Positions 1-42,159 of a DNA stretch of 42,159 bases are shown here, piece by piece (the stretch's first letter is position 1; the number at the start of each line of letters is the position of its first letter). This stretch comes from Acidobacteriota bacterium. Its GTDB lineage: Bacteria > Acidobacteriota > Vicinamibacteria > Vicinamibacterales > SCN-69-37. The notes under the pieces are model-generated. The model saw only the letters and a program-made list of their open reading frames with translations, made no database searches and was not told the DNA's origin. The position numbers were made by a program, and so were the translations under genes. The stretch covers positions 1 to 42,159 of the forward strand of contig JABMNV010000007.1 of assembly GCA_013203475.1 (NCBI GenBank), given 5' to 3'.

Positions 1-2
1 AC

Positions 3-146
3 GTGGAGAAGCGAAAGGCGACACTGTTCCAGTTTGAGGTGCCAGGAGGTTCCTTTGAGCCCGGCCTGTATACCTGTCAAGTCAACGTCATCGACGAGGC
101 CGCCGGCGAATTCGCTTTCCCGCGCCTGGTGTTCTACGTCAGATGA
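3..146 (+). CDS. C-terminal end of a VWFA-related secreted protein (partial)
   Basis: An open frame enters from the left edge and stops at TGA 144-146, giving the last 47 residues of a protein. The tail reads PGLYTCQVNVIDEAAGEF, then FPRLVFYVR. From memory this closely resembles the end of the acidobacterial VWFA-related domain proteins, which finish with a short beta-rich segment after an N-terminal von Willebrand A domain. None of the VWA domain lies in the window, so the family assignment rests on this tail alone. The gene converges with the minus-strand ECF transporter operon, whose last stop is at 298. Confidence 0.55.
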   Translation: MEKRKATLFQFEVPGGSFEPGLYTCQVNVIDEAAGEFAFPRLVFYVR

Positions 147-215
147 GTACGACACCGGTGACCTCCAGGCTCAGGCTCAGGCGCGGGTGCCGGTCTCGGA
201 CCCGGTGGAGGATTT

Positions 216-239
216 GGCGGTGGTGCCATGCGGACCGCC
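216..239. terminator. Possible hairpin between convergent genes
   Basis: GGCGGT (216-221) and ACCGCC (234-239) can form a 6-bp stem with a 12-nt loop in the 151-nt gap between two convergent genes. No T-run follows on either side, so it would be at most a weak or factor-assisted bidirectional terminator. Nothing else was seen in this gap. Confidence 0.2.
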
Positions 240-297
240 AGGCAGTGGTTGTTTCGACCTGCCAGGTTCCAGGGACAAGCGGTGGCCTACGTGGTCG

Positions 298-948
298 TCA
301 TCCAGATGGAGTTCCGGCTTCACTGACCGCGCCACGCGCCACAGTGAAGACGCGATCGAAACCGACGTCAAGAAATCGTTGATAGGCCAGGAGCGTGACG
401 CGACCCTCGTGGCGTCGCTGACGCAGCACCTGCCGCAGTGCCATCTGCTGCGCTGAGGCGCCCGGTGCAACGACCTCATCGATATACAGAACCGACGGCC
501 GAAAGATGGAGCCGAGGAGCAGTAACTGGAATCGCCACATTTCTGGATACGTCAGGTCGCGAGGATTGGTGTCGAGGCTCGGCAACGAAAAGGGTTCAAG
601 GCTTCCGTCTGTTGGCGACTCCTGACCTGACTGTGCCACCGCCAGCGCGATCTCCTCAGAGAGGGTGGCTCGAAAAAACTGGAGGTAGCTGATCTGCGAG
701 ACGTAGATGGCCTTTCCGGCCCGCGCCCGCGACGGCGTCTTTGACAGCACAGTGCCGTCCACCGTGATCGTCCCAGACGATGGGCGTATCAGGCCTCCAA
801 TCAGTCGACCCAGGGTGCTCTTGCCAGAGCCGTTGTCGCCCAACACCAGGGCCGACTGCCCGGGTGGCATCTCCAGCGAGACGGCTGTCAAGACGGGCGT
901 GTCCGGGCGGTAGTAATAATCAACCTCGTCCAGGCGCAGAACGCTCAT
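298..948 (-). CDS. ECF-type ABC transporter ATPase, Walker A-bearing subunit (signature motif degenerate)
   Basis: This 216-residue ABC ATPase energises the ECF transporter encoded just upstream. Walker A is intact (GDNGSGKST, residues 37-45), the Q-loop glutamine is at about 85, and Walker B with the catalytic Glu is VLYIDE (153-158). Where the LSGGQ signature should be, at 131-141, it reads DLTYPEMWRFQ, and the switch histidine position reads AYQ (188-190). It is short for the family (about 270-280 residues), lacking much of the C-terminus. It is the last gene of the operon and its start overlaps the end of the preceding ATPase gene by 4 nt. Seen: the motifs and the losses. Inferred: it pairs with the upstream ATPase, which supplies the missing signature. 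Confidence 0.85.
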   Translation of the reverse strand: MSVLRLDEVDYYYRPDTPVLTAVSLEMPPGQSALVLGDNGSGKSTLGRLIGGLIRPSSGTITVDGTVLSKTPSRARAGKAIYVSQISYLQFFRATLSEEIALAVAQSGQESPTDGSLEPFSLPSLDTNPRDLTYPEMWRFQLLLLGSIFRPSVLYIDEVVAPGASAQQMALRQVLRQRRHEGRVTLLAYQRFLDVGFDRVFTVARGAVSEAGTPSG

Positions 949-1463
949 GAGTCGTCCGCCTCGCTCACGGTCGTCCCATCGTCGTTGAGGACGGGGAGCG
1001 ACGGGCGCAGCCGCCGCAGCAGCAGCGAGTCGTATTCACAAAAAACGGCGTCGCCGCCGTCGGCGGCGCGGTCCAGCAGGGTCTCCATTCGCGCGTCGCT
1101 CAAGTGGCTTGTCGTGTCCAGGAGCAGTCGTGCCGGCAGTGAGCGATTCATGAAGAGGGCGAGACCGAGGAACTTCCTCCAGCCGCCTGAAAGATCGAGG
1201 ACGCGATAGTCCAGATGCGCGCGCAGGTTCCATGCTTCGACAAAGTCATCGAACGCGCGCTGGGGGGGCTCTTCGACCGGCTGATTTGCCAGCACCAGTT
1301 GGATTTCTTCGCGCACGGTTTCGCTGAAACCGCTGTGTTCCACGAACGTCAATGGCCGATAGAGATGCACTGGCGGACCCAGATAGACTTCGACGCGTGC
1401 CAGAAGCGAGGTGTGGCCAAAGTCGATGGTGCTGGCGTCTGAACTCAGGATGTAAACTGCCAC
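945..1463 (-). CDS. Degenerate ECF ATPase subunit with LSGG signature but no Walker A
   Basis: This 172-residue protein is recognisably an ABC ATPase only in its second half. Signature LSGGW is at 91-95, followed by a Walker B-like strand ARLLLDTTSHLSD (111-123), where Asp116 is kept but the catalytic Glu is Thr117. The switch histidine position reads EYD (143-145). The N-terminus has no GxxGxGKS/T loop at all; residues 46-58 (FSETVREEIQLVL) align by eye to the region after the Q-loop. The gene starts inside the last codons of the T-component gene (19-nt overlap), and no P-loop appears in other frames upstream. It probably acts as the non-hydrolysing partner that donates LSGG to the Walker A of the neighbouring ATPase. 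Confidence 0.75.
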   Translation of the reverse strand: MAVYILSSDASTIDFGHTSLLARVEVYLGPPVHLYRPLTFVEHSGFSETVREEIQLVLANQPVEEPPQRAFDDFVEAWNLRAHLDYRVLDLSGGWRKFLGLALFMNRSLPARLLLDTTSHLSDARMETLLDRAADGGDAVFCEYDSLLLRRLRPSLPVLNDDGTTVSEADDS

Positions 1464-2131
1464 AACAGCAGCACCCCCACTGCTCCAGTCAGGAGCGCGA
1501 TGTCACCGACGCCAAGTGGCGATCGCGTCTTCATGAGTTTCGGTGGAAATGGCAACCCGAGCATCTGGCAGTAGGCGGATCGGTTTGCCGCTTCGGTGAT
1601 CAAGGCTGCAAGCAGTGGGACCGTCCAGAGGTTCACCGTTCGAAATCTCGAAACGCCTGAGACCGAGTTGATGCCTCGCACGGCCAGATGGGTGTCGATT
1701 TCTCGAAGCCGATTCAAGACGGCCAGGCGAATCGAGCCAATCAGTTGCAGCACGGGGCCGGCGCCAGGCACCCGCAACCGTGCCACGTCGCGCGCGAGTT
1801 GATAGGGATCGACTACTGACGTAAAGAAAATCATCGGCACGATTAGGTACAGCAAGACACGCAGCGAAAATTGGGTGGTGTCGTTCAGCACGAACCGAAG
1901 CGCCTCGGACCACGGTTCAGGTCTCGCGATGCCCAGCACCAGTCCGTACATGCCAAAAATGATGACAAGCGTGATCAGATGCGGCCAGATACGGAACCAG
2001 GCGAAGAGCAGTCCGAAGGCGATGACACAGGTCAGCCACGGCGGCACGCCGAGCGCCGAGAGGTACACGCTCAGACTGAAATAGACCGCTATCAGGGCCA
2101 CGGCGCGAATCCCGGTGAGACCTCCAGCCAC
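1445..2131 (-). CDS. ECF transporter T component (EcfT/CbiQ-like transmembrane protein)
   Basis: A 228-residue membrane protein with hydrophobic segments at about 10-30, 33-66, 90-110 and a C-terminal one at 205-225. Between them lies a long polar, arginine-rich stretch typical of EcfT coupling helices. HLAVRG at about 148-153 matches the Ala-x-Arg-Gly coupling motif, and ANRSAYCQMLG, further on, stands in for the second one. EcfT couples substrate-binding S components to the paired ATPases. It starts at GTG 2131, ten nt after the S-component stop, and runs into the first ATPase gene. The family call is supported by its position between S and A genes. Confidence 0.75.
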   Translation of the reverse strand: MAGGLTGIRAVALIAVYFSLSVYLSALGVPPWLTCVIAFGLLFAWFRIWPHLITLVIIFGMYGLVLGIARPEPWSEALRFVLNDTTQFSLRVLLYLIVPMIFFTSVVDPYQLARDVARLRVPGAGPVLQLIGSIRLAVLNRLREIDTHLAVRGINSVSGVSRFRTVNLWTVPLLAALITEAANRSAYCQMLGLPFPPKLMKTRSPLGVGDIALLTGAVGVLLLWQFTS

Positions 2132-2141
2132 AGTTCGTACG

Positions 2142-2702
2142 TCAGTCCGCGTGAGGCCTCAGGCCGTGCTGCTGGAGGAAGGATCGCGGGAGCGCCCGAA
2201 TGACCGCAATCGACACCAACGTCACAATGAGTTTGTCCACAGGCTCGCTTGTGAACTGGGAGATCATGACGCTTTCCAGCAGCGTCTGCCCGGTGGCGCG
2301 GAAGAACGCGGTAATCAAGTCAGAACCGCTGGTGGTGACGCCTCCGAACACGAATGCGGCAACGGGAGCCGAGGCCAGGGCAGCGGCGCACGCAAGAATG
2401 AGCGCACTCACGACCGTCAGACCCGGCGTGCGATACATGTTTCGACGCCGGAGTTGATCGACCACGACTGCGATGATGACGGCCGTCACGGTGAAGAACG
2501 GCAGGTACGGATTCACGACGAAAAATCCAATAGCGCACGTCAGGACGGCACACGTGGCGCCCGCCCGCCACCCCAATAACAAGCTGGCCAGGACGATTCC
2601 GGTGGAATCGAGATAGATGGGTAGCTTCAACCACGCCACCAATCCACCGATAGTCAAGTTCAGCGCCGTAAAGGCGATCACCAGGGACGTTCGAACAGAC
2701 AC
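2142..2702 (-). CDS. ECF transporter S component, substrate unknown
   Basis: A 186-residue, six-helix-type hydrophobic protein. The start region (LNLTIGGLVAWLKLPIYLDS) and the following LGWRAG, then VFGGVTTSG and SEPVDKLIV, match my memory of a family of ECF substrate-binding S components with the LPxYxDxxG pattern. S components bind a vitamin, nucleobase or similar small molecule in the membrane and dock onto the T/ATPase module. The substrate cannot be told from sequence: no riboswitch or biosynthetic gene sits beside it, and the upstream patatin gives no clear hint. The GTG start at 2702 is preceded by a TATACT hexamer 7 nt upstream and no ribosome binding site, consistent with a leaderless transcript. 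Confidence 0.75.
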   Translation of the reverse strand: MSVRTSLVIAFTALNLTIGGLVAWLKLPIYLDSTGIVLASLLLGWRAGATCAVLTCAIGFFVVNPYLPFFTVTAVIIAVVVDQLRRRNMYRTPGLTVVSALILACAAALASAPVAAFVFGGVTTSGSDLITAFFRATGQTLLESVMISQFTSEPVDKLIVTLVSIAVIRALPRSFLQQHGLRPHAD

Positions 2703-2709
2703 GCGTCGC

Positions 2710-2715
2710 AGTATA
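2710..2715 (-). promoter_or_regulatory. Candidate leaderless -10 element for the ECF S-component gene
   Basis: On the minus strand TATACT (5 of 6 to TATAAT) ends 7 nt before the GTG at 2702 and lies directly after the patatin stop codon at 2717-2719. Initiation would fall at or next to the start codon. No convincing -35 was seen. Confidence 0.45.
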
Positions 2716-2716
2716 C

Positions 2717-3649
2717 CTAGGATTGGGCGGCCCGAAAGGCTTCGATGACGACGCGGCGGCCTTCGGCGGCGCCCGCCTCCAGGATGGAGCGACGGCGTTC
2801 GAGTCTGTCGACCTCGGCGGTGCGCGGACGCAGTGCCAGTGCGTGCGCTCGGCCGGCGGGCCCGGTTCCTGCCCTGATGGTTCGGTTCAGCGCGGCGTAG
2901 GGTTGGCTGCGATTGGCATAGCGATCCGCGAGCGCCGGAGAAATACGGCGAAGGCGTGGGACCACGAGCAGGCGGTCGAACGCGCTGTTTCCCGGTCGCT
3001 CCTCCGTTGGCCGGGTCAGCAGCACCAGCAGGTGAGAGTAGCCGTCGGCCTCGGCCTGAGGCACCGGGACCGGCTCAGACAGCGAGGCATCAAGATAGCG
3101 ACGTCCCCTGTGGGTAAACGGCCCCCCCGCCAGGACCGGCATGGTGGAGCTGGCGCGCAGCGCCGACAGCAGGTCGGCCGACGTCTCGAAGTCGGCGAGC
3201 GGCACCGGCGATGCGGTTTCGACATCCGTGGCCATGATTCGCAGGGGTGTCTCTGACTGCAAAACACGACGCGCGTCCAGTGGCTTCCGGCGCTGGGCCA
3301 CCTCGTCAAAGAGAAACTCAAGGTTGAGGACGGGTCGGCCGAGAAGGATACGTCTAAAATCGATAAACTCGCGACGATTGATATCCTCGTAATAGACCGT
3401 CGTTCCCCGTGCGGCTTGCCCCGCAAGAAAATAGGCACCGCTAATGGCGCCAGCCGACGATCCATAGACCGCATCAAACATGTCGGCGTAACCCAGGTCG
3501 CTCAGAGCGCTCACCATCCCCGCCGACACGACTCCGCGCATGGCGCCGCCCTCAATGCAGAGCGCGACCCGGGCCTGGTCGGCGAACGGGCGGCGTCCCC
3601 CATTGGCAAGACGGGCGCGAAGCAGGTTGATGACAGACTCAGCAGACAC
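2717..3649 (-). CDS. Patatin-like phospholipase
   Basis: A serine lipid acylhydrolase of the patatin/RssA-YchK type, about 310 residues from the chosen start. All family motifs are present: oxyanion loop GGAMRG, nucleophile elbow GSSAG, and the catalytic dyad Asp in YLDASLSEP. Downstream, LLVLLTRPTEERPG and RYANRSQPYAALN match the YchK-like C-terminal region. The open frame extends to 3802, but that would overlap the divergent msrB coding sequence. I therefore start at GTG 3649, which leaves a 75-nt divergent promoter region. A TACAAT lies 11 nt upstream of this start. The stop is 14 nt before the ECF S component, so read-through into the transporter operon is possible. Confidence 0.85.
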   Translation of the reverse strand: MSAESVINLLRARLANGGRRPFADQARVALCIEGGAMRGVVSAGMVSALSDLGYADMFDAVYGSSAGAISGAYFLAGQAARGTTVYYEDINRREFIDFRRILLGRPVLNLEFLFDEVAQRRKPLDARRVLQSETPLRIMATDVETASPVPLADFETSADLLSALRASSTMPVLAGGPFTHRGRRYLDASLSEPVPVPQAEADGYSHLLVLLTRPTEERPGNSAFDRLLVVPRLRRISPALADRYANRSQPYAALNRTIRAGTGPAGRAHALALRPRTAEVDRLERRRSILEAGAAEGRRVVIEAFRAAQS

Positions 3650-3660
3650 GTGGACGGCTG

Positions 3661-3666
3661 ATTGTA
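3661..3666 (-). promoter_or_regulatory. Candidate -10 element for the patatin gene
   Basis: Minus-strand TACAAT ends 11 nt before GTG 3649 in the short msrB/patatin divergent gap. It implies a very short leader of roughly 4 nt. No ribosome binding site is seen. Confidence 0.35.
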
Positions 3667-3724
3667 GCTGTGAAACGCCCAGGGGGCTGATAGCATCGCA
3701 GACAGAGCTGAGAGGACGAGAGCG

Positions 3725-4123
3725 ATGACCGAGATCAAGAAAACCGATGACGAATGGCAGGCACAATTGTCTCCGGAGCAGTACCAGGTGCTTCGCGGCC
3801 ATGAGACCGAGCGGGCAGGTTCGAGTCCGCTCAATGTGGAAAAGCGGGACGGGATGTTCTACTGCGCCGGCTGTGGCCAGCCCTTGTTTTCTTCCCAGAC
3901 GAAGTACGAGAGTGGGTCAGGGTGGCCCAGTTTCTACGACTCGCTTGGCGATTCGGTGACCAGAATCGAGGACAAGAGTCACGGGATGGTTCGAACCGAA
4001 GTGCGCTGCGCCAAGTGTGACGGGCACCTCGGACATCTGTTTCCGGACGGGCCTCACCCAACCGGTCAGCGCTACTGCATGAATGGTGTGTCGTTGGCGT
4101 TCAAGCCGAAGGAGTCGGAGTGA
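3725..4123 (+). CDS. msrB: Peptide-methionine (R)-S-oxide reductase MsrB
   Basis: Reduces the R epimer of methionine sulfoxide in proteins. The 132-residue protein has the full MsrB fold: zinc pairs Cys47/Cys50 and Cys95/Cys98, the SGWPSF substrate loop (65-70), and the catalytic Cys118 in [11 protein letters not shown]. No resolving cysteine is seen in the loop near residue 63, so recycling may go directly through thioredoxin. A purine-rich ribosome binding site (AGAGGACGAGAG) lies just upstream of ATG 3725. The stop overlaps the GTG of msrA, so the two reductases are translationally coupled. Confidence 0.97.
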
Positions 4124-4671
4124 CCCACACAGTGCTCAAGACCCCGATGTCGGCCGCGCCCCCTTCCGGATGCGACGAGGTCGTGTTCGGGATGGGCTGC
4201 TTCTGGGGGGCGGAGCGCAAGTTCTGGACCATTCCCGGCGTGTACACGACGTCCGTTGGGTACGCCGGGGGCGACCGACCCGAGCCGACGTATCAACACG
4301 TGTGCTCCGGAGCGACCGGGCATGCCGAGGTGGTTCGAGTCGTGTTCGACTCGTCGGTCGTGTCGTTCGACGCTCTGCTGCGCGTGTTCTGGGAAAATCA
4401 CGATCCTACGCAGGGCAACCGGCAGGGCAACGATGTGGGTAGCCAGTATCGATCCGTGATCTTCACGTATTCCGCCGAGCAGCGTGCCGCCGCAGACGCG
4501 TCAACAGTGGCCTACCAAGCCCAACTCGAGCAGCACGGGTACGGAAGGGTCACGACGCAGATTGCCGACGCGCCTCCGTATTACCTGGCCGAGGACTACC
4601 ATCAGCAATACCTCGACAAGAATCCGAATGGCTATTGCGGCATCGGCGGTACGGGCGTGACTTGCCGGTAG
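4120..4671 (+). CDS. msrA: Peptide-methionine (S)-S-oxide reductase MsrA
   Basis: Reduces the S epimer of methionine sulfoxide, complementing the upstream MsrB. The active site GCFWG is at 26-30 (nucleophile Cys27), followed by the typical VGYAGG and the HDPTQ.N.QG.D.G.QYRS block. Two C-terminal cysteines, Cys173 and Cys182, are placed as in MsrA enzymes that use a double resolving-Cys relay. GTG 4120 overlaps the msrB stop. The gene converges with the TonB-dependent receptor, 44 nt away; no clear terminator was seen in that gap. Confidence 0.97.
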
Positions 4672-4715
4672 TCCCTGCAGCACACAATCTCCGGGTGCGT
4701 CGCGGCATCGTGCGA

Positions 4716-6995
4716 TCAGAACTCGATCAAGAATCCGGCCGACGGTACGCGTGGGATCAAGTGCTCGGTGTAGAACAACGCTTCAAGTGTTGACCGGGAA
4801 AAGCCGTCGGACTGCCCGAGATTACGCCGCCCTAAGACGTTCACGACTTCGACAAAAAACGTGACACGCCGTCGGGCGAACGTGAACGTGCGGTTGGCAC
4901 GCAGATCAAGGCGGACATACCAGGGGAGTCTGACCTGATTGCGCAGGTCTGACAGGCGGAGCGCGTTGGTCGTGCCCGCGAAGTAGCCCACCAAGGGGAC
5001 ATTGCTGCCCAGCCGCAACTTGGCGTTGACCGCCGATCGATACGAGAGCCGACGCGAAAGGAAGACATTAATGGTGTGCCGCTGGTCGTAGTCGCCGTCA
5101 AAGTGCTCGCCGCTGACCGTATCGTCGTAGGCCGTATGCGCCCAGGTGTAGGAGACCCAACCGGTCAGCCCTCGCGGTGCCTGTCGCTGCAGGAGCACGT
5201 CGACGCCGCGGGTCTGCCCGTTGAGCCGACTTGCGTAGACGGGAAATCGTGACCCGAGGACCCGTTGGCCATCGACGGCTCGGTCCTCCAGAGTTGGTCG
5301 AAGCCCGTCTCGGTCTTTGCGAATGAACGGCGTGATCTGCAGGTGCGATGCCGCCCCCAGACGGAGGTCGAGGCTGACATCGGCCGAGCGAGCGGATTCG
5401 GTCCGCAGCGGGTCAAGCGAGGCCAGGGTCTGCTCAAGCGAGGGGCGCTGATGTGAGGCGCCGACGCTGGCTCGTACGGAAAGACGCCCGCCCGAGTATT
5501 CGCCAAGCAGCCACGGCGACACCCACCGATCACCACTGTGGCTGTCGTGTGAGACTCGGGCGCCGACGGCGATACCGGCCGTGGCGGTCCGACCCCCGAC
5601 TTGGCCCCAGACACTCGACAGGGCCGTGTCCGCCTTGAAATCTCGCGCCGCCGTCACCCTCAATCCTCCTGCGGAGGTGGTCGTGTAGCGCCGCAGCGTC
5701 TGATTCTGAGCGTTGGCTTCGTAGCGGGCCCCGGTTTCCACGGTCCACGCGCGGCCCAGCGTGCGCAAGACGTCTGTCCGCCACGTGTACGATGAGGTGG
5801 TGCCGTCGCCGAGGTTCTGTCCGCGCAGGCCCGTATTCGCGAAGGTGCTGACGGACGCGGACAGGCGCTGTGACCACAGGACGGTCTCGCCTGCATATCG
5901 CCAACTGAGGCTCGCCAGCCCCCCCGTTGAGACGGCGCGTGAGAGCCCGTTCGCCACGCTGGTCTCCTGTTCGCGATACACGGCCTGTCCGCCAATCAGC
6001 ATCAGACGCATCTGCTGCCGATCGGTCAAGTCGTAGCTGAGCACGCTCTGCGCGTCGGCGAATCCAATCGTGCTGCTGATGTCAGGATCGAGTTTTCGGA
6101 TGAGCCAGTCAACGTAGCTCTTGCGCATTGAGACGAGCCAGGCCCCGCGTCGGCTCGGCGTGAGTGGTCCCTCGATGACGGTTGACGCGCTGGTGCCGCT
6201 CACCGCGCCGCGCAGTTGCACGCGGTCACGCGACCCCTCGCGCACGCCAAACTCCAGCGTCGCCCCGAGCCAGTCACCGTGGCGCTGTGGATGTGGACCG
6301 GCCAGCAATGACGCGCGTTCGAGCACGTCGCTGTTAATCATGGCGACCGATCCGGTGTCGTCCCGTCCCCGGACGGCGTGCAAAAGAAGCGGCGCCTGGA
6401 CCCCGTCGATCACAATGCCGACGTGACGAAATGCGGAGCCTCGTACTGAAAATTCAGCCTGAAAATCGTCACCCGTTGCCACGCCTGGCAACGTTTGAAT
6501 CGCCCGCATCGGGTCGTCGCTCGCGACTCCGCGCAGGTCCTGCAGCGCTGCAGACCCCAACTCCATCTGCGATGCGACGCCAATTTCTGACGTCCGCATC
6601 GCATTGGCCGTGACCGTGACCTCGTCCTGATACCTGCCGGTCCCTTCAGAGAGTGGCACGGTCAGCACCAGCGTCGCATCGGGTGTCAACGCCTCTTCGC
6701 GCCGCACGAAAATGTAGCCCACCGTAGACACGGTCAGTGTGTACGGGCCGGGAGGGAGTCCCGCAAATCGCGCCATGCCTTGGGTATCCGTGTGGGCGTC
6801 ACTCCCGGCCGTCTCATTCGCCGCGCCCTCAGTTCCGCCGAGGCGCATTCGCACAAGGGCATCGGCCACGGGCGCGCCTGTGGCGGCATCAACAACGGTG
6901 ATCACGGCCGAAGGCGCCGGAGTCTGGGGCGTCGTCTGCTGGAGCGCGACGGCCGGACCCGCCCAAAGGACCACGCAGAGCCAGCTCGTGATCAT
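4716..6995 (-). CDS. TonB-dependent outer-membrane receptor with carboxypeptidase-regulatory-like N-terminus
   Basis: A 759-residue outer-membrane transporter. A signal peptide (MITSWLCVVLWAGPAVALQQ) is followed by a carboxypeptidase-regulatory-like beta-sandwich (about 30-120; TGAPVADALV, GLPPGPYTLTVS). Next comes a plug domain (EVTVTAN to SVRGSAFRHVGIVIDGV and NSDVLERASLLAG) and a long beta-barrel ending in phenylalanine (GFLIEF), the usual Omp85/BAM-recognised end. It resembles Oar/CarboxypepD_reg TonB receptors common in Acidobacteria. Its ligand cannot be inferred. ATG 6995 overlaps the stop of the dus gene by ATGA; the open frame upstream of this ATG is simply dus read in another frame. 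The coupling of a tRNA-modification gene to a receptor is unusual. Confidence 0.9.
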   Translation of the reverse strand: MITSWLCVVLWAGPAVALQQTTPQTPAPSAVITVVDAATGAPVADALVRMRLGGTEGAANETAGSDAHTDTQGMARFAGLPPGPYTLTVSTVGYIFVRREEALTPDATLVLTVPLSEGTGRYQDEVTVTANAMRTSEIGVASQMELGSAALQDLRGVASDDPMRAIQTLPGVATGDDFQAEFSVRGSAFRHVGIVIDGVQAPLLLHAVRGRDDTGSVAMINSDVLERASLLAGPHPQRHGDWLGATLEFGVREGSRDRVQLRGAVSGTSASTVIEGPLTPSRRGAWLVSMRKSYVDWLIRKLDPDISSTIGFADAQSVLSYDLTDRQQMRLMLIGGQAVYREQETSVANGLSRAVSTGGLASLSWRYAGETVLWSQRLSASVSTFANTGLRGQNLGDGTTSSYTWRTDVLRTLGRAWTVETGARYEANAQNQTLRRYTTTSAGGLRVTAARDFKADTALSSVWGQVGGRTATAGIAVGARVSHDSHSGDRWVSPWLLGEYSGGRLSVRASVGASHQRPSLEQTLASLDPLRTESARSADVSLDLRLGAASHLQITPFIRKDRDGLRPTLEDRAVDGQRVLGSRFPVYASRLNGQTRGVDVLLQRQAPRGLTGWVSYTWAHTAYDDTVSGEHFDGDYDQRHTINVFLSRRLSYRSAVNAKLRLGSNVPLVGYFAGTTNALRLSDLRNQVRLPWYVRLDLRANRTFTFARRRVTFFVEVVNVLGRRNLGQSDGFSRSTLEALFYTEHLIPRVPSAGFLIEF

Positions 6996-8092
6996 CCAGC
7001 TTCTACCGGGTCTTCCTGTTCTGCGTCTCGGCGCGTCCGCCGTTCGTTGTCTGTGGCGACCAACGCCGGCGGTGGTGTCGACAGGTCGCCTTCGTTGAGC
7101 AGTTCGTCGGTCACGTAGTCGAGTGCCGGGTCGTCTGTTCTGGATAGCAGGGACTCGAGAGGTGATCGGGGGGTCGCGTTGACTTCGCGCTGCTGCATGG
7201 ATGGCCAGCTTCCGTCGGCGCGTCGCGGAACATACCGACACCAGAACCCCGCGTGCCAACGAAGAAAATCGCGCGCGCGCGTTCTTCCATGGTCATCGGC
7301 GCCCCAGTGTTCCAGCGCCAGCGACGTATAGCGCCGGTAGAGAGTCAGGCGCTCCTCTGCCGAGATGTCCCAGTACCCATCAGTCAGTTCGCGAAACAAC
7401 CATGGCTTGATGAGGGCGCCTCGTGCGGTCATCACTGCGGCGCAACCCGTGGACGCGAGATGGTCGTGGACATCATGCGGGAACAAGACATCACCGTTGC
7501 CGATCACGGGCACCGGTACCGCCGCCGCCACCTCAGTGATCGCGGTCCAGTTGGCAGGATACCGATACCGCGCCTCACGCGTGCGACCGTGCACGAACAC
7601 GCCGTCGGCACCGCCGTCGACCGCGGCCCGCGCTAGGTCGAGGTAGTTCAGCTGGTCCGCCTTCCACCCCAGACGAATCTTCACCGTGACCGGCACCTGC
7701 ACCGCCGCCTTCATCGTTTCAACGATGCGGCGCACACGGCCAGGTTGGCGACCCAACGCGGCTCCCAGCCCCATGCGTGTGAAGTGGTCGATCGGGCAGC
7801 CGAGGTTAATGTCCACAAAGTCTGCGCCTCGCGCTTCAGCCAGCGCTGCGGCCCAGGCCATCTCTTCGGGTTTGTTTCCGGCGAGTTGCACGCCGAAGCA
7901 CGGCTCTTCAGGCGCCTTGCGCAGCAGGGCGTACTCGCTGCGGCGCTTTTGTTTCAGCCTCCTGGCGACCACCATTTCACTGATCATCACCCGGGCACCC
8001 AGTTCGCGGCATAGCCGCCGGTAGGGCAAGTTGGAGCCCTTGGTCATGGGAGCCATCACCAAGGCTCCCGTGATCTGATCACGAAACAACAT
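6992..8092 (-). CDS. tRNA-dihydrouridine synthase, Dus3-like
   Basis: An FMN-dependent enzyme that reduces uridine in tRNA to dihydrouridine. The 366-residue protein starts with ALVMAPMTKGSNLPYRRLC, then VQLAGNKPEEM, the catalytic-Cys loop NLGCPID, the phosphate-binding VKIRLGW, VHGRTREARY and GNGDVLFP. ARGALIKPWLFREL is closer to eukaryotic Dus3 than to bacterial DusA/B/C, in my reading. The C-terminus carries an extension of about 40 residues with an acidic, Arg-rich tail. An open frame continues far upstream but is antisense to hrpB. ATG 8092 was chosen because a CATAAT hexamer ends exactly 6 nt before it. Its stop overlaps the TonB receptor start. Confidence 0.88.
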   Translation of the reverse strand: MLFRDQITGALVMAPMTKGSNLPYRRLCRELGARVMISEMVVARRLKQKRRSEYALLRKAPEEPCFGVQLAGNKPEEMAWAAALAEARGADFVDINLGCPIDHFTRMGLGAALGRQPGRVRRIVETMKAAVQVPVTVKIRLGWKADQLNYLDLARAAVDGGADGVFVHGRTREARYRYPANWTAITEVAAAVPVPVIGNGDVLFPHDVHDHLASTGCAAVMTARGALIKPWLFRELTDGYWDISAEERLTLYRRYTSLALEHWGADDHGRTRARDFLRWHAGFWCRYVPRRADGSWPSMQQREVNATPRSPLESLLSRTDDPALDYVTDELLNEGDLSTPPPALVATDNERRTRRDAEQEDPVEAG

Positions 8093-8098
8093 CCAGCG

Positions 8099-8104
8099 AT
8101 TATG
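8099..8104 (-). promoter_or_regulatory. Candidate leaderless -10 element for dus
   Basis: Minus-strand CATAAT (5 of 6 to TATAAT) is followed by CGCTGG and then ATG 8092. The 6-nt spacing would put transcription initiation at the start codon. No ribosome binding site is seen. Confidence 0.45.
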
Positions 8105-8116
8105 TGTCCAATCACG

Positions 8117-8122
8117 AATAAT
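8117..8122 (+). promoter_or_regulatory. Candidate leaderless -10 element for hrpB
   Basis: AATAAT (5 of 6 to TATAAT) is followed by CACTGC and then GTG 8129, again a 6-nt spacing. Together with the dus element it makes a back-to-back pair within 40 nt. Confidence 0.4.
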
Positions 8123-8128
8123 CACTGC

Positions 8129-10456
8129 GTGTCTCGTCCCGCTACGCTCGTTGAGTTGCCCGTCGATGGACACCTGGCCTCGATTCGTGAGGCCCTCAGG
8201 TGCCATCGCGCCGTAGTCGTCACGGCGTCGCCGGGCGCTGGCAAGACCACCCGTGTGCCTCCAGCTCTGCTGCCCGAGGGGGCCGTGTTTGTGTTGCAAC
8301 CGCGGCGCGTGGCCGCACGGGCTATCGCGCGACGCATCGCGGACGAACGTGGATGGGCCGTCGGGCGTGAGGTGGGGTGGCACGTCCGCTTCGACCGACG
8401 TGTGTCGTCCGAGACGGTTTTGACCATCGCCACTGAAGGCATCCTGACTGCCCGACTCCAGCAGGACCCGTTGATGACCGGGGTGCGGACGATCGTGCTC
8501 GACGAGTTTCATGAACGCAGCATTTACGCTGACGTCGGGCTCGCGCTGGCGAAGCAGGCGTGGGTGGCGCGCGACGACCTCCAGTTGGTTGTGATGTCGG
8601 CCACACTGGACGCCACTGCTGTGTCGGCGTACTTGGGGGACTGTCCCGTCATCAGTGTTCCAGGGCGACAGTTCCCGCTCCGTGTGGAATACCAGCCTGG
8701 GGTCAGCGTTGATGCGGCGGTCCGGTCGGTCCTCCCCTCTGCCTCCGGTGCCATCCTGTGTTTTTTGCCTGGCGCGCGGGAGATCGAGCGTGCCGCTGAG
8801 GCGCTCAAACATCTCGGCGTGCCTGTCTTTGCGCTCCATGGGAGCCTGCCCGCCAATGCGCAAGACGACGCGTTGGCGCCGGGCGGCGGCGTGCGGGTCA
8901 TCCTGGCGACCAACCTGGCGGAGACCACCCTGACTGTGCCCGATGTGACGGTCGTGATTGATACGGGGCAGCACAAGGTGGCGCGGTACGACGCGACCCG
9001 AGGCATTGACACTTTGCGTGTGGAGCGCGTGCCGCAGGATTCTGCCGACCAACGGGCCGGTCGAGCCGGTCGGGTGCAGGCTGGTCGTGTCGTGCGCTTG
9101 TGGGATGCCCGTGACCGATTGCGGCCGCACCGCGAGGCCGAAATTTTCAGAGTCGATCTGGCCGCTCCGCTCCTCGACGTGTTGGTCTGGGGGGGGAACC
9201 CGACTGAATTCGACTGGCTCGAAGCGCCTCCGGATCGGGCGGTTGATGCGGCACTGGGGCTGCTTCGACGCCTGGGCGCCCTCGATCGAGATGGGCATCT
9301 GACGCCGAGGGGGGTGCAGTTGCAGCGCCTGGCGCTCCACCCACGTCTCGGTCGCCTGTTGTTGGAGGCGGGGGGCACGGTGCGCGCCGCGCGCGTGTGC
9401 GCGGCGATTGCCGATGGCGCCGACGCCGCAATTCTTGATGCTGCCTGGGACGGACGGTCACTGCCCCCGCACATTGAACAAGCCGCGCGTCACCTGACAC
9501 AGCGTGTCGCGCCTGCGCCTGCGGGGCACGACGACGACACCGCGTTGCGAAAGGCCGTGCTGGCGGCGTATCCCGACCGCGTCGCTCGGCGGCGCGCGAG
9601 AGGCAGTGACCGTTGTGTCCTCGCCAGCGGCGTCGGCGCGGTGATTGGACGCCGCGTGGCCCTTGACGATGAGTACTTTGTGGCGCTTGATGTCACCGCG
9701 GCTCCCGCTGCGGGGCTGGGCGACGCGCTGGTGCGCGCCGCCATCGGAATCGACCGGGCGTGGCTCCAGCCGACACGCACGGAAGTGCGTCATGTCCTCG
9801 ATCCCAAGAGTGGTCGCGTGCACGCGTCTCGGATCGAGTGGTACGACGCGCTGATGCTTGCCGAACATCGCGTGCCAGTCGAACCGGAGGCGGCGGAAGG
9901 CATCCTCCTGGATGCCTGGCTTGCCGCCTGGCGGATTCGGGATCCATCCAACCCCTCTGATCGCGATGCCCAACTCCTCCGGCGCCTGGCGTTTGCCCGT
10001 GCGGATCCAGCCCTCGAGCCAGACGGTGAAGCACGCGTTGAGGCGCTCGTCCGCGAGGCCGTGCGTGGCGCGCGGCAACTGAGTGACATCCGCCTCTCGC
10101 GGGTCGCACCTGTCCACCTGCTGCGGGGCGCCCCCGAGTCGCTACAGGTGCCAAGCGGAAGGGCTATCCCCCTCAGCTACGAGGCCGATGGAGCTGTGGT
10201 GGCTGCCGTGAAGCTGCAGGAGGTGTTTGGTTTGACCGACACGCCTCGTCTGGGACCCCGCCGCGTTCCGGTGACGTTCGAATTGCTGGCGCCCAACGGG
10301 CGGCCGGTGCAGATCACACGGGACCTGCAGAGCTTCTGGACCCGCGGCTATCCGGAAGTCCGCAAGGAGCTCAGGGCCCGCTATCCGAAGCATCCGTGGC
10401 CTGATGACCCGCGGATCGCCCAGGCGACCCACAGGACGCGACGGCGGCGGAAGTGA
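8129..10456 (+). CDS. hrpB: ATP-dependent RNA helicase HrpB
   Basis: A DEAH-box helicase of the HrpB family, about 775 residues. Motif I SPGAGKTT is near residue 35-42, motif II is DEFH in VLDEFHERS, motif III is MSATLDA, and motif VI is QRAGRAGR. These are followed by the helicase-associated region and the HrpB C-terminal domain (LRGAPESLQVPSGR, RRVPVTFELLAPNGRPVQITRDL, SFWTRGYPEVRKELRARYPKHPWP). The frame is open to ATG 8102, but that codon sits only 9 nt from the divergent dus start with no ribosome binding site. GTG 8129 has a -10-like hexamer 6 nt upstream, and the protein then starts close to the usual HrpB N-terminus. The RNA target in the cell is not known from the sequence. Confidence 0.93.
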   Translation: MSRPATLVELPVDGHLASIREALRCHRAVVVTASPGAGKTTRVPPALLPEGAVFVLQPRRVAARAIARRIADERGWAVGREVGWHVRFDRRVSSETVLTIATEGILTARLQQDPLMTGVRTIVLDEFHERSIYADVGLALAKQAWVARDDLQLVVMSATLDATAVSAYLGDCPVISVPGRQFPLRVEYQPGVSVDAAVRSVLPSASGAILCFLPGAREIERAAEALKHLGVPVFALHGSLPANAQDDALAPGGGVRVILATNLAETTLTVPDVTVVIDTGQHKVARYDATRGIDTLRVERVPQDSADQRAGRAGRVQAGRVVRLWDARDRLRPHREAEIFRVDLAAPLLDVLVWGGNPTEFDWLEAPPDRAVDAALGLLRRLGALDRDGHLTPRGVQLQRLALHPRLGRLLLEAGGTVRAARVCAAIADGADAAILDAAWDGRSLPPHIEQAARHLTQRVAPAPAGHDDDTALRKAVLAAYPDRVARRRARGSDRCVLASGVGAVIGRRVALDDEYFVALDVTAAPAAGLGDALVRAAIGIDRAWLQPTRTEVRHVLDPKSGRVHASRIEWYDALMLAEHRVPVEPEAAEGILLDAWLAAWRIRDPSNPSDRDAQLLRRLAFARADPALEPDGEARVEALVREAVRGARQLSDIRLSRVAPVHLLRGAPESLQVPSGRAIPLSYEADGAVVAAVKLQEVFGLTDTPRLGPRRVPVTFELLAPNGRPVQITRDLQSFWTRGYPEVRKELRARYPKHPWPDDPRIAQATHRTRRRRK

Positions 10457-10462
10457 TAAGTT
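10457..10462 (+). promoter_or_regulatory. Candidate leaderless -10 element for the E1 fusion gene
   Basis: TAAGTT (TAnnnT) begins immediately after the hrpB stop and ends 6 nt before GTG 10469. It is the weakest match of the set. No ribosome binding site precedes the GTG. Confidence 0.3.
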
Positions 10463-10468
10463 GACGCC

Positions 10469-12940
10469 GTGGCCAGTCGGAGAACCCACGGTCCCCTGCG
10501 CGAAGGGTTGCGCGCGTTTGTTGCTGAGCGTCACCCGTTCGGGTTGCCCGCAGTGTTGGGCGCCTTTGATTCGCTCAATTCCGTGCACGACCTGAGGCGT
10601 GTGCGGTCTCACTTGCGTCAGATGTTGCCGGATGCGATTCGCACTCACCTGACCAGCGGCGCGCATCCCCCGGTCGATACCACGCCTGGGGTCGGCAGCG
10701 ATGTGCGTGTCTCGCTGGCCGCCACGGACCTGATCGAGGCCGTGGACGGCTTTCTGGCGCGGTCAGCGATTGCGCAGTCGTTTACCGATGACGAACGGTT
10801 GGAAATGTTGCGGGGCATGTTGTTGACGCGGGCCGTCGACAATCGCCTGAAGCAATTCTTCGCCGGCGGGGAAGTGAAATACGGTCGCGCGTCGTTTCAG
10901 GGCAAGGGATTTCGATCGCTCGGCCAAGAAGCCATCTATGCGGCTCCCCTTCGCTTGCGGCGTGGCGCCGATTGGCAGTCGGCCGACCTCGGCTGGACCG
11001 GTGATGTTGTGGCGCCGCTCATTCGCGACCTGGGCGCCGCACTGGCGATGCGCGGTGATGGCGGAGCCGTTCGCCAGGTCTTGAGTGCGCAGATGGGCAA
11101 GGCCGGCCCCCCGATGGATGGGCGTGACCTGCACCTGGGTGACTTCCAGTGGGGCGTGTTACCCGCGTCGGCCCCGCTGACCATCAGCACGCTGACGGCT
11201 GCCGGCCTCGGATGCGCGTTTGCCCAGCAGCGCAGCGGCCGCGTGGCTGTGTCGTTCATCGGCGAGGGTGGTTCTTCGCTTGGGGAATGGCACGAAGCGA
11301 TTAATGTCTGCGCGGCGCGGAAATGGCCAGTGCTGTTCTGCCTGCAGAACAATCAGACCGCGTTGTCTACCCCGGTTGCTGAGCAGTCGGCTGTCCGCGT
11401 CTTCGCCGACAAGGCGGTTGGATACGGCGTTCAGGGCGTCACGATTGACGGAACCGACCCTGAAGCGATCGCGGCCACGTTTGCGTGGGCGGCCGATCTC
11501 GCACGCGCGGGTGGCGGTCCAACCCTCATTGAACTCGTGGCCATGCGCATGTGTGGGCACGCCCATCACGATGACATGTTGTATCTCGGCAAAGACCCGC
11601 ATCCCGGATGGGGTTACCCCCCCCTGACCCCGCAGGGGTATGCCGATCCGACGCTGTACGCCTTCTGGAGCCAGCGGGATCCGCTGGTCACCTACGCGGA
11701 TCGATTGATCGCACAGGGCCTGATAGACGCCGAGGGTGTGGCGATGCTCAAACTCGAGGTGGAGACACTGGTGGAGGCAGAAGCGCAGGCAGTGATTGCG
11801 GCGCCATGGCCAGACCCCGCCCGCGGGACTGAGGGGGTCTTTGCCGACGACCCGATCGACCGGCGTCGTGTTGAAGTGCTGGACCCCGCGATTCGACACG
11901 TTCGTGGTGCCAGGCCGACGGCCACGCTGCCGGTGGAGCCAGCGCCGCCGTTCGACAAGAATGGCGCGACGCTGCTCGAGGCGGTCATGCACGGCGTGGG
12001 CGATGCGCTGGCCGCTGACCCACGCGTGTTTGTCTTCGGCGAAGACGTTGGTGGTCAATATGGCAACGCCTTCCTGCTGCTGCGCCCACTGCTGAAACAG
12101 TACGGCGATCGCATCCTGAATTCGCCGCTGGCTGAGGGCGCCGTGCTCGGTACCTGTATCGGGGCTGCGCTGGCCGGACTGCGCCCGATCGGCGAAATGC
12201 AGTTCAACGATTTCGTGGCGACGGGCTTCAACCAGTTGGTGAACAATGCGGCGAAGATTCGGTTCCGTTGGGGCGGCAGTGTCCCCATGGTCGTGCGAAT
12301 GCCCTGGGGAGGCCTACGGCATGCCGGACCGTATCATTCGCAGAATACCGAGCCGTGGTTCTATCGGACGCCGGGACTCAAGATCGTCGTACCGTCAACG
12401 CCCCATGATGCACGCGCGCTGATGGCTGCGGCGGTGGCTGACCCTGATCCGGTCCTCTATTACGAACACATCGGACTCTATCGGGATCCTCGGGTCAAGC
12501 AACTCATGGACGAGAAGCCGCCCGCGCCAATTCCTCTCGGCAAAGCCGCGCTACGGCGTGCCGGGACGGACCTCGTGATCATCTCTTATGGGGCGTACGT
12601 CCACGTGGCCCTGCGCGTCGCAGAACGGCTCCAGGCGTCGCACATCGAGGCCGCCGTGCTCGATCTGCGATCGCTCGCCCCGCTCGATCGTGAGGCCGTC
12701 CTCGATCTGTCGCGCGCCACAGGAAAGGTGCTGATCGTTCACGAGGATTCGCGTTCCGGAGGAATTGGCGAGTCCTTGGCAGCCATGATCCAGGAGGAGG
12801 CGTTTGAGTGGCTCGACGCGCCGGTCCGCATCCTGGGAGCGCTTGATACGCCGGTGCCTTATTCGCCGCCGCTGGAAGACGCGTTTCTGCCGAGCGAAGC
12901 CGATGTGGAGCGCGCTGCCCGATTGCTTGTGGATTACTGA
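10469..12940 (+). CDS. Fused alpha-beta E1 subunit of a 2-oxoacid (branched-chain/pyruvate-type) dehydrogenase
   Basis: Thiamine-diphosphate-dependent decarboxylase component of a 2-oxoacid dehydrogenase complex, with both subunits in one 823-residue chain. The alpha half (about 105-480) carries LRGMLLTRAVDNRLKQFF and the ThDP/Mg motif from GEG at 265-267 to NN at 294-295. GEG rather than GDG is also seen in branched-chain enzymes. It continues with RMCGHAHHDD. The beta half (about 495-823) has FVFGEDVGGQYGN, the ThDP-activating Glu in SPLAEGA, and FNDFVATGFNQLVNNAAK, then the transketolase C-terminal domain (VHEDSRSGGIGESLAAMI). The first 100 residues are an extension I do not recognise. No E2 or E3 genes are in the window. 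Confidence 0.92.
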   Translation: MASRRTHGPLREGLRAFVAERHPFGLPAVLGAFDSLNSVHDLRRVRSHLRQMLPDAIRTHLTSGAHPPVDTTPGVGSDVRVSLAATDLIEAVDGFLARSAIAQSFTDDERLEMLRGMLLTRAVDNRLKQFFAGGEVKYGRASFQGKGFRSLGQEAIYAAPLRLRRGADWQSADLGWTGDVVAPLIRDLGAALAMRGDGGAVRQVLSAQMGKAGPPMDGRDLHLGDFQWGVLPASAPLTISTLTAAGLGCAFAQQRSGRVAVSFIGEGGSSLGEWHEAINVCAARKWPVLFCLQNNQTALSTPVAEQSAVRVFADKAVGYGVQGVTIDGTDPEAIAATFAWAADLARAGGGPTLIELVAMRMCGHAHHDDMLYLGKDPHPGWGYPPLTPQGYADPTLYAFWSQRDPLVTYADRLIAQGLIDAEGVAMLKLEVETLVEAEAQAVIAAPWPDPARGTEGVFADDPIDRRRVEVLDPAIRHVRGARPTATLPVEPAPPFDKNGATLLEAVMHGVGDALAADPRVFVFGEDVGGQYGNAFLLLRPLLKQYGDRILNSPLAEGAVLGTCIGAALAGLRPIGEMQFNDFVATGFNQLVNNAAKIRFRWGGSVPMVVRMPWGGLRHAGPYHSQNTEPWFYRTPGLKIVVPSTPHDARALMAAAVADPDPVLYYEHIGLYRDPRVKQLMDEKPPAPIPLGKAALRRAGTDLVIISYGAYVHVALRVAERLQASHIEAAVLDLRSLAPLDREAVLDLSRATGKVLIVHEDSRSGGIGESLAAMIQEEAFEWLDAPVRILGALDTPVPYSPPLEDAFLPSEADVERAARLLVDY

Positions 12941-12960
12941 TCGCGGCCATCTGATTGCCG

Positions 12961-13701
12961 ATGCCCCGTAGTTGGCCACTCTGGATCGCCGCCCTGGTCA
13001 GTCTTGTCACTGGCGTGGGACTCGCGATGCGCCCCGGTCGCCTCGATGATTGTTTTCTTGTTGTCAGTTGGGTGGAGTCACTGCGCGCAGGCGTGACACC
13101 GTTCACGCCCGACGTCGGAGCCGACTACCCCCCATGGGCCCTGGTCACGCTCGCGCCGCTCGCCTGGCTGTCAGACGTGCTTCCACCCGATTTCGTCGCC
13201 CTGGTGTGGATCGGCCTGAATCTCGCGCTTTCCGGACTGGTCGTGTCACTCTCGTCGTTGTATCCGATCATCCGCTCGACGATTGATGTGGTCATCTGGC
13301 TGGCCGCTGCCTGGCTGTGCGGCGTCTCGCTGGCGCAGGCCAATTTCATCGGCGCGACGGTTGTGTTCGCTGCCGGGGCGGTGGCAATGGCCGGATTCGG
13401 ATTTGTCTCGGCGGCATTCGCGGTCGTCTTTAAGCGCGGCGATCCCGTCTTGTGGTTATTCGGCGCCATGAGCTTCCTGCTCGGCGGTGTGTTGTATCCC
13501 ACCGACATCCTGCCGCCGGTACTGGCCGCGTTGTCGCAGGCGTTGCCTGCGACGCATGCGCTCAACGCGATGCGTGCCGTCCTCCTCGACGGCGCGTCGC
13601 TCCGGGAGGTGGCGCCGCAACTGGCGAGTCTGGTGGCATTTGGCGTGATCGGCGGAGCCATTCAGATGGCTCGAGAGAGAGGGAGTCTCGGGCATGGCTG
13701 A
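12961..13701 (+). CDS. Chimeric membrane protein: GT87-like N-terminus joined to ABC-2 permease C-terminus
   Basis: A 246-residue hydrophobic protein made of two unlike halves. Residues 1 to about 140 look like the start of a GT87/DUF2029 polyprenol-phosphate-dependent mannosyltransferase: first helix, RPGRLDDCFLVVSWVESL, the YPPWALVTLAPLAWL block, and SLAQANFIGA near 122-131. From about 145 onward (FVSAAFAVVFKRGDPVLWL, FLLGGVLYPTDILPP, ALPATHALNAMRAVLL, ending RERGSLGHG) it is the terminal part of an ABC-2 transporter permease. The frame is open throughout. The likely origin is a deletion that removed the rest of the glycosyltransferase, the ABC ATPase and the permease N-terminus. It overlaps the methyltransferase start by 8 nt. 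Function is doubtful; an assembly join is the main alternative. Confidence 0.75.
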   Translation: MPRSWPLWIAALVSLVTGVGLAMRPGRLDDCFLVVSWVESLRAGVTPFTPDVGADYPPWALVTLAPLAWLSDVLPPDFVALVWIGLNLALSGLVVSLSSLYPIIRSTIDVVIWLAAAWLCGVSLAQANFIGATVVFAAGAVAMAGFGFVSAAFAVVFKRGDPVLWLFGAMSFLLGGVLYPTDILPPVLAALSQALPATHALNAMRAVLLDGASLREVAPQLASLVAFGVIGGAIQMARERGSLGHG

Positions 13702-14497
13702 GCGGGCGCCTGAAGGGTGGCACGGCTGGGATACCTACGCACCCTTTTACGACTGGGAGAACGCACGCACGCTGGGCCGCCGCGATGTGGCGTTCTGGGT
13801 TGAGACCTTGCGCGACACCCAGGGCCATGTGCTGGAGTTGGGTTGCGGCACCGGCCGACTGCTGGCCCCGATTGCCAGGAGTTGGATCACGGTCGGCGCC
13901 GAGTCCCCGCGGCGGTTGATGGGGATCGATCGATCCGCGCCGATGCTCGCACGCGCGCGTCGACGCGTGTCCCGTGTGCCGCGGGCGGCCAGGCCCCTGC
14001 TCATGCGCGGTGACGTCCGGGCGCTGCCCGTGCGACCTCGGACCCTGGGAGGCGTTGTGGCGGCCTACGGGTTGCTCCAATCCCTGTTGAGTGATCGGGA
14101 TCTCGACGCCACACTGCTCGCTGCGGCCACCGCCCTGGGGAGTGGAGGAATGCTGGGCATCGATTTGGTCCCCGATTTGTCTGTATGGGAGGAGTACACT
14201 CAGCGCGTGCCCCTTCGCGGGCGTCTGTCGGCAGGCACGACGCTGACTTTGGTGGAGTCGGTGAGGCAAGAACGCCGAAAAGGCCTCACCATCTTTGACG
14301 AGGAGTATGTGGAGCGTCGAGGGCGGCACGTGCGCCGGCATGCGTTCCAACTGACGTTCCGCACCCTGCCGATGGCTCAGATCCTGGCTCGACTCGAACG
14401 GGTTGGCTTCCGAATCGACGCCGTCTACGGCAGCTACAACGGAGACCCGTGGCATTCCGAGGCTGGCGTCTGGTTGGTGGTGGCCCGGCGTCGATAG
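13694..14497 (+). CDS. Class I SAM-dependent methyltransferase
   Basis: A 267-residue SAM-dependent methyltransferase. Motif I is HVLELGCGTGRLL (about 44-56), followed by the acidic residue of motif II in LMGIDRSAPML and a motif III-like stretch (RGDVRALPV, GVVAAYGLLQSLL). The C-terminal part (FRTLPMAQILARLERVGFRIDAVYG) is the usual lid and last strands of methyltransferase type 11/25 enzymes. The substrate is unknown. It follows the chimeric membrane gene; clustering of glycosyltransferase, ABC-2 exporter and methyltransferase remnants would fit an old surface-polysaccharide locus. The N-terminal HGWDTYAPFYDWENARTLG is typical of this family. Confidence 0.88.
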   Translation: MAERAPEGWHGWDTYAPFYDWENARTLGRRDVAFWVETLRDTQGHVLELGCGTGRLLAPIARSWITVGAESPRRLMGIDRSAPMLARARRRVSRVPRAARPLLMRGDVRALPVRPRTLGGVVAAYGLLQSLLSDRDLDATLLAAATALGSGGMLGIDLVPDLSVWEEYTQRVPLRGRLSAGTTLTLVESVRQERRKGLTIFDEEYVERRGRHVRRHAFQLTFRTLPMAQILARLERVGFRIDAVYGSYNGDPWHSEAGVWLVVARRR

Positions 14498-14505
14498 TCG
14501 CGTGC

Positions 14506-14511
14506 TACGAT
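14506..14511 (+). promoter_or_regulatory. Candidate extended -10 promoter of the yebC-ruv operon
   Basis: TACGAT preceded by TG one base upstream (TGcTACGAT) fits an extended -10 element, and lies just after the methyltransferase stop. It predicts a leader of roughly 48 nt ahead of the yebC start at 14566. No good -35 was seen. Confidence 0.35.
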
Positions 14512-14526
14512 GCAGGCTCCATTTTT

Positions 14527-14557
14527 CCGCCCGGAAGGGCGCATCGCAAGGCGGGAG
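14527..14557 (+). promoter_or_regulatory. Alternative hairpins in the yebC leader
   Basis: CGCCC (14528-14532) and GGGCG (14537-14541) form a 5-bp stem closed by GGAA. The overlapping CCGCC (14527-14531) could instead pair with GGCGG (14550-14554), which touches the GGGAG ribosome binding site at 14553-14557. The two folds are mutually exclusive. Confidence 0.3.
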
Positions 14558-14565
14558 ATCCAAGC

Positions 14566-15315
14566 ATGTCAGGCCATTCCAAGTGGCACACAATCAAGCA
14601 CAAAAAGGGCGCGGCCGACGCAAAGCGCGGCAAGATCTTTACGCGCATCATTAAGGAACTGACTGTAGCGGCCAGAAATGGCGGCGGCGACCCGGACATG
14701 AATCCCCGGCTGCGAACGGTCATTGCAGATGCCAAGCAGGTCAACATGCCTGCCGACAATATCAAGCGGGCCATTCGCCGAGGCACCGGTGAAGAGGAGG
14801 GCGTTTCCTACGACGAAGTCATGTACGAGGGGTACGGGCCAGGCGGCGTGGCGGTGTTGGTCGATACCCTGACCGATAACCGTAACCGCACAGTGAGCGA
14901 GGTTCGCTTCATTTTCGGGAAGTACGGCGGCAACCTGGGCGAGGCCAACAGTGTCGGATGGATGTTCGACAAGAAGGGCCTGATCGTTGTCGACAAATCG
15001 ACGACCCAGGAAGATGTCCTCATGGACACCGCGCTCGAGGCGGGTGCCGACGACATGAAAGACGACGGGGAGACGTGGGAAGTGACGTGCAGTCCCGACG
15101 CGCACCAGGCGGTTGTTGATGCGATCAAGGCGTCAGGCGTCGAACCCACGCGGTCGGAGGTCGCGATGTTGCCGCAGAACTACGTCACAATTGAGGGAAA
15201 AGCGTTGCGGCAGATGATGAAGCTCATGGAAGCCCTCGACGATAACGACGACACGCGCAACGTCTGGTCAAATGCCGACTTTGACGAGACGGATATCGAG
15301 GCCTCGCTGGCGTGA
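14566..15315 (+). CDS. yebC: YebC/PmpR-family protein (TACO1-like)
   Basis: A 249-residue YebC-family protein. It begins with the family hallmark MSGHSKWHTIKHKKG. Then come the helical second region (ARNGGGDPDMNPRLR, NMPADNIKRAIRRGTGE), YEGYGPGGVAVLV.TLTDNRNRT, and the C-terminal domain ending in LEALDDNDD...VW.NADFD. Family members have been described as transcriptional regulators and, more recently, as translation factors that relieve ribosome stalling. It is the first gene of the yebC-ruvCAB arrangement found in many bacteria. The GGGAG site upstream and the conserved N-terminus fix the ATG at 14566 although the frame is open further upstream. Confidence 0.97.
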   Translation: MSGHSKWHTIKHKKGAADAKRGKIFTRIIKELTVAARNGGGDPDMNPRLRTVIADAKQVNMPADNIKRAIRRGTGEEEGVSYDEVMYEGYGPGGVAVLVDTLTDNRNRTVSEVRFIFGKYGGNLGEANSVGWMFDKKGLIVVDKSTTQEDVLMDTALEAGADDMKDDGETWEVTCSPDAHQAVVDAIKASGVEPTRSEVAMLPQNYVTIEGKALRQMMKLMEALDDNDDTRNVWSNADFDETDIEASLA

Positions 15316-15875
15316 AAATTTTCGGCATCGATCCCGGCTCGACCCGCACTGGCTATGGGTGTGTTGAGACCGACGGCACGCGGCACCGGTTGGTGACGTG
15401 CGGGGCGATCGCGCCACCGGCCGGCGCGACCTTTCCCGAGAAGCTTCATGTGATCCACGACGCACTCTCGCGCCTGATTCGCGAGGCGGCACCCGAGTGT
15501 GTGGTGGTGGAGAGTCTCTTCCACGCCAGGAATGCCCGGTCGGCGTTGCAGTTGGCGCACGCCCGAGGGGTGGCGCTGCTGGCAGCCGTGCAGGTGGGGC
15601 TGCCGATCGTGGAATACACGCCGGCCGAAATCAAGCTGGCGGTCGTGGGCTACGGTCGGGCAGACAAGGCGCAGGTGCAGCAGATGGTCAAGTTGCTGTT
15701 GGGGTTGGACACCGTGCCGACGCCTTCCGACGCAGCTGATGCGTTAGCCGCAGCCTTGTGCCACAGCCATTCCGGCACCTCAGCTCTGGAGCGGCGCGCG
15801 ACACGCTCGTTACCTCGCCATCTGACGAACTGGCGAGATTTTCGGCCGGTCCCGACCGGGCGCCGGGCCGTATAG
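15312..15875 (+). CDS. ruvC: Holliday junction endonuclease RuvC
   Basis: Crossover-junction endodeoxyribonuclease that resolves Holliday junctions delivered by RuvAB. The RNase H-like catalytic acidic residues are visible: Asp7 in FGIDPGSTRTGYG, Glu in CVVVESLF, and the C-terminal DAADALAAALCH. The 187-residue length is slightly longer than E. coli RuvC because of an Arg-rich tail after SALERRATRSLP. GTG 15312 overlaps the yebC stop (GTGA), so translation is coupled. ruvA follows after 9 nt. Confidence 0.97.
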   Translation: MKIFGIDPGSTRTGYGCVETDGTRHRLVTCGAIAPPAGATFPEKLHVIHDALSRLIREAAPECVVVESLFHARNARSALQLAHARGVALLAAVQVGLPIVEYTPAEIKLAVVGYGRADKAQVQQMVKLLLGLDTVPTPSDAADALAAALCHSHSGTSALERRATRSLPRHLTNWRDFRPVPTGRRAV

Positions 15876-15884
15876 CGGCACACG

Positions 15885-16490
15885 GTGATCGCACAACTGA
15901 CCGGACAATTGCTCGAGAAGGACGCCCACCGTGTGCAGCGGTTGGTGATCGATGTCCACGGCGTTGGCTACGAGGTGCTGGCGCCGCTCTCGACGGTCTA
16001 CACACTCGGCGATCCGGGCGCGGTGGTCTCGCTGAGGATTCACACGCATGTTCGCGAGGATGCCATCCAGTTGTTCGGGTTTGCCACGGCCCTGGAGTTG
16101 ACCTTGTTTGAGCGCCTGATCGCCGTCAGTGGCGTTGGGCCGAGGCTGGCGCTGGCCATTTTGTCAGGCGTGGAACCGGCCGATCTGGTTCGGGCGATTC
16201 GCGGCAATGACTTGGGCCGACTGACCGCCATCCCTGGTGTCGGTCGAAAGACAGCCGAACGGTTGGTTGTGGAGTTGCGCGATCGCCTCGCGAAGGATCT
16301 CGGTGAGACGGAGTCGGCTTCCGTGAGCGTTGGTGGCGTGGTCCGCGACGACCTGCTGTCCGCGCTCGCGAATCTTGGCTATCAACGCGCCGCCGCTGAA
16401 AAAGCCGTTGAGCGCGTCCTGGGCAGAGGAGCCGACACCGCGGGCTTTGAACCTGCACTGCGCGAGGTCCTGAAGGAGTTGGCGCGGTGA
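15885..16490 (+). CDS. ruvA: Holliday junction DNA helicase subunit RuvA
   Basis: Forms the tetrameric junction-binding core that loads RuvB rings on Holliday junctions. The 201-residue protein has the N-terminal OB-fold ([39 protein letters not shown]), two helix-hairpin-helix motifs ([16 protein letters not shown] and [19 protein letters not shown]) and a C-terminal RuvB-binding domain ([20 protein letters not shown]). It uses a GTG start and ends overlapping the GTG of ruvB. Confidence 0.97.
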
Positions 16491-17503
16491 CCGACGACCA
16501 TCTTGTTGATGCCGCGCCACAGGATGACGACGCTCAGTACGATGCAGGACTGCGCCCGCGAACCCTTGACGAATACATCGGCCAGGATCGCGTCCGCGAG
16601 AATCTCGAGGTTTCGATTGCGGCGGCCCGACAGCGGGCGGAGGCGCTCGACCACGTACTGCTGTTTGGCCCCCCGGGCCTGGGCAAGACGACCCTGGCAT
16701 ACGTCATCGGTAATGAACTCGGCGTGCCCGTGCGCGCGACGTCGGGGCCAGTGCTCGAAAAGCCCGGCGACCTGGCTGCGATGTTGACCGCGCTGCAGCC
16801 GCGTGAGGTCTTGTTTATCGACGAGATTCATCGGATGAGTCCGGTCATCGAAGAAATTCTCTATCCGGCACTGGAGGACTTTGAACTTGATATCTTGATT
16901 GGACAGGGTCCCAGTGCTCGTTCTGTGAAGGTGCCGCTGCAACCGTTCACGTTGATCGGGGCGACGACTCGCGCGGGCCTTCTTACGTCACCGTTGCGTG
17001 CCCGGTTTGGCATCACGCATCGGTTGGATTTCTATCAGGATTTGGATCTGACCGAGATTGTGACGCGGTCGGCGCGCATTCTCGGTGTCGAGACCGAGCC
17101 TGGCGCGACTGAAGAAATTGCGCGGCGCTCTCGGGGGACACCGCGTATCGCCAATCGCCTGCTGCGACGGATCCGTGATTTTGCCGAGGTGCGGGCGGAC
17201 GGCGTGATCACGTCCGACGTGTGTCACCGTGCCTTGGAGTTGCTCGAGGTCGACGCGCACGGGTTCGACGAAGCAGATCGACGACTGCTCAGGACGATCA
17301 TTGACAAGTTTGGCGGTGGCCCCGTGGGCCTGAACAGCCTCGCAGCCGCCATCGGCGAGGAAAAAGACGCGATCGAAGATATTTACGAGCCCTACCTGAT
17401 TCAAATCGGGTTTCTCGATCGCACACCGCGGGGCCGTGTGGCGACCGCGCGCGCGTACGACTACTTTGGGTTGATGGCGCCAGGAAAGGACCGTTTGTGG
17501 TGA
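16487..17503 (+). CDS. ruvB: Holliday junction branch-migration ATPase RuvB
   Basis: AAA+ motor that drives branch migration with RuvA. The 338-residue chain shows the RuvB N-terminal [11 protein letters not shown], Walker [10 protein letters not shown], Walker B with sensor (LFIDEIHRM), sensor 1 ([20 protein letters not shown]) and sensor 2 ([15 protein letters not shown]). The C-terminal winged helix ends [20 protein letters not shown]. It starts with GTG inside the ruvA stop and ends overlapping fabH. Confidence 0.98.
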
Positions 17504-18495
17504 CGATGAGATCAGTGAAGATTGCGGGGTTGTCGACGTTCGTGCCGCCCCACGTACTGACGAATGACGACCTCGAGAAAATGGTTGAGACGTCGAACGA
17601 GTGGATCCTGAAGCGCACGGGCATCCGCGAACGCCACATCGTGGATCCCGGCATGGCCACGTCAGATATCGCGGCGCCTGCGGCCCTGGCAGCGATCGCT
17701 GAGGCCGGACTCACACCGGCAGACATCGGCTTCATCGTGGTTGGCACGACGACGCCCGACACGGTGTTTCCCAGCACCGCGTGCGTACTCCAGGCCAAAA
17801 TCGGCGCGAACAGCGCCTGGGGTTTTGACCTGGGCGCGGCGTGTTCCGGGTTCACCTACTCGTTGACGGTTGGCTGGAAGATGGTCGCGTCCGGGGCGGT
17901 CGACCATGCGCTGGTCGTCGGTGCGGACGTGATGTCGTCGATCATTGACTACACGGATCGGTCCACCTGTGTGTTGTTCGGGGATGGGGCGGGTGCTGCC
18001 GTCTTATCAGTTGCCGATCAGGGCGAGCCTTGCCTGATCGATTTTCTTCACGAAATCGACGGACGCGGAGGCGAGGCCTTGTGCATGCCGGCGGGAGGCA
18101 GCCGACGACCGGCCTCACACGAGACCGTTGACCAGCGACAACACTTCGTCAAGCAGGACGGCGCGGCCGTGTTCAAGTTCGCCGTCAGGAAGAGCGGAGA
18201 AGTTGCCCAGCGGCTACTGGAGCGCCACGCACTCACTGGGGCAGACCTCGACCTCTTTGTGTCGCATCAAGCCAACCGTCGCATCATCGAGGCCACCGCC
18301 GAGCGACTCGGTCTCGCGCCAGAGAAGGTGGTCATCAATTTGGAGCGATACGGCAATACCACGGCGGGAACCATTCCTCTGGCGCTGGCGGACGCGCGCG
18401 CTGATGGCCGACTCAAGAAGGGCGACCTGGTGCTCCTGACATCGGTGGGTGCGGGGTTCACCGTGGGAGCGATTCTGTTGCGCTGGAGCTTGTAA
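17497..18495 (+). CDS. fabH: Beta-ketoacyl-ACP synthase III FabH
   Basis: Condenses acetyl-CoA (or a branched starter) with malonyl-ACP to start fatty-acid synthesis. The catalytic triad is present: Cys116 in GAACSGF, His257 in SHQANRR and Asn287 in [10 protein letters not shown]. The N-terminal [15 protein letters not shown] and the ending [13 protein letters not shown] are typical. The length of 332 residues is normal. The start could be GTG 17497, GTG 17500 or ATG 17506; an AAAGGA sequence just upstream favours the first two. The gene overlaps the ruvB stop by 7 nt, an unusual pairing of fatty-acid and recombination genes. The fused E1 at 10469 could supply branched starters, but that is inference. 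Confidence 0.96.
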
Positions 18496-18535
18496 GAATC
18501 GCTGTCCGGGGCCAGCCGTCAGGCCGGGCCCGACT

Positions 18536-19615
18536 GTGAAACGATACGACGTGCGCGTGAACGATTTCGACTTTGATCTGCCGGACGAGCTAATCGCGCA
18601 GCACCCACGGCCCCGCGGGGAGTCGCGCCTCCTTGTCGTTGACCGGGCGACCCGAACCTGGCAGGAATCGCGTGTCGCAGACCTCTCGACCTGGCTCCGT
18701 TCGGGCGACCTGATGGTAGCCAATGACTCCCGAGTGTTCCCCGCGCGGCTCCTTGGACACCGCCGACCCGGAGGCGGGCGTGCTGAGTGTTTGCTGATGG
18801 GACCGGCTGTGCCACAGCCCGATGCCCGGCCCCGCGCGTGGGCCATGGTCAATCCGGGCCGGCGTCTCCCCGCCGGCGCCGTGATGGATTTCACCGACCG
18901 GGCGCGTGCGCCAGGCGTGACGCTCTGCGGTGAGGTCCTCACCCTTGATGACACTGGTCGTCGCCTGGTGGCATTCGAGGCGACCGGCGCCAGCGTCGAT
19001 GAGGCCATGGAGCGACTGGGCCATGTGCCCCTCCCTCCCTACATCAGACGTCCGGACACCGAGGACGACCGTGCTCGGTATCAAACCATGTTTGCCAAAA
19101 GGTCGGGGTCGATCGCCGCGCCGACGGCGGGGCTTCATTTTGATGAAGCGCTGGTCTCCGCTCTGGAGCGTGCCGGCATCGCGAGGACCACGGTGACGTT
19201 GCACGTCGGGTACGGCACGTTCAAGCCGGTGAACGTCAGCGACATTTCTGACCATCGCGTGGACGCCGAGATGTGGGACATCACGCCGGACGCGGCCAGT
19301 CAGGTCGTCCGGGCCAGGGCCGCCGGAGGGCGAGTGGTCGCGGTCGGCACCACGACGACTCGGACACTCGAGTCTGCGGCACGCGCGACCGGCCTTGTCA
19401 CTTCAGGATCTGGCGCGACCGATCTGTGCATCACTCCTGGGTACACGTTCAAGGCGGTGGACATCCTGATGACCAACTTCCATCTTCCGCGGTCATCGCT
19501 GCTCCTGCTGGTGGCGGCATTCGCCGGCCATGATCTGATTCTCGACGCGTATCGCGATGCGGTCGCTCGTCGGTTTGCGTTCTACAGTTACGGCGATGCG
19601 ATGTTGATACTATGA
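18536..19615 (+). CDS. queA: S-adenosylmethionine:tRNA ribosyltransferase-isomerase QueA
   Basis: Transfers and isomerises the ribosyl group of SAM to preQ1 in tRNA, giving epoxyqueuosine. The sequence shows NDFDFDLPDELIAQHP at the N-terminus, RSGDLMVANDSRVFPARLLG, the GRRLPAG loop, LPPYIRR, IAAPTAGLHFDE, TLHVGYGTFKPV and TNFHLPRSSLLLLVAAF. The length from GTG 18536 is 359 residues, normal for the family. Upstream in-frame codons would overlap fabH, so they were not used. queE and queC lie about 14 kb downstream, so the queuosine pathway is represented twice in the window. The stop overlaps the ATG of a small ORF. Confidence 0.96.
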   Translation: MKRYDVRVNDFDFDLPDELIAQHPRPRGESRLLVVDRATRTWQESRVADLSTWLRSGDLMVANDSRVFPARLLGHRRPGGGRAECLLMGPAVPQPDARPRAWAMVNPGRRLPAGAVMDFTDRARAPGVTLCGEVLTLDDTGRRLVAFEATGASVDEAMERLGHVPLPPYIRRPDTEDDRARYQTMFAKRSGSIAAPTAGLHFDEALVSALERAGIARTTVTLHVGYGTFKPVNVSDISDHRVDAEMWDITPDAASQVVRARAAGGRVVAVGTTTTRTLESAARATGLVTSGSGATDLCITPGYTFKAVDILMTNFHLPRSSLLLLVAAFAGHDLILDAYRDAVARRFAFYSYGDAMLIL

Positions 19616-19839
19616 TTGCCGTATGGGGCGACCGAGCGGCGAGCGAGTGGAAGCGGGTTTTGAGCACGTCCTTGCCGTGCGACGCATCCATCGACACTGG
19701 GCCGACGACTGCCGACTACCAGCTGTTTGAAGGCCTGGGGCCGCTCGTGGCGCCCATCCTGCTCCACTGGGTGATCGAGTCTTTTGGCGTTCCGCACTTG
19801 ATGGCCGACCTTGACTGGACGTTGGTGGGCACAACCTGA
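19612..19839 (+). CDS. Small ORF coupled to queA, unknown
   Basis: A 75-codon frame starts with ATG overlapping the queA stop (ATGA), the same coupling used by many genes here, and ends 19 nt before the tRNA gene. The peptide has a hydrophobic middle (GLGPLVAPILLHWVIESFGVP) and no motif I recognise. Coupling and position support it; lack of a family argues against. It could also be a decayed remnant. Confidence 0.35.
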   Translation: MIAVWGDRAASEWKRVLSTSLPCDASIDTGPTTADYQLFEGLGPLVAPILLHWVIESFGVPHLMADLDWTLVGTT

Positions 19840-19841
19840 GG

Positions 19842-19847
19842 TATGAT
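19842..19847 (+). promoter_or_regulatory. Candidate -10 element for the tRNA gene and tilS operon
   Basis: TATGAT (5 of 6) ends 11 nt before the first base of the tRNA, giving a short 5' leader to be trimmed. A GACGTT at about 18 nt spacing is a poor -35 match. Confidence 0.4.
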
Positions 19848-19858
19848 CGACGGTCTTT

Positions 19859-19935
19859 GCCGGTGTAGCTCAGTTGGTTAGAGCATGCGGCTCATATCCG
19901 CAGGGTCCGGGGTTCAAGTCCCTGCACCGGCACCA
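19859..19935 (+). tRNA. tRNA with CAT anticodon, probably elongator tRNA-Met (tRNA-Ile2 possible)
   Basis: A complete 77-nt cloverleaf with encoded CCA. Acceptor GCCGGTG (19859-19865) pairs with CACCGGC (19925-19931), then discriminator A and CCA. The D-arm is GCTC/GAGC. The anticodon stem TGCGG/CCGCA encloses loop CTCATAT (19891-19897) with anticodon CAT at 19893-19895. The variable loop is 5 nt, and the T-arm is CGGGG-TTCAAGT-CCCTG. It is not an initiator: the first pair is G-C and there are no three G-C pairs at the base of the anticodon stem. CAT can be Met or, after lysidine modification, Ile2. The loop is closer to elongator Met sequences I recall, but the next gene is tilS, the lysidine synthase. 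Confidence 0.93.
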
Positions 19936-19955
19936 TTTTTCATCTCCGGATGTGA

Positions 19956-21344
19956 ATGCTCCCCCTTCCCCGCGCGTCGCTTGAGACGGTGTCCGGGCAT
20001 CGGGTTGGTGTCGCCCTTTCAGGCGGTGCCGATTCGGTCGCGCTGGCGTTGTGGCTACACGCGTGTACCCCACTGGCTGGCCTGATCCACGTCAATCATC
20101 GCCTCCGCGGCGTCGAGTCGGACCGCGACGAGGCTTTCTGCCGTGCGCTGGCGGCACGTCTCGGCTTGCCCATCGAAGTGAGCGTGGCGCCGGTCGCCGT
20201 GCCGCCCGGACGATCACCCGAAGCTGTGGCTCGTGCCGTCCGGTACCGGGCGTTCGCCGCGGCGGCCCTGTCGCTGCAGGCGACCCGTGTGGTAACCGCA
20301 CACACCGCTGACGACCAGGCAGAAACCGTCCTGCTTCGACTGCTTCGAGGCGCGACCAATCGTGGCGTGTCCGGAATCCGTGCGGTGCGCGGCCTCTACG
20401 CCAGGCCGTTCTTGGCGTGTCGGCGAGACGACCTTCGACAGTGGTTGGTGTCCCAGGGCGAAGCATGGTGTGAGGATTCGACCAACGCCGACAGGTCGCT
20501 CGCGCGCAACCGGATTCGACACGATTTGTTGCCGCTGCTCGCATCGATTGCGCCCGGCGGAGTCTTGGCGCTGGCTCGTGCCGCCCGCCTCGCCGATGAC
20601 GATGAGCGCGTGCTTGAAGCGTTGGCCATCGAAAAGGCCTCGGCCGTCGTCCTAAGGAATGACGCCGGCGCGACTGATCTGGATCGTGGGGCATTTCAGG
20701 CGCTGGAACCCGCACTGGCGCGCCGCGTGTTGCGTCGGGTGTGTGAGCAACTCGTACCGCTGGGGGCCTGGCGTGCAGAGCACTTTGACGCCGTGCGGCG
20801 TTTGGCCGGTCGTGGCGCGGGGGGCGGGTCGGTCGACTTGCCGGGGATGCGCGTGGAACGGGTGTCCAACGTGTTGAGAGTCCGGTCGGGGGCTCGGGCG
20901 GCGTCGGCGCCCTTCGCCTACGTGTTGCCGGTGCCCGGCACACTCGTGGTGCCGGAAGCCGGCGTCGAAATTTCGGCGTCCTATACCGCTGGGCGCGGCG
21001 ATGGAGCGTGGAGCGACGGTGCATCGAATGAGCTGGCGGGAACGTATCTAGTGCAAGTGCCAGCCGGAATGGCGTTGCCGTTCACGGTGAGGAACCGACG
21101 GCCGGGAGATCGCGTCGCACTGAGTGGTGGGACACGGAAGGTTCAGGATCTGATGGTGGACGCGAAGATCCCACGTTGGGAGAGGGATCGGGCGCCCTTG
21201 GTCGTGGCTGCGGACGGTCAAATTGCGTGGGTTGGTGCTGGCTACAGCCGTGTCGGGAGAGCCTCCGGCTGGGTGCGCGCGAGCGACCGGGATGGTGTGG
21301 GTGACATGGTAGTCTTTAGAATCAGAAAGCTGGAACACAAATGA
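19956..21344 (+). CDS. tilS: tRNA(Ile)-lysidine synthase TilS
   Basis: ATP-dependent enzyme that converts C34 of tRNA-Ile(CAU) to lysidine, switching it to read AUA. The 462-residue protein has the N-type ATP pyrophosphatase loop SGGADS (22-27), HVNHRLRG, the [19 protein letters not shown] block, and the [20 protein letters not shown] motif, followed by C-terminal substrate-binding domains ([35 protein letters not shown]). ATG 19956 lies 20 nt after the tRNA CCA, so both are likely on one transcript. Its stop overlaps ftsH. Confidence 0.96.
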
Positions 21345-23248
21345 ATTCGACGATGAGAGGGTTTCTCTTCTGGGCAAGCATGTTCATGCTCGCCGTGCTG
21401 GTGTGGCAGGTCACCGCCAACTTTGGGCAGGGCGATACCTCCATTAGCACGACGGAGTTCATGGATCGTGTCAATAAGAACCAGTTCGGCAAGGTCGAAC
21501 TGATCGGCAGCGACCTGCGCGGCTATCCTCTGAGCGATGATCAGGCCGGCACGGTGGCTCGGTCGTACCTGCCCCCTGACTTCCCGAATTTCTATGAGGA
21601 CGTCAAGAAGGCGAACATCGAACTGGTGGCGCGCAAAGAGGCGTCCAATACGTGGGGCAACTTCCTGTTCCTGTGGGCCCCGGTGTTACTGATGATCGGC
21701 TTCTGGGTGTTCATGACTCGCCAGATGCAGAACGGCGGCAACAAAGCCATGTCGTTTGGCAAGAGCCGCGCGAAACTCTCGTCATCGACCCAGAAGAAGG
21801 TGACATTCAAGGAAGTGGCCGGGGCGGACGAGGCGAAAGAGGAGTTGCAGGAGATCATCGAATTTCTGCGCGAACCCCAGAAGTTCCAGAAACTTGGCGG
21901 CCGAATTCCCAAGGGCGTTTTGTTGATGGGGTCGCCCGGTACGGGCAAGACACTGATGGCCCGAGCGGGGGCTGGCGAAGCCAATGTGCCGTTCTTCTCG
22001 ATCAGCGGCTCCGATTTTGTGGAGATGTTTGTCGGCGTGGGCGCGTCGCGCGTGAGGGATCTGTTTGAACAGGGGAAGAAGAACGCTCCCTGCATCGTCT
22101 TCATTGACGAAATTGACGCGGTTGGGCGCCATCGTGGCGCTGGCTTGGGTGGCGGTCACGACGAGCGCGAGCAGACGCTCAATCAGTTGTTAGTCGAGAT
22201 GGATGGGTTTGAGTCGAACGAAGGCGTCATTCTCATTGCCGCGACCAATCGGCCCGACGTACTCGATCCTGCGCTGCTGCGCCCAGGCCGTTTTGATCGC
22301 CGGATCGTCGTGAATCGCCCGGACGTGCGAGGCCGTGAGGGCATCCTCATGGTCCACACGAAGAAGGTTCCGCTGTCTGACGATGTCGACGTGAACGTGA
22401 TCGCGCGCGGCACTGCCGGGTTTTGCGGCGCGGATTTGGCCAACCTGGTGAACGAGGCCGCGCTCAACGCCGCTCGGTACAACCAGAAGGTTGTCCGGAT
22501 GGCCGACTTCGAGCACGCCAAAGACAAAGTCATGATGGGCACGGAACGTCGGTCGATGATGATCACGGAAGACGAAAAGCGCATCACAGCGATTCACGAG
22601 GCTGGTCACGCCCTGCTCGCCGTCTTGCTGCCCCACGCCGATCCTATTCACAAGGTGACGATTATCCCCCGTGGCATGGCCCTGGGGTTGACGATGCAGT
22701 TGCCGACCGAAGAGAAGCACAACTATTCGCGTGACTATCTGATGGACCAGTTGGCGATGCTGCTCGGAGGACGGATCGCTGAAGAAATCACCAGCGGCAG
22801 CATCACCACCGGGGCGGGCAATGACCTTGAGCGTGTGACCGCGCTGTCACGCCGCATGGTGTGCGAGTGGGGCATGAGCGAGGAGATGGGACCGCTGACC
22901 TTCGGCAAACACGAGGAGCAGGTGTTTCTGGGTCGGGATATCTCCAGACCACAGGAGTACAGCCAGGACACTGCTGTGCGGATTGACTCGGAGGTGAAGC
23001 GTTTTGTGCTCACCAACTACGACCGCGCGCACACGTTGCTGACCGAACACAAGCCCGCGATGCTCAAGATCGCCGACGAGCTGCTGGCGCGTGAGGTGCT
23101 TGATGCCGACCAGGTGGAGCGGTTGGCCAAGGGGCTCGATATCAGTGATCCGACGCCGGCGCCATCGACCCAGGAAACGGAGCGACCGGAACCGGCGGAA
23201 CGGCCGGCGATCGTGCCGCCGATTTCCAAGCCGATTACGCAGGCGTAA
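21341..23248 (+). CDS. ftsH: ATP-dependent zinc metalloprotease FtsH
   Basis: Membrane-anchored AAA+ protease that degrades damaged membrane proteins and regulatory substrates. The 635-residue protein has a first transmembrane helix at about 7-25, a small periplasmic domain, and a second helix near 105-125. The AAA module has Walker A GSPGTGKT (197-204), Walker [12 protein letters not shown] and SRH ([11 protein letters not shown]), and the zinc protease motif is HEAGH at 419-423. After Walker A the sequence reads ARAGAGEA where ARAxAGEA with a bulkier residue is usual. The C-terminus is Pro-rich. ATG 21341 overlaps the tilS stop. A TAGAAT at 21317-21322 could be an internal promoter. Confidence 0.98.
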
Positions 23249-23258
23249 CGACATCGCT

Positions 23259-24140
23259 GTGGGAGGGAGTGCCCGCCGGGCCGCCTTCGACGTGCCCCTG
23301 CCGACTGGGCAGATGCTGAGGCTGGGCGAGCGGACGCTCGTCATGGCGATTGTCAACGTCACCCCAGATTCGTTCTCGGACGGTGGACAACACCTGGACC
23401 CGGCTGTGGCGATTGCGAACGCCCTGCAGATGGTGGCTGACGGCGCGGACGTTCTCGATATCGGCGGCGAGTCGACGCGGCCCGGAGCCCAGGCGCTTGA
23501 CGTCGAGGAAGAATGGCGGCGGGTGGGACCCGTGATCGAAGGCCTGGCGGGTCGTGTCACCGTGCCGCTGTCCATCGATACCTACAAGACCGAGATCGCC
23601 CGCCGGGCGTTGGCCGCCGGCGCGGTCATCGTCAACGACATCAGCGCCTTTGCCTACGAGCCGACGATCGCGGGCGTAGTGGCGGCCGCTGGAGCTGTGG
23701 CGATCCTGATGCACAATCGAGGGCGGTCGGTCGCCATGTACGATCAGGCGACGTATGCAGATGTCGTGGCCCAGACCCGTGATGAACTGGCCGCCCGGGT
23801 GGTTGTGGCTGAGCGCGCTGGCGTCTCCAGAGAACGGATTCTGATCGACCCCGGTCTGGGGTTTGCCAAGCGGCCCGAGCAGACGATGGCCATGTTGGCG
23901 GGGCTGCCGGAGTTGGCGGCCTTAGGGTTGCCAATCGTCTCTGGCCCGTCGCGTAAGTCGTTCCTGCAGGCGGTGATAGGCACACAACCACCGGCCGGGC
24001 GAGTGTGGGGGACGGCGGGCGCCGTCGCTGCGTCCATCTGGCTCGGCGCCCACATCGTCCGCGTCCACGACGTGCCGGCGATGGTGGATGTGGTGCGCGT
24101 CACCGACGCTGTCCGTCGGTTGAGCGTGGGCACCGTCTGA
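23259..24140 (+). CDS. folP: Dihydropteroate synthase FolP
   Basis: Makes dihydropteroate from pterin pyrophosphate and p-aminobenzoate in folate synthesis. The sequence shows MAIVNVTPDSFSDGG, DIGGESTRPGA, PLSIDTYK, AVIVNDISAF, LIDPGLGFAKRPEQ and SGPSRKSFL, all in family order. The frame is open back into ftsH, but the GTG at 23259 gives a normal 293-residue protein; GTG 23292 or ATG 23313 are also possible. The tilS-ftsH-folP-cdaA-ybbR-glmM order is a familiar bacterial arrangement. Confidence 0.95.
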   Translation: MGGSARRAAFDVPLPTGQMLRLGERTLVMAIVNVTPDSFSDGGQHLDPAVAIANALQMVADGADVLDIGGESTRPGAQALDVEEEWRRVGPVIEGLAGRVTVPLSIDTYKTEIARRALAAGAVIVNDISAFAYEPTIAGVVAAAGAVAILMHNRGRSVAMYDQATYADVVAQTRDELAARVVVAERAGVSRERILIDPGLGFAKRPEQTMAMLAGLPELAALGLPIVSGPSRKSFLQAVIGTQPPAGRVWGTAGAVAASIWLGAHIVRVHDVPAMVDVVRVTDAVRRLSVGTV

Positions 24141-24156
24141 TACTCTCTTGCGAGGT

Positions 24157-25002
24157 ATGGATCAGCTCACCGCCCTCCTGCAACGGCCTCCGGTGAATTG
24201 GTGGGATGTCGTCGACATCCTGATTGTTTCGATTCTGCTGTATGAAGCTCTAAAACTGATTCGCGGAACACGCGCCGCGCAGATGGCCATTGGGTCTGCG
24301 TTTGTCCTGCTGCTGTTCTACATCTCACGCCGCTTCCCGCTCCAGACCGTGAACTGGCTGATTCGCAACTTGTTTGTGTATGCGGGCTTTGCGGCCATCG
24401 TGCTGTTTCAATCTGACATCAGGCGCGCGTTGTCTCACCTGGGTCGGGCGCCCTTCTTTCGATACCTTGCCGGATCAAAACAGGCCGACGAAACCATTGA
24501 AGAGGTACTGACCGCAGCCAGCATGCTGGCCAAGGAGCGGATCGGAGCCTTGGTGGTGATCGAGCGTGAAATCGGACTGCGCAACTACGTCGAGAGCGGC
24601 ATTCCGCTGGATGCGTCAGTGAGCTATGACTTGATTACCACGGTCTTCCAGCCCGGCGCTCCGATGCACGATGGTGCCCTGATCATTCTGGAGGACCGCA
24701 TTGCTGCGGCGGGTTGCTTCCTGCCGTTGACGGTGAGTTCCACGTTCGACAAAGACCTGGGAACACGTCACCGGGCCGCGATCGGCGTGACGGAAGAGTC
24801 GGATGCCATTGCGGTGGTGGTGTCTGAAGAGCGGGGCGAAATTTCTCTCGCGTATGACGGACGAATCGAACGGGCCCTGTCGCCGGAGCGTCTCCGTGTG
24901 CGCCTCCATGAACTGGTGTTGCATCGCCGTGGCGTTGACGGAACCGACCCCGCGACTCGTCTGCAACCAGGCAGCGGCGCCGGAGAGGGCCGGGTGGCAT
25001 AG
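24157..25002 (+). CDS. cdaA: Diadenylate cyclase CdaA
   Basis: Membrane-bound enzyme that makes c-di-AMP from two ATP. Three hydrophobic segments fill the first 95 residues (WWDVVDILIVSILLYEALKL, AIGSAFVLLLFYI, NLFVYAGFAAIVLFQ). The DisA_N catalytic domain follows, with DGA at 172-174 (MHDGALIILEDRIAAAGCFLPL) and RHR at 204-206 (GTRHRAAIGVTEESDA). The start is placed at ATG 24157; an in-frame TTG lies at 24148. The stop overlaps the GTG of ybbR, its usual membrane regulator, and glmM follows. Confidence 0.96.
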   Translation: MDQLTALLQRPPVNWWDVVDILIVSILLYEALKLIRGTRAAQMAIGSAFVLLLFYISRRFPLQTVNWLIRNLFVYAGFAAIVLFQSDIRRALSHLGRAPFFRYLAGSKQADETIEEVLTAASMLAKERIGALVVIEREIGLRNYVESGIPLDASVSYDLITTVFQPGAPMHDGALIILEDRIAAAGCFLPLTVSSTFDKDLGTRHRAAIGVTEESDAIAVVVSEERGEISLAYDGRIERALSPERLRVRLHELVLHRRGVDGTDPATRLQPGSGAGEGRVA

Positions 25003-25649
25003 TGGCTTGGCACCCGTTTCGAAATCTCGGTCTGAAGTTTGTGGCGCTCGGGCTCGGTACGTTGATCTGGCTGACCGTGGGGAGCGATGACTTCATTGAA
25101 CGCAGCGTCCGTGTGCCACTGGTCTTTCGAAATGTCCCTGCGTCCCTGAAGATTGCCCCGGATGCGCCTGACTCAGTCGAGGTGTACCTGCGTGGCCGCG
25201 CGAGCCAGTTGGCGGGTGATCAGGGCAACGTGACGGTCTTTATCGACCTGGCGGATGGCCGGGCAGGCTCTCGCCTGTTTCACCTGCGCACAGACCAGGT
25301 GACGACGCCGTTTGGCGTGGAAGTCACGCAGGTCTTTCCCTCCACGGTCATGCTCACGCTTGAGAAGATGGGCTCGGTGCTGGTGTCCGTCGTACCGACC
25401 ATCGAGGGTGACCCAGCCGAGGGATTTGAGGTTGATTCGGTGACCGTCGAGCCGGCTGAGGTGGACGTGGTCGGACCTGAGAGTCAGTTGAAGTTGCTCC
25501 GGAGCGCCATTACCGAGACTGTGATGATCGACGGGGTCACAACGACCGTGTCCCAAATGGTCAGTGTGGGAGTGGCGAATTCATCGCTTCGGCTCAAGGA
25601 CCCGAGAGCAGCTCGGGTGACGGTCGTCATCGTCAAGAAAAAGGACTGA
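25002..25649 (+). CDS. YbbR-domain protein (CdaR-like regulator of CdaA)
   Basis: A 215-residue protein with an N-terminal membrane anchor (FRNLGLKFVALGLGTLIWLTV) and two visible YbbR repeats outside the membrane. Their signatures are VPLVFRNVP, VEVYLRGRASQL and FPSTVMLTLEK, then VEPAEVDVVGPESQLKLL. In Firmicutes such proteins bind CdaA and modulate c-di-AMP synthesis; that role is inferred here from the cdaA-ybbR-glmM order. GTG 25002 overlaps the cdaA stop by one base. Confidence 0.88.
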   Translation: MAWHPFRNLGLKFVALGLGTLIWLTVGSDDFIERSVRVPLVFRNVPASLKIAPDAPDSVEVYLRGRASQLAGDQGNVTVFIDLADGRAGSRLFHLRTDQVTTPFGVEVTQVFPSTVMLTLEKMGSVLVSVVPTIEGDPAEGFEVDSVTVEPAEVDVVGPESQLKLLRSAITETVMIDGVTTTVSQMVSVGVANSSLRLKDPRAARVTVVIVKKKD

Positions 25650-25650
25650 C

Positions 25651-26997
25651 ATGGAGACGGCTCGGCTATTTGGCACCGACGGCATTCGGGGTTCTGCGGG
25701 GGCGTGGCCGCTGGACCCTCCGACGGTGGCGAGGATTGGTGGCGCCGTCGTGCGGGCGCTTGCGTACCCGGCGGAGCGCCCGGTACGCCTGCTCGTGGGG
25801 CGCGATACGCGCGAGTCCGGCGAGTGGATCGAGCGTGAGTTGGCCCGCGGTGCCGTGTCCCAGGGCGCGGTCGTCGAGTCGGTCGGCGTGATGCCGACCC
25901 CTGGCGTGGCGTACCTCACCCGGTCACGTGACGTTGATTTGGGTGTCGTGATCTCGGCGTCGCACAACCCCTTTCACGACAACGGCATCAAGGTCTTTTC
26001 TGGGCGGGGCGAGAAATTTAGCGAGGGCGTCGAGCGTACGGTCGAGGCGCTGGTTGCGGATACGTCGTGGAGTGTGCCGGTTGCGGGAGAGGCGCGTATC
26101 GAGCGCGTCGATCTGTCCGAGGACTACCTGGCACACACCGCCCTCCTGGGGCCGGCCGGCGACGGGCTCAAGGGGATGCGAGTTGCCCTGGACCTTTCCA
26201 ATGGCGCGACGACCACAACGGCGCGCCGGCTGTTTGAGTCGCTCGGCTGCACGCTGGTGCTGCTGGGTGATGCCCCGACGGGCCAGAACATCAACCTGGC
26301 GTGTGGGTCGACACACCCGGCAAGCCTCGCGGCGGCCGTCGTAGCGCAGGGATGTCAGCTGGGCGTGGCGTTTGACGGCGACGGCGATCGGGCCATCTTG
26401 ATCGATCATCGAGGCCGTGTGGTCGACGGCGACTCTGTGCTTCTTCTGCTGGGGCTGCACTACCAGCGGCAGGGTCGCCTGACGGGCAACACTGTGGTGG
26501 CGACCGTGATGAGCAACATCGGGCTTGAGATCGCATTGCGTGACTGGGGTATCGCGATGATTCGCACCGCCGTGGGCGACAAGTACGTCATGGAGACGAT
26601 GCTCAAACATGGCTTCGTCGTCGGTGGCGAACAGTCGGGCCACGTGATTCTTGCCGAACATCTGTTCACCGGCGACGGGATGGCGACCGCGCTGGCCGTG
26701 ATGCGGGTGATGGTGGAGTCGGGTCAGAGTCTGGCGGAGCTGGCGAGTGCCTTGATCGCCTATCCCCAGACGCTTGTCAATGTGCGCGTCCGCGAGCGGG
26801 TGGACGTTGACTTGGTGCCCGCTGTGGCGGCGGCGATGGCTCGTGTGCGCGAGGCCTTGGGGAGCAGCGGTCGGCTGCTCGTCCGGTATTCGGGCACCGA
26901 GCCGCTGCTGCGCATCATGATTGAAGGGGAAGACCAGGTCTCCATACGCGCCTGGGCAGAAGAGATCGCCGACGCGGTCAGGACGACACTGGCATGA
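25651..26997 (+). CDS. glmM: Phosphoglucosamine mutase GlmM
   Basis: Interconverts glucosamine-6-phosphate and glucosamine-1-phosphate on the way to UDP-GlcNAc and peptidoglycan. The 448-residue protein has LFGTDGIRG at the N-terminus, the phosphoserine loop ISASHNPF (Ser near 104), the metal loop DGDGDR, the sugar-binding GGEQSGHVI and the phosphate-binding RYSGTEPLLRIM. It is the third member of the cdaA-ybbR-glmM trio. A ribosome binding site AAAGGA precedes ATG 25651. Its stop overlaps pdxJ. Confidence 0.97.
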   Translation: METARLFGTDGIRGSAGAWPLDPPTVARIGGAVVRALAYPAERPVRLLVGRDTRESGEWIERELARGAVSQGAVVESVGVMPTPGVAYLTRSRDVDLGVVISASHNPFHDNGIKVFSGRGEKFSEGVERTVEALVADTSWSVPVAGEARIERVDLSEDYLAHTALLGPAGDGLKGMRVALDLSNGATTTTARRLFESLGCTLVLLGDAPTGQNINLACGSTHPASLAAAVVAQGCQLGVAFDGDGDRAILIDHRGRVVDGDSVLLLLGLHYQRQGRLTGNTVVATVMSNIGLEIALRDWGIAMIRTAVGDKYVMETMLKHGFVVGGEQSGHVILAEHLFTGDGMATALAVMRVMVESGQSLAELASALIAYPQTLVNVRVRERVDVDLVPAVAAAMARVREALGSSGRLLVRYSGTEPLLRIMIEGEDQVSIRAWAEEIADAVRTTLA

Positions 26998-27764
26998 TCC
27001 GGCTGAGCGTGAACGTGAATAAGGTGGCGACGTTGCGCAACGCGCGCGCCGGAGCGCTGCCGGACGTGTCTGAGGCGGTGGCCGTCTGTCTGGATGCCGG
27101 CGCGCCAGGTATTACCGTGCACCCGCGTGCCGACGAACGACACATCACGCGGCGTGACGTGACTGCCATTGCAGACCAACTTGGGACGCCGAGGCGTCGC
27201 CCGGCGCTTCCTGCTTCGGCGGGCGAAGACATTGAGTTCAATATTGAGGGGGATCCGAGGGCCGATTTTGTGGACCTCGTCGTGGCCGCCCGGCCCCATC
27301 AGTGCACGTTGGTGCCTGTCCTGCCTGGCGAGGTGACGAGCCAGGCCGGGTGGCCGGCCTCCACTTCGCCCGAACGTCTCACCGCCGTGATCGCCAGGTT
27401 GCACGCCGAGGGCATTCGGGTGAGTCTATTTGTGGATCCGGAAGAGGCGCCGATCCGGTGGGCGAAACGCCTGGGCGCCGATCGGATTGAGCTCTACACC
27501 GAACCGTTTGCGACAGCGTGTGCCTCTGGGCGCGACGCTGGACGGGCCAGTTTCGACACCTACGCCGCGGCGGCCTCGCTGGCCCACGCGCTGGGCATGG
27601 GCATCAACGCCGGACATGACCTGGATCTGGAGAATCTGCTGATCTTCCGTGAGCTGCCTCACCTTGACGAGGTCTCCATTGGGCATGCGCTCATCAGCCA
27701 TGCCCTGTTCGTGGGCTTGGACCGGGCCGTGCGCGACTACCTCTCGGTCGTCACGGGTCGGTAG
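26994..27764 (+). CDS. pdxJ: Pyridoxine 5'-phosphate synthase PdxJ
   Basis: Condenses 1-deoxyxylulose 5-phosphate with aminoacetone-phosphate to form pyridoxine 5'-phosphate. This TIM barrel of 256 residues begins LSVNVNKVATLRNAR, and continues with GITVHPRADERHI, the catalytic Glu in DIEFNIEG, CTLVPV.PGEVTSQ, VSLFVDPE, ELYTEPFA and GINAGHDLDLENL. The ATG overlaps the glmM stop. The TAG stop (27762-27764) is embedded in a TAGAAT hexamer that may be the -10 of the next gene. Confidence 0.97.
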   Translation: MIRLSVNVNKVATLRNARAGALPDVSEAVAVCLDAGAPGITVHPRADERHITRRDVTAIADQLGTPRRRPALPASAGEDIEFNIEGDPRADFVDLVVAARPHQCTLVPVLPGEVTSQAGWPASTSPERLTAVIARLHAEGIRVSLFVDPEEAPIRWAKRLGADRIELYTEPFATACASGRDAGRASFDTYAAAASLAHALGMGINAGHDLDLENLLIFRELPHLDEVSIGHALISHALFVGLDRAVRDYLSVVTGR

Positions 27765-27777
27765 AATCAGCTATCAT
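27762..27777 (+). promoter_or_regulatory. Candidate promoter of the TPR-BMC transcription unit
   Basis: Two -10-like hexamers lie in tandem, TAGAAT (27762-27767, containing the pdxJ stop) and TATCAT (27772-27777). They are followed by an AGAGGA ribosome binding site (27784-27789) before ATG 27794. Which one is used cannot be told by eye. Confidence 0.35.
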
Positions 27778-27793
27778 CGCCACAGAGGACGAT

Positions 27794-28411
27794 ATGAATC
27801 GCGAGTCTGTAGTTTTCGCAATTTCTGGAATGATGTTCGGTTTGTTGGTCGGCTGGATTCTCGGTACGCAGCAGGGGACCGTCGTGATGCCGGTGTCCGC
27901 ATCAGCAACCCAGTCGGCCCAGTCGCCTGCCACGCCTGCGGCCCCGCCGCTCGACGTGCAGCGCGCGGCCGACCTTGAACGGCAGGCCAATCAGGAGCCA
28001 GCCAACGCGTCGGTGCGAGTGGACCTCGGGAACCTCTACTTTGATGCGGAGCGATACGATCTGGCGACCTCTTGGTACGAGGCGGCGCTCCAAATTGATC
28101 CCAAGGATGTCAACGCCAGTACTGATTTGGCGGTGAGTTATTACTCGCAGAATCAGATCGATCGCGCGTTGGAGCAGTTCGACCGATCCCTGGCCATCGA
28201 TCCCACCCATACCAAGACGTTGCTCAATCAGGGGATTGTCCGTGCGTTCGGCAAGCAAGACTTGGTGGGCGCCACCGAATCGTGGGAACACCTGGTGGCC
28301 ATTGCGCCCAACAGCCCTGAAGCCGCTCGTGCCAAGGAGGCTTTGGCGGCAGTCCAGGCGAATCACGCCGCGACCGCTCCGGCAGGCGGAGGCGGCGGCG
28401 CGGATCGCTAA
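27794..28411 (+). CDS. Membrane-anchored TPR protein
   Basis: A 205-residue protein with one N-terminal transmembrane helix (about 7-24, VFAISGMMFGLLVGWILGT), an Ala/Pro/Gln-rich linker (35-57) and three TPR-like helical pairs. The pairs are seen at VDLGNLYFDAERYDLATSWYEAALQIDP, a YYSQNQIDRALEQFDRSLAIDP repeat, and a third ending in WEHLVAIAPNSPEAARA. The tail is Gly-rich. TPRs mediate protein contacts; the partner is unknown. It is the first gene of the unit leading into the microcompartment cluster, but such proteins are common in Acidobacteria away from microcompartments, so a link is only positional. Confidence 0.85.
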   Translation: MNRESVVFAISGMMFGLLVGWILGTQQGTVVMPVSASATQSAQSPATPAAPPLDVQRAADLERQANQEPANASVRVDLGNLYFDAERYDLATSWYEAALQIDPKDVNASTDLAVSYYSQNQIDRALEQFDRSLAIDPTHTKTLLNQGIVRAFGKQDLVGATESWEHLVAIAPNSPEAARAKEALAAVQANHAATAPAGGGGGADR

Positions 28412-28431
28412 TGACCAGGACGGGCTACTAG

Positions 28432-28704
28432 ATGGCTTTCATCGGTTGGATCGTCCGGATCCTGGCGGTCCTGATTCTGGTTCGAATGGTGCTGCGGCTG
28501 TTTTCGGGCGGCGGCACACGCCGGGCGACCGCTCGGTCAACTCGGGCGCCAGCCACGCGCGAAGGTGGGCGCTTGGTGCGTGATCCGCACTGCGGCACGT
28601 ACGTGCCGGTCACAAAGGCTCTGCGGTCCGGCAATGGCGACTCGGCGGTCTACTTCTGCTCTGACGCGTGTCGAACAGCCTGGGCTACCCGCAAGGCTGG
28701 GTAG
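28432..28704 (+). CDS. Small membrane protein with paired-cysteine (PP0621/YHS-like) domain
   Basis: A 90-residue protein with an N-terminal membrane helix (FIGWIVRILAVLILVRMVLRLF), a basic linker, and a C-terminal metal-site-like module. The module contains LVRDPHCGTYVPVTKAL and YFCSDACRTAW; Cys54-type and CxxxC residues could hold zinc. This matches the PP0621-like family of uncharacterised proteins. Its TAG stop shares a base with a possible GTG start of the aldolase gene. Role unknown. Confidence 0.75.
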   Translation: MAFIGWIVRILAVLILVRMVLRLFSGGGTRRATARSTRAPATREGGRLVRDPHCGTYVPVTKALRSGNGDSAVYFCSDACRTAWATRKAG

Positions 28705-28712
28705 TGCTGCCG

Positions 28713-29585
28713 ATGCCAGACACAGAAACCCAGCTCCGGCTCGATATTGTTGAAGTGGGGCGACGCCTGTGGACACGGGGATTCGTCGCCTCCAACGATG
28801 GGAATATCAGCGTTCGGCTCCCGGGTGATCGATTGCTGATGACGCCGACAAGTGTCTCAAAGGGATTCATGGACCCTGAGATGATGGTGGTGACTGACAT
28901 GGACGGCCAACTGCTGTCCGGCGCGCCGGGGAGAAAGGCCTCCTCAGAAATCCTGATGCACCTGGTCGCGTACCGGCACAGGCCTGATGTGCACGCGGTG
29001 GTACACGCGCACCCGCCGCTGTCCACCGGCTTTGCGGTGGCAGGCATTCCGTTGGACCGCGCCGTACTCGCCGAGGTGGTGACCACTCTGGGGAGCATTC
29101 CTATTGCGGAGTACGGCACGCCCTCAACGCCGGAACTGGCCAAGGCCGTCGAACCGTATGTGAAAGTGCACGACGGCCTGCTGCTGGCCAACCACGGGGC
29201 GCTGGCGCTCGGCAAAGACCTGTTCGCGGCGTACTACAAGATGGAAACCATTGAGCACTTTGCCCGAATCAGTCTGGTGGCGCGCCTGCTGGGGCGCGAA
29301 CACGTGCTGTCGCGGGACGAGGTGGGCCGGTTGCAGGAGTTGCGCGGCACGTACGGCATCGCCTCGCCGGCACCCGTGTGCGTCGATCCAGAGCCCGAAC
29401 GCGCCGCCACATGCCAGGTCGTGGTGGCGCCCGCCTCGGCCGGGAACCGGCTCGTTCTGGACAGGGTCGAGGGGGGGCGGAGCGCCCCAATAGGTATCAG
29501 TGGCGAGATTCAGTTAACATACGGCGAGTTGACGGCTTTGATTGACGGAGCTGTCAAACACCTCACGGCCCGTACCACGGCGTGA
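28713..29585 (+). CDS. BMC-associated class II aldolase/epimerase with C-terminal helix tail
   Basis: A class II (zinc) aldolase of the fuculose/rhamnulose-phosphate type, which would split a sugar phosphate into dihydroxyacetone phosphate and an aldehyde. Phosphate and metal residues are visible: [11 protein letters not shown], the SSE Glu, VHAHPP and ANHGAL. The core ends near residue 215 ([10 protein letters not shown]). A Pro-rich linker and a last helix ([17 protein letters not shown]) form an extension typical of encapsulation peptides that guide enzymes into microcompartments. BMC shell genes follow 29 nt later, supporting an encapsulated role. The start may be ATG 28713 or GTG 28704. 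The substrate is not determined. Confidence 0.88.
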
Positions 29586-29614
29586 GTGGACGAACCGCAG
29601 GACGGGAGGAATCC

Positions 29615-29899
29615 ATGGGCGAAGCGCTCGGAATGGTCGAGACGAAGGGGCTGGTTGCCATGATTGAGGCAGCCGACGCGATGGTCAAGGCCGCAAAGGT
29701 AACGTTGGTCGGCTGGGAAAAGATCGGCGCCGGGTACGTGACGGCGATCGTGCGCGGGGACGTAGCGGCCGTGAAAGCGGCCACCGATGCCGGTGCCGCG
29801 GCCGCTCGTCGGGTGGGCGAATTGGTGTCGGTGCATGTGATCCCGCGCCCCCACGTTGACCTCGAGGGCGTGCTGCCCATCGGCAAAGCGTCGAAGTAG
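29615..29899 (+). CDS. BMC-H hexameric microcompartment shell protein
   Basis: A 94-residue single-BMC-domain protein of the PduA/EutM/CcmK type. It forms hexameric tiles of the shell facets. It begins [20 protein letters not shown], has the central pore loop KIGAG at 36-40, and continues [23 protein letters not shown] and VHVIPRPH. The C-terminus is short. A strong GGGAGGA ribosome binding site precedes ATG 29615, as expected for the major shell protein. It is the only BMC-H gene in the window. Confidence 0.96.
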
Positions 29900-29908
29900 G
29901 CGGGCGAG

Positions 29909-30211
29909 ATGATTCTCGCCAAGGTCGTCGGCACCGTCGTCGCGACCCGCAAAGATGAGCGGCTCGTTGCCAGCAAGTTGTTGGTGGCGCGGCCGCTCGA
30001 TCCGTCTGGAATCCCCGGCGGCAACTACCTGGTCGCCGTCGACACGATGGATGCTGGCGTGGGCGACACCGTGCTGATTGTCTCCGGCAGTTCGGCCCGA
30101 ATGGCCCAGGGGTACAAAGACTGCCCGATCGATGCTGCCATCATCGGGATCGTCGATCAGGTTGACACGCCTGGAGACACGCCCGGCGCATCGCCGGGAG
30201 CCGGGAGTTAG
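29909..30211 (+). CDS. BMC-P pentameric vertex protein (EutN/CcmL family), copy 1
   Basis: A 100-residue EutN/CcmL protein. Pentamers cap the vertices of the icosahedral shell. Typical features are AKVVGTVVATRKDERLVASKLLVARP, the loop before YLVAVDTMDAGVGDTVLIVSG and the ending DAAIIGIVDQVD. It has a Pro/Gly tail (DTPGDTPGASPGAGS) not shared by the next two copies. It starts 9 nt after the BMC-H gene. Confidence 0.95.
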   Translation: MILAKVVGTVVATRKDERLVASKLLVARPLDPSGIPGGNYLVAVDTMDAGVGDTVLIVSGSSARMAQGYKDCPIDAAIIGIVDQVDTPGDTPGASPGAGS

Positions 30212-30213
30212 AC

Positions 30214-30480
30214 GTGGTACTCGCTCGCGTCATCGGCACCGTCGTGGCGACGATGAAGGATGTTAATCTTCACGGGCGCAAGTTGCTCCTGTTGCAACCG
30301 ATTGCGACTGATCGGTCAGCGACTGGGCGCGCCGTTGTGGCCCTTGACGCCGTCGGCGCCGGGGTGGGCGAGCATGTGTTTTTTGTGCGAGGTCGAGAGG
30401 CTTCGTTTCCATTCCTCCCGGATGAGCCACCCACAGACTGCTGCGTCGTGGGCATCGTCGACCGGTGGGATCTCGAGTAA
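30214..30480 (+). CDS. BMC-P pentameric vertex protein (EutN/CcmL family), copy 2
   Basis: An 88-residue EutN/CcmL protein with GTG start, 2 nt after copy 1. It shows ARVIGTVVATMKDVNLHGRKLLLLQP, VVALDAVGAGVGEHVFFVRG and CCVVGIVDRWDLE. The loop before the final strand (FPFLPDEPPTDCC) differs from the other copies, including a Cys pair. This suggests a distinct vertex surface. Confidence 0.94.
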   Translation: MVLARVIGTVVATMKDVNLHGRKLLLLQPIATDRSATGRAVVALDAVGAGVGEHVFFVRGREASFPFLPDEPPTDCCVVGIVDRWDLE

Positions 30481-30484
30481 GCCG

Positions 30485-30769
30485 GTGCAAATCGCTCACG
30501 TGATCGGCACCGTCGTCTCCACCCAGAAGCATCAGAACATCGAAGGGGCGAAGCTGTTGCTGGTGCAACCGCTGACGCTTGACGGTGCCAGCAAGGGCGT
30601 CGCGGTGCTGGCGATCGATTCGGTCGGGGCGGGGATCGGCGAGACTGTGCTGGTCGTCATCGAGGGCAAGGCCGCCGGCGATGCGCTGCGGCGAAAAGCC
30701 GCTCCGGTGGATGCCGCCATTATCGGAATCATTGACGCGATAACGGTGGACTCGACGCGAGAACAATGA
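30485..30769 (+). CDS. BMC-P pentameric vertex protein (EutN/CcmL family), copy 3
   Basis: A 94-residue EutN/CcmL protein with GTG start at 30485, 4 nt after copy 2. The frame is open further upstream inside copy 2, but the family start is QIAHVIGTVVSTQKHQNIEG. It continues with AKLLLVQPLTLDG, VLAIDSVGAGIGETVLVVIEG and DAAIIGIIDAITVD. Three BMC-P genes beside a class II aldolase recall the PVM-type loci of Planctomycetes, described for fucose/rhamnose use. Confidence 0.94.
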   Translation: MQIAHVIGTVVSTQKHQNIEGAKLLLVQPLTLDGASKGVAVLAIDSVGAGIGETVLVVIEGKAAGDALRRKAAPVDAAIIGIIDAITVDSTREQ

Positions 30770-30770
30770 C

Positions 30771-30974
30771 GTGGAATCAGTAAACGACCAGGAACTGCGC
30801 CTGCTCGTCCGGGCGGCCGTGGCGCGACATCTGGGTATTGATGTGCCCGCTCCGCCTGCGAATGATGCAGGTCAGATGCTCTATACAGGTCTCGTGAACG
30901 TTACCGACGCCTGTGTCATCGAGCCCGCCGTCCCCTGTGATCACTGCGGCTATTGCAAGAGCCACGGGTATTGA
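30771..30974 (+). CDS. Tiny BMC-linked four-cysteine protein with N-terminal targeting-like helix
   Basis: A 67-residue protein that starts with GTG one base after the third BMC-P stop. Residues 6-22 (DQELRLLVRAAVARHLG) form an amphipathic helix very like encapsulation peptides, followed by a Pro-rich linker (VPAPPAND). The rest carries four cysteines and a histidine: Cys48, Cys56, Cys59, Cys62, His65 (C-x7-C-x2-C-x2-C-x2-H), suited to an iron-sulfur cluster or zinc. I do not recognise a named family. A cargo protein of the microcompartment, perhaps redox-active, is an inference from helix, cysteines and position. nth follows 3 nt later. Confidence 0.75.
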   Translation: MESVNDQELRLLVRAAVARHLGIDVPAPPANDAGQMLYTGLVNVTDACVIEPAVPCDHCGYCKSHGY

Positions 30975-30977
30975 CGA

Positions 30978-31649
30978 TTGCCCGGGTCTTCCAACATTGT
31001 TCCCGTCCTGAAGGCCGTGGGAAGGTCCATTCGGTCGATGGAAGAGCCGGCGGTGGAAAAGATTTCCGAGGCGACCCAGGACGATCCGTTTCAGGTGCTG
31101 ATTGCCACGCTGTTGTCGGCGCAGACGAAAGATGCCGTCACCGCGGCGGCGTCTGAGCGGTTATTCAAGGTCGCGCGCACGCCAAAGACGCTGGCGGCGG
31201 TGACGGTGGGGCGGATCGAGCGGCTGATTTATCCCGTCAGTTTCTATCGGAACAAGGCACGTCATGTGAAACAGGCGTGCCGCCAGATTCTCGATGACTT
31301 TGGTGGCAACGTGCCGGACACCATGGAAGAGTTGTTGACGCTGGCAGGAGTAGGGCGCAAGACGGCCAACCTCGTCCTGATCCTGTCGCATGCGAGTCGG
31401 GACAATATCTGTGTGGATACACACGTGCACCGGATCTCGAATCGACTTGGCTGGGTGCGGACCAAGACACCCGAGCAAACTGAGCGCGCGTTGTACGAAG
31501 TGGTGCCACGCAAGTGGTGGCCTGATGTGAACTTGTATCTGGTGACGTGGGGACAGAACGTCTGCAAACCGGTGTACCCGAGGTGTCGCGCGTGCGTCGT
31601 GTCGTCGTTGTGTCCTCGTCTCGGTGTAACCAAGGAGGGACGGGCATGA
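30978..31649 (+). CDS. nth: Endonuclease III (Nth-type DNA glycosylase/AP lyase)
   Basis: Removes oxidised pyrimidines from DNA. The helix-hairpin-helix LAGVGRKTANLVL contains the catalytic Lys, VDTHVHR contains the catalytic Asp, and the C-terminal 4Fe-4S loop is C-x6-C-x2-C-x5-C (CKPVYPRCRACVVSSLC). The frame begins at TTG 30978; GTG 31017 or ATG 31038 are alternatives that shorten a poorly conserved N-terminus. It sits 3 nt after the microcompartment cluster, so it is probably on the same transcript, although no functional link is evident. Its stop overlaps the cyclophilin start. Confidence 0.93.
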   Translation: MPGSSNIVPVLKAVGRSIRSMEEPAVEKISEATQDDPFQVLIATLLSAQTKDAVTAAASERLFKVARTPKTLAAVTVGRIERLIYPVSFYRNKARHVKQACRQILDDFGGNVPDTMEELLTLAGVGRKTANLVLILSHASRDNICVDTHVHRISNRLGWVRTKTPEQTERALYEVVPRKWWPDVNLYLVTWGQNVCKPVYPRCRACVVSSLCPRLGVTKEGRA

Positions 31650-32218
31650 AGCAGCATAGTGAGTGGTTGAGGGTGGTGGTCGTGTTTGTCGTGGCTGGTG
31701 CGCTGTTGTGGCCCAGTGCCAGACGACAGGTGCAGGCAACTGAGGTCGCCAATCCGACGCTGGTGCTTGAGACGGTACAAGGGACGATCGAAATCGAACT
31801 GCTTCGGGGAGAGGCGCCCGAGACGGTCGAGTACGTCGTGAATCTGGTCGAGAAGAACTTCTACCGAGGCCTGCGGTTTCATCGTATTGAAACGGGGTTG
31901 GTGCAGATTGGCGATCCCAACTCCAGGAATGTGACTCGACAGGCCTCCTGGGGAACGACGGGCGCGCGGCCGACGATCGGGATCGCAGAGTTTTCGCCGG
32001 CCATGAGACACGTGCGTGGGGCGGTCGGTTTGGCGCATGCCGGCGATCCGAAGGGGGCCAGCAGTCAGTTCTACATCATGAAACAGGGGAGTCCGTCCCT
32101 CAATGGCAAGCACACGATTTTCGGTCAGGTGCGCAAGGGGTTTGTCGCGTTGGACAAGCTGCGCGTTGCCGATGTGTTGAAGTTGGCCACCATCAAAGAG
32201 GCAGGCCAGACGTCGTAA
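31646..32218 (+). CDS. Exported cyclophilin-type peptidyl-prolyl isomerase
   Basis: A 190-residue cyclophilin with a signal peptide or N-terminal anchor (LRVVVVFVVAGALLWPSA). The domain shows LVLETVQGTIEIELLRGEAPETVE, FYRGLRFHRIETGLVQIGDP, RGAVGLAHAGDPKGASSQFYI and HTIFGQVRKGFVALDKL. The active-site pattern is reduced (FHRIETGLVQ in place of FHRVIPGFMIQGGD), so catalysis may be weaker than in standard enzymes. It probably assists folding in the periplasm. A strong AAGGAGGG ribosome binding site within nth and the ATGA overlap fix ATG 31646. It converges with the DUF72 gene, overlapping by 26 nt. Confidence 0.92.
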   Translation: MKQHSEWLRVVVVFVVAGALLWPSARRQVQATEVANPTLVLETVQGTIEIELLRGEAPETVEYVVNLVEKNFYRGLRFHRIETGLVQIGDPNSRNVTRQASWGTTGARPTIGIAEFSPAMRHVRGAVGLAHAGDPKGASSQFYIMKQGSPSLNGKHTIFGQVRKGFVALDKLRVADVLKLATIKEAGQTS

Positions 32219-33119
32219 CCACTCCGGTCAGGTCAGGGTAGCGGTCAACCATGCTGCGTTCGTAGTCGCCAGGCACGGATTGTCCGAGCTGCGACTTGAG
32301 AATCGCTGCGTTCGCCACGGCCTTGGCCGAGAAGTGATTGTTCATGAACGCCATCACGGGGCGACCGGCCTGCGAGGCCTCGCGGGCCGCCGCCGAGAAG
32401 GGCATCAGCTCGGTGGGCGAATATAGATAGTTGTATCGATCTTCGGCCGCCGCGTGGTTCCACCATGCCGCCGCGTTTCTTCCATGGAGACGAAGGTAGA
32501 GGGCAGCGGACGTGTGGTCCACAGGAACGGTCGAAAGCACACCCGTCCCCGGATCGTCCGCCACCACCAGGGAGGCGTGGCCAGCGGCGAGTCGGGCTCC
32601 CGTTTCACTACCTGTCGCAAACCAGCTCTTGTGGCGCAGTTCCACGGCCAACCGATAGCCTGCCAGAGACGTGAGCATCCAGGTCAGGTAGTCGCGCATC
32701 GCTTCGTCAGCGTGAAAACTCGGCGGAAACTGCACCAGCACGGCCGCCAGTTTTCCCGCGCCTGCCAATGGGGCCAGGCCACGTTTGAACGCGTCGATAT
32801 CCGCCAGCGACAGATTCCAGTCCGTCACTCCGGCGCGCGCCAGGTACATATCCGGGTGAGTGAATTTCTGGAACAGCTTGATGGTGAACTGAAAGTCACG
32901 TGGAGTCCGCGTCACCCACGTGGCCACCTGCCCGGCGTCAGGCATTCGGTAGAACGTGGAGTTGACCTCGACGATGTCGAAGCGTTCGGCGTAGTAGCTC
33001 AGCTCATCGAACCCGCGCGGTCGCCGCGCCGGGTAGAAGGCGCCATTCCACGTCCCCTTCCCAGTGGGATAGTGCCAGCCGGATGTGCCGATCAGGATTG
33101 AAGCAGGGCCGCGGTACAT
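32193..33119 (-). CDS. DUF72 family protein
   Basis: A 308-residue DUF72 protein (YecE-like TIM-barrel fold). Hallmarks: ILIGTSGWHYP, WNGAFYPARRPRGFDELSYYAERFDIVEVNSTFYRMP, FQFTIKLFQKFTHP, AVLVQFPPSFH, RLAVELRHKSWF, LYLRLHGR and PVMAFMNNHFSAKAVANA. The biochemical function of the family is not known to me. It is divergent from queE and its last 26 nt overlap the end of the cyclophilin gene on the other strand. Confidence 0.93.
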   Translation of the reverse strand: MYRGPASILIGTSGWHYPTGKGTWNGAFYPARRPRGFDELSYYAERFDIVEVNSTFYRMPDAGQVATWVTRTPRDFQFTIKLFQKFTHPDMYLARAGVTDWNLSLADIDAFKRGLAPLAGAGKLAAVLVQFPPSFHADEAMRDYLTWMLTSLAGYRLAVELRHKSWFATGSETGARLAAGHASLVVADDPGTGVLSTVPVDHTSAALYLRLHGRNAAAWWNHAAAEDRYNYLYSPTELMPFSAAAREASQAGRPVMAFMNNHFSAKAVANAAILKSQLGQSVPGDYERSMVDRYPDLTGVVTTSGLPL

Positions 33120-33132
33120 GGTTCCGTACGGA

Positions 33133-33138
33133 TATCAT
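33133..33138 (+). promoter_or_regulatory. Candidate leaderless -10 element for queE
   Basis: TATCAT (5 of 6 to TATAAT) is followed by CAGATCC (7 nt) and GTG 33146. The spacing puts initiation at the start codon, and no ribosome binding site is present. Confidence 0.45.
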
Positions 33139-33145
33139 CAGATCC

Positions 33146-33787
33146 GTGTTGTTGGTTCACGAAATTTATCTGTCCGTCCAGGGCGAGTCTACTCATGTGG
33201 GCCGGCCGTGTGTGTTTGTGCGTCTGAGCGCGTGTGATCTGCGCTGCACGTGGTGTGACACGCCCTATGCGTTTACGGGTGGCCGGAAGATGTCGATTGA
33301 TGAGGTCTTGGCGCAGGTGGACGCGTTGGGGTGCACGCTCGTGGAACTGACCGGTGGAGAGCCCCTGCTGCAACCGGACGCCATTCCGCTGATGCAGCGG
33401 TTGCTCGCCGTCGGCTGTGACGTGCTGGTGGAAACAGGTGGACATCTGCCGATCGCGGGCCTGCCGCCGGGCGTCCACGCGATCATGGACGTCAAGTGTC
33501 CGGGCAGTGGCGAGGCCGACAAGATGCACTGGCCAAATGTTGACGCGCTGTCGAGGGATCACGAAGTCAAGTTTGTCATCGCCGACCGCGCAGACTACGA
33601 GTACGCCCGTTCGGTCATCACTGATCACGATCTGGCCGCGCGTGCGGGCGCGGTGCTGCTGTCGCCCGTGCATGGGGTGCAGCGGGCGGATGAGCTGGCG
33701 ACGTGGATGCTGGCTGATCACGTGCCGGCTCGCCTCCAGATTCAGGCCCACAAGTACATCTGGCCCCCGGAGACGCGCGGCGTATGA
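33146..33787 (+). CDS. queE: 7-carboxy-7-deazaguanine synthase QueE
   Basis: Radical SAM enzyme that makes 7-carboxy-7-deazaguanine in the queuosine/preQ0 pathway. It begins [24 protein letters not shown], followed by the CxxxCxxC cluster motif CDLRCTWC, then DTPYAFTGG and [11 protein letters not shown] (the SAM-binding GGEP). The C-terminus is typical ([16 protein letters not shown]). The frame is open further upstream into the divergent DUF72 region; GTG 33146 matches the family start and has a -10-like hexamer 7 nt before it. The length is 213 residues. The stop overlaps queC. Confidence 0.95.
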
Positions 33788-34452
33788 CCCGCGCCGTCGT
33801 GTTGCTCTCAGGAGGGCTTGACTCTACGACTGCCGCGGCGATGGCGCGCCGCGAAGGCTGGGAGCTCTACGCCCTGACGATGAAGTACGGCCAGGTGCAC
33901 AGGGCTGAACTGGAGGCGGCCCGCCGAGTGGCCGCGTCGCTGGGGGTCTCGCGCCACCTCGAACTGGATGTCAACCTGGCGGCATTCGGTGGGTCGTCAC
34001 TGACCGGGGAGGGCGCCATTCCGAAGGACGAACTCGATGCGCCGGGTATTCCATCCACCTACGTGCCGGCTCGCAATACCGTGTTCCTGTCGTTGGCGAT
34101 GGCGTGGGCCGAAGTCCTCGGCGCCGAGCGCATCGTGATTGGTGTGAACGCGCTGGACTATTCCGGCTATCCCGATTGTCGTCCGGAGTTCATCGCGGCT
34201 TTTGAATATCTGGCGAGCCTCGCAACCAAGGCGGGTGTGGAGGGGCGGTCCCTGCGGGTGTATGCGCCACTGCAGCACTTGACCAAAGCGGGCATTATTC
34301 GGCTGGGGGGGGAACTCGGGGTCGACTACAGCCTGACCCACAGTTGTTATGACCCCGCGCCGGATGGTCGTGCGTGCCGACACTGCGACAGTTGTCTGCT
34401 GCGCTCGCGGGGGTTTGCCGAGGCCGGCGTGCCAGACCCGGCGGTCCGGTAG
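33784..34452 (+). CDS. queC: 7-cyano-7-deazaguanine synthase QueC
   Basis: Converts 7-carboxy-7-deazaguanine to preQ0 using ATP and ammonia. The 222-residue protein has the pyrophosphatase loop [10 protein letters not shown] near the N-terminus, [43 protein letters not shown], and the zinc cysteines in SCYDP...CRHCDSC. ATG 33784 overlaps the queE stop. Its TAG stop (34450-34452) forms the start of a TAGAAT hexamer ahead of the next gene. queD and queF were not seen in the window. Confidence 0.96.
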
Positions 34453-34455
34453 AAT
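34450..34455 (+). promoter_or_regulatory. Candidate leaderless -10 element for the AlaX-like gene, containing the queC stop
   Basis: TAGAAT (5 of 6) is followed by CGCGGC (6 nt) and then GTG 34462. Its first three bases are the queC TAG stop codon, so one sequence would serve as both stop codon and promoter element. No ribosome binding site is seen. Confidence 0.45.
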
Positions 34456-34461
34456 CGCGGC

Positions 34462-35667
<1,206 letters not shown>

Positions 35668-35674
35668 ATCGGGA

Positions 35675-35680
35675 TACAAT
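35675..35680 (+). promoter_or_regulatory. Candidate -10 element for the Bat-type operon
   Basis: TACAAT (5 of 6) ends 9 nt before GTG 35690, implying a leader of only about 2-3 nt. No ribosome binding site is visible. Confidence 0.4.
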
Positions 35681-35689
35681 CCGGGTTCC

Positions 35690-37993
35690 GTGTTCGAATC
35701 GGTTTATCAATTTCTGTTCAAGTACCCGTCGCTGGTCTTTGAGCAGGGAGACTTCGTTTGGGGTAGCTCCCGCTGGATGGCTGGCTTTGTGCTGGTGGCC
35801 GCTGGAGCAGCGGTGTACGCCCTCCTGACCTATCGACGCGTTCAAGGTCAGTCGCCACGCGATCGCGCGGTGCTCATCGGGTTGCGTGTCGCCGCGTTGG
35901 GCGTGCTGGCCATCTGTTTGTTCCGGCCGATGTTGGTCCTCAAGGTGGCTGTCCCGCAGCAGAACTTCGTCGGCGTGCTGCTCGATGATTCGCGCAGCAT
36001 GCAGGTGGCGGATGTGGAGGGCGCGCCTCGCAGCAGCTATATCACCGAAAATTTCGCCACGCCTGACGCTCCGCTGTTGACGAAGTTGTCTGACAAATTC
36101 GTGGTGCGGACGTATCGGTTTTCTTCGTCGACTGAGCGACTCAACAGTTCTGACGATCTCTCGTTTGGCGGGACCGGTACCCGGTTGAGCGATGCGCTCG
36201 GGCGCGCACGTGATGAACTGGCAGGGCTGCCACTCTCTGGCCTGATCGTCCTCTCCGACGGCGCGGATACCTCAGAGGTCACACTCGACACCTCGATTGC
36301 GATGCTCAAGGCTGAGTCGATTCCCGTGTTCACGATTGGGATCGGCGAAGAGAAGATGGCGCGCGATATTCAGGTGAGCCGAGTCGAGACGCCGCGGCAA
36401 GCGCTCAAGGGATCGTTCCTCGTGGTGGACGTGGTCATCACGCAAACGGGTTTTGAAGGTCAGACGTTACCGCTCATTATCGAGAGCGAAGGACGGGTCG
36501 TCGATACGCAGGACGTGGCGATGCCTGACGACGGCGAGGCTGTGACCGTGCGCGTGCGTTTTAAGGTGGATGAAGAAGGCCTGCGGCGGTTCAAGTTCCG
36601 AATTCCCGAGCAGGCGGGCGAGCAGGTGCCGCAGAACAATGCCCGCGAGAACGTGATCGAAGTCCTCGATCGCAGAATCAAGCTGCTGTATCTCGAGGGT
36701 GAGCCGCGCTTCGAGGCGAAGTTCATCAAGCAAGCGCTCGAATCCGACCCGAACATACAGGTCGTGCTGCTGCAGCGGACGGCTGCCGCCACTCCCTCAG
36801 CGCCGACGAAATTTCTCAGGATCGGGATTGATACGCCCGATGAACTCATCGAAGGGTTTCCGCTCAAGGAAGAAGACCTGTTTGAATACTCAGGACTGAT
36901 TCTCGGCAGCGTGGAAGCCAGCGCGTTTACGGTTGAACAGTTGCGCATGATTGCCGACTTCGTCAGTAAACGGGGCGGCGGCCTGTTGGCCCTTGGTGGG
37001 CGCCGGGCGTTTGCCGAAGGCGGCTGGGGCGGCACGCCTGTCGCAGAGGCGTTACCCATCGCGCTTGACGCTGGGGGGGATGTCCGCGCCGGACCGTATT
37101 TTTCTCACGTCGTGGTAGAACCCGCACGCGCCGGGCTGACACATCCGGTGGCGCAACTGGCTGACACCGAGCAGGCGTCGGTTGAGGCCTGGGGCACGTT
37201 GCCGTCGCTCACCACAGTGAATCGCATCGATGCGGTCAAACCCGGAGCCACCGTGTTGCTCCAGGGCGAGGATGAGCTGGGGCGGGATCAGATTGTCCTG
37301 TCGGCCCAGCGATATGGGCGCGGCAAGGCCGTCGCTTTTGCCGTGCAGGATTCCTGGCTCTGGCGCATGCACGCCACGATGGCGGTCACCGACGAGACGC
37401 ATCACCACTTCTGGCAGCGGTTGCTTCGGTGGATTGTCGACGGCGTGCCAGGCCACGTGGAAGTGACGGCATCGCCCGAGCGGGTTGAGCCCCGAGAGCC
37501 GGTGACACTGACCGCGCAGGTCGCCGACAAGAAATATGACGACGTGAATGATGCCCGGGTGGTGGCCGTGGTCCGGTCGCCCACGGGAGCCGTGACCGAC
37601 GTGCCACTATCGTGGACGGTCAAGCGCGATGGCGAATTCCAGGCGTCCTTCGTCCCGACAGAAGAGGGCACCTATGATGTGCGCATCACGGCGACCAAGG
37701 ACGGCGAGACCCTGGGCACGTCTGCGTCACACGTGCGCACGGCGCCCAGTGACAGAGAATATTTTGACCCGGCGATGCGTGGGGCACTCCTGCGCCGATT
37801 GGCGGAGGAGACCGACGGAGCGTTTTTCCGGGCCGCCGACACCTCTGGCCTGAGTGATGCCCTGACGCTGAGCGGACGAGGCGTGACCGTCGTAGAAGAG
37901 AAAGACCTGTGGGACATGCCGGTGTTGTTCCTGCTCCTAGTGACCTCGACCGGGAGCGAGTGGCTGTATCGCCGGGCGAGAGGGTTGGCATGA
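35690..37993 (+). CDS. Large membrane VWA/glutamine-amidotransferase-like protein of a Bat-type operon
   Basis: A 767-residue membrane protein. Two N-terminal helices (about 30-47 and 63-85) precede a von Willebrand A domain with a MIDAS motif (LLDDSRSMQVAD near 100-111), GGTGTRLSDALGRARDEL and LIVLSDGADTSE. The middle part (LLYLEGEPRFEAKFIKQAL, YSGLILGSVEASAF, FVSKRGGGLLALGG) resembles a class I glutamine-amidotransferase-like fold, followed by beta-sandwich regions. A last hydrophobic stretch (MPVLFLLLVTSTGSEWLYRRA) ends the protein. Such proteins accompany MoxR/DUF58/BatA genes; the complex is thought to act in envelope stress or metal-dependent chaperoning, but the exact role here is unknown. 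The stop overlaps the DUF4159 gene. Confidence 0.9.
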   Translation: MFESVYQFLFKYPSLVFEQGDFVWGSSRWMAGFVLVAAGAAVYALLTYRRVQGQSPRDRAVLIGLRVAALGVLAICLFRPMLVLKVAVPQQNFVGVLLDDSRSMQVADVEGAPRSSYITENFATPDAPLLTKLSDKFVVRTYRFSSSTERLNSSDDLSFGGTGTRLSDALGRARDELAGLPLSGLIVLSDGADTSEVTLDTSIAMLKAESIPVFTIGIGEEKMARDIQVSRVETPRQALKGSFLVVDVVITQTGFEGQTLPLIIESEGRVVDTQDVAMPDDGEAVTVRVRFKVDEEGLRRFKFRIPEQAGEQVPQNNARENVIEVLDRRIKLLYLEGEPRFEAKFIKQALESDPNIQVVLLQRTAAATPSAPTKFLRIGIDTPDELIEGFPLKEEDLFEYSGLILGSVEASAFTVEQLRMIADFVSKRGGGLLALGGRRAFAEGGWGGTPVAEALPIALDAGGDVRAGPYFSHVVVEPARAGLTHPVAQLADTEQASVEAWGTLPSLTTVNRIDAVKPGATVLLQGEDELGRDQIVLSAQRYGRGKAVAFAVQDSWLWRMHATMAVTDETHHHFWQRLLRWIVDGVPGHVEVTASPERVEPREPVTLTAQVADKKYDDVNDARVVAVVRSPTGAVTDVPLSWTVKRDGEFQASFVPTEEGTYDVRITATKDGETLGTSASHVRTAPSDREYFDPAMRGALLRRLAEETDGAFFRAADTSGLSDALTLSGRGVTVVEEKDLWDMPVLFLLLVTSTGSEWLYRRARGLA

Positions 37994-38784
37994 GTGCGAC
38001 AAGACATCGAGCGGCGTGGGCCCTGATCGTCGGCGCGGTCATCGTGTCACTGGGGTTCACGTTGGACGCGCAGCGTCGTGGCCGCCAGCGGGGTGGTGGC
38101 GGCTTTGAGCGCTTTCAGCAGGGCGGTCAGATTCACGGCAACATTCCCTATGATGGGCGCTTCACATTTGTGCGTCTCAGCTATCGCAATTTTGGCCGGG
38201 GGGGAGATGGCTGGGTGCACGACTACCCCCGTGGCGATGAACACTTCATGAAGATCATCAACGCGGTGACGCTGGTGAATCCTCATGGCGATGGCGAGAC
38301 AAATATTCTGGGTTTGGACGACCCGGAGTTGTTCAACTATCCGATCGCCTACATGTCCGAGCCCGGGTACTGGACGATGTCCGAAGCAGAACTCGCTGGG
38401 TTGACGGCGTACATCGCCAAAGGCGGATTCCTGATCTTTGACGACTTCCGGCAGGAGCACTGGTACAACTTCGAACTGCAGATGAACCGGGTGTTTCCCA
38501 AGGCGATCTGGCACCAACTGACTGCGGACCACCCGATTTTTCATTCGTTCTACGACATCGGGTCGCTCGATCTGATTCCGCAGTACTTCAACTACGGAAC
38601 CCCGAAGTTCTATGGCCTGTTCGAGGATAACGATCCGACGAAACGAATGATCGCGATTGCGAATTACGACACCGACTTGTCAGAATTTTGGGAATTTTCG
38701 GATAGTGGCGCACGCGCGATTGAAGAAACAAACGAAGCGTTTAAGTTGGGCGTGAACTACATCATTTACGGAATGACGCACTGA
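37990..38784 (+). CDS. DUF4159 secreted protein
   Basis: A 264-residue DUF4159 protein with a signal peptide (WALIVGAVIVSLGFTLDAQ) and a Gln/Gly/Arg-rich start to the mature chain. The domain reads FTFVRLSYRNFGRGGDGWVHDYPRGDEHFM, NPHGDGETNILGLDDPELFNYPIAYMSEPGYW, GGFLIFDDFRQEHWYNFE and NLGVNY-like KLGVNYIIYGMTH. The domain is amidotransferase-like; function uncharacterised. ATG 37990 overlaps the preceding stop. It is a standard member of Bat-type operons. Confidence 0.93.
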   Translation: MSATRHRAAWALIVGAVIVSLGFTLDAQRRGRQRGGGGFERFQQGGQIHGNIPYDGRFTFVRLSYRNFGRGGDGWVHDYPRGDEHFMKIINAVTLVNPHGDGETNILGLDDPELFNYPIAYMSEPGYWTMSEAELAGLTAYIAKGGFLIFDDFRQEHWYNFELQMNRVFPKAIWHQLTADHPIFHSFYDIGSLDLIPQYFNYGTPKFYGLFEDNDPTKRMIAIANYDTDLSEFWEFSDSGARAIEETNEAFKLGVNYIIYGMTH

Positions 38785-38795
38785 AGGGGACCCTC

Positions 38796-39833
<1,038 letters not shown>

Positions 39834-39848
39834 GCCGGGAATTTGCAA

Positions 39849-40775
39849 ATGCAGGACAGCCGCGAAACCTCTGGAGCGATGCCGGGGGCGAGGTTTGTCG
39901 ACCCCACGGTCCTGTCGCGTATTGGCAACCTCGACTTGCTGGCGCGCAGTGTCGTGGACGGGTTCATCAACGGGTTGCATCGCGCGCCACATTTTGGTGC
40001 CTCAATCGACTTCGCGGAGCACCGGGGCTACGTGCCGGGTGACGACATCCGGCGTGTTGACTGGCGACTCTACGCCCGCACGGACAAGTACTACGTCAAG
40101 CAATACGACGCTGATACCAATACCAATTTCGCGGTGCTGCTCGATATTTCCAAGTCGATGGCGTTTGGAAGTCAGGGCGGTGTCACGAAGATTGACTACG
40201 CGCGATATCTGGCCGCGTGCCTCGGGTACATGGCGCACCGGCAGCGAGACCGCGTCGGCATCGTGACGTTTGATGAAGACGTCGTGTCGTATGTGCCGTC
40301 CTCGGCGAAACACTTCGACGTCATGCTTCATACGCTGGATCAGGCCAGACCGGTGCGGGCCGGAGGCCTGCGGGCGCCGCTTGAGAAAATCGCCGAGCAC
40401 TTCAAGCGCCGCAGTGTCGTGGCGCTGATTTCAGATCTGTACGAAGAACCGGACGAGATTTTTGAAGCCATCAAACCCTATCGCTACCTGGGGAACGATT
40501 TGATGGTCTTTCACGTGCTCGACCCTGCGGAAATTGACTTTCCCTACCGCGAGTCCTCGCGTTTTCAGGATCTCGAGACCGGCGAAGAGATTCCGATCGT
40601 TCCGGAATCGCTCCTGAAGGAATACCGGAGACTGATCACGGCGCATATCGATGCGTTGCGGACGAAGTTCTCGGAGATTCGAGTCGACTACACCCTGGTG
40701 AACACGGCGCGCCCACTCGATGACGCGTTGTTCAGTTACCTCGCCAACCGCGAGCGCACGATGCGGGTGAGGTGA
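39849..40775 (+). CDS. DUF58 domain protein
   Basis: A 308-residue DUF58 protein, a VWA-like family that partners MoxR. The N-terminus has LSRIGNLDLLARSVVDGFI and HRAPHFGASIDFAEHRGY. The family motif is DIRRVDWRLYARTDKYYVKQYD, followed by a VWA-like strand with a modified MIDAS (LLDISKSMAFGS) and RDRVGIVTFDEDVVSYVP. An in-frame TTG lies at 39843; ATG 39849 is preferred. It is followed 4 nt later by the BatA-like gene. Confidence 0.94.
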   Translation: MQDSRETSGAMPGARFVDPTVLSRIGNLDLLARSVVDGFINGLHRAPHFGASIDFAEHRGYVPGDDIRRVDWRLYARTDKYYVKQYDADTNTNFAVLLDISKSMAFGSQGGVTKIDYARYLAACLGYMAHRQRDRVGIVTFDEDVVSYVPSSAKHFDVMLHTLDQARPVRAGGLRAPLEKIAEHFKRRSVVALISDLYEEPDEIFEAIKPYRYLGNDLMVFHVLDPAEIDFPYRESSRFQDLETGEEIPIVPESLLKEYRRLITAHIDALRTKFSEIRVDYTLVNTARPLDDALFSYLANRERTMRVR

Positions 40776-40779
40776 AGCG

Positions 40780-42159
40780 ATGTCGTTTCTAGCGCCACTG
40801 TTTTTCCTCGGCCTCGGCGCGCTGGCGGTGCCGATTCTTGTGCATCTGATTCAGCGCGAGCGGAAGACCCCGGTGGAATTTCCGTCGCTCATGTTCTTGC
40901 GACGCGTGCCCTATCAAAGTGTGAAGCGTCGCCGGATCAGCAACTGGGTGCTGTTCCTGCTGCGATCGGCGGCACTGTTGCTGATGGTGCTGGCATTCGC
41001 ACGGCCATTCCTGACGCAGACGCCCATCCAGGCATCGGTGGCCAACGCGGGGGCCAGGGACGTGGTGATCCTGCTCGACCGCTCGGCCAGCATGGGCTAC
41101 GGCGACCATTGGCAGCGCGCGAAGGATGAAGCCACGCAGGTGATCGACAGCCTCGGCAATGGAGATCAGGCGACCTTGGTCTTGTTCGATCGCAGTGCCG
41201 AGGAGAACGTGCGGTCGACCGGTGACCAGACACGTTTGCGGGCGGCCGTGGACGCGGCCGAGTTGTCCGCGACGGCCTCGCGCTACGGCCCGGCGCTGCG
41301 CCTGGCCCAGAGTCTGTTGTCGCGGTCCACATTGGGTCGCAAGGAAGCCGTTGTTGTCAGTGACATGCAGCGCACGGGCTGGGAGCGCCCCGAGGAGATC
41401 CAGTTTCCGGAAGGGACCGCGTTTACCCCCGTGTCAGTGGCGGCCACCGACACGGCGAATGTCTCGGTCACATCTGTGACGTTCAGCCGCGCCAGGTTCG
41501 CGAGCGAGGAGCGTGTGGCGGTGACGGCCGCGATCGCCAACCGGGGCACGGCGCCCGTGGTGAACGTGCCCGTCGTGCTCGAGATTGACGGGTTGGATGT
41601 CGCGACGTCCCGCACGACCCTGACGCCTGGCGTGACGAATGCTGTGACGTTCCCGGCGTTCACCTTGGCACAGTCATTTGTGCGGGGCCGTGTGAAGGCA
41701 GGCACGGATGCGCTGGCGTCTGACAATGAGTTTCTGTTTGTATTGTCGCCTGCCCGACCGGCACCCGTGATGGTGATGGTCCGGGATGGCGCGCCGGAGG
41801 CCGAGAGTGTGTATCTGACGTCGGCGCTTGCGGTGGGAGTTCCCCAGCAGTTTGACGCACAGGTGATGCCCGTCTCTAAAGTGGACGCCGCAGCACTGTC
41901 GCGTGTGAGTGTAGTCATCATCAGTGACGCCACCATTCCAAGTACGCTGGGACCTTCACTCAAGACGTTTGTCGAACGGGGTGGCGGCCTCTTTTCTGTG
42001 ATGGGTTCGCGCAGTGGCGCACTGGACAGTGCCGGCACGTTGTTCCCAGGGACCGCACTCGAACCGCTGGACTCACCGGCGGGTCGGGCGATGACACTGG
42101 GCGTGCTCAATTTCAGCCACGTCGTCTTCGAGTTGTTCAAGGCACCCAAGAGCGGTGAT
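40780..42159 (+). CDS. BatA-like VWA membrane protein (partial, runs off right edge)
   Basis: An open frame of 460 codons starts at ATG 40780, four nt after the DUF58 stop, and is still open at the window end. The N-terminal double-transmembrane BatA domain is clear (APLFFLGLGALAVPILVHLI; FPSLMFLRRVPYQS; WVLFLLRSAALLLMVLAFAR). A VWA domain follows, with MIDAS LLDRSASMGYGD and AVVVSDMQRTGWE, then a beta-sandwich region and an amidotransferase-like stretch (VVIISDATIPS, FVERGGGLFSVMG). It is the fifth gene of the Bat-type operon. Confidence 0.92.
   Translation, partial: MSFLAPLFFLGLGALAVPILVHLIQRERKTPVEFPSLMFLRRVPYQSVKRRRISNWVLFLLRSAALLLMVLAFARPFLTQTPIQASVANAGARDVVILLDRSASMGYGDHWQRAKDEATQVIDSLGNGDQATLVLFDRSAEENVRSTGDQTRLRAAVDAAELSATASRYGPALRLAQSLLSRSTLGRKEAVVVSDMQRTGWERPEEIQFPEGTAFTPVSVAATDTANVSVTSVTFSRARFASEERVAVTAAIANRGTAPVVNVPVVLEIDGLDVATSRTTLTPGVTNAVTFPAFTLAQSFVRGRVKAGTDALASDNEFLFVLSPARPAPVMVMVRDGAPEAESVYLTSALAVGVPQQFDAQVMPVSKVDAAALSRVSVVIISDATIPSTLGPSLKTFVERGGGLFSVMGSRSGALDSAGTLFPGTALEPLDSPAGRAMTLGVLNFSHVVFELFKAPKSGD

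Follow-up and report, generated by a model that had tools for sequence, protein, structure and literature searches.

A four-gene ECF-type cluster with complementary ATPases

The window, by which we mean the whole 42,159-nucleotide stretch analysed, is contig C14 of an assembly of 264 contigs (3.58 Mb, 95.8% complete) and starts at a contig end. Its first 2.7 kb carry four minus-strand genes in the order S, T, A, and B:

2142..2702, minus strand: S component (substrate-binding membrane subunit), 186 aa, a distant relative of the CD3073 family, recognised by NF045596 and a profile match to other S components
1445..2131, minus strand: probable T component, 228 aa, a divergent membrane subunit for coupling, assigned from a profile match to other T components and its position between S and the ATPases
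945..1463, minus strand: A, the first ATPase, 172 aa, which retains the signature and has lost the P-loop and catalytic residues (motif alignment, profile)
298..948, minus strand: B, the second ATPase, 216 aa, which retains the P-loop and catalytic Glu and has lost the signature (Pfam ABC_tran, motif alignment, profile)

The overlap is 19 bases between T and A and four between A and B, and re-reading of the open reading frames confirmed the coordinates and lengths that an initial annotation had given for both ATPases. A patatin-like phospholipase gene on the same strand ends 15 bases before S, with msrB (SelR) and msrA (PMSR) beyond (2717-3802, minus strand, and 3725-4671, plus strand); both congeners that carry the cluster have a gene for an M1-family peptidase upstream of S where the window has the patatin. 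The motif columns of the ATPases were read from an alignment of 47 nucleotide-binding domains:

814..840, minus strand: B, Walker A GDNGSGKST, residues 37-45 (ORF translation, alignment)
538..552, minus strand: B, TYPEM, residues 133-137, at the LSGGQ position (ORF translation, alignment)
475..492, minus strand: B, VLYIDE, the Walker B motif and catalytic Glu158 (YIDE at 155-158; ORF translation, alignment)
382..384, minus strand: B, Tyr189 (in LAYQR) at the switch-His column (alignment; same in all three orthologues)
1302..1340, minus strand: A, EHSGFSETVREEI, a post-Q-loop insertion (LSG/LTG) as in the first ATPases of the clade described below (alignment)
1179..1193, minus strand: A, LSGGW signature, residues 91-95 (ORF translation, alignment)
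1113..1130, minus strand: A, RLLLDT, with Walker B Asp116 kept and the catalytic Glu replaced by Thr117 (Ala in both congeners; alignment)
1029..1043, minus strand: A, FCEYD, with Tyr144 at the switch-His column (alignment)

The initial annotation had described B as an ATPase with Walker A, Walker B, and the catalytic Glu but with TYPEM in place of an LSGGQ-like signature. Translation and alignment bear this out, and TYPEM falls exactly on the LSGGQ columns. B also has the Q-loop Gln (Q85, in YVSQ), a D-loop that reads APGA, and a Pfam ABC_tran match of 50.2 bits over residues 21-106; its profile matches ABC proteins, EcfA1 included, among the sequences of solved structures. Absent from that annotation is the replacement of the switch His by Tyr: LAYQR aligns with ISHD/ITHD, and since the Tyr is found in all three orthologues, the surviving site is not fully canonical.

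A is the counterpart, and the alignment confirmed what had been claimed for it, namely LSGGW without Walker A, catalytic Glu (Thr117), or switch His. The Q-loop column has no Gln, and the P-loop is absent. A mis-called start, a frameshift, or a hidden upstream P-loop was ruled out, as the open frame spans 185 codons and the start of A lies inside the 3' end of T (1445-1463), which leaves no room for the missing N-terminal part. A matched no Pfam family, its profile met sequences of solved structures with E-values of 0.018 and worse only, and the AlphaFold model built from three orthologues was poor (mean pLDDT 55).

The S component matches NF045596, the CD3073 family, with an E-value of 8.8e-24 and 84.1 bits (cut-off 180 bits), and its profile matches the S components of other clusters (probability 99.8, E 3.6e-30), to which it is 25-34% identical where aligned. 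These two matches place it among ECF S components, though below the curated cut-off, and it is encoded together with T and two EcfA-type ABC ATPases that are both homologous to the A and B subunits of related modules. T had no Pfam or NCBIfam match and is a putative T component by a profile match, over its coupling region, to the T components of relatives, Cetobacterium included (probability 76, E 2.2e-5). Its AlphaFold model was poor (pLDDT 43), and the profiles of T and S matched none of the sequences of solved structures.

Conservation of the losses within the genus

Searching 60 genomes, the window's own included, returned orthologues of A from two congeners (G006 and G005) at 70% identity and more than 225 bits, and no other genome, four more congeners among them, exceeded 26 bits; the cluster is present in three of the seven genomes of the genus that were searched. 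A T profile matched two of 396 genomes of the phylum (the window's own and G005) and, against genome contigs, two loci that both belong to congeners, and a ten-row S profile matched three of 193 genomes of the class, all from one genus. Direct searches of a plasmid collection gave no relatives of T or A. Over their full alignments, the orthologous ATPases are 60-69% identical to those of the window, and the three clusters, which were assembled separately, have the same gene order, overlaps, and motif losses.

All four genes are under purifying selection. By the Nei-Gojobori method, the three pairwise dN/dS values are 0.13-0.17 for B, 0.11-0.17 for A, 0.08-0.15 for T, and 0.03-0.05 for S, rough values given that dS is high (1.0-2.6). 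Among the three orthologues of B, the longest invariant runs span 22 columns around Walker A and 12 columns, NPRDLTYPEMWR, at the substituted signature, which is therefore conserved in its altered form. In A, they are FVEHSGFSETVREEI (15 columns) and RVLDLSGGWRK (11 columns). At an overall identity of 60-69%, such runs exceed what chance would give. The losses thus co-occur and are conserved in all three orthologous clusters, and none of the orthologues has the full set of motifs that would have pointed to decay or mis-sequencing. Because the losses are common to two congeners and the dN/dS of the ATPases is 0.11-0.17, neither decay nor sequencing error accounts for them. A decaying or mis-assembled cluster is scarcely credible: the contig end at the start of the window and the presence of the cluster in only three of seven genomes could suggest it, but order, overlaps, and losses are identical in three separate assemblies and dN/dS is well below 1 in every gene.

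The same evidence bears on whether the ATPases are vestigial, with ATP-independent transport by S alone or by S with T. That S is by far the most conserved component (dN/dS of 0.03-0.05 versus 0.11-0.17 for the ATPases) agrees with such a view, which is nonetheless highly improbable in light of the low dN/dS of the ATPases and their invariant Walker A and signature runs.

It was also considered that B or T works with a canonical ATPase encoded elsewhere, with A as a non-catalytic adaptor. The genome has 47 PF00005 matches and may lack about 4% of its sequence; however, it contains no match to PF02361 (CbiQ-type T) and no match to ECF_ATPase_1 above the cut-off of 315 bits (the best reaches 161), the four genes overlap or abut and stay together in all three species, and with a canonical partner there would be no explanation for the invariant LSGGWRK of A. 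Such an arrangement is quite improbable. As far as the 95.8%-complete genome allows a test, it thus holds no additional canonical EcfA for this T, the finding that the initial annotation had named as one that would overturn its reading; a hidden canonical partner is unlikely, with about 4% of the genome possibly missing and the window beginning at a contig end.

One-sided degeneration across related ECF modules

With the window S as the query, the plasmid collection, some entries of which are plainly chromosomes or large fragments, gave 13 records at 31-37% identity; 52 records were obtained with the Salmonella S and 50 with the Haladaptatus S. Seventeen loci were fetched from the S matches. 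Annotation or an ORF scan showed an ECF module in 13 of them; in L032, L035, L039, and L040, S stands without adjoining T and ATPases. The 13 modules are that of Cetobacterium and 12 that we refer to as the sister clade:

Bacteria: Salmonella (L031), E. coli (L045), Paracoccus (L030), Enterococcus raffinosus (L034 and L044), Streptomyces (L037), Lactococcus (L041), and Ligilactobacillus (L042)
Haloarchaea: L029, L033, L036, and L043

The Cetobacterium S scores 225 bits on NF045596, above the cut-off; the six sister-clade S components tested score 90-142 bits and, like the window S, fall below the 180 bits or more of the CD3073 family proper. All four sister-clade T proteins tested match CbiQ.

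Each composite ATP site was scored for seven features: in cis the Lys and Ser/Thr of Walker A, the Q-loop Gln, the Asp and Glu of Walker B, and the His, and in trans the SGG of the signature. Site alpha combines the catalytic residues of A with the signature of B, and site beta those of B with the signature of A. The motif table holds 24 systems, to which one further heterodimer, from B. subtilis, was added. Both sites are complete (63/63 each) in eight group II EcfA1-EcfA2 pairs together with the Cetobacterium CD3073 module, and with the intact B. subtilis pair there are ten canonical heterodimers without loss; BioM of Azospirillum also has canonical motifs. The 11 sister-clade systems with both ATPases score 44/77 at alpha and 77/77 at beta, and the window with its two orthologues 3/21 and 18/21, counts that refer to systems and not to independent events, as relatedness is close within the haloarchaea, between the two enterobacteria, between the two lactic plasmids, and among the three window loci. 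Judged as an asymmetric ABC system, the window genus thus has one site that is complete except for the switch His, which accounts for all three misses at beta, and another that is almost entirely lost.

The B signature is lost in all 12 sister-clade systems, where it reads LHAA, LHSA, LDAG, LNDT, LPYS, LSLG, LSLS (twice), or one of four haloarchaeal forms, and the A signature is kept in all 11 that were aligned. Eight of the 11 clusters with a whole first ATPase have also lost residues of the same site from A:

Streptomyces and both E. raffinosus loci: none
Salmonella, E. coli, and Paracoccus: His
Lactococcus: Glu (to Asp) and His
Natrinema: Q-loop and His
The other three haloarchaea: Ser/Thr, Q-loop, Asp, Glu, and His
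Window genus, for comparison: P-loop, Q-loop, Glu, and His

Residue counts are based on 11 clusters because the alignment excludes the first ATPase of L042, which is annotated with 185 aa and ends shortly past the signature. In this locus, pSF118-44 of Ligilactobacillus salivarius, the first ATPase (L042:5822-6379) appears broken after the signature, a separate small ORF follows, and the second ATPase is whole. In a cobalt ECF cluster of Listeria, CbiO, the only ATPase (L064:3001-3807), has LSYGQ for LSGGQ, so a change of the first signature Gly also occurs in a single-ATPase ECF cluster.

The sister clade resembles the window in that A precedes B where they are separate genes, A keeps the signature and B does not, and A has an insertion after the Q-loop. 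It differs in that whole first ATPases keep the P-loop Lys and lack the catalytic Glu only in three haloarchaea and Lactococcus, none of the 12 systems has lost the switch His of B, and the aligned T components have both coupling Arg residues. The initial annotation had held that both ECF ATPases normally keep all motifs, which is right for the ten canonical heterodimers but not for the sister clade, all 12 clusters of which have the same degenerate site. It had also called the asymmetry extreme for an ECF transporter, and the window does stand at the far end (3/21 versus 18/21), yet it is a member of a series and not an isolate. What the window holds is a genus-restricted extreme, under selection, of a one-sided asymmetry that is common to a wider ECF clade.

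The correspondence of the subunits is supported by profiles, an insertion, and a tree. The A profile matches the first ATPases of relatives better than the second (E 1.8e-9 versus 1.7e-6), the B profile the second better than the first (E 5.6e-32 versus 5.4e-27), and the insertion after the Q-loop (LSG or LTG, HSG in the window) is common to first ATPases, with B and a control shown without it. In a tree calculated without the motif columns, all 15 B sequences lie to one side of a branch supported at 85/96, as do all 14 A sequences with respect to a second branch (76/88); the supports are modest, and long branches meet. Given these long branches, a single loss of the B signature in the clade is no more than likely, and the distribution of losses suggests an order in which the B signature went first (in all clade members), the catalytic residues of A followed piecemeal, and the P-loop went last.

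Nucleoside hydrolase genes lie beside or near S in three of the four haloarchaeal loci, in one of the two E. raffinosus loci by annotation (L044, one gene), and in two S-only loci; in the haloarchaeal plasmids L029, L033, and L043, they neighbour S, T, and a fused ATPase, with two such genes each in L029 and L033. This suggests a nucleoside-related substrate for parts of the sister clade. A nucleoside or nucleobase substrate was also considered for the window module but not adopted, as the window's own genome has no match to PF01156. A gene for a PPC-domain DNA-binding protein, a possible regulator, directly precedes S in Salmonella L031 and Paracoccus L030. Two other Acidobacteriota (loci L027 and L028, genomes G235 and G114) have weak NF045596 matches in open frames of 921 and 573 codons, possibly S-fold domains within larger proteins.

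A predicted single-site motor

In ABC proteins, each ATP site is built from two subunits, one contributing its P-loop side and its partner the signature (PMC7756269). Two copies of B would lack a signature and two copies of A a P-loop, which leaves the heterodimer as the only pairing expected to form a site. We therefore read the cluster as a dedicated S-T-A-B importer, probably driven by an obligate ATPase heterodimer with a single composite ATP site. In the surviving site, B would supply the P-loop, Q-loop, Walker B Asp, and Glu, with the LSGGW of A opposite them; at the mirror site, the P-loop half (A) and the signature half (B) are both lost and most likely no nucleotide is bound, since ATP binding is improbable where A has no P-loop. 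In each cycle, the heterodimer would close on binding one ATP and reopen on its hydrolysis, and this motion, passed on through the coupling helices of T, would release and re-dock S. The initial annotation had proposed one working and one dead site; the complementary losses behind this stand in all three clusters, and the surviving site is presumed to work with a Tyr at its switch-His position.

T has itself changed, in a feature absent from the initial annotation:

1673..1681, minus strand: first coupling motif VRG, kept (aligns with ARG/LRG/VRG/SRG of other T components)
1556..1564, minus strand: second coupling motif MLG, Arg lost (alignment; MLG in all three orthologues)

The second motif reads xRG or MRA, with the Arg, in 12 of the 12 other T components aligned (11 from the sister clade, where the Streptomyces L037 T was not extracted, and Cetobacterium), so the window T departs in all three orthologues from the two xRx motifs expected of an ECF T component. 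In the EcfAA' heterodimer, the coupling Arg is described as binding aspartates (PMC4820897), and by our reading the acid column that it contacts would be the post-Q-loop position of FQNPD. In B, this column holds a Tyr in all three window-genus sequences, whereas nine of the 12 sister-clade B sequences and all ten canonical ones have an acid there; in A, it is non-acidic throughout the clade. Loss of the anchor for the dead subunit was considered and dropped as an account of the change in T: coupling helix CH2 is described as anchored in EcfA and CH3 in EcfA' (PMC10368641), which together with a weak profile match of the relatives' A to EcfA1 would put the lost Arg opposite the live subunit. 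The lost Arg would then face the subunit whose partner acid is lost too, and we assign it no mechanism. With the second Arg gone, coupling could be weakened.

Several considerations weaken the one-site reading: the switch His of the live site is Tyr in all three orthologues, T and A match no Pfam family and have poor AlphaFold models, so that fold and dimer are predictions from sequence, T lacks the second coupling Arg, the tree has modest supports and long branches that meet, and the canonical group II module of L. delbrueckii needs both catalytic Glu residues, as Glu-to-Gln changes in either ATPase are described as causing severe growth defects and abolishing ATPase activity and transport in vitro (PMC10368641). 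The first of these, with Tyr in the switch-His column of both subunits and the second coupling Arg of T gone, would suit an ATP-binding switch with little or no hydrolysis, in which ATP clamps the dimer, the Tyr slows turnover, and the complex serves S as a slow gate or regulator and not as a pump. We regard this as unlikely but deserving of weight. A pure binder needs no Glu, whereas Glu158 is kept under purifying selection together with Walker A, the Q-loop, and the partner signature; moreover, the live-site His is kept in 12 distant relatives.

Extending the single-site reading to the sister clade, we lean modestly towards a one-ATP-per-cycle motor shared by bacteria and haloarchaea, in which the B signature was lost once, A degenerated stepwise in a number of lineages, and, in the window genus, a P-loop-less A would lend only its signature to a machine whose T has given up one of its two ATPase anchors.

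Among known systems, the CD3073 modules, such as that on plasmid p4 of Cetobacterium somerae (L038), have a homologous S and, like the window, cluster S, T, and two separate ATPases, but both Cetobacterium ATPases are canonical and the gene order there is S, TudS-like, A, A', and T. Group II ECF transporters (EcfA1, EcfA2, EcfT) likewise use two different ATPases and one T to drive S, yet both ATP sites are canonical in all nine pairs examined. Plant ECF ATPases ABCI10 and ABCI11 are described as having all classical motifs (PMC6828968). Asymmetric sites are well documented in exporters, and in Pdr5 one half has an altered Walker A Lys, Glu, and His (the last to Tyr) and the opposite half an altered signature (PMC7756269). 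By analogy, Pdr5 is the nearest known logic and a precedent for a dead site that has lost all motifs, His-to-Tyr included. Pdr5-type and other asymmetric exporters (Pdr5, TAP, ABCG5/G8) pair one canonical with one degenerate composite site, an arrangement that the window cluster resembles except that its live site lacks the switch His. In these exporters residues are substituted, whereas in the window a separate ATPase subunit is without its entire P-loop segment. The exporters also have their ATPase domains fused to membrane domains. Our literature search, which covered part of the published work, returned no description of a degenerate-site ECF transporter.

How many ATP molecules an ABC importer spends per cycle, and whether hydrolysis is needed at both sites, is a standing question. 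If the one-site reading is true, the sister clade has escaped the canonical ECF need for both catalytic Glu residues. One site would have been removed stepwise, under selection, across living species, so that the ATP spent per toppling cycle would be measurable in natural variants and not in mutants, as would the role of the non-catalytic half, and the clade offers a test of whether one ATP site suffices for ECF transport. Nature seems to have made a one-cylinder ECF engine, an uptake pump that appears to use one ATP site and not two.

Follow-up and report, generated by a model that had tools for sequence, protein, structure and literature searches.

A 67-residue protein whose gene immediately follows the shell genes of an ACI-type microcompartment (BMC) may be a stripped-down, PduM-like adaptor between enzyme core and shell, that is, an encapsulated accessory protein with a metal-binding tail. 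We put the probability of this reading at about 0.45. The protein is the product of a real gene and belongs to a family specific to microcompartments; packaging, metal binding, adaptor function and descent by domain loss are what we infer for it. The uncharacterised ACI microcompartment comes from a phylum common in soil. The family is among the most constant ACI parts after the shell, and it would offer a 67-residue handle on the joining of core and shell.

The gene, its locus and its distribution

The window, by which we mean the whole stretch of 42,159 nucleotides that was analysed, carries the 67-residue ORF MESVNDQELRLLVRAAVARHLGIDVPAPPANDAGQMLYTGLVNVTDACVIEPAVPCDHCGYCKSHGY on the forward strand. 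Its start codon is GTG, and a single base separates it from the TGA (30767–30769) of the third BMC-P gene. The sequence-only reading had placed it one base behind the last shell gene, and this position was verified together with the coordinates. The features of the locus and of the protein are as follows.

28668–29585, forward strand: class II aldolase with a C-terminal encapsulation peptide (EP) (PF00596, E 2.4e-49; the EP is named for ACI loci in the text of PMC8217296)
29615–29899, forward strand: BMC-H shell gene (PF00936, E 3.6e-30; the ORF is listed from 29582, with the ATG at 29615 as the probable start)
29909–30211, forward strand: first BMC-P shell gene (PF03319, E 1.3e-30)
30214–30480, forward strand: second BMC-P shell gene (profile match; PF03319 occurs three times in the genome)
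30485–30769, forward strand: third BMC-P (EutN/CcmL) shell gene (PF03319), ending one base 5' of the 67-residue ORF
30771–30974, forward strand: 67-residue protein with N-terminal helix, Pro-rich linker and C-terminal Cys module (ORF call, homologs, profile)
30786–30833, forward strand: EP-like N-terminal helix, residues 6–21, DQELRLLVRAAVARHL (AlphaFold2 helix; profile match to the aldolase EP)
30834–30911, forward strand: flexible Pro-rich linker and pre-module segment, residues 22–47 (pLDDT below 50 at 25–34)
30912–30971, forward strand: C-terminal module C48-x2-E51-x4-C56-x2-C59-x2-C62-x3-G66-Y67 (conservation in 85 sequences)
30978–31649, forward strand: endonuclease III-like gene (nth), the conserved right border, outside the BMC (PF00730; synteny)

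Homologs were found in 32 of 40 related genomes. When 12 close members were compared over their last 20 codons, third codon positions accounted for 549 of the 974 pairwise nucleotide differences, and 412 of 678 codon differences were synonymous. Because of this conservation and the excess of third-position substitutions, the ORF is a real gene, and a chance ORF was ruled out.

The locus is an ACI-type microcompartment. For this type, the text of Sutter et al. (2021, PMC8217296) gives an aldolase with a C-terminal EP, a hydroxyacid dehydrogenase, a BMC-P triplet, a BMC-H and a satellite aldehyde dehydrogenase. The EP-tailed class II aldolase, the BMC-H and the BMC-P triplet lie in one cluster of the window, and a satellite BMC-H followed by an aldehyde dehydrogenase was found elsewhere in the same genome (G000:C235, locus L125). 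The 2-hydroxyacid dehydrogenase is present in relatives (L052, G021) but is missing in the window from its place before nth. Within the taxonomic order of the window the genes run glmM-pdxJ-aldolase-BMC-H-BMC-P x3-67-residue gene-(2-hydroxyacid dehydrogenase)-nth, with a TPR protein between pdxJ and the aldolase in both loci checked.

As a separate observation, the interval 30974–30978, between the 67-residue ORF and nth, holds no 2-hydroxyacid dehydrogenase gene, although this is its usual ACI place. Judged by spacing, the gene is likewise missing before nth in the remaining loci fetched from the window's genus.

A profile built from 12 members found the family in 53 of 396 Acidobacteriota genomes, and a 58-member profile found it in 86. 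PF03319 (BMC-P) genes were present in all 53 of the former (Fisher p = 1.5e-23) and in 85 of the latter (p = 6e-39), against a background of 164 of the 396 genomes; these p values are uncorrected for phylogeny. The sole genome with the family protein and without BMC-P (G165) is 67% complete, and its match falls at the edge of a contig. A BMC-P gene was visible in the stretch at 82 of the 85 loci retrieved, each time on the same strand and no more than 700 nt away (median distance 47 nt). Among the other three, L049 is truncated by a contig edge, and in L085 and L087 some 28 kb separate the family gene from the BMC-P genes of the same contig. The expectation that homologs always sit beside BMC genes thus held almost completely, and the family is specific to microcompartments.

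Two genomes of the same order that have no BMC (G298 and G306) also lack the family protein. In another, G021 (locus L154), the ACI locus is otherwise complete, with aldolase, shell and 2-hydroxyacid dehydrogenase retained, but there is no Cys-tail protein and BMC-P is followed directly by the dehydrogenase. The protein is therefore not strictly required, and is an accessory rather than part of the core enzymes. In eight loci without a family match, no common substitute protein was seen among the genes 3' of BMC-P. A plasmid search with the 67-residue protein or with a long relative, L151, gave no match.

No family in Pfam or NCBIfam matched the 67-residue protein, and the literature found neither describes the family nor ties PduM to a flavoprotein fold. 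For ACI loci, the main text of PMC8217296 goes no further than 'several proteins of unknown function'; its supplement may include the family among unnamed accessory models.

Helix, linker and cysteine module

The AlphaFold2 model of the protein was built on 58 sequences and reached an overall pLDDT of 73 and a pTM of 0.35. It contains a single helix at residues 6–21, close to the amphipathic helix proposed earlier at 6–22. The helix itself stood, but its amphipathicity was not supported by the hydrophobic moment: the value of 0.175 is ordinary compared with shuffled sequences (p = 0.77), and across the family the moments were not above shuffles (median p 0.29–0.56).

The helix profile TDDELRALVRDAIARHL aligned with the profile of the aldolase EP, LTYRELTALIEDAVRQL, in one register. 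None of 5000 column permutations reached the score of this alignment, and p was 0.0014 when hydrophobic and polar columns were permuted separately; 40 N-terminal helices were compared with 40 aldolase C-terminal peptides, and the p values are approximate since the members are related. Most single aldolase/protein pairs also scored above shuffles, with p = 0.08 for the window's own pair. Since the aldolase tail is named an EP in the text of PMC8217296, this profile match is the best sequence evidence of shared targeting, and it favours the proposal that the helix is a targeting helix. Encapsulated cargo is recognised by a terminal helix of about 15–20 residues on a flexible linker, and the protein has such an arrangement, with the helix at 6–21 and predicted disorder (pLDDT below 50) at 25–34. 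The Pro-rich linker described earlier is present at residues 25–29. Most relatives carry an H-x-S motif in the linker or pre-module segment; the window copy is without it.

The C-terminal module is fairly confident in the model (mean pLDDT 88 at residues 51–60), and a fold search with the 67-residue model gave nothing usable. The motif C-x7-C-x2-C-x2-C-x2-H at residues 48–65 was read correctly from the window (C48, C56, C59, C62, H65), but its conservation was uneven. All 85 sequences keep C48, C56, C62 and G66, have an acidic residue at position 51 (E in 82, D in 3) and end one residue beyond G66. Position 59 holds cysteine in 74 sequences and serine in the remaining 11, so that three of the four supposedly conserved cysteines held and the fourth alternates with serine. 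A C-x2-C-x3-C variant occurs in three members (L091, L139, L141). H65 varies among homologs (H, Y, L, R and further residues), and a histidine ligand was ruled out on this ground. From the conservation in the 85 sequences, the invariant core consists of three Cys and an acidic residue, with the Cys/Ser position as the probable fourth. Zinc and Fe-S binding are indistinguishable from sequence.

Long relatives, a proposed PduM lineage and the probable role of the protein

In other classes the Cys tail closes proteins of about 130–240 residues. These long relatives consist of the helix, a degenerate flavoprotein-fold domain and the same Cys tail; the window form is without the middle domain. One of them, L151, matched TIGR02536 with E 7e-10 over residues 9–163, ahead of the Cys tail, and L137 (E 0.007) and L136 (E 0.03) matched part of the same region weakly, all long-relative scores lying below the curated cut-offs. 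The 67-residue form showed no match to PF15953, TIGR04493 or TIGR02536, and is tied to PduM and TIGR02536 through the long relatives, which have just the helix and the Cys tail in common with that form.

The middle domain of the low-confidence L151 model (mean pLDDT 57, near 77 in the core) resembled flavoproteins of the UbiX/PPC-decarboxylase type. The best 25 rows of the fold search were all of this kind, at Z 5.6–7.4, and the next stood at 4.4; Z values below 8 are weak alone, and the fold call is backed by the coherence of the rows and by the sequence link. The stretch of the flavin-binding Asn motif, read by eye in the alignment, is altered in L151 and L149. In Fusobacteria, a 'flavoprotein' gene between phosphotransacylase and BMC-P (EutN) matched CoaBC (2e-8), TIGR02536 (1e-7) and PduM (2e-6). 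The pduM gene of E. coli occupies the same place, between phosphotransacylase and the BMC-P gene pduN.

PduM (PF15953, TIGR04493) resembles the window protein in its N-terminal targeting helix, in its gene adjoining BMC-P and in being a small BMC-only protein. It differs in its middle domain and in ending with a 'TALARE' segment instead of a Cys tail, whereas the window protein has helix, linker and Cys tail only. TIGR02536 ('eut_hyp') and the BMC-linked flavoproteins (PF02441-like) are matched by the long Cys-tailed relatives, with their UbiX/CoaC-like fold, but members of TIGR02536 end in 'TPLARD' and the window form is without the shared domain. Thus PduM and TIGR02536 end in a 'TPLARE/TALARE' ('TPLARD') module where the long relatives have the Cys module. 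Genome searches with TIGR02536 and PF15953 mostly returned the separate 'TPLARD' module, not the family protein. Given the match of L151 to TIGR02536, the flavoprotein fold, the matches of the Fusobacterial gene and the placement of pduM, the three groups look like one lineage with exchangeable tails. This would give PduM a place among flavoprotein-fold proteins whose tails can be swapped. The short form would be the product of middle-domain loss; alternatively, it may have arisen by fusion of a helix to a mobile Cys module.

A core protein of low abundance, PduM bears a signal sequence at its N-terminus, and in its absence shell and core come partly apart (PMC12108088, PMC9132943). We propose an adaptor function for the window protein by analogy with this behaviour. 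The N-terminal helix would act as an encapsulation peptide and join the enzyme core, and the flexible linker would present the 20-residue C-terminal knuckle, which may bind one metal centre through the three invariant Cys and a fourth ligand. The protein would most likely be a reduced remnant of a PduM/TIGR02536-like adaptor (helix, flavoprotein-fold domain and tail) whose middle domain was lost. Most likely it would still serve as an adaptor, with the helix in the core and the metal-stiffened tail docked on the shell, the neighbouring BMC-P being the first candidate. Such a protein would also be a very short natural targeting-plus-metal module for shell engineering.

A wider form of the proposal is more tentative. 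The proteins may form an Acidobacteria-wide family for BMC assembly, made of minimal bipartite adaptors (encapsulation helix plus metal-bound knuckle) that descended from a PduM-like ancestor with a flavoprotein fold by a swap of the C-terminal module followed by loss of the middle domain. The metal site would then be a shell-core joint or a lumen sensor of metal or redox state.

Somewhat less probable again is the proposal of the sequence-only reading, a minimal encapsulated electron carrier, here taken as a [4Fe-4S] or [3Fe-4S] protein that would serve a luminal oxidoreductase or pass electrons to the shell. Fe-S clusters are commonly held by a C-x2-C-x2-C pattern together with a distal Cys. 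The window motif fits it, the sole replacement at C59 is serine, a known rare Fe-S ligand, and the flavoprotein fold of the long relatives means that the ancestor could have been a redox protein with flavin and an Fe-S cluster. The locus also shows no shell electron relay of the PduT type, its shell genes being only BMC-H and BMC-P. However, the oxidoreductases of the system (aldehyde dehydrogenase and 2-hydroxyacid dehydrogenase) are of the NAD type and need no such carrier, and the flavin-binding motif looks altered in L151 and L149. Unlike ferredoxin-type Fe-S proteins, the family does not keep four invariant Cys (Ser in 11 of 85), and the window protein matched no ferredoxin-type profile; Fe-S binding itself may still occur. 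In view of the Cys/Ser alternation, the variable His, the altered flavin motif of the long relatives and the kinship with PduM-type proteins, a structural adaptor is at least as likely as an electron carrier or metal-binding accessory protein.

It is unlikely that the module is a zinc knuckle of the kind seen in the structural-zinc lobe of MDR alcohol dehydrogenases (IEPGVPCGHCRYC), serving as a protein-docking module with no tie to PduM. The window protein does contain the local motif IEP-x2-PC-x2-C-x2-C, and each of the three weak matches of the motif pointed to that lobe (E 0.027 for L-idonate dehydrogenase, 0.099 for an alcohol dehydrogenase and 0.92 for xylitol dehydrogenase). Cys3Glu structural zinc exists in some enzymes of the medium-chain alcohol dehydrogenase type, with which the acidic position 51 (85 of 85) would agree. 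These E-values are nevertheless at or near chance level, and the window protein is free-standing. The cysteine order also differs, the lobe having C-x2-C-x2-C-x7-C and the window protein its fourth Cys ahead of CxxCxxC, not behind it. Because distant members (CQFEPDKPCDHCSMCNSRGF) lose the likeness, we treat it as convergent.

Least probable is a protein that delivers metal or a cofactor, or acts as a regulatory thiol switch, with one of two enzymes in the shell as its client, the class II aldolase or the aldehyde dehydrogenase. Class II aldolases require a divalent metal, and the gene does cluster with such an aldolase that bears a similar targeting helix, but G021 has aldolase, shell and dehydrogenase without the family protein, and metal enzymes in other BMCs are not known to need a partner of this kind.

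Other microcompartment-linked observations

The BMC aldehyde dehydrogenase of the satellite locus in the window's genome (L125:4088-5737) closes with a 'DVRQAMALGRTILISDRTIVTPLAREV' module that resembles the C-terminal ends of PduM and TIGR02536 proteins, so that this type of tail is common to different BMC proteins. A class II aldolase fused behind the same kind of module ('TPSARD') was seen near BMC-P genes in L177 (G197:C15).

At four loci (L126, L128, L131, L133) a second satellite BMC-H adjoins a gene resembling D-serine dehydratase/alanine racemase, and DUF1501 and DUF1800 genes are present at the second-satellite loci in several genomes.

Ribose-5-phosphate isomerase B (L228-L235; L179, L180, L184) begins, in members of the window's order, with an 'HVTPLA' module of the kind just described for the aldehyde dehydrogenase tail, and in other classes it has an encapsulation-like N-terminal helix as well. 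The enzyme is a candidate for encapsulation, hinting at pentose phosphates as the ACI substrate.
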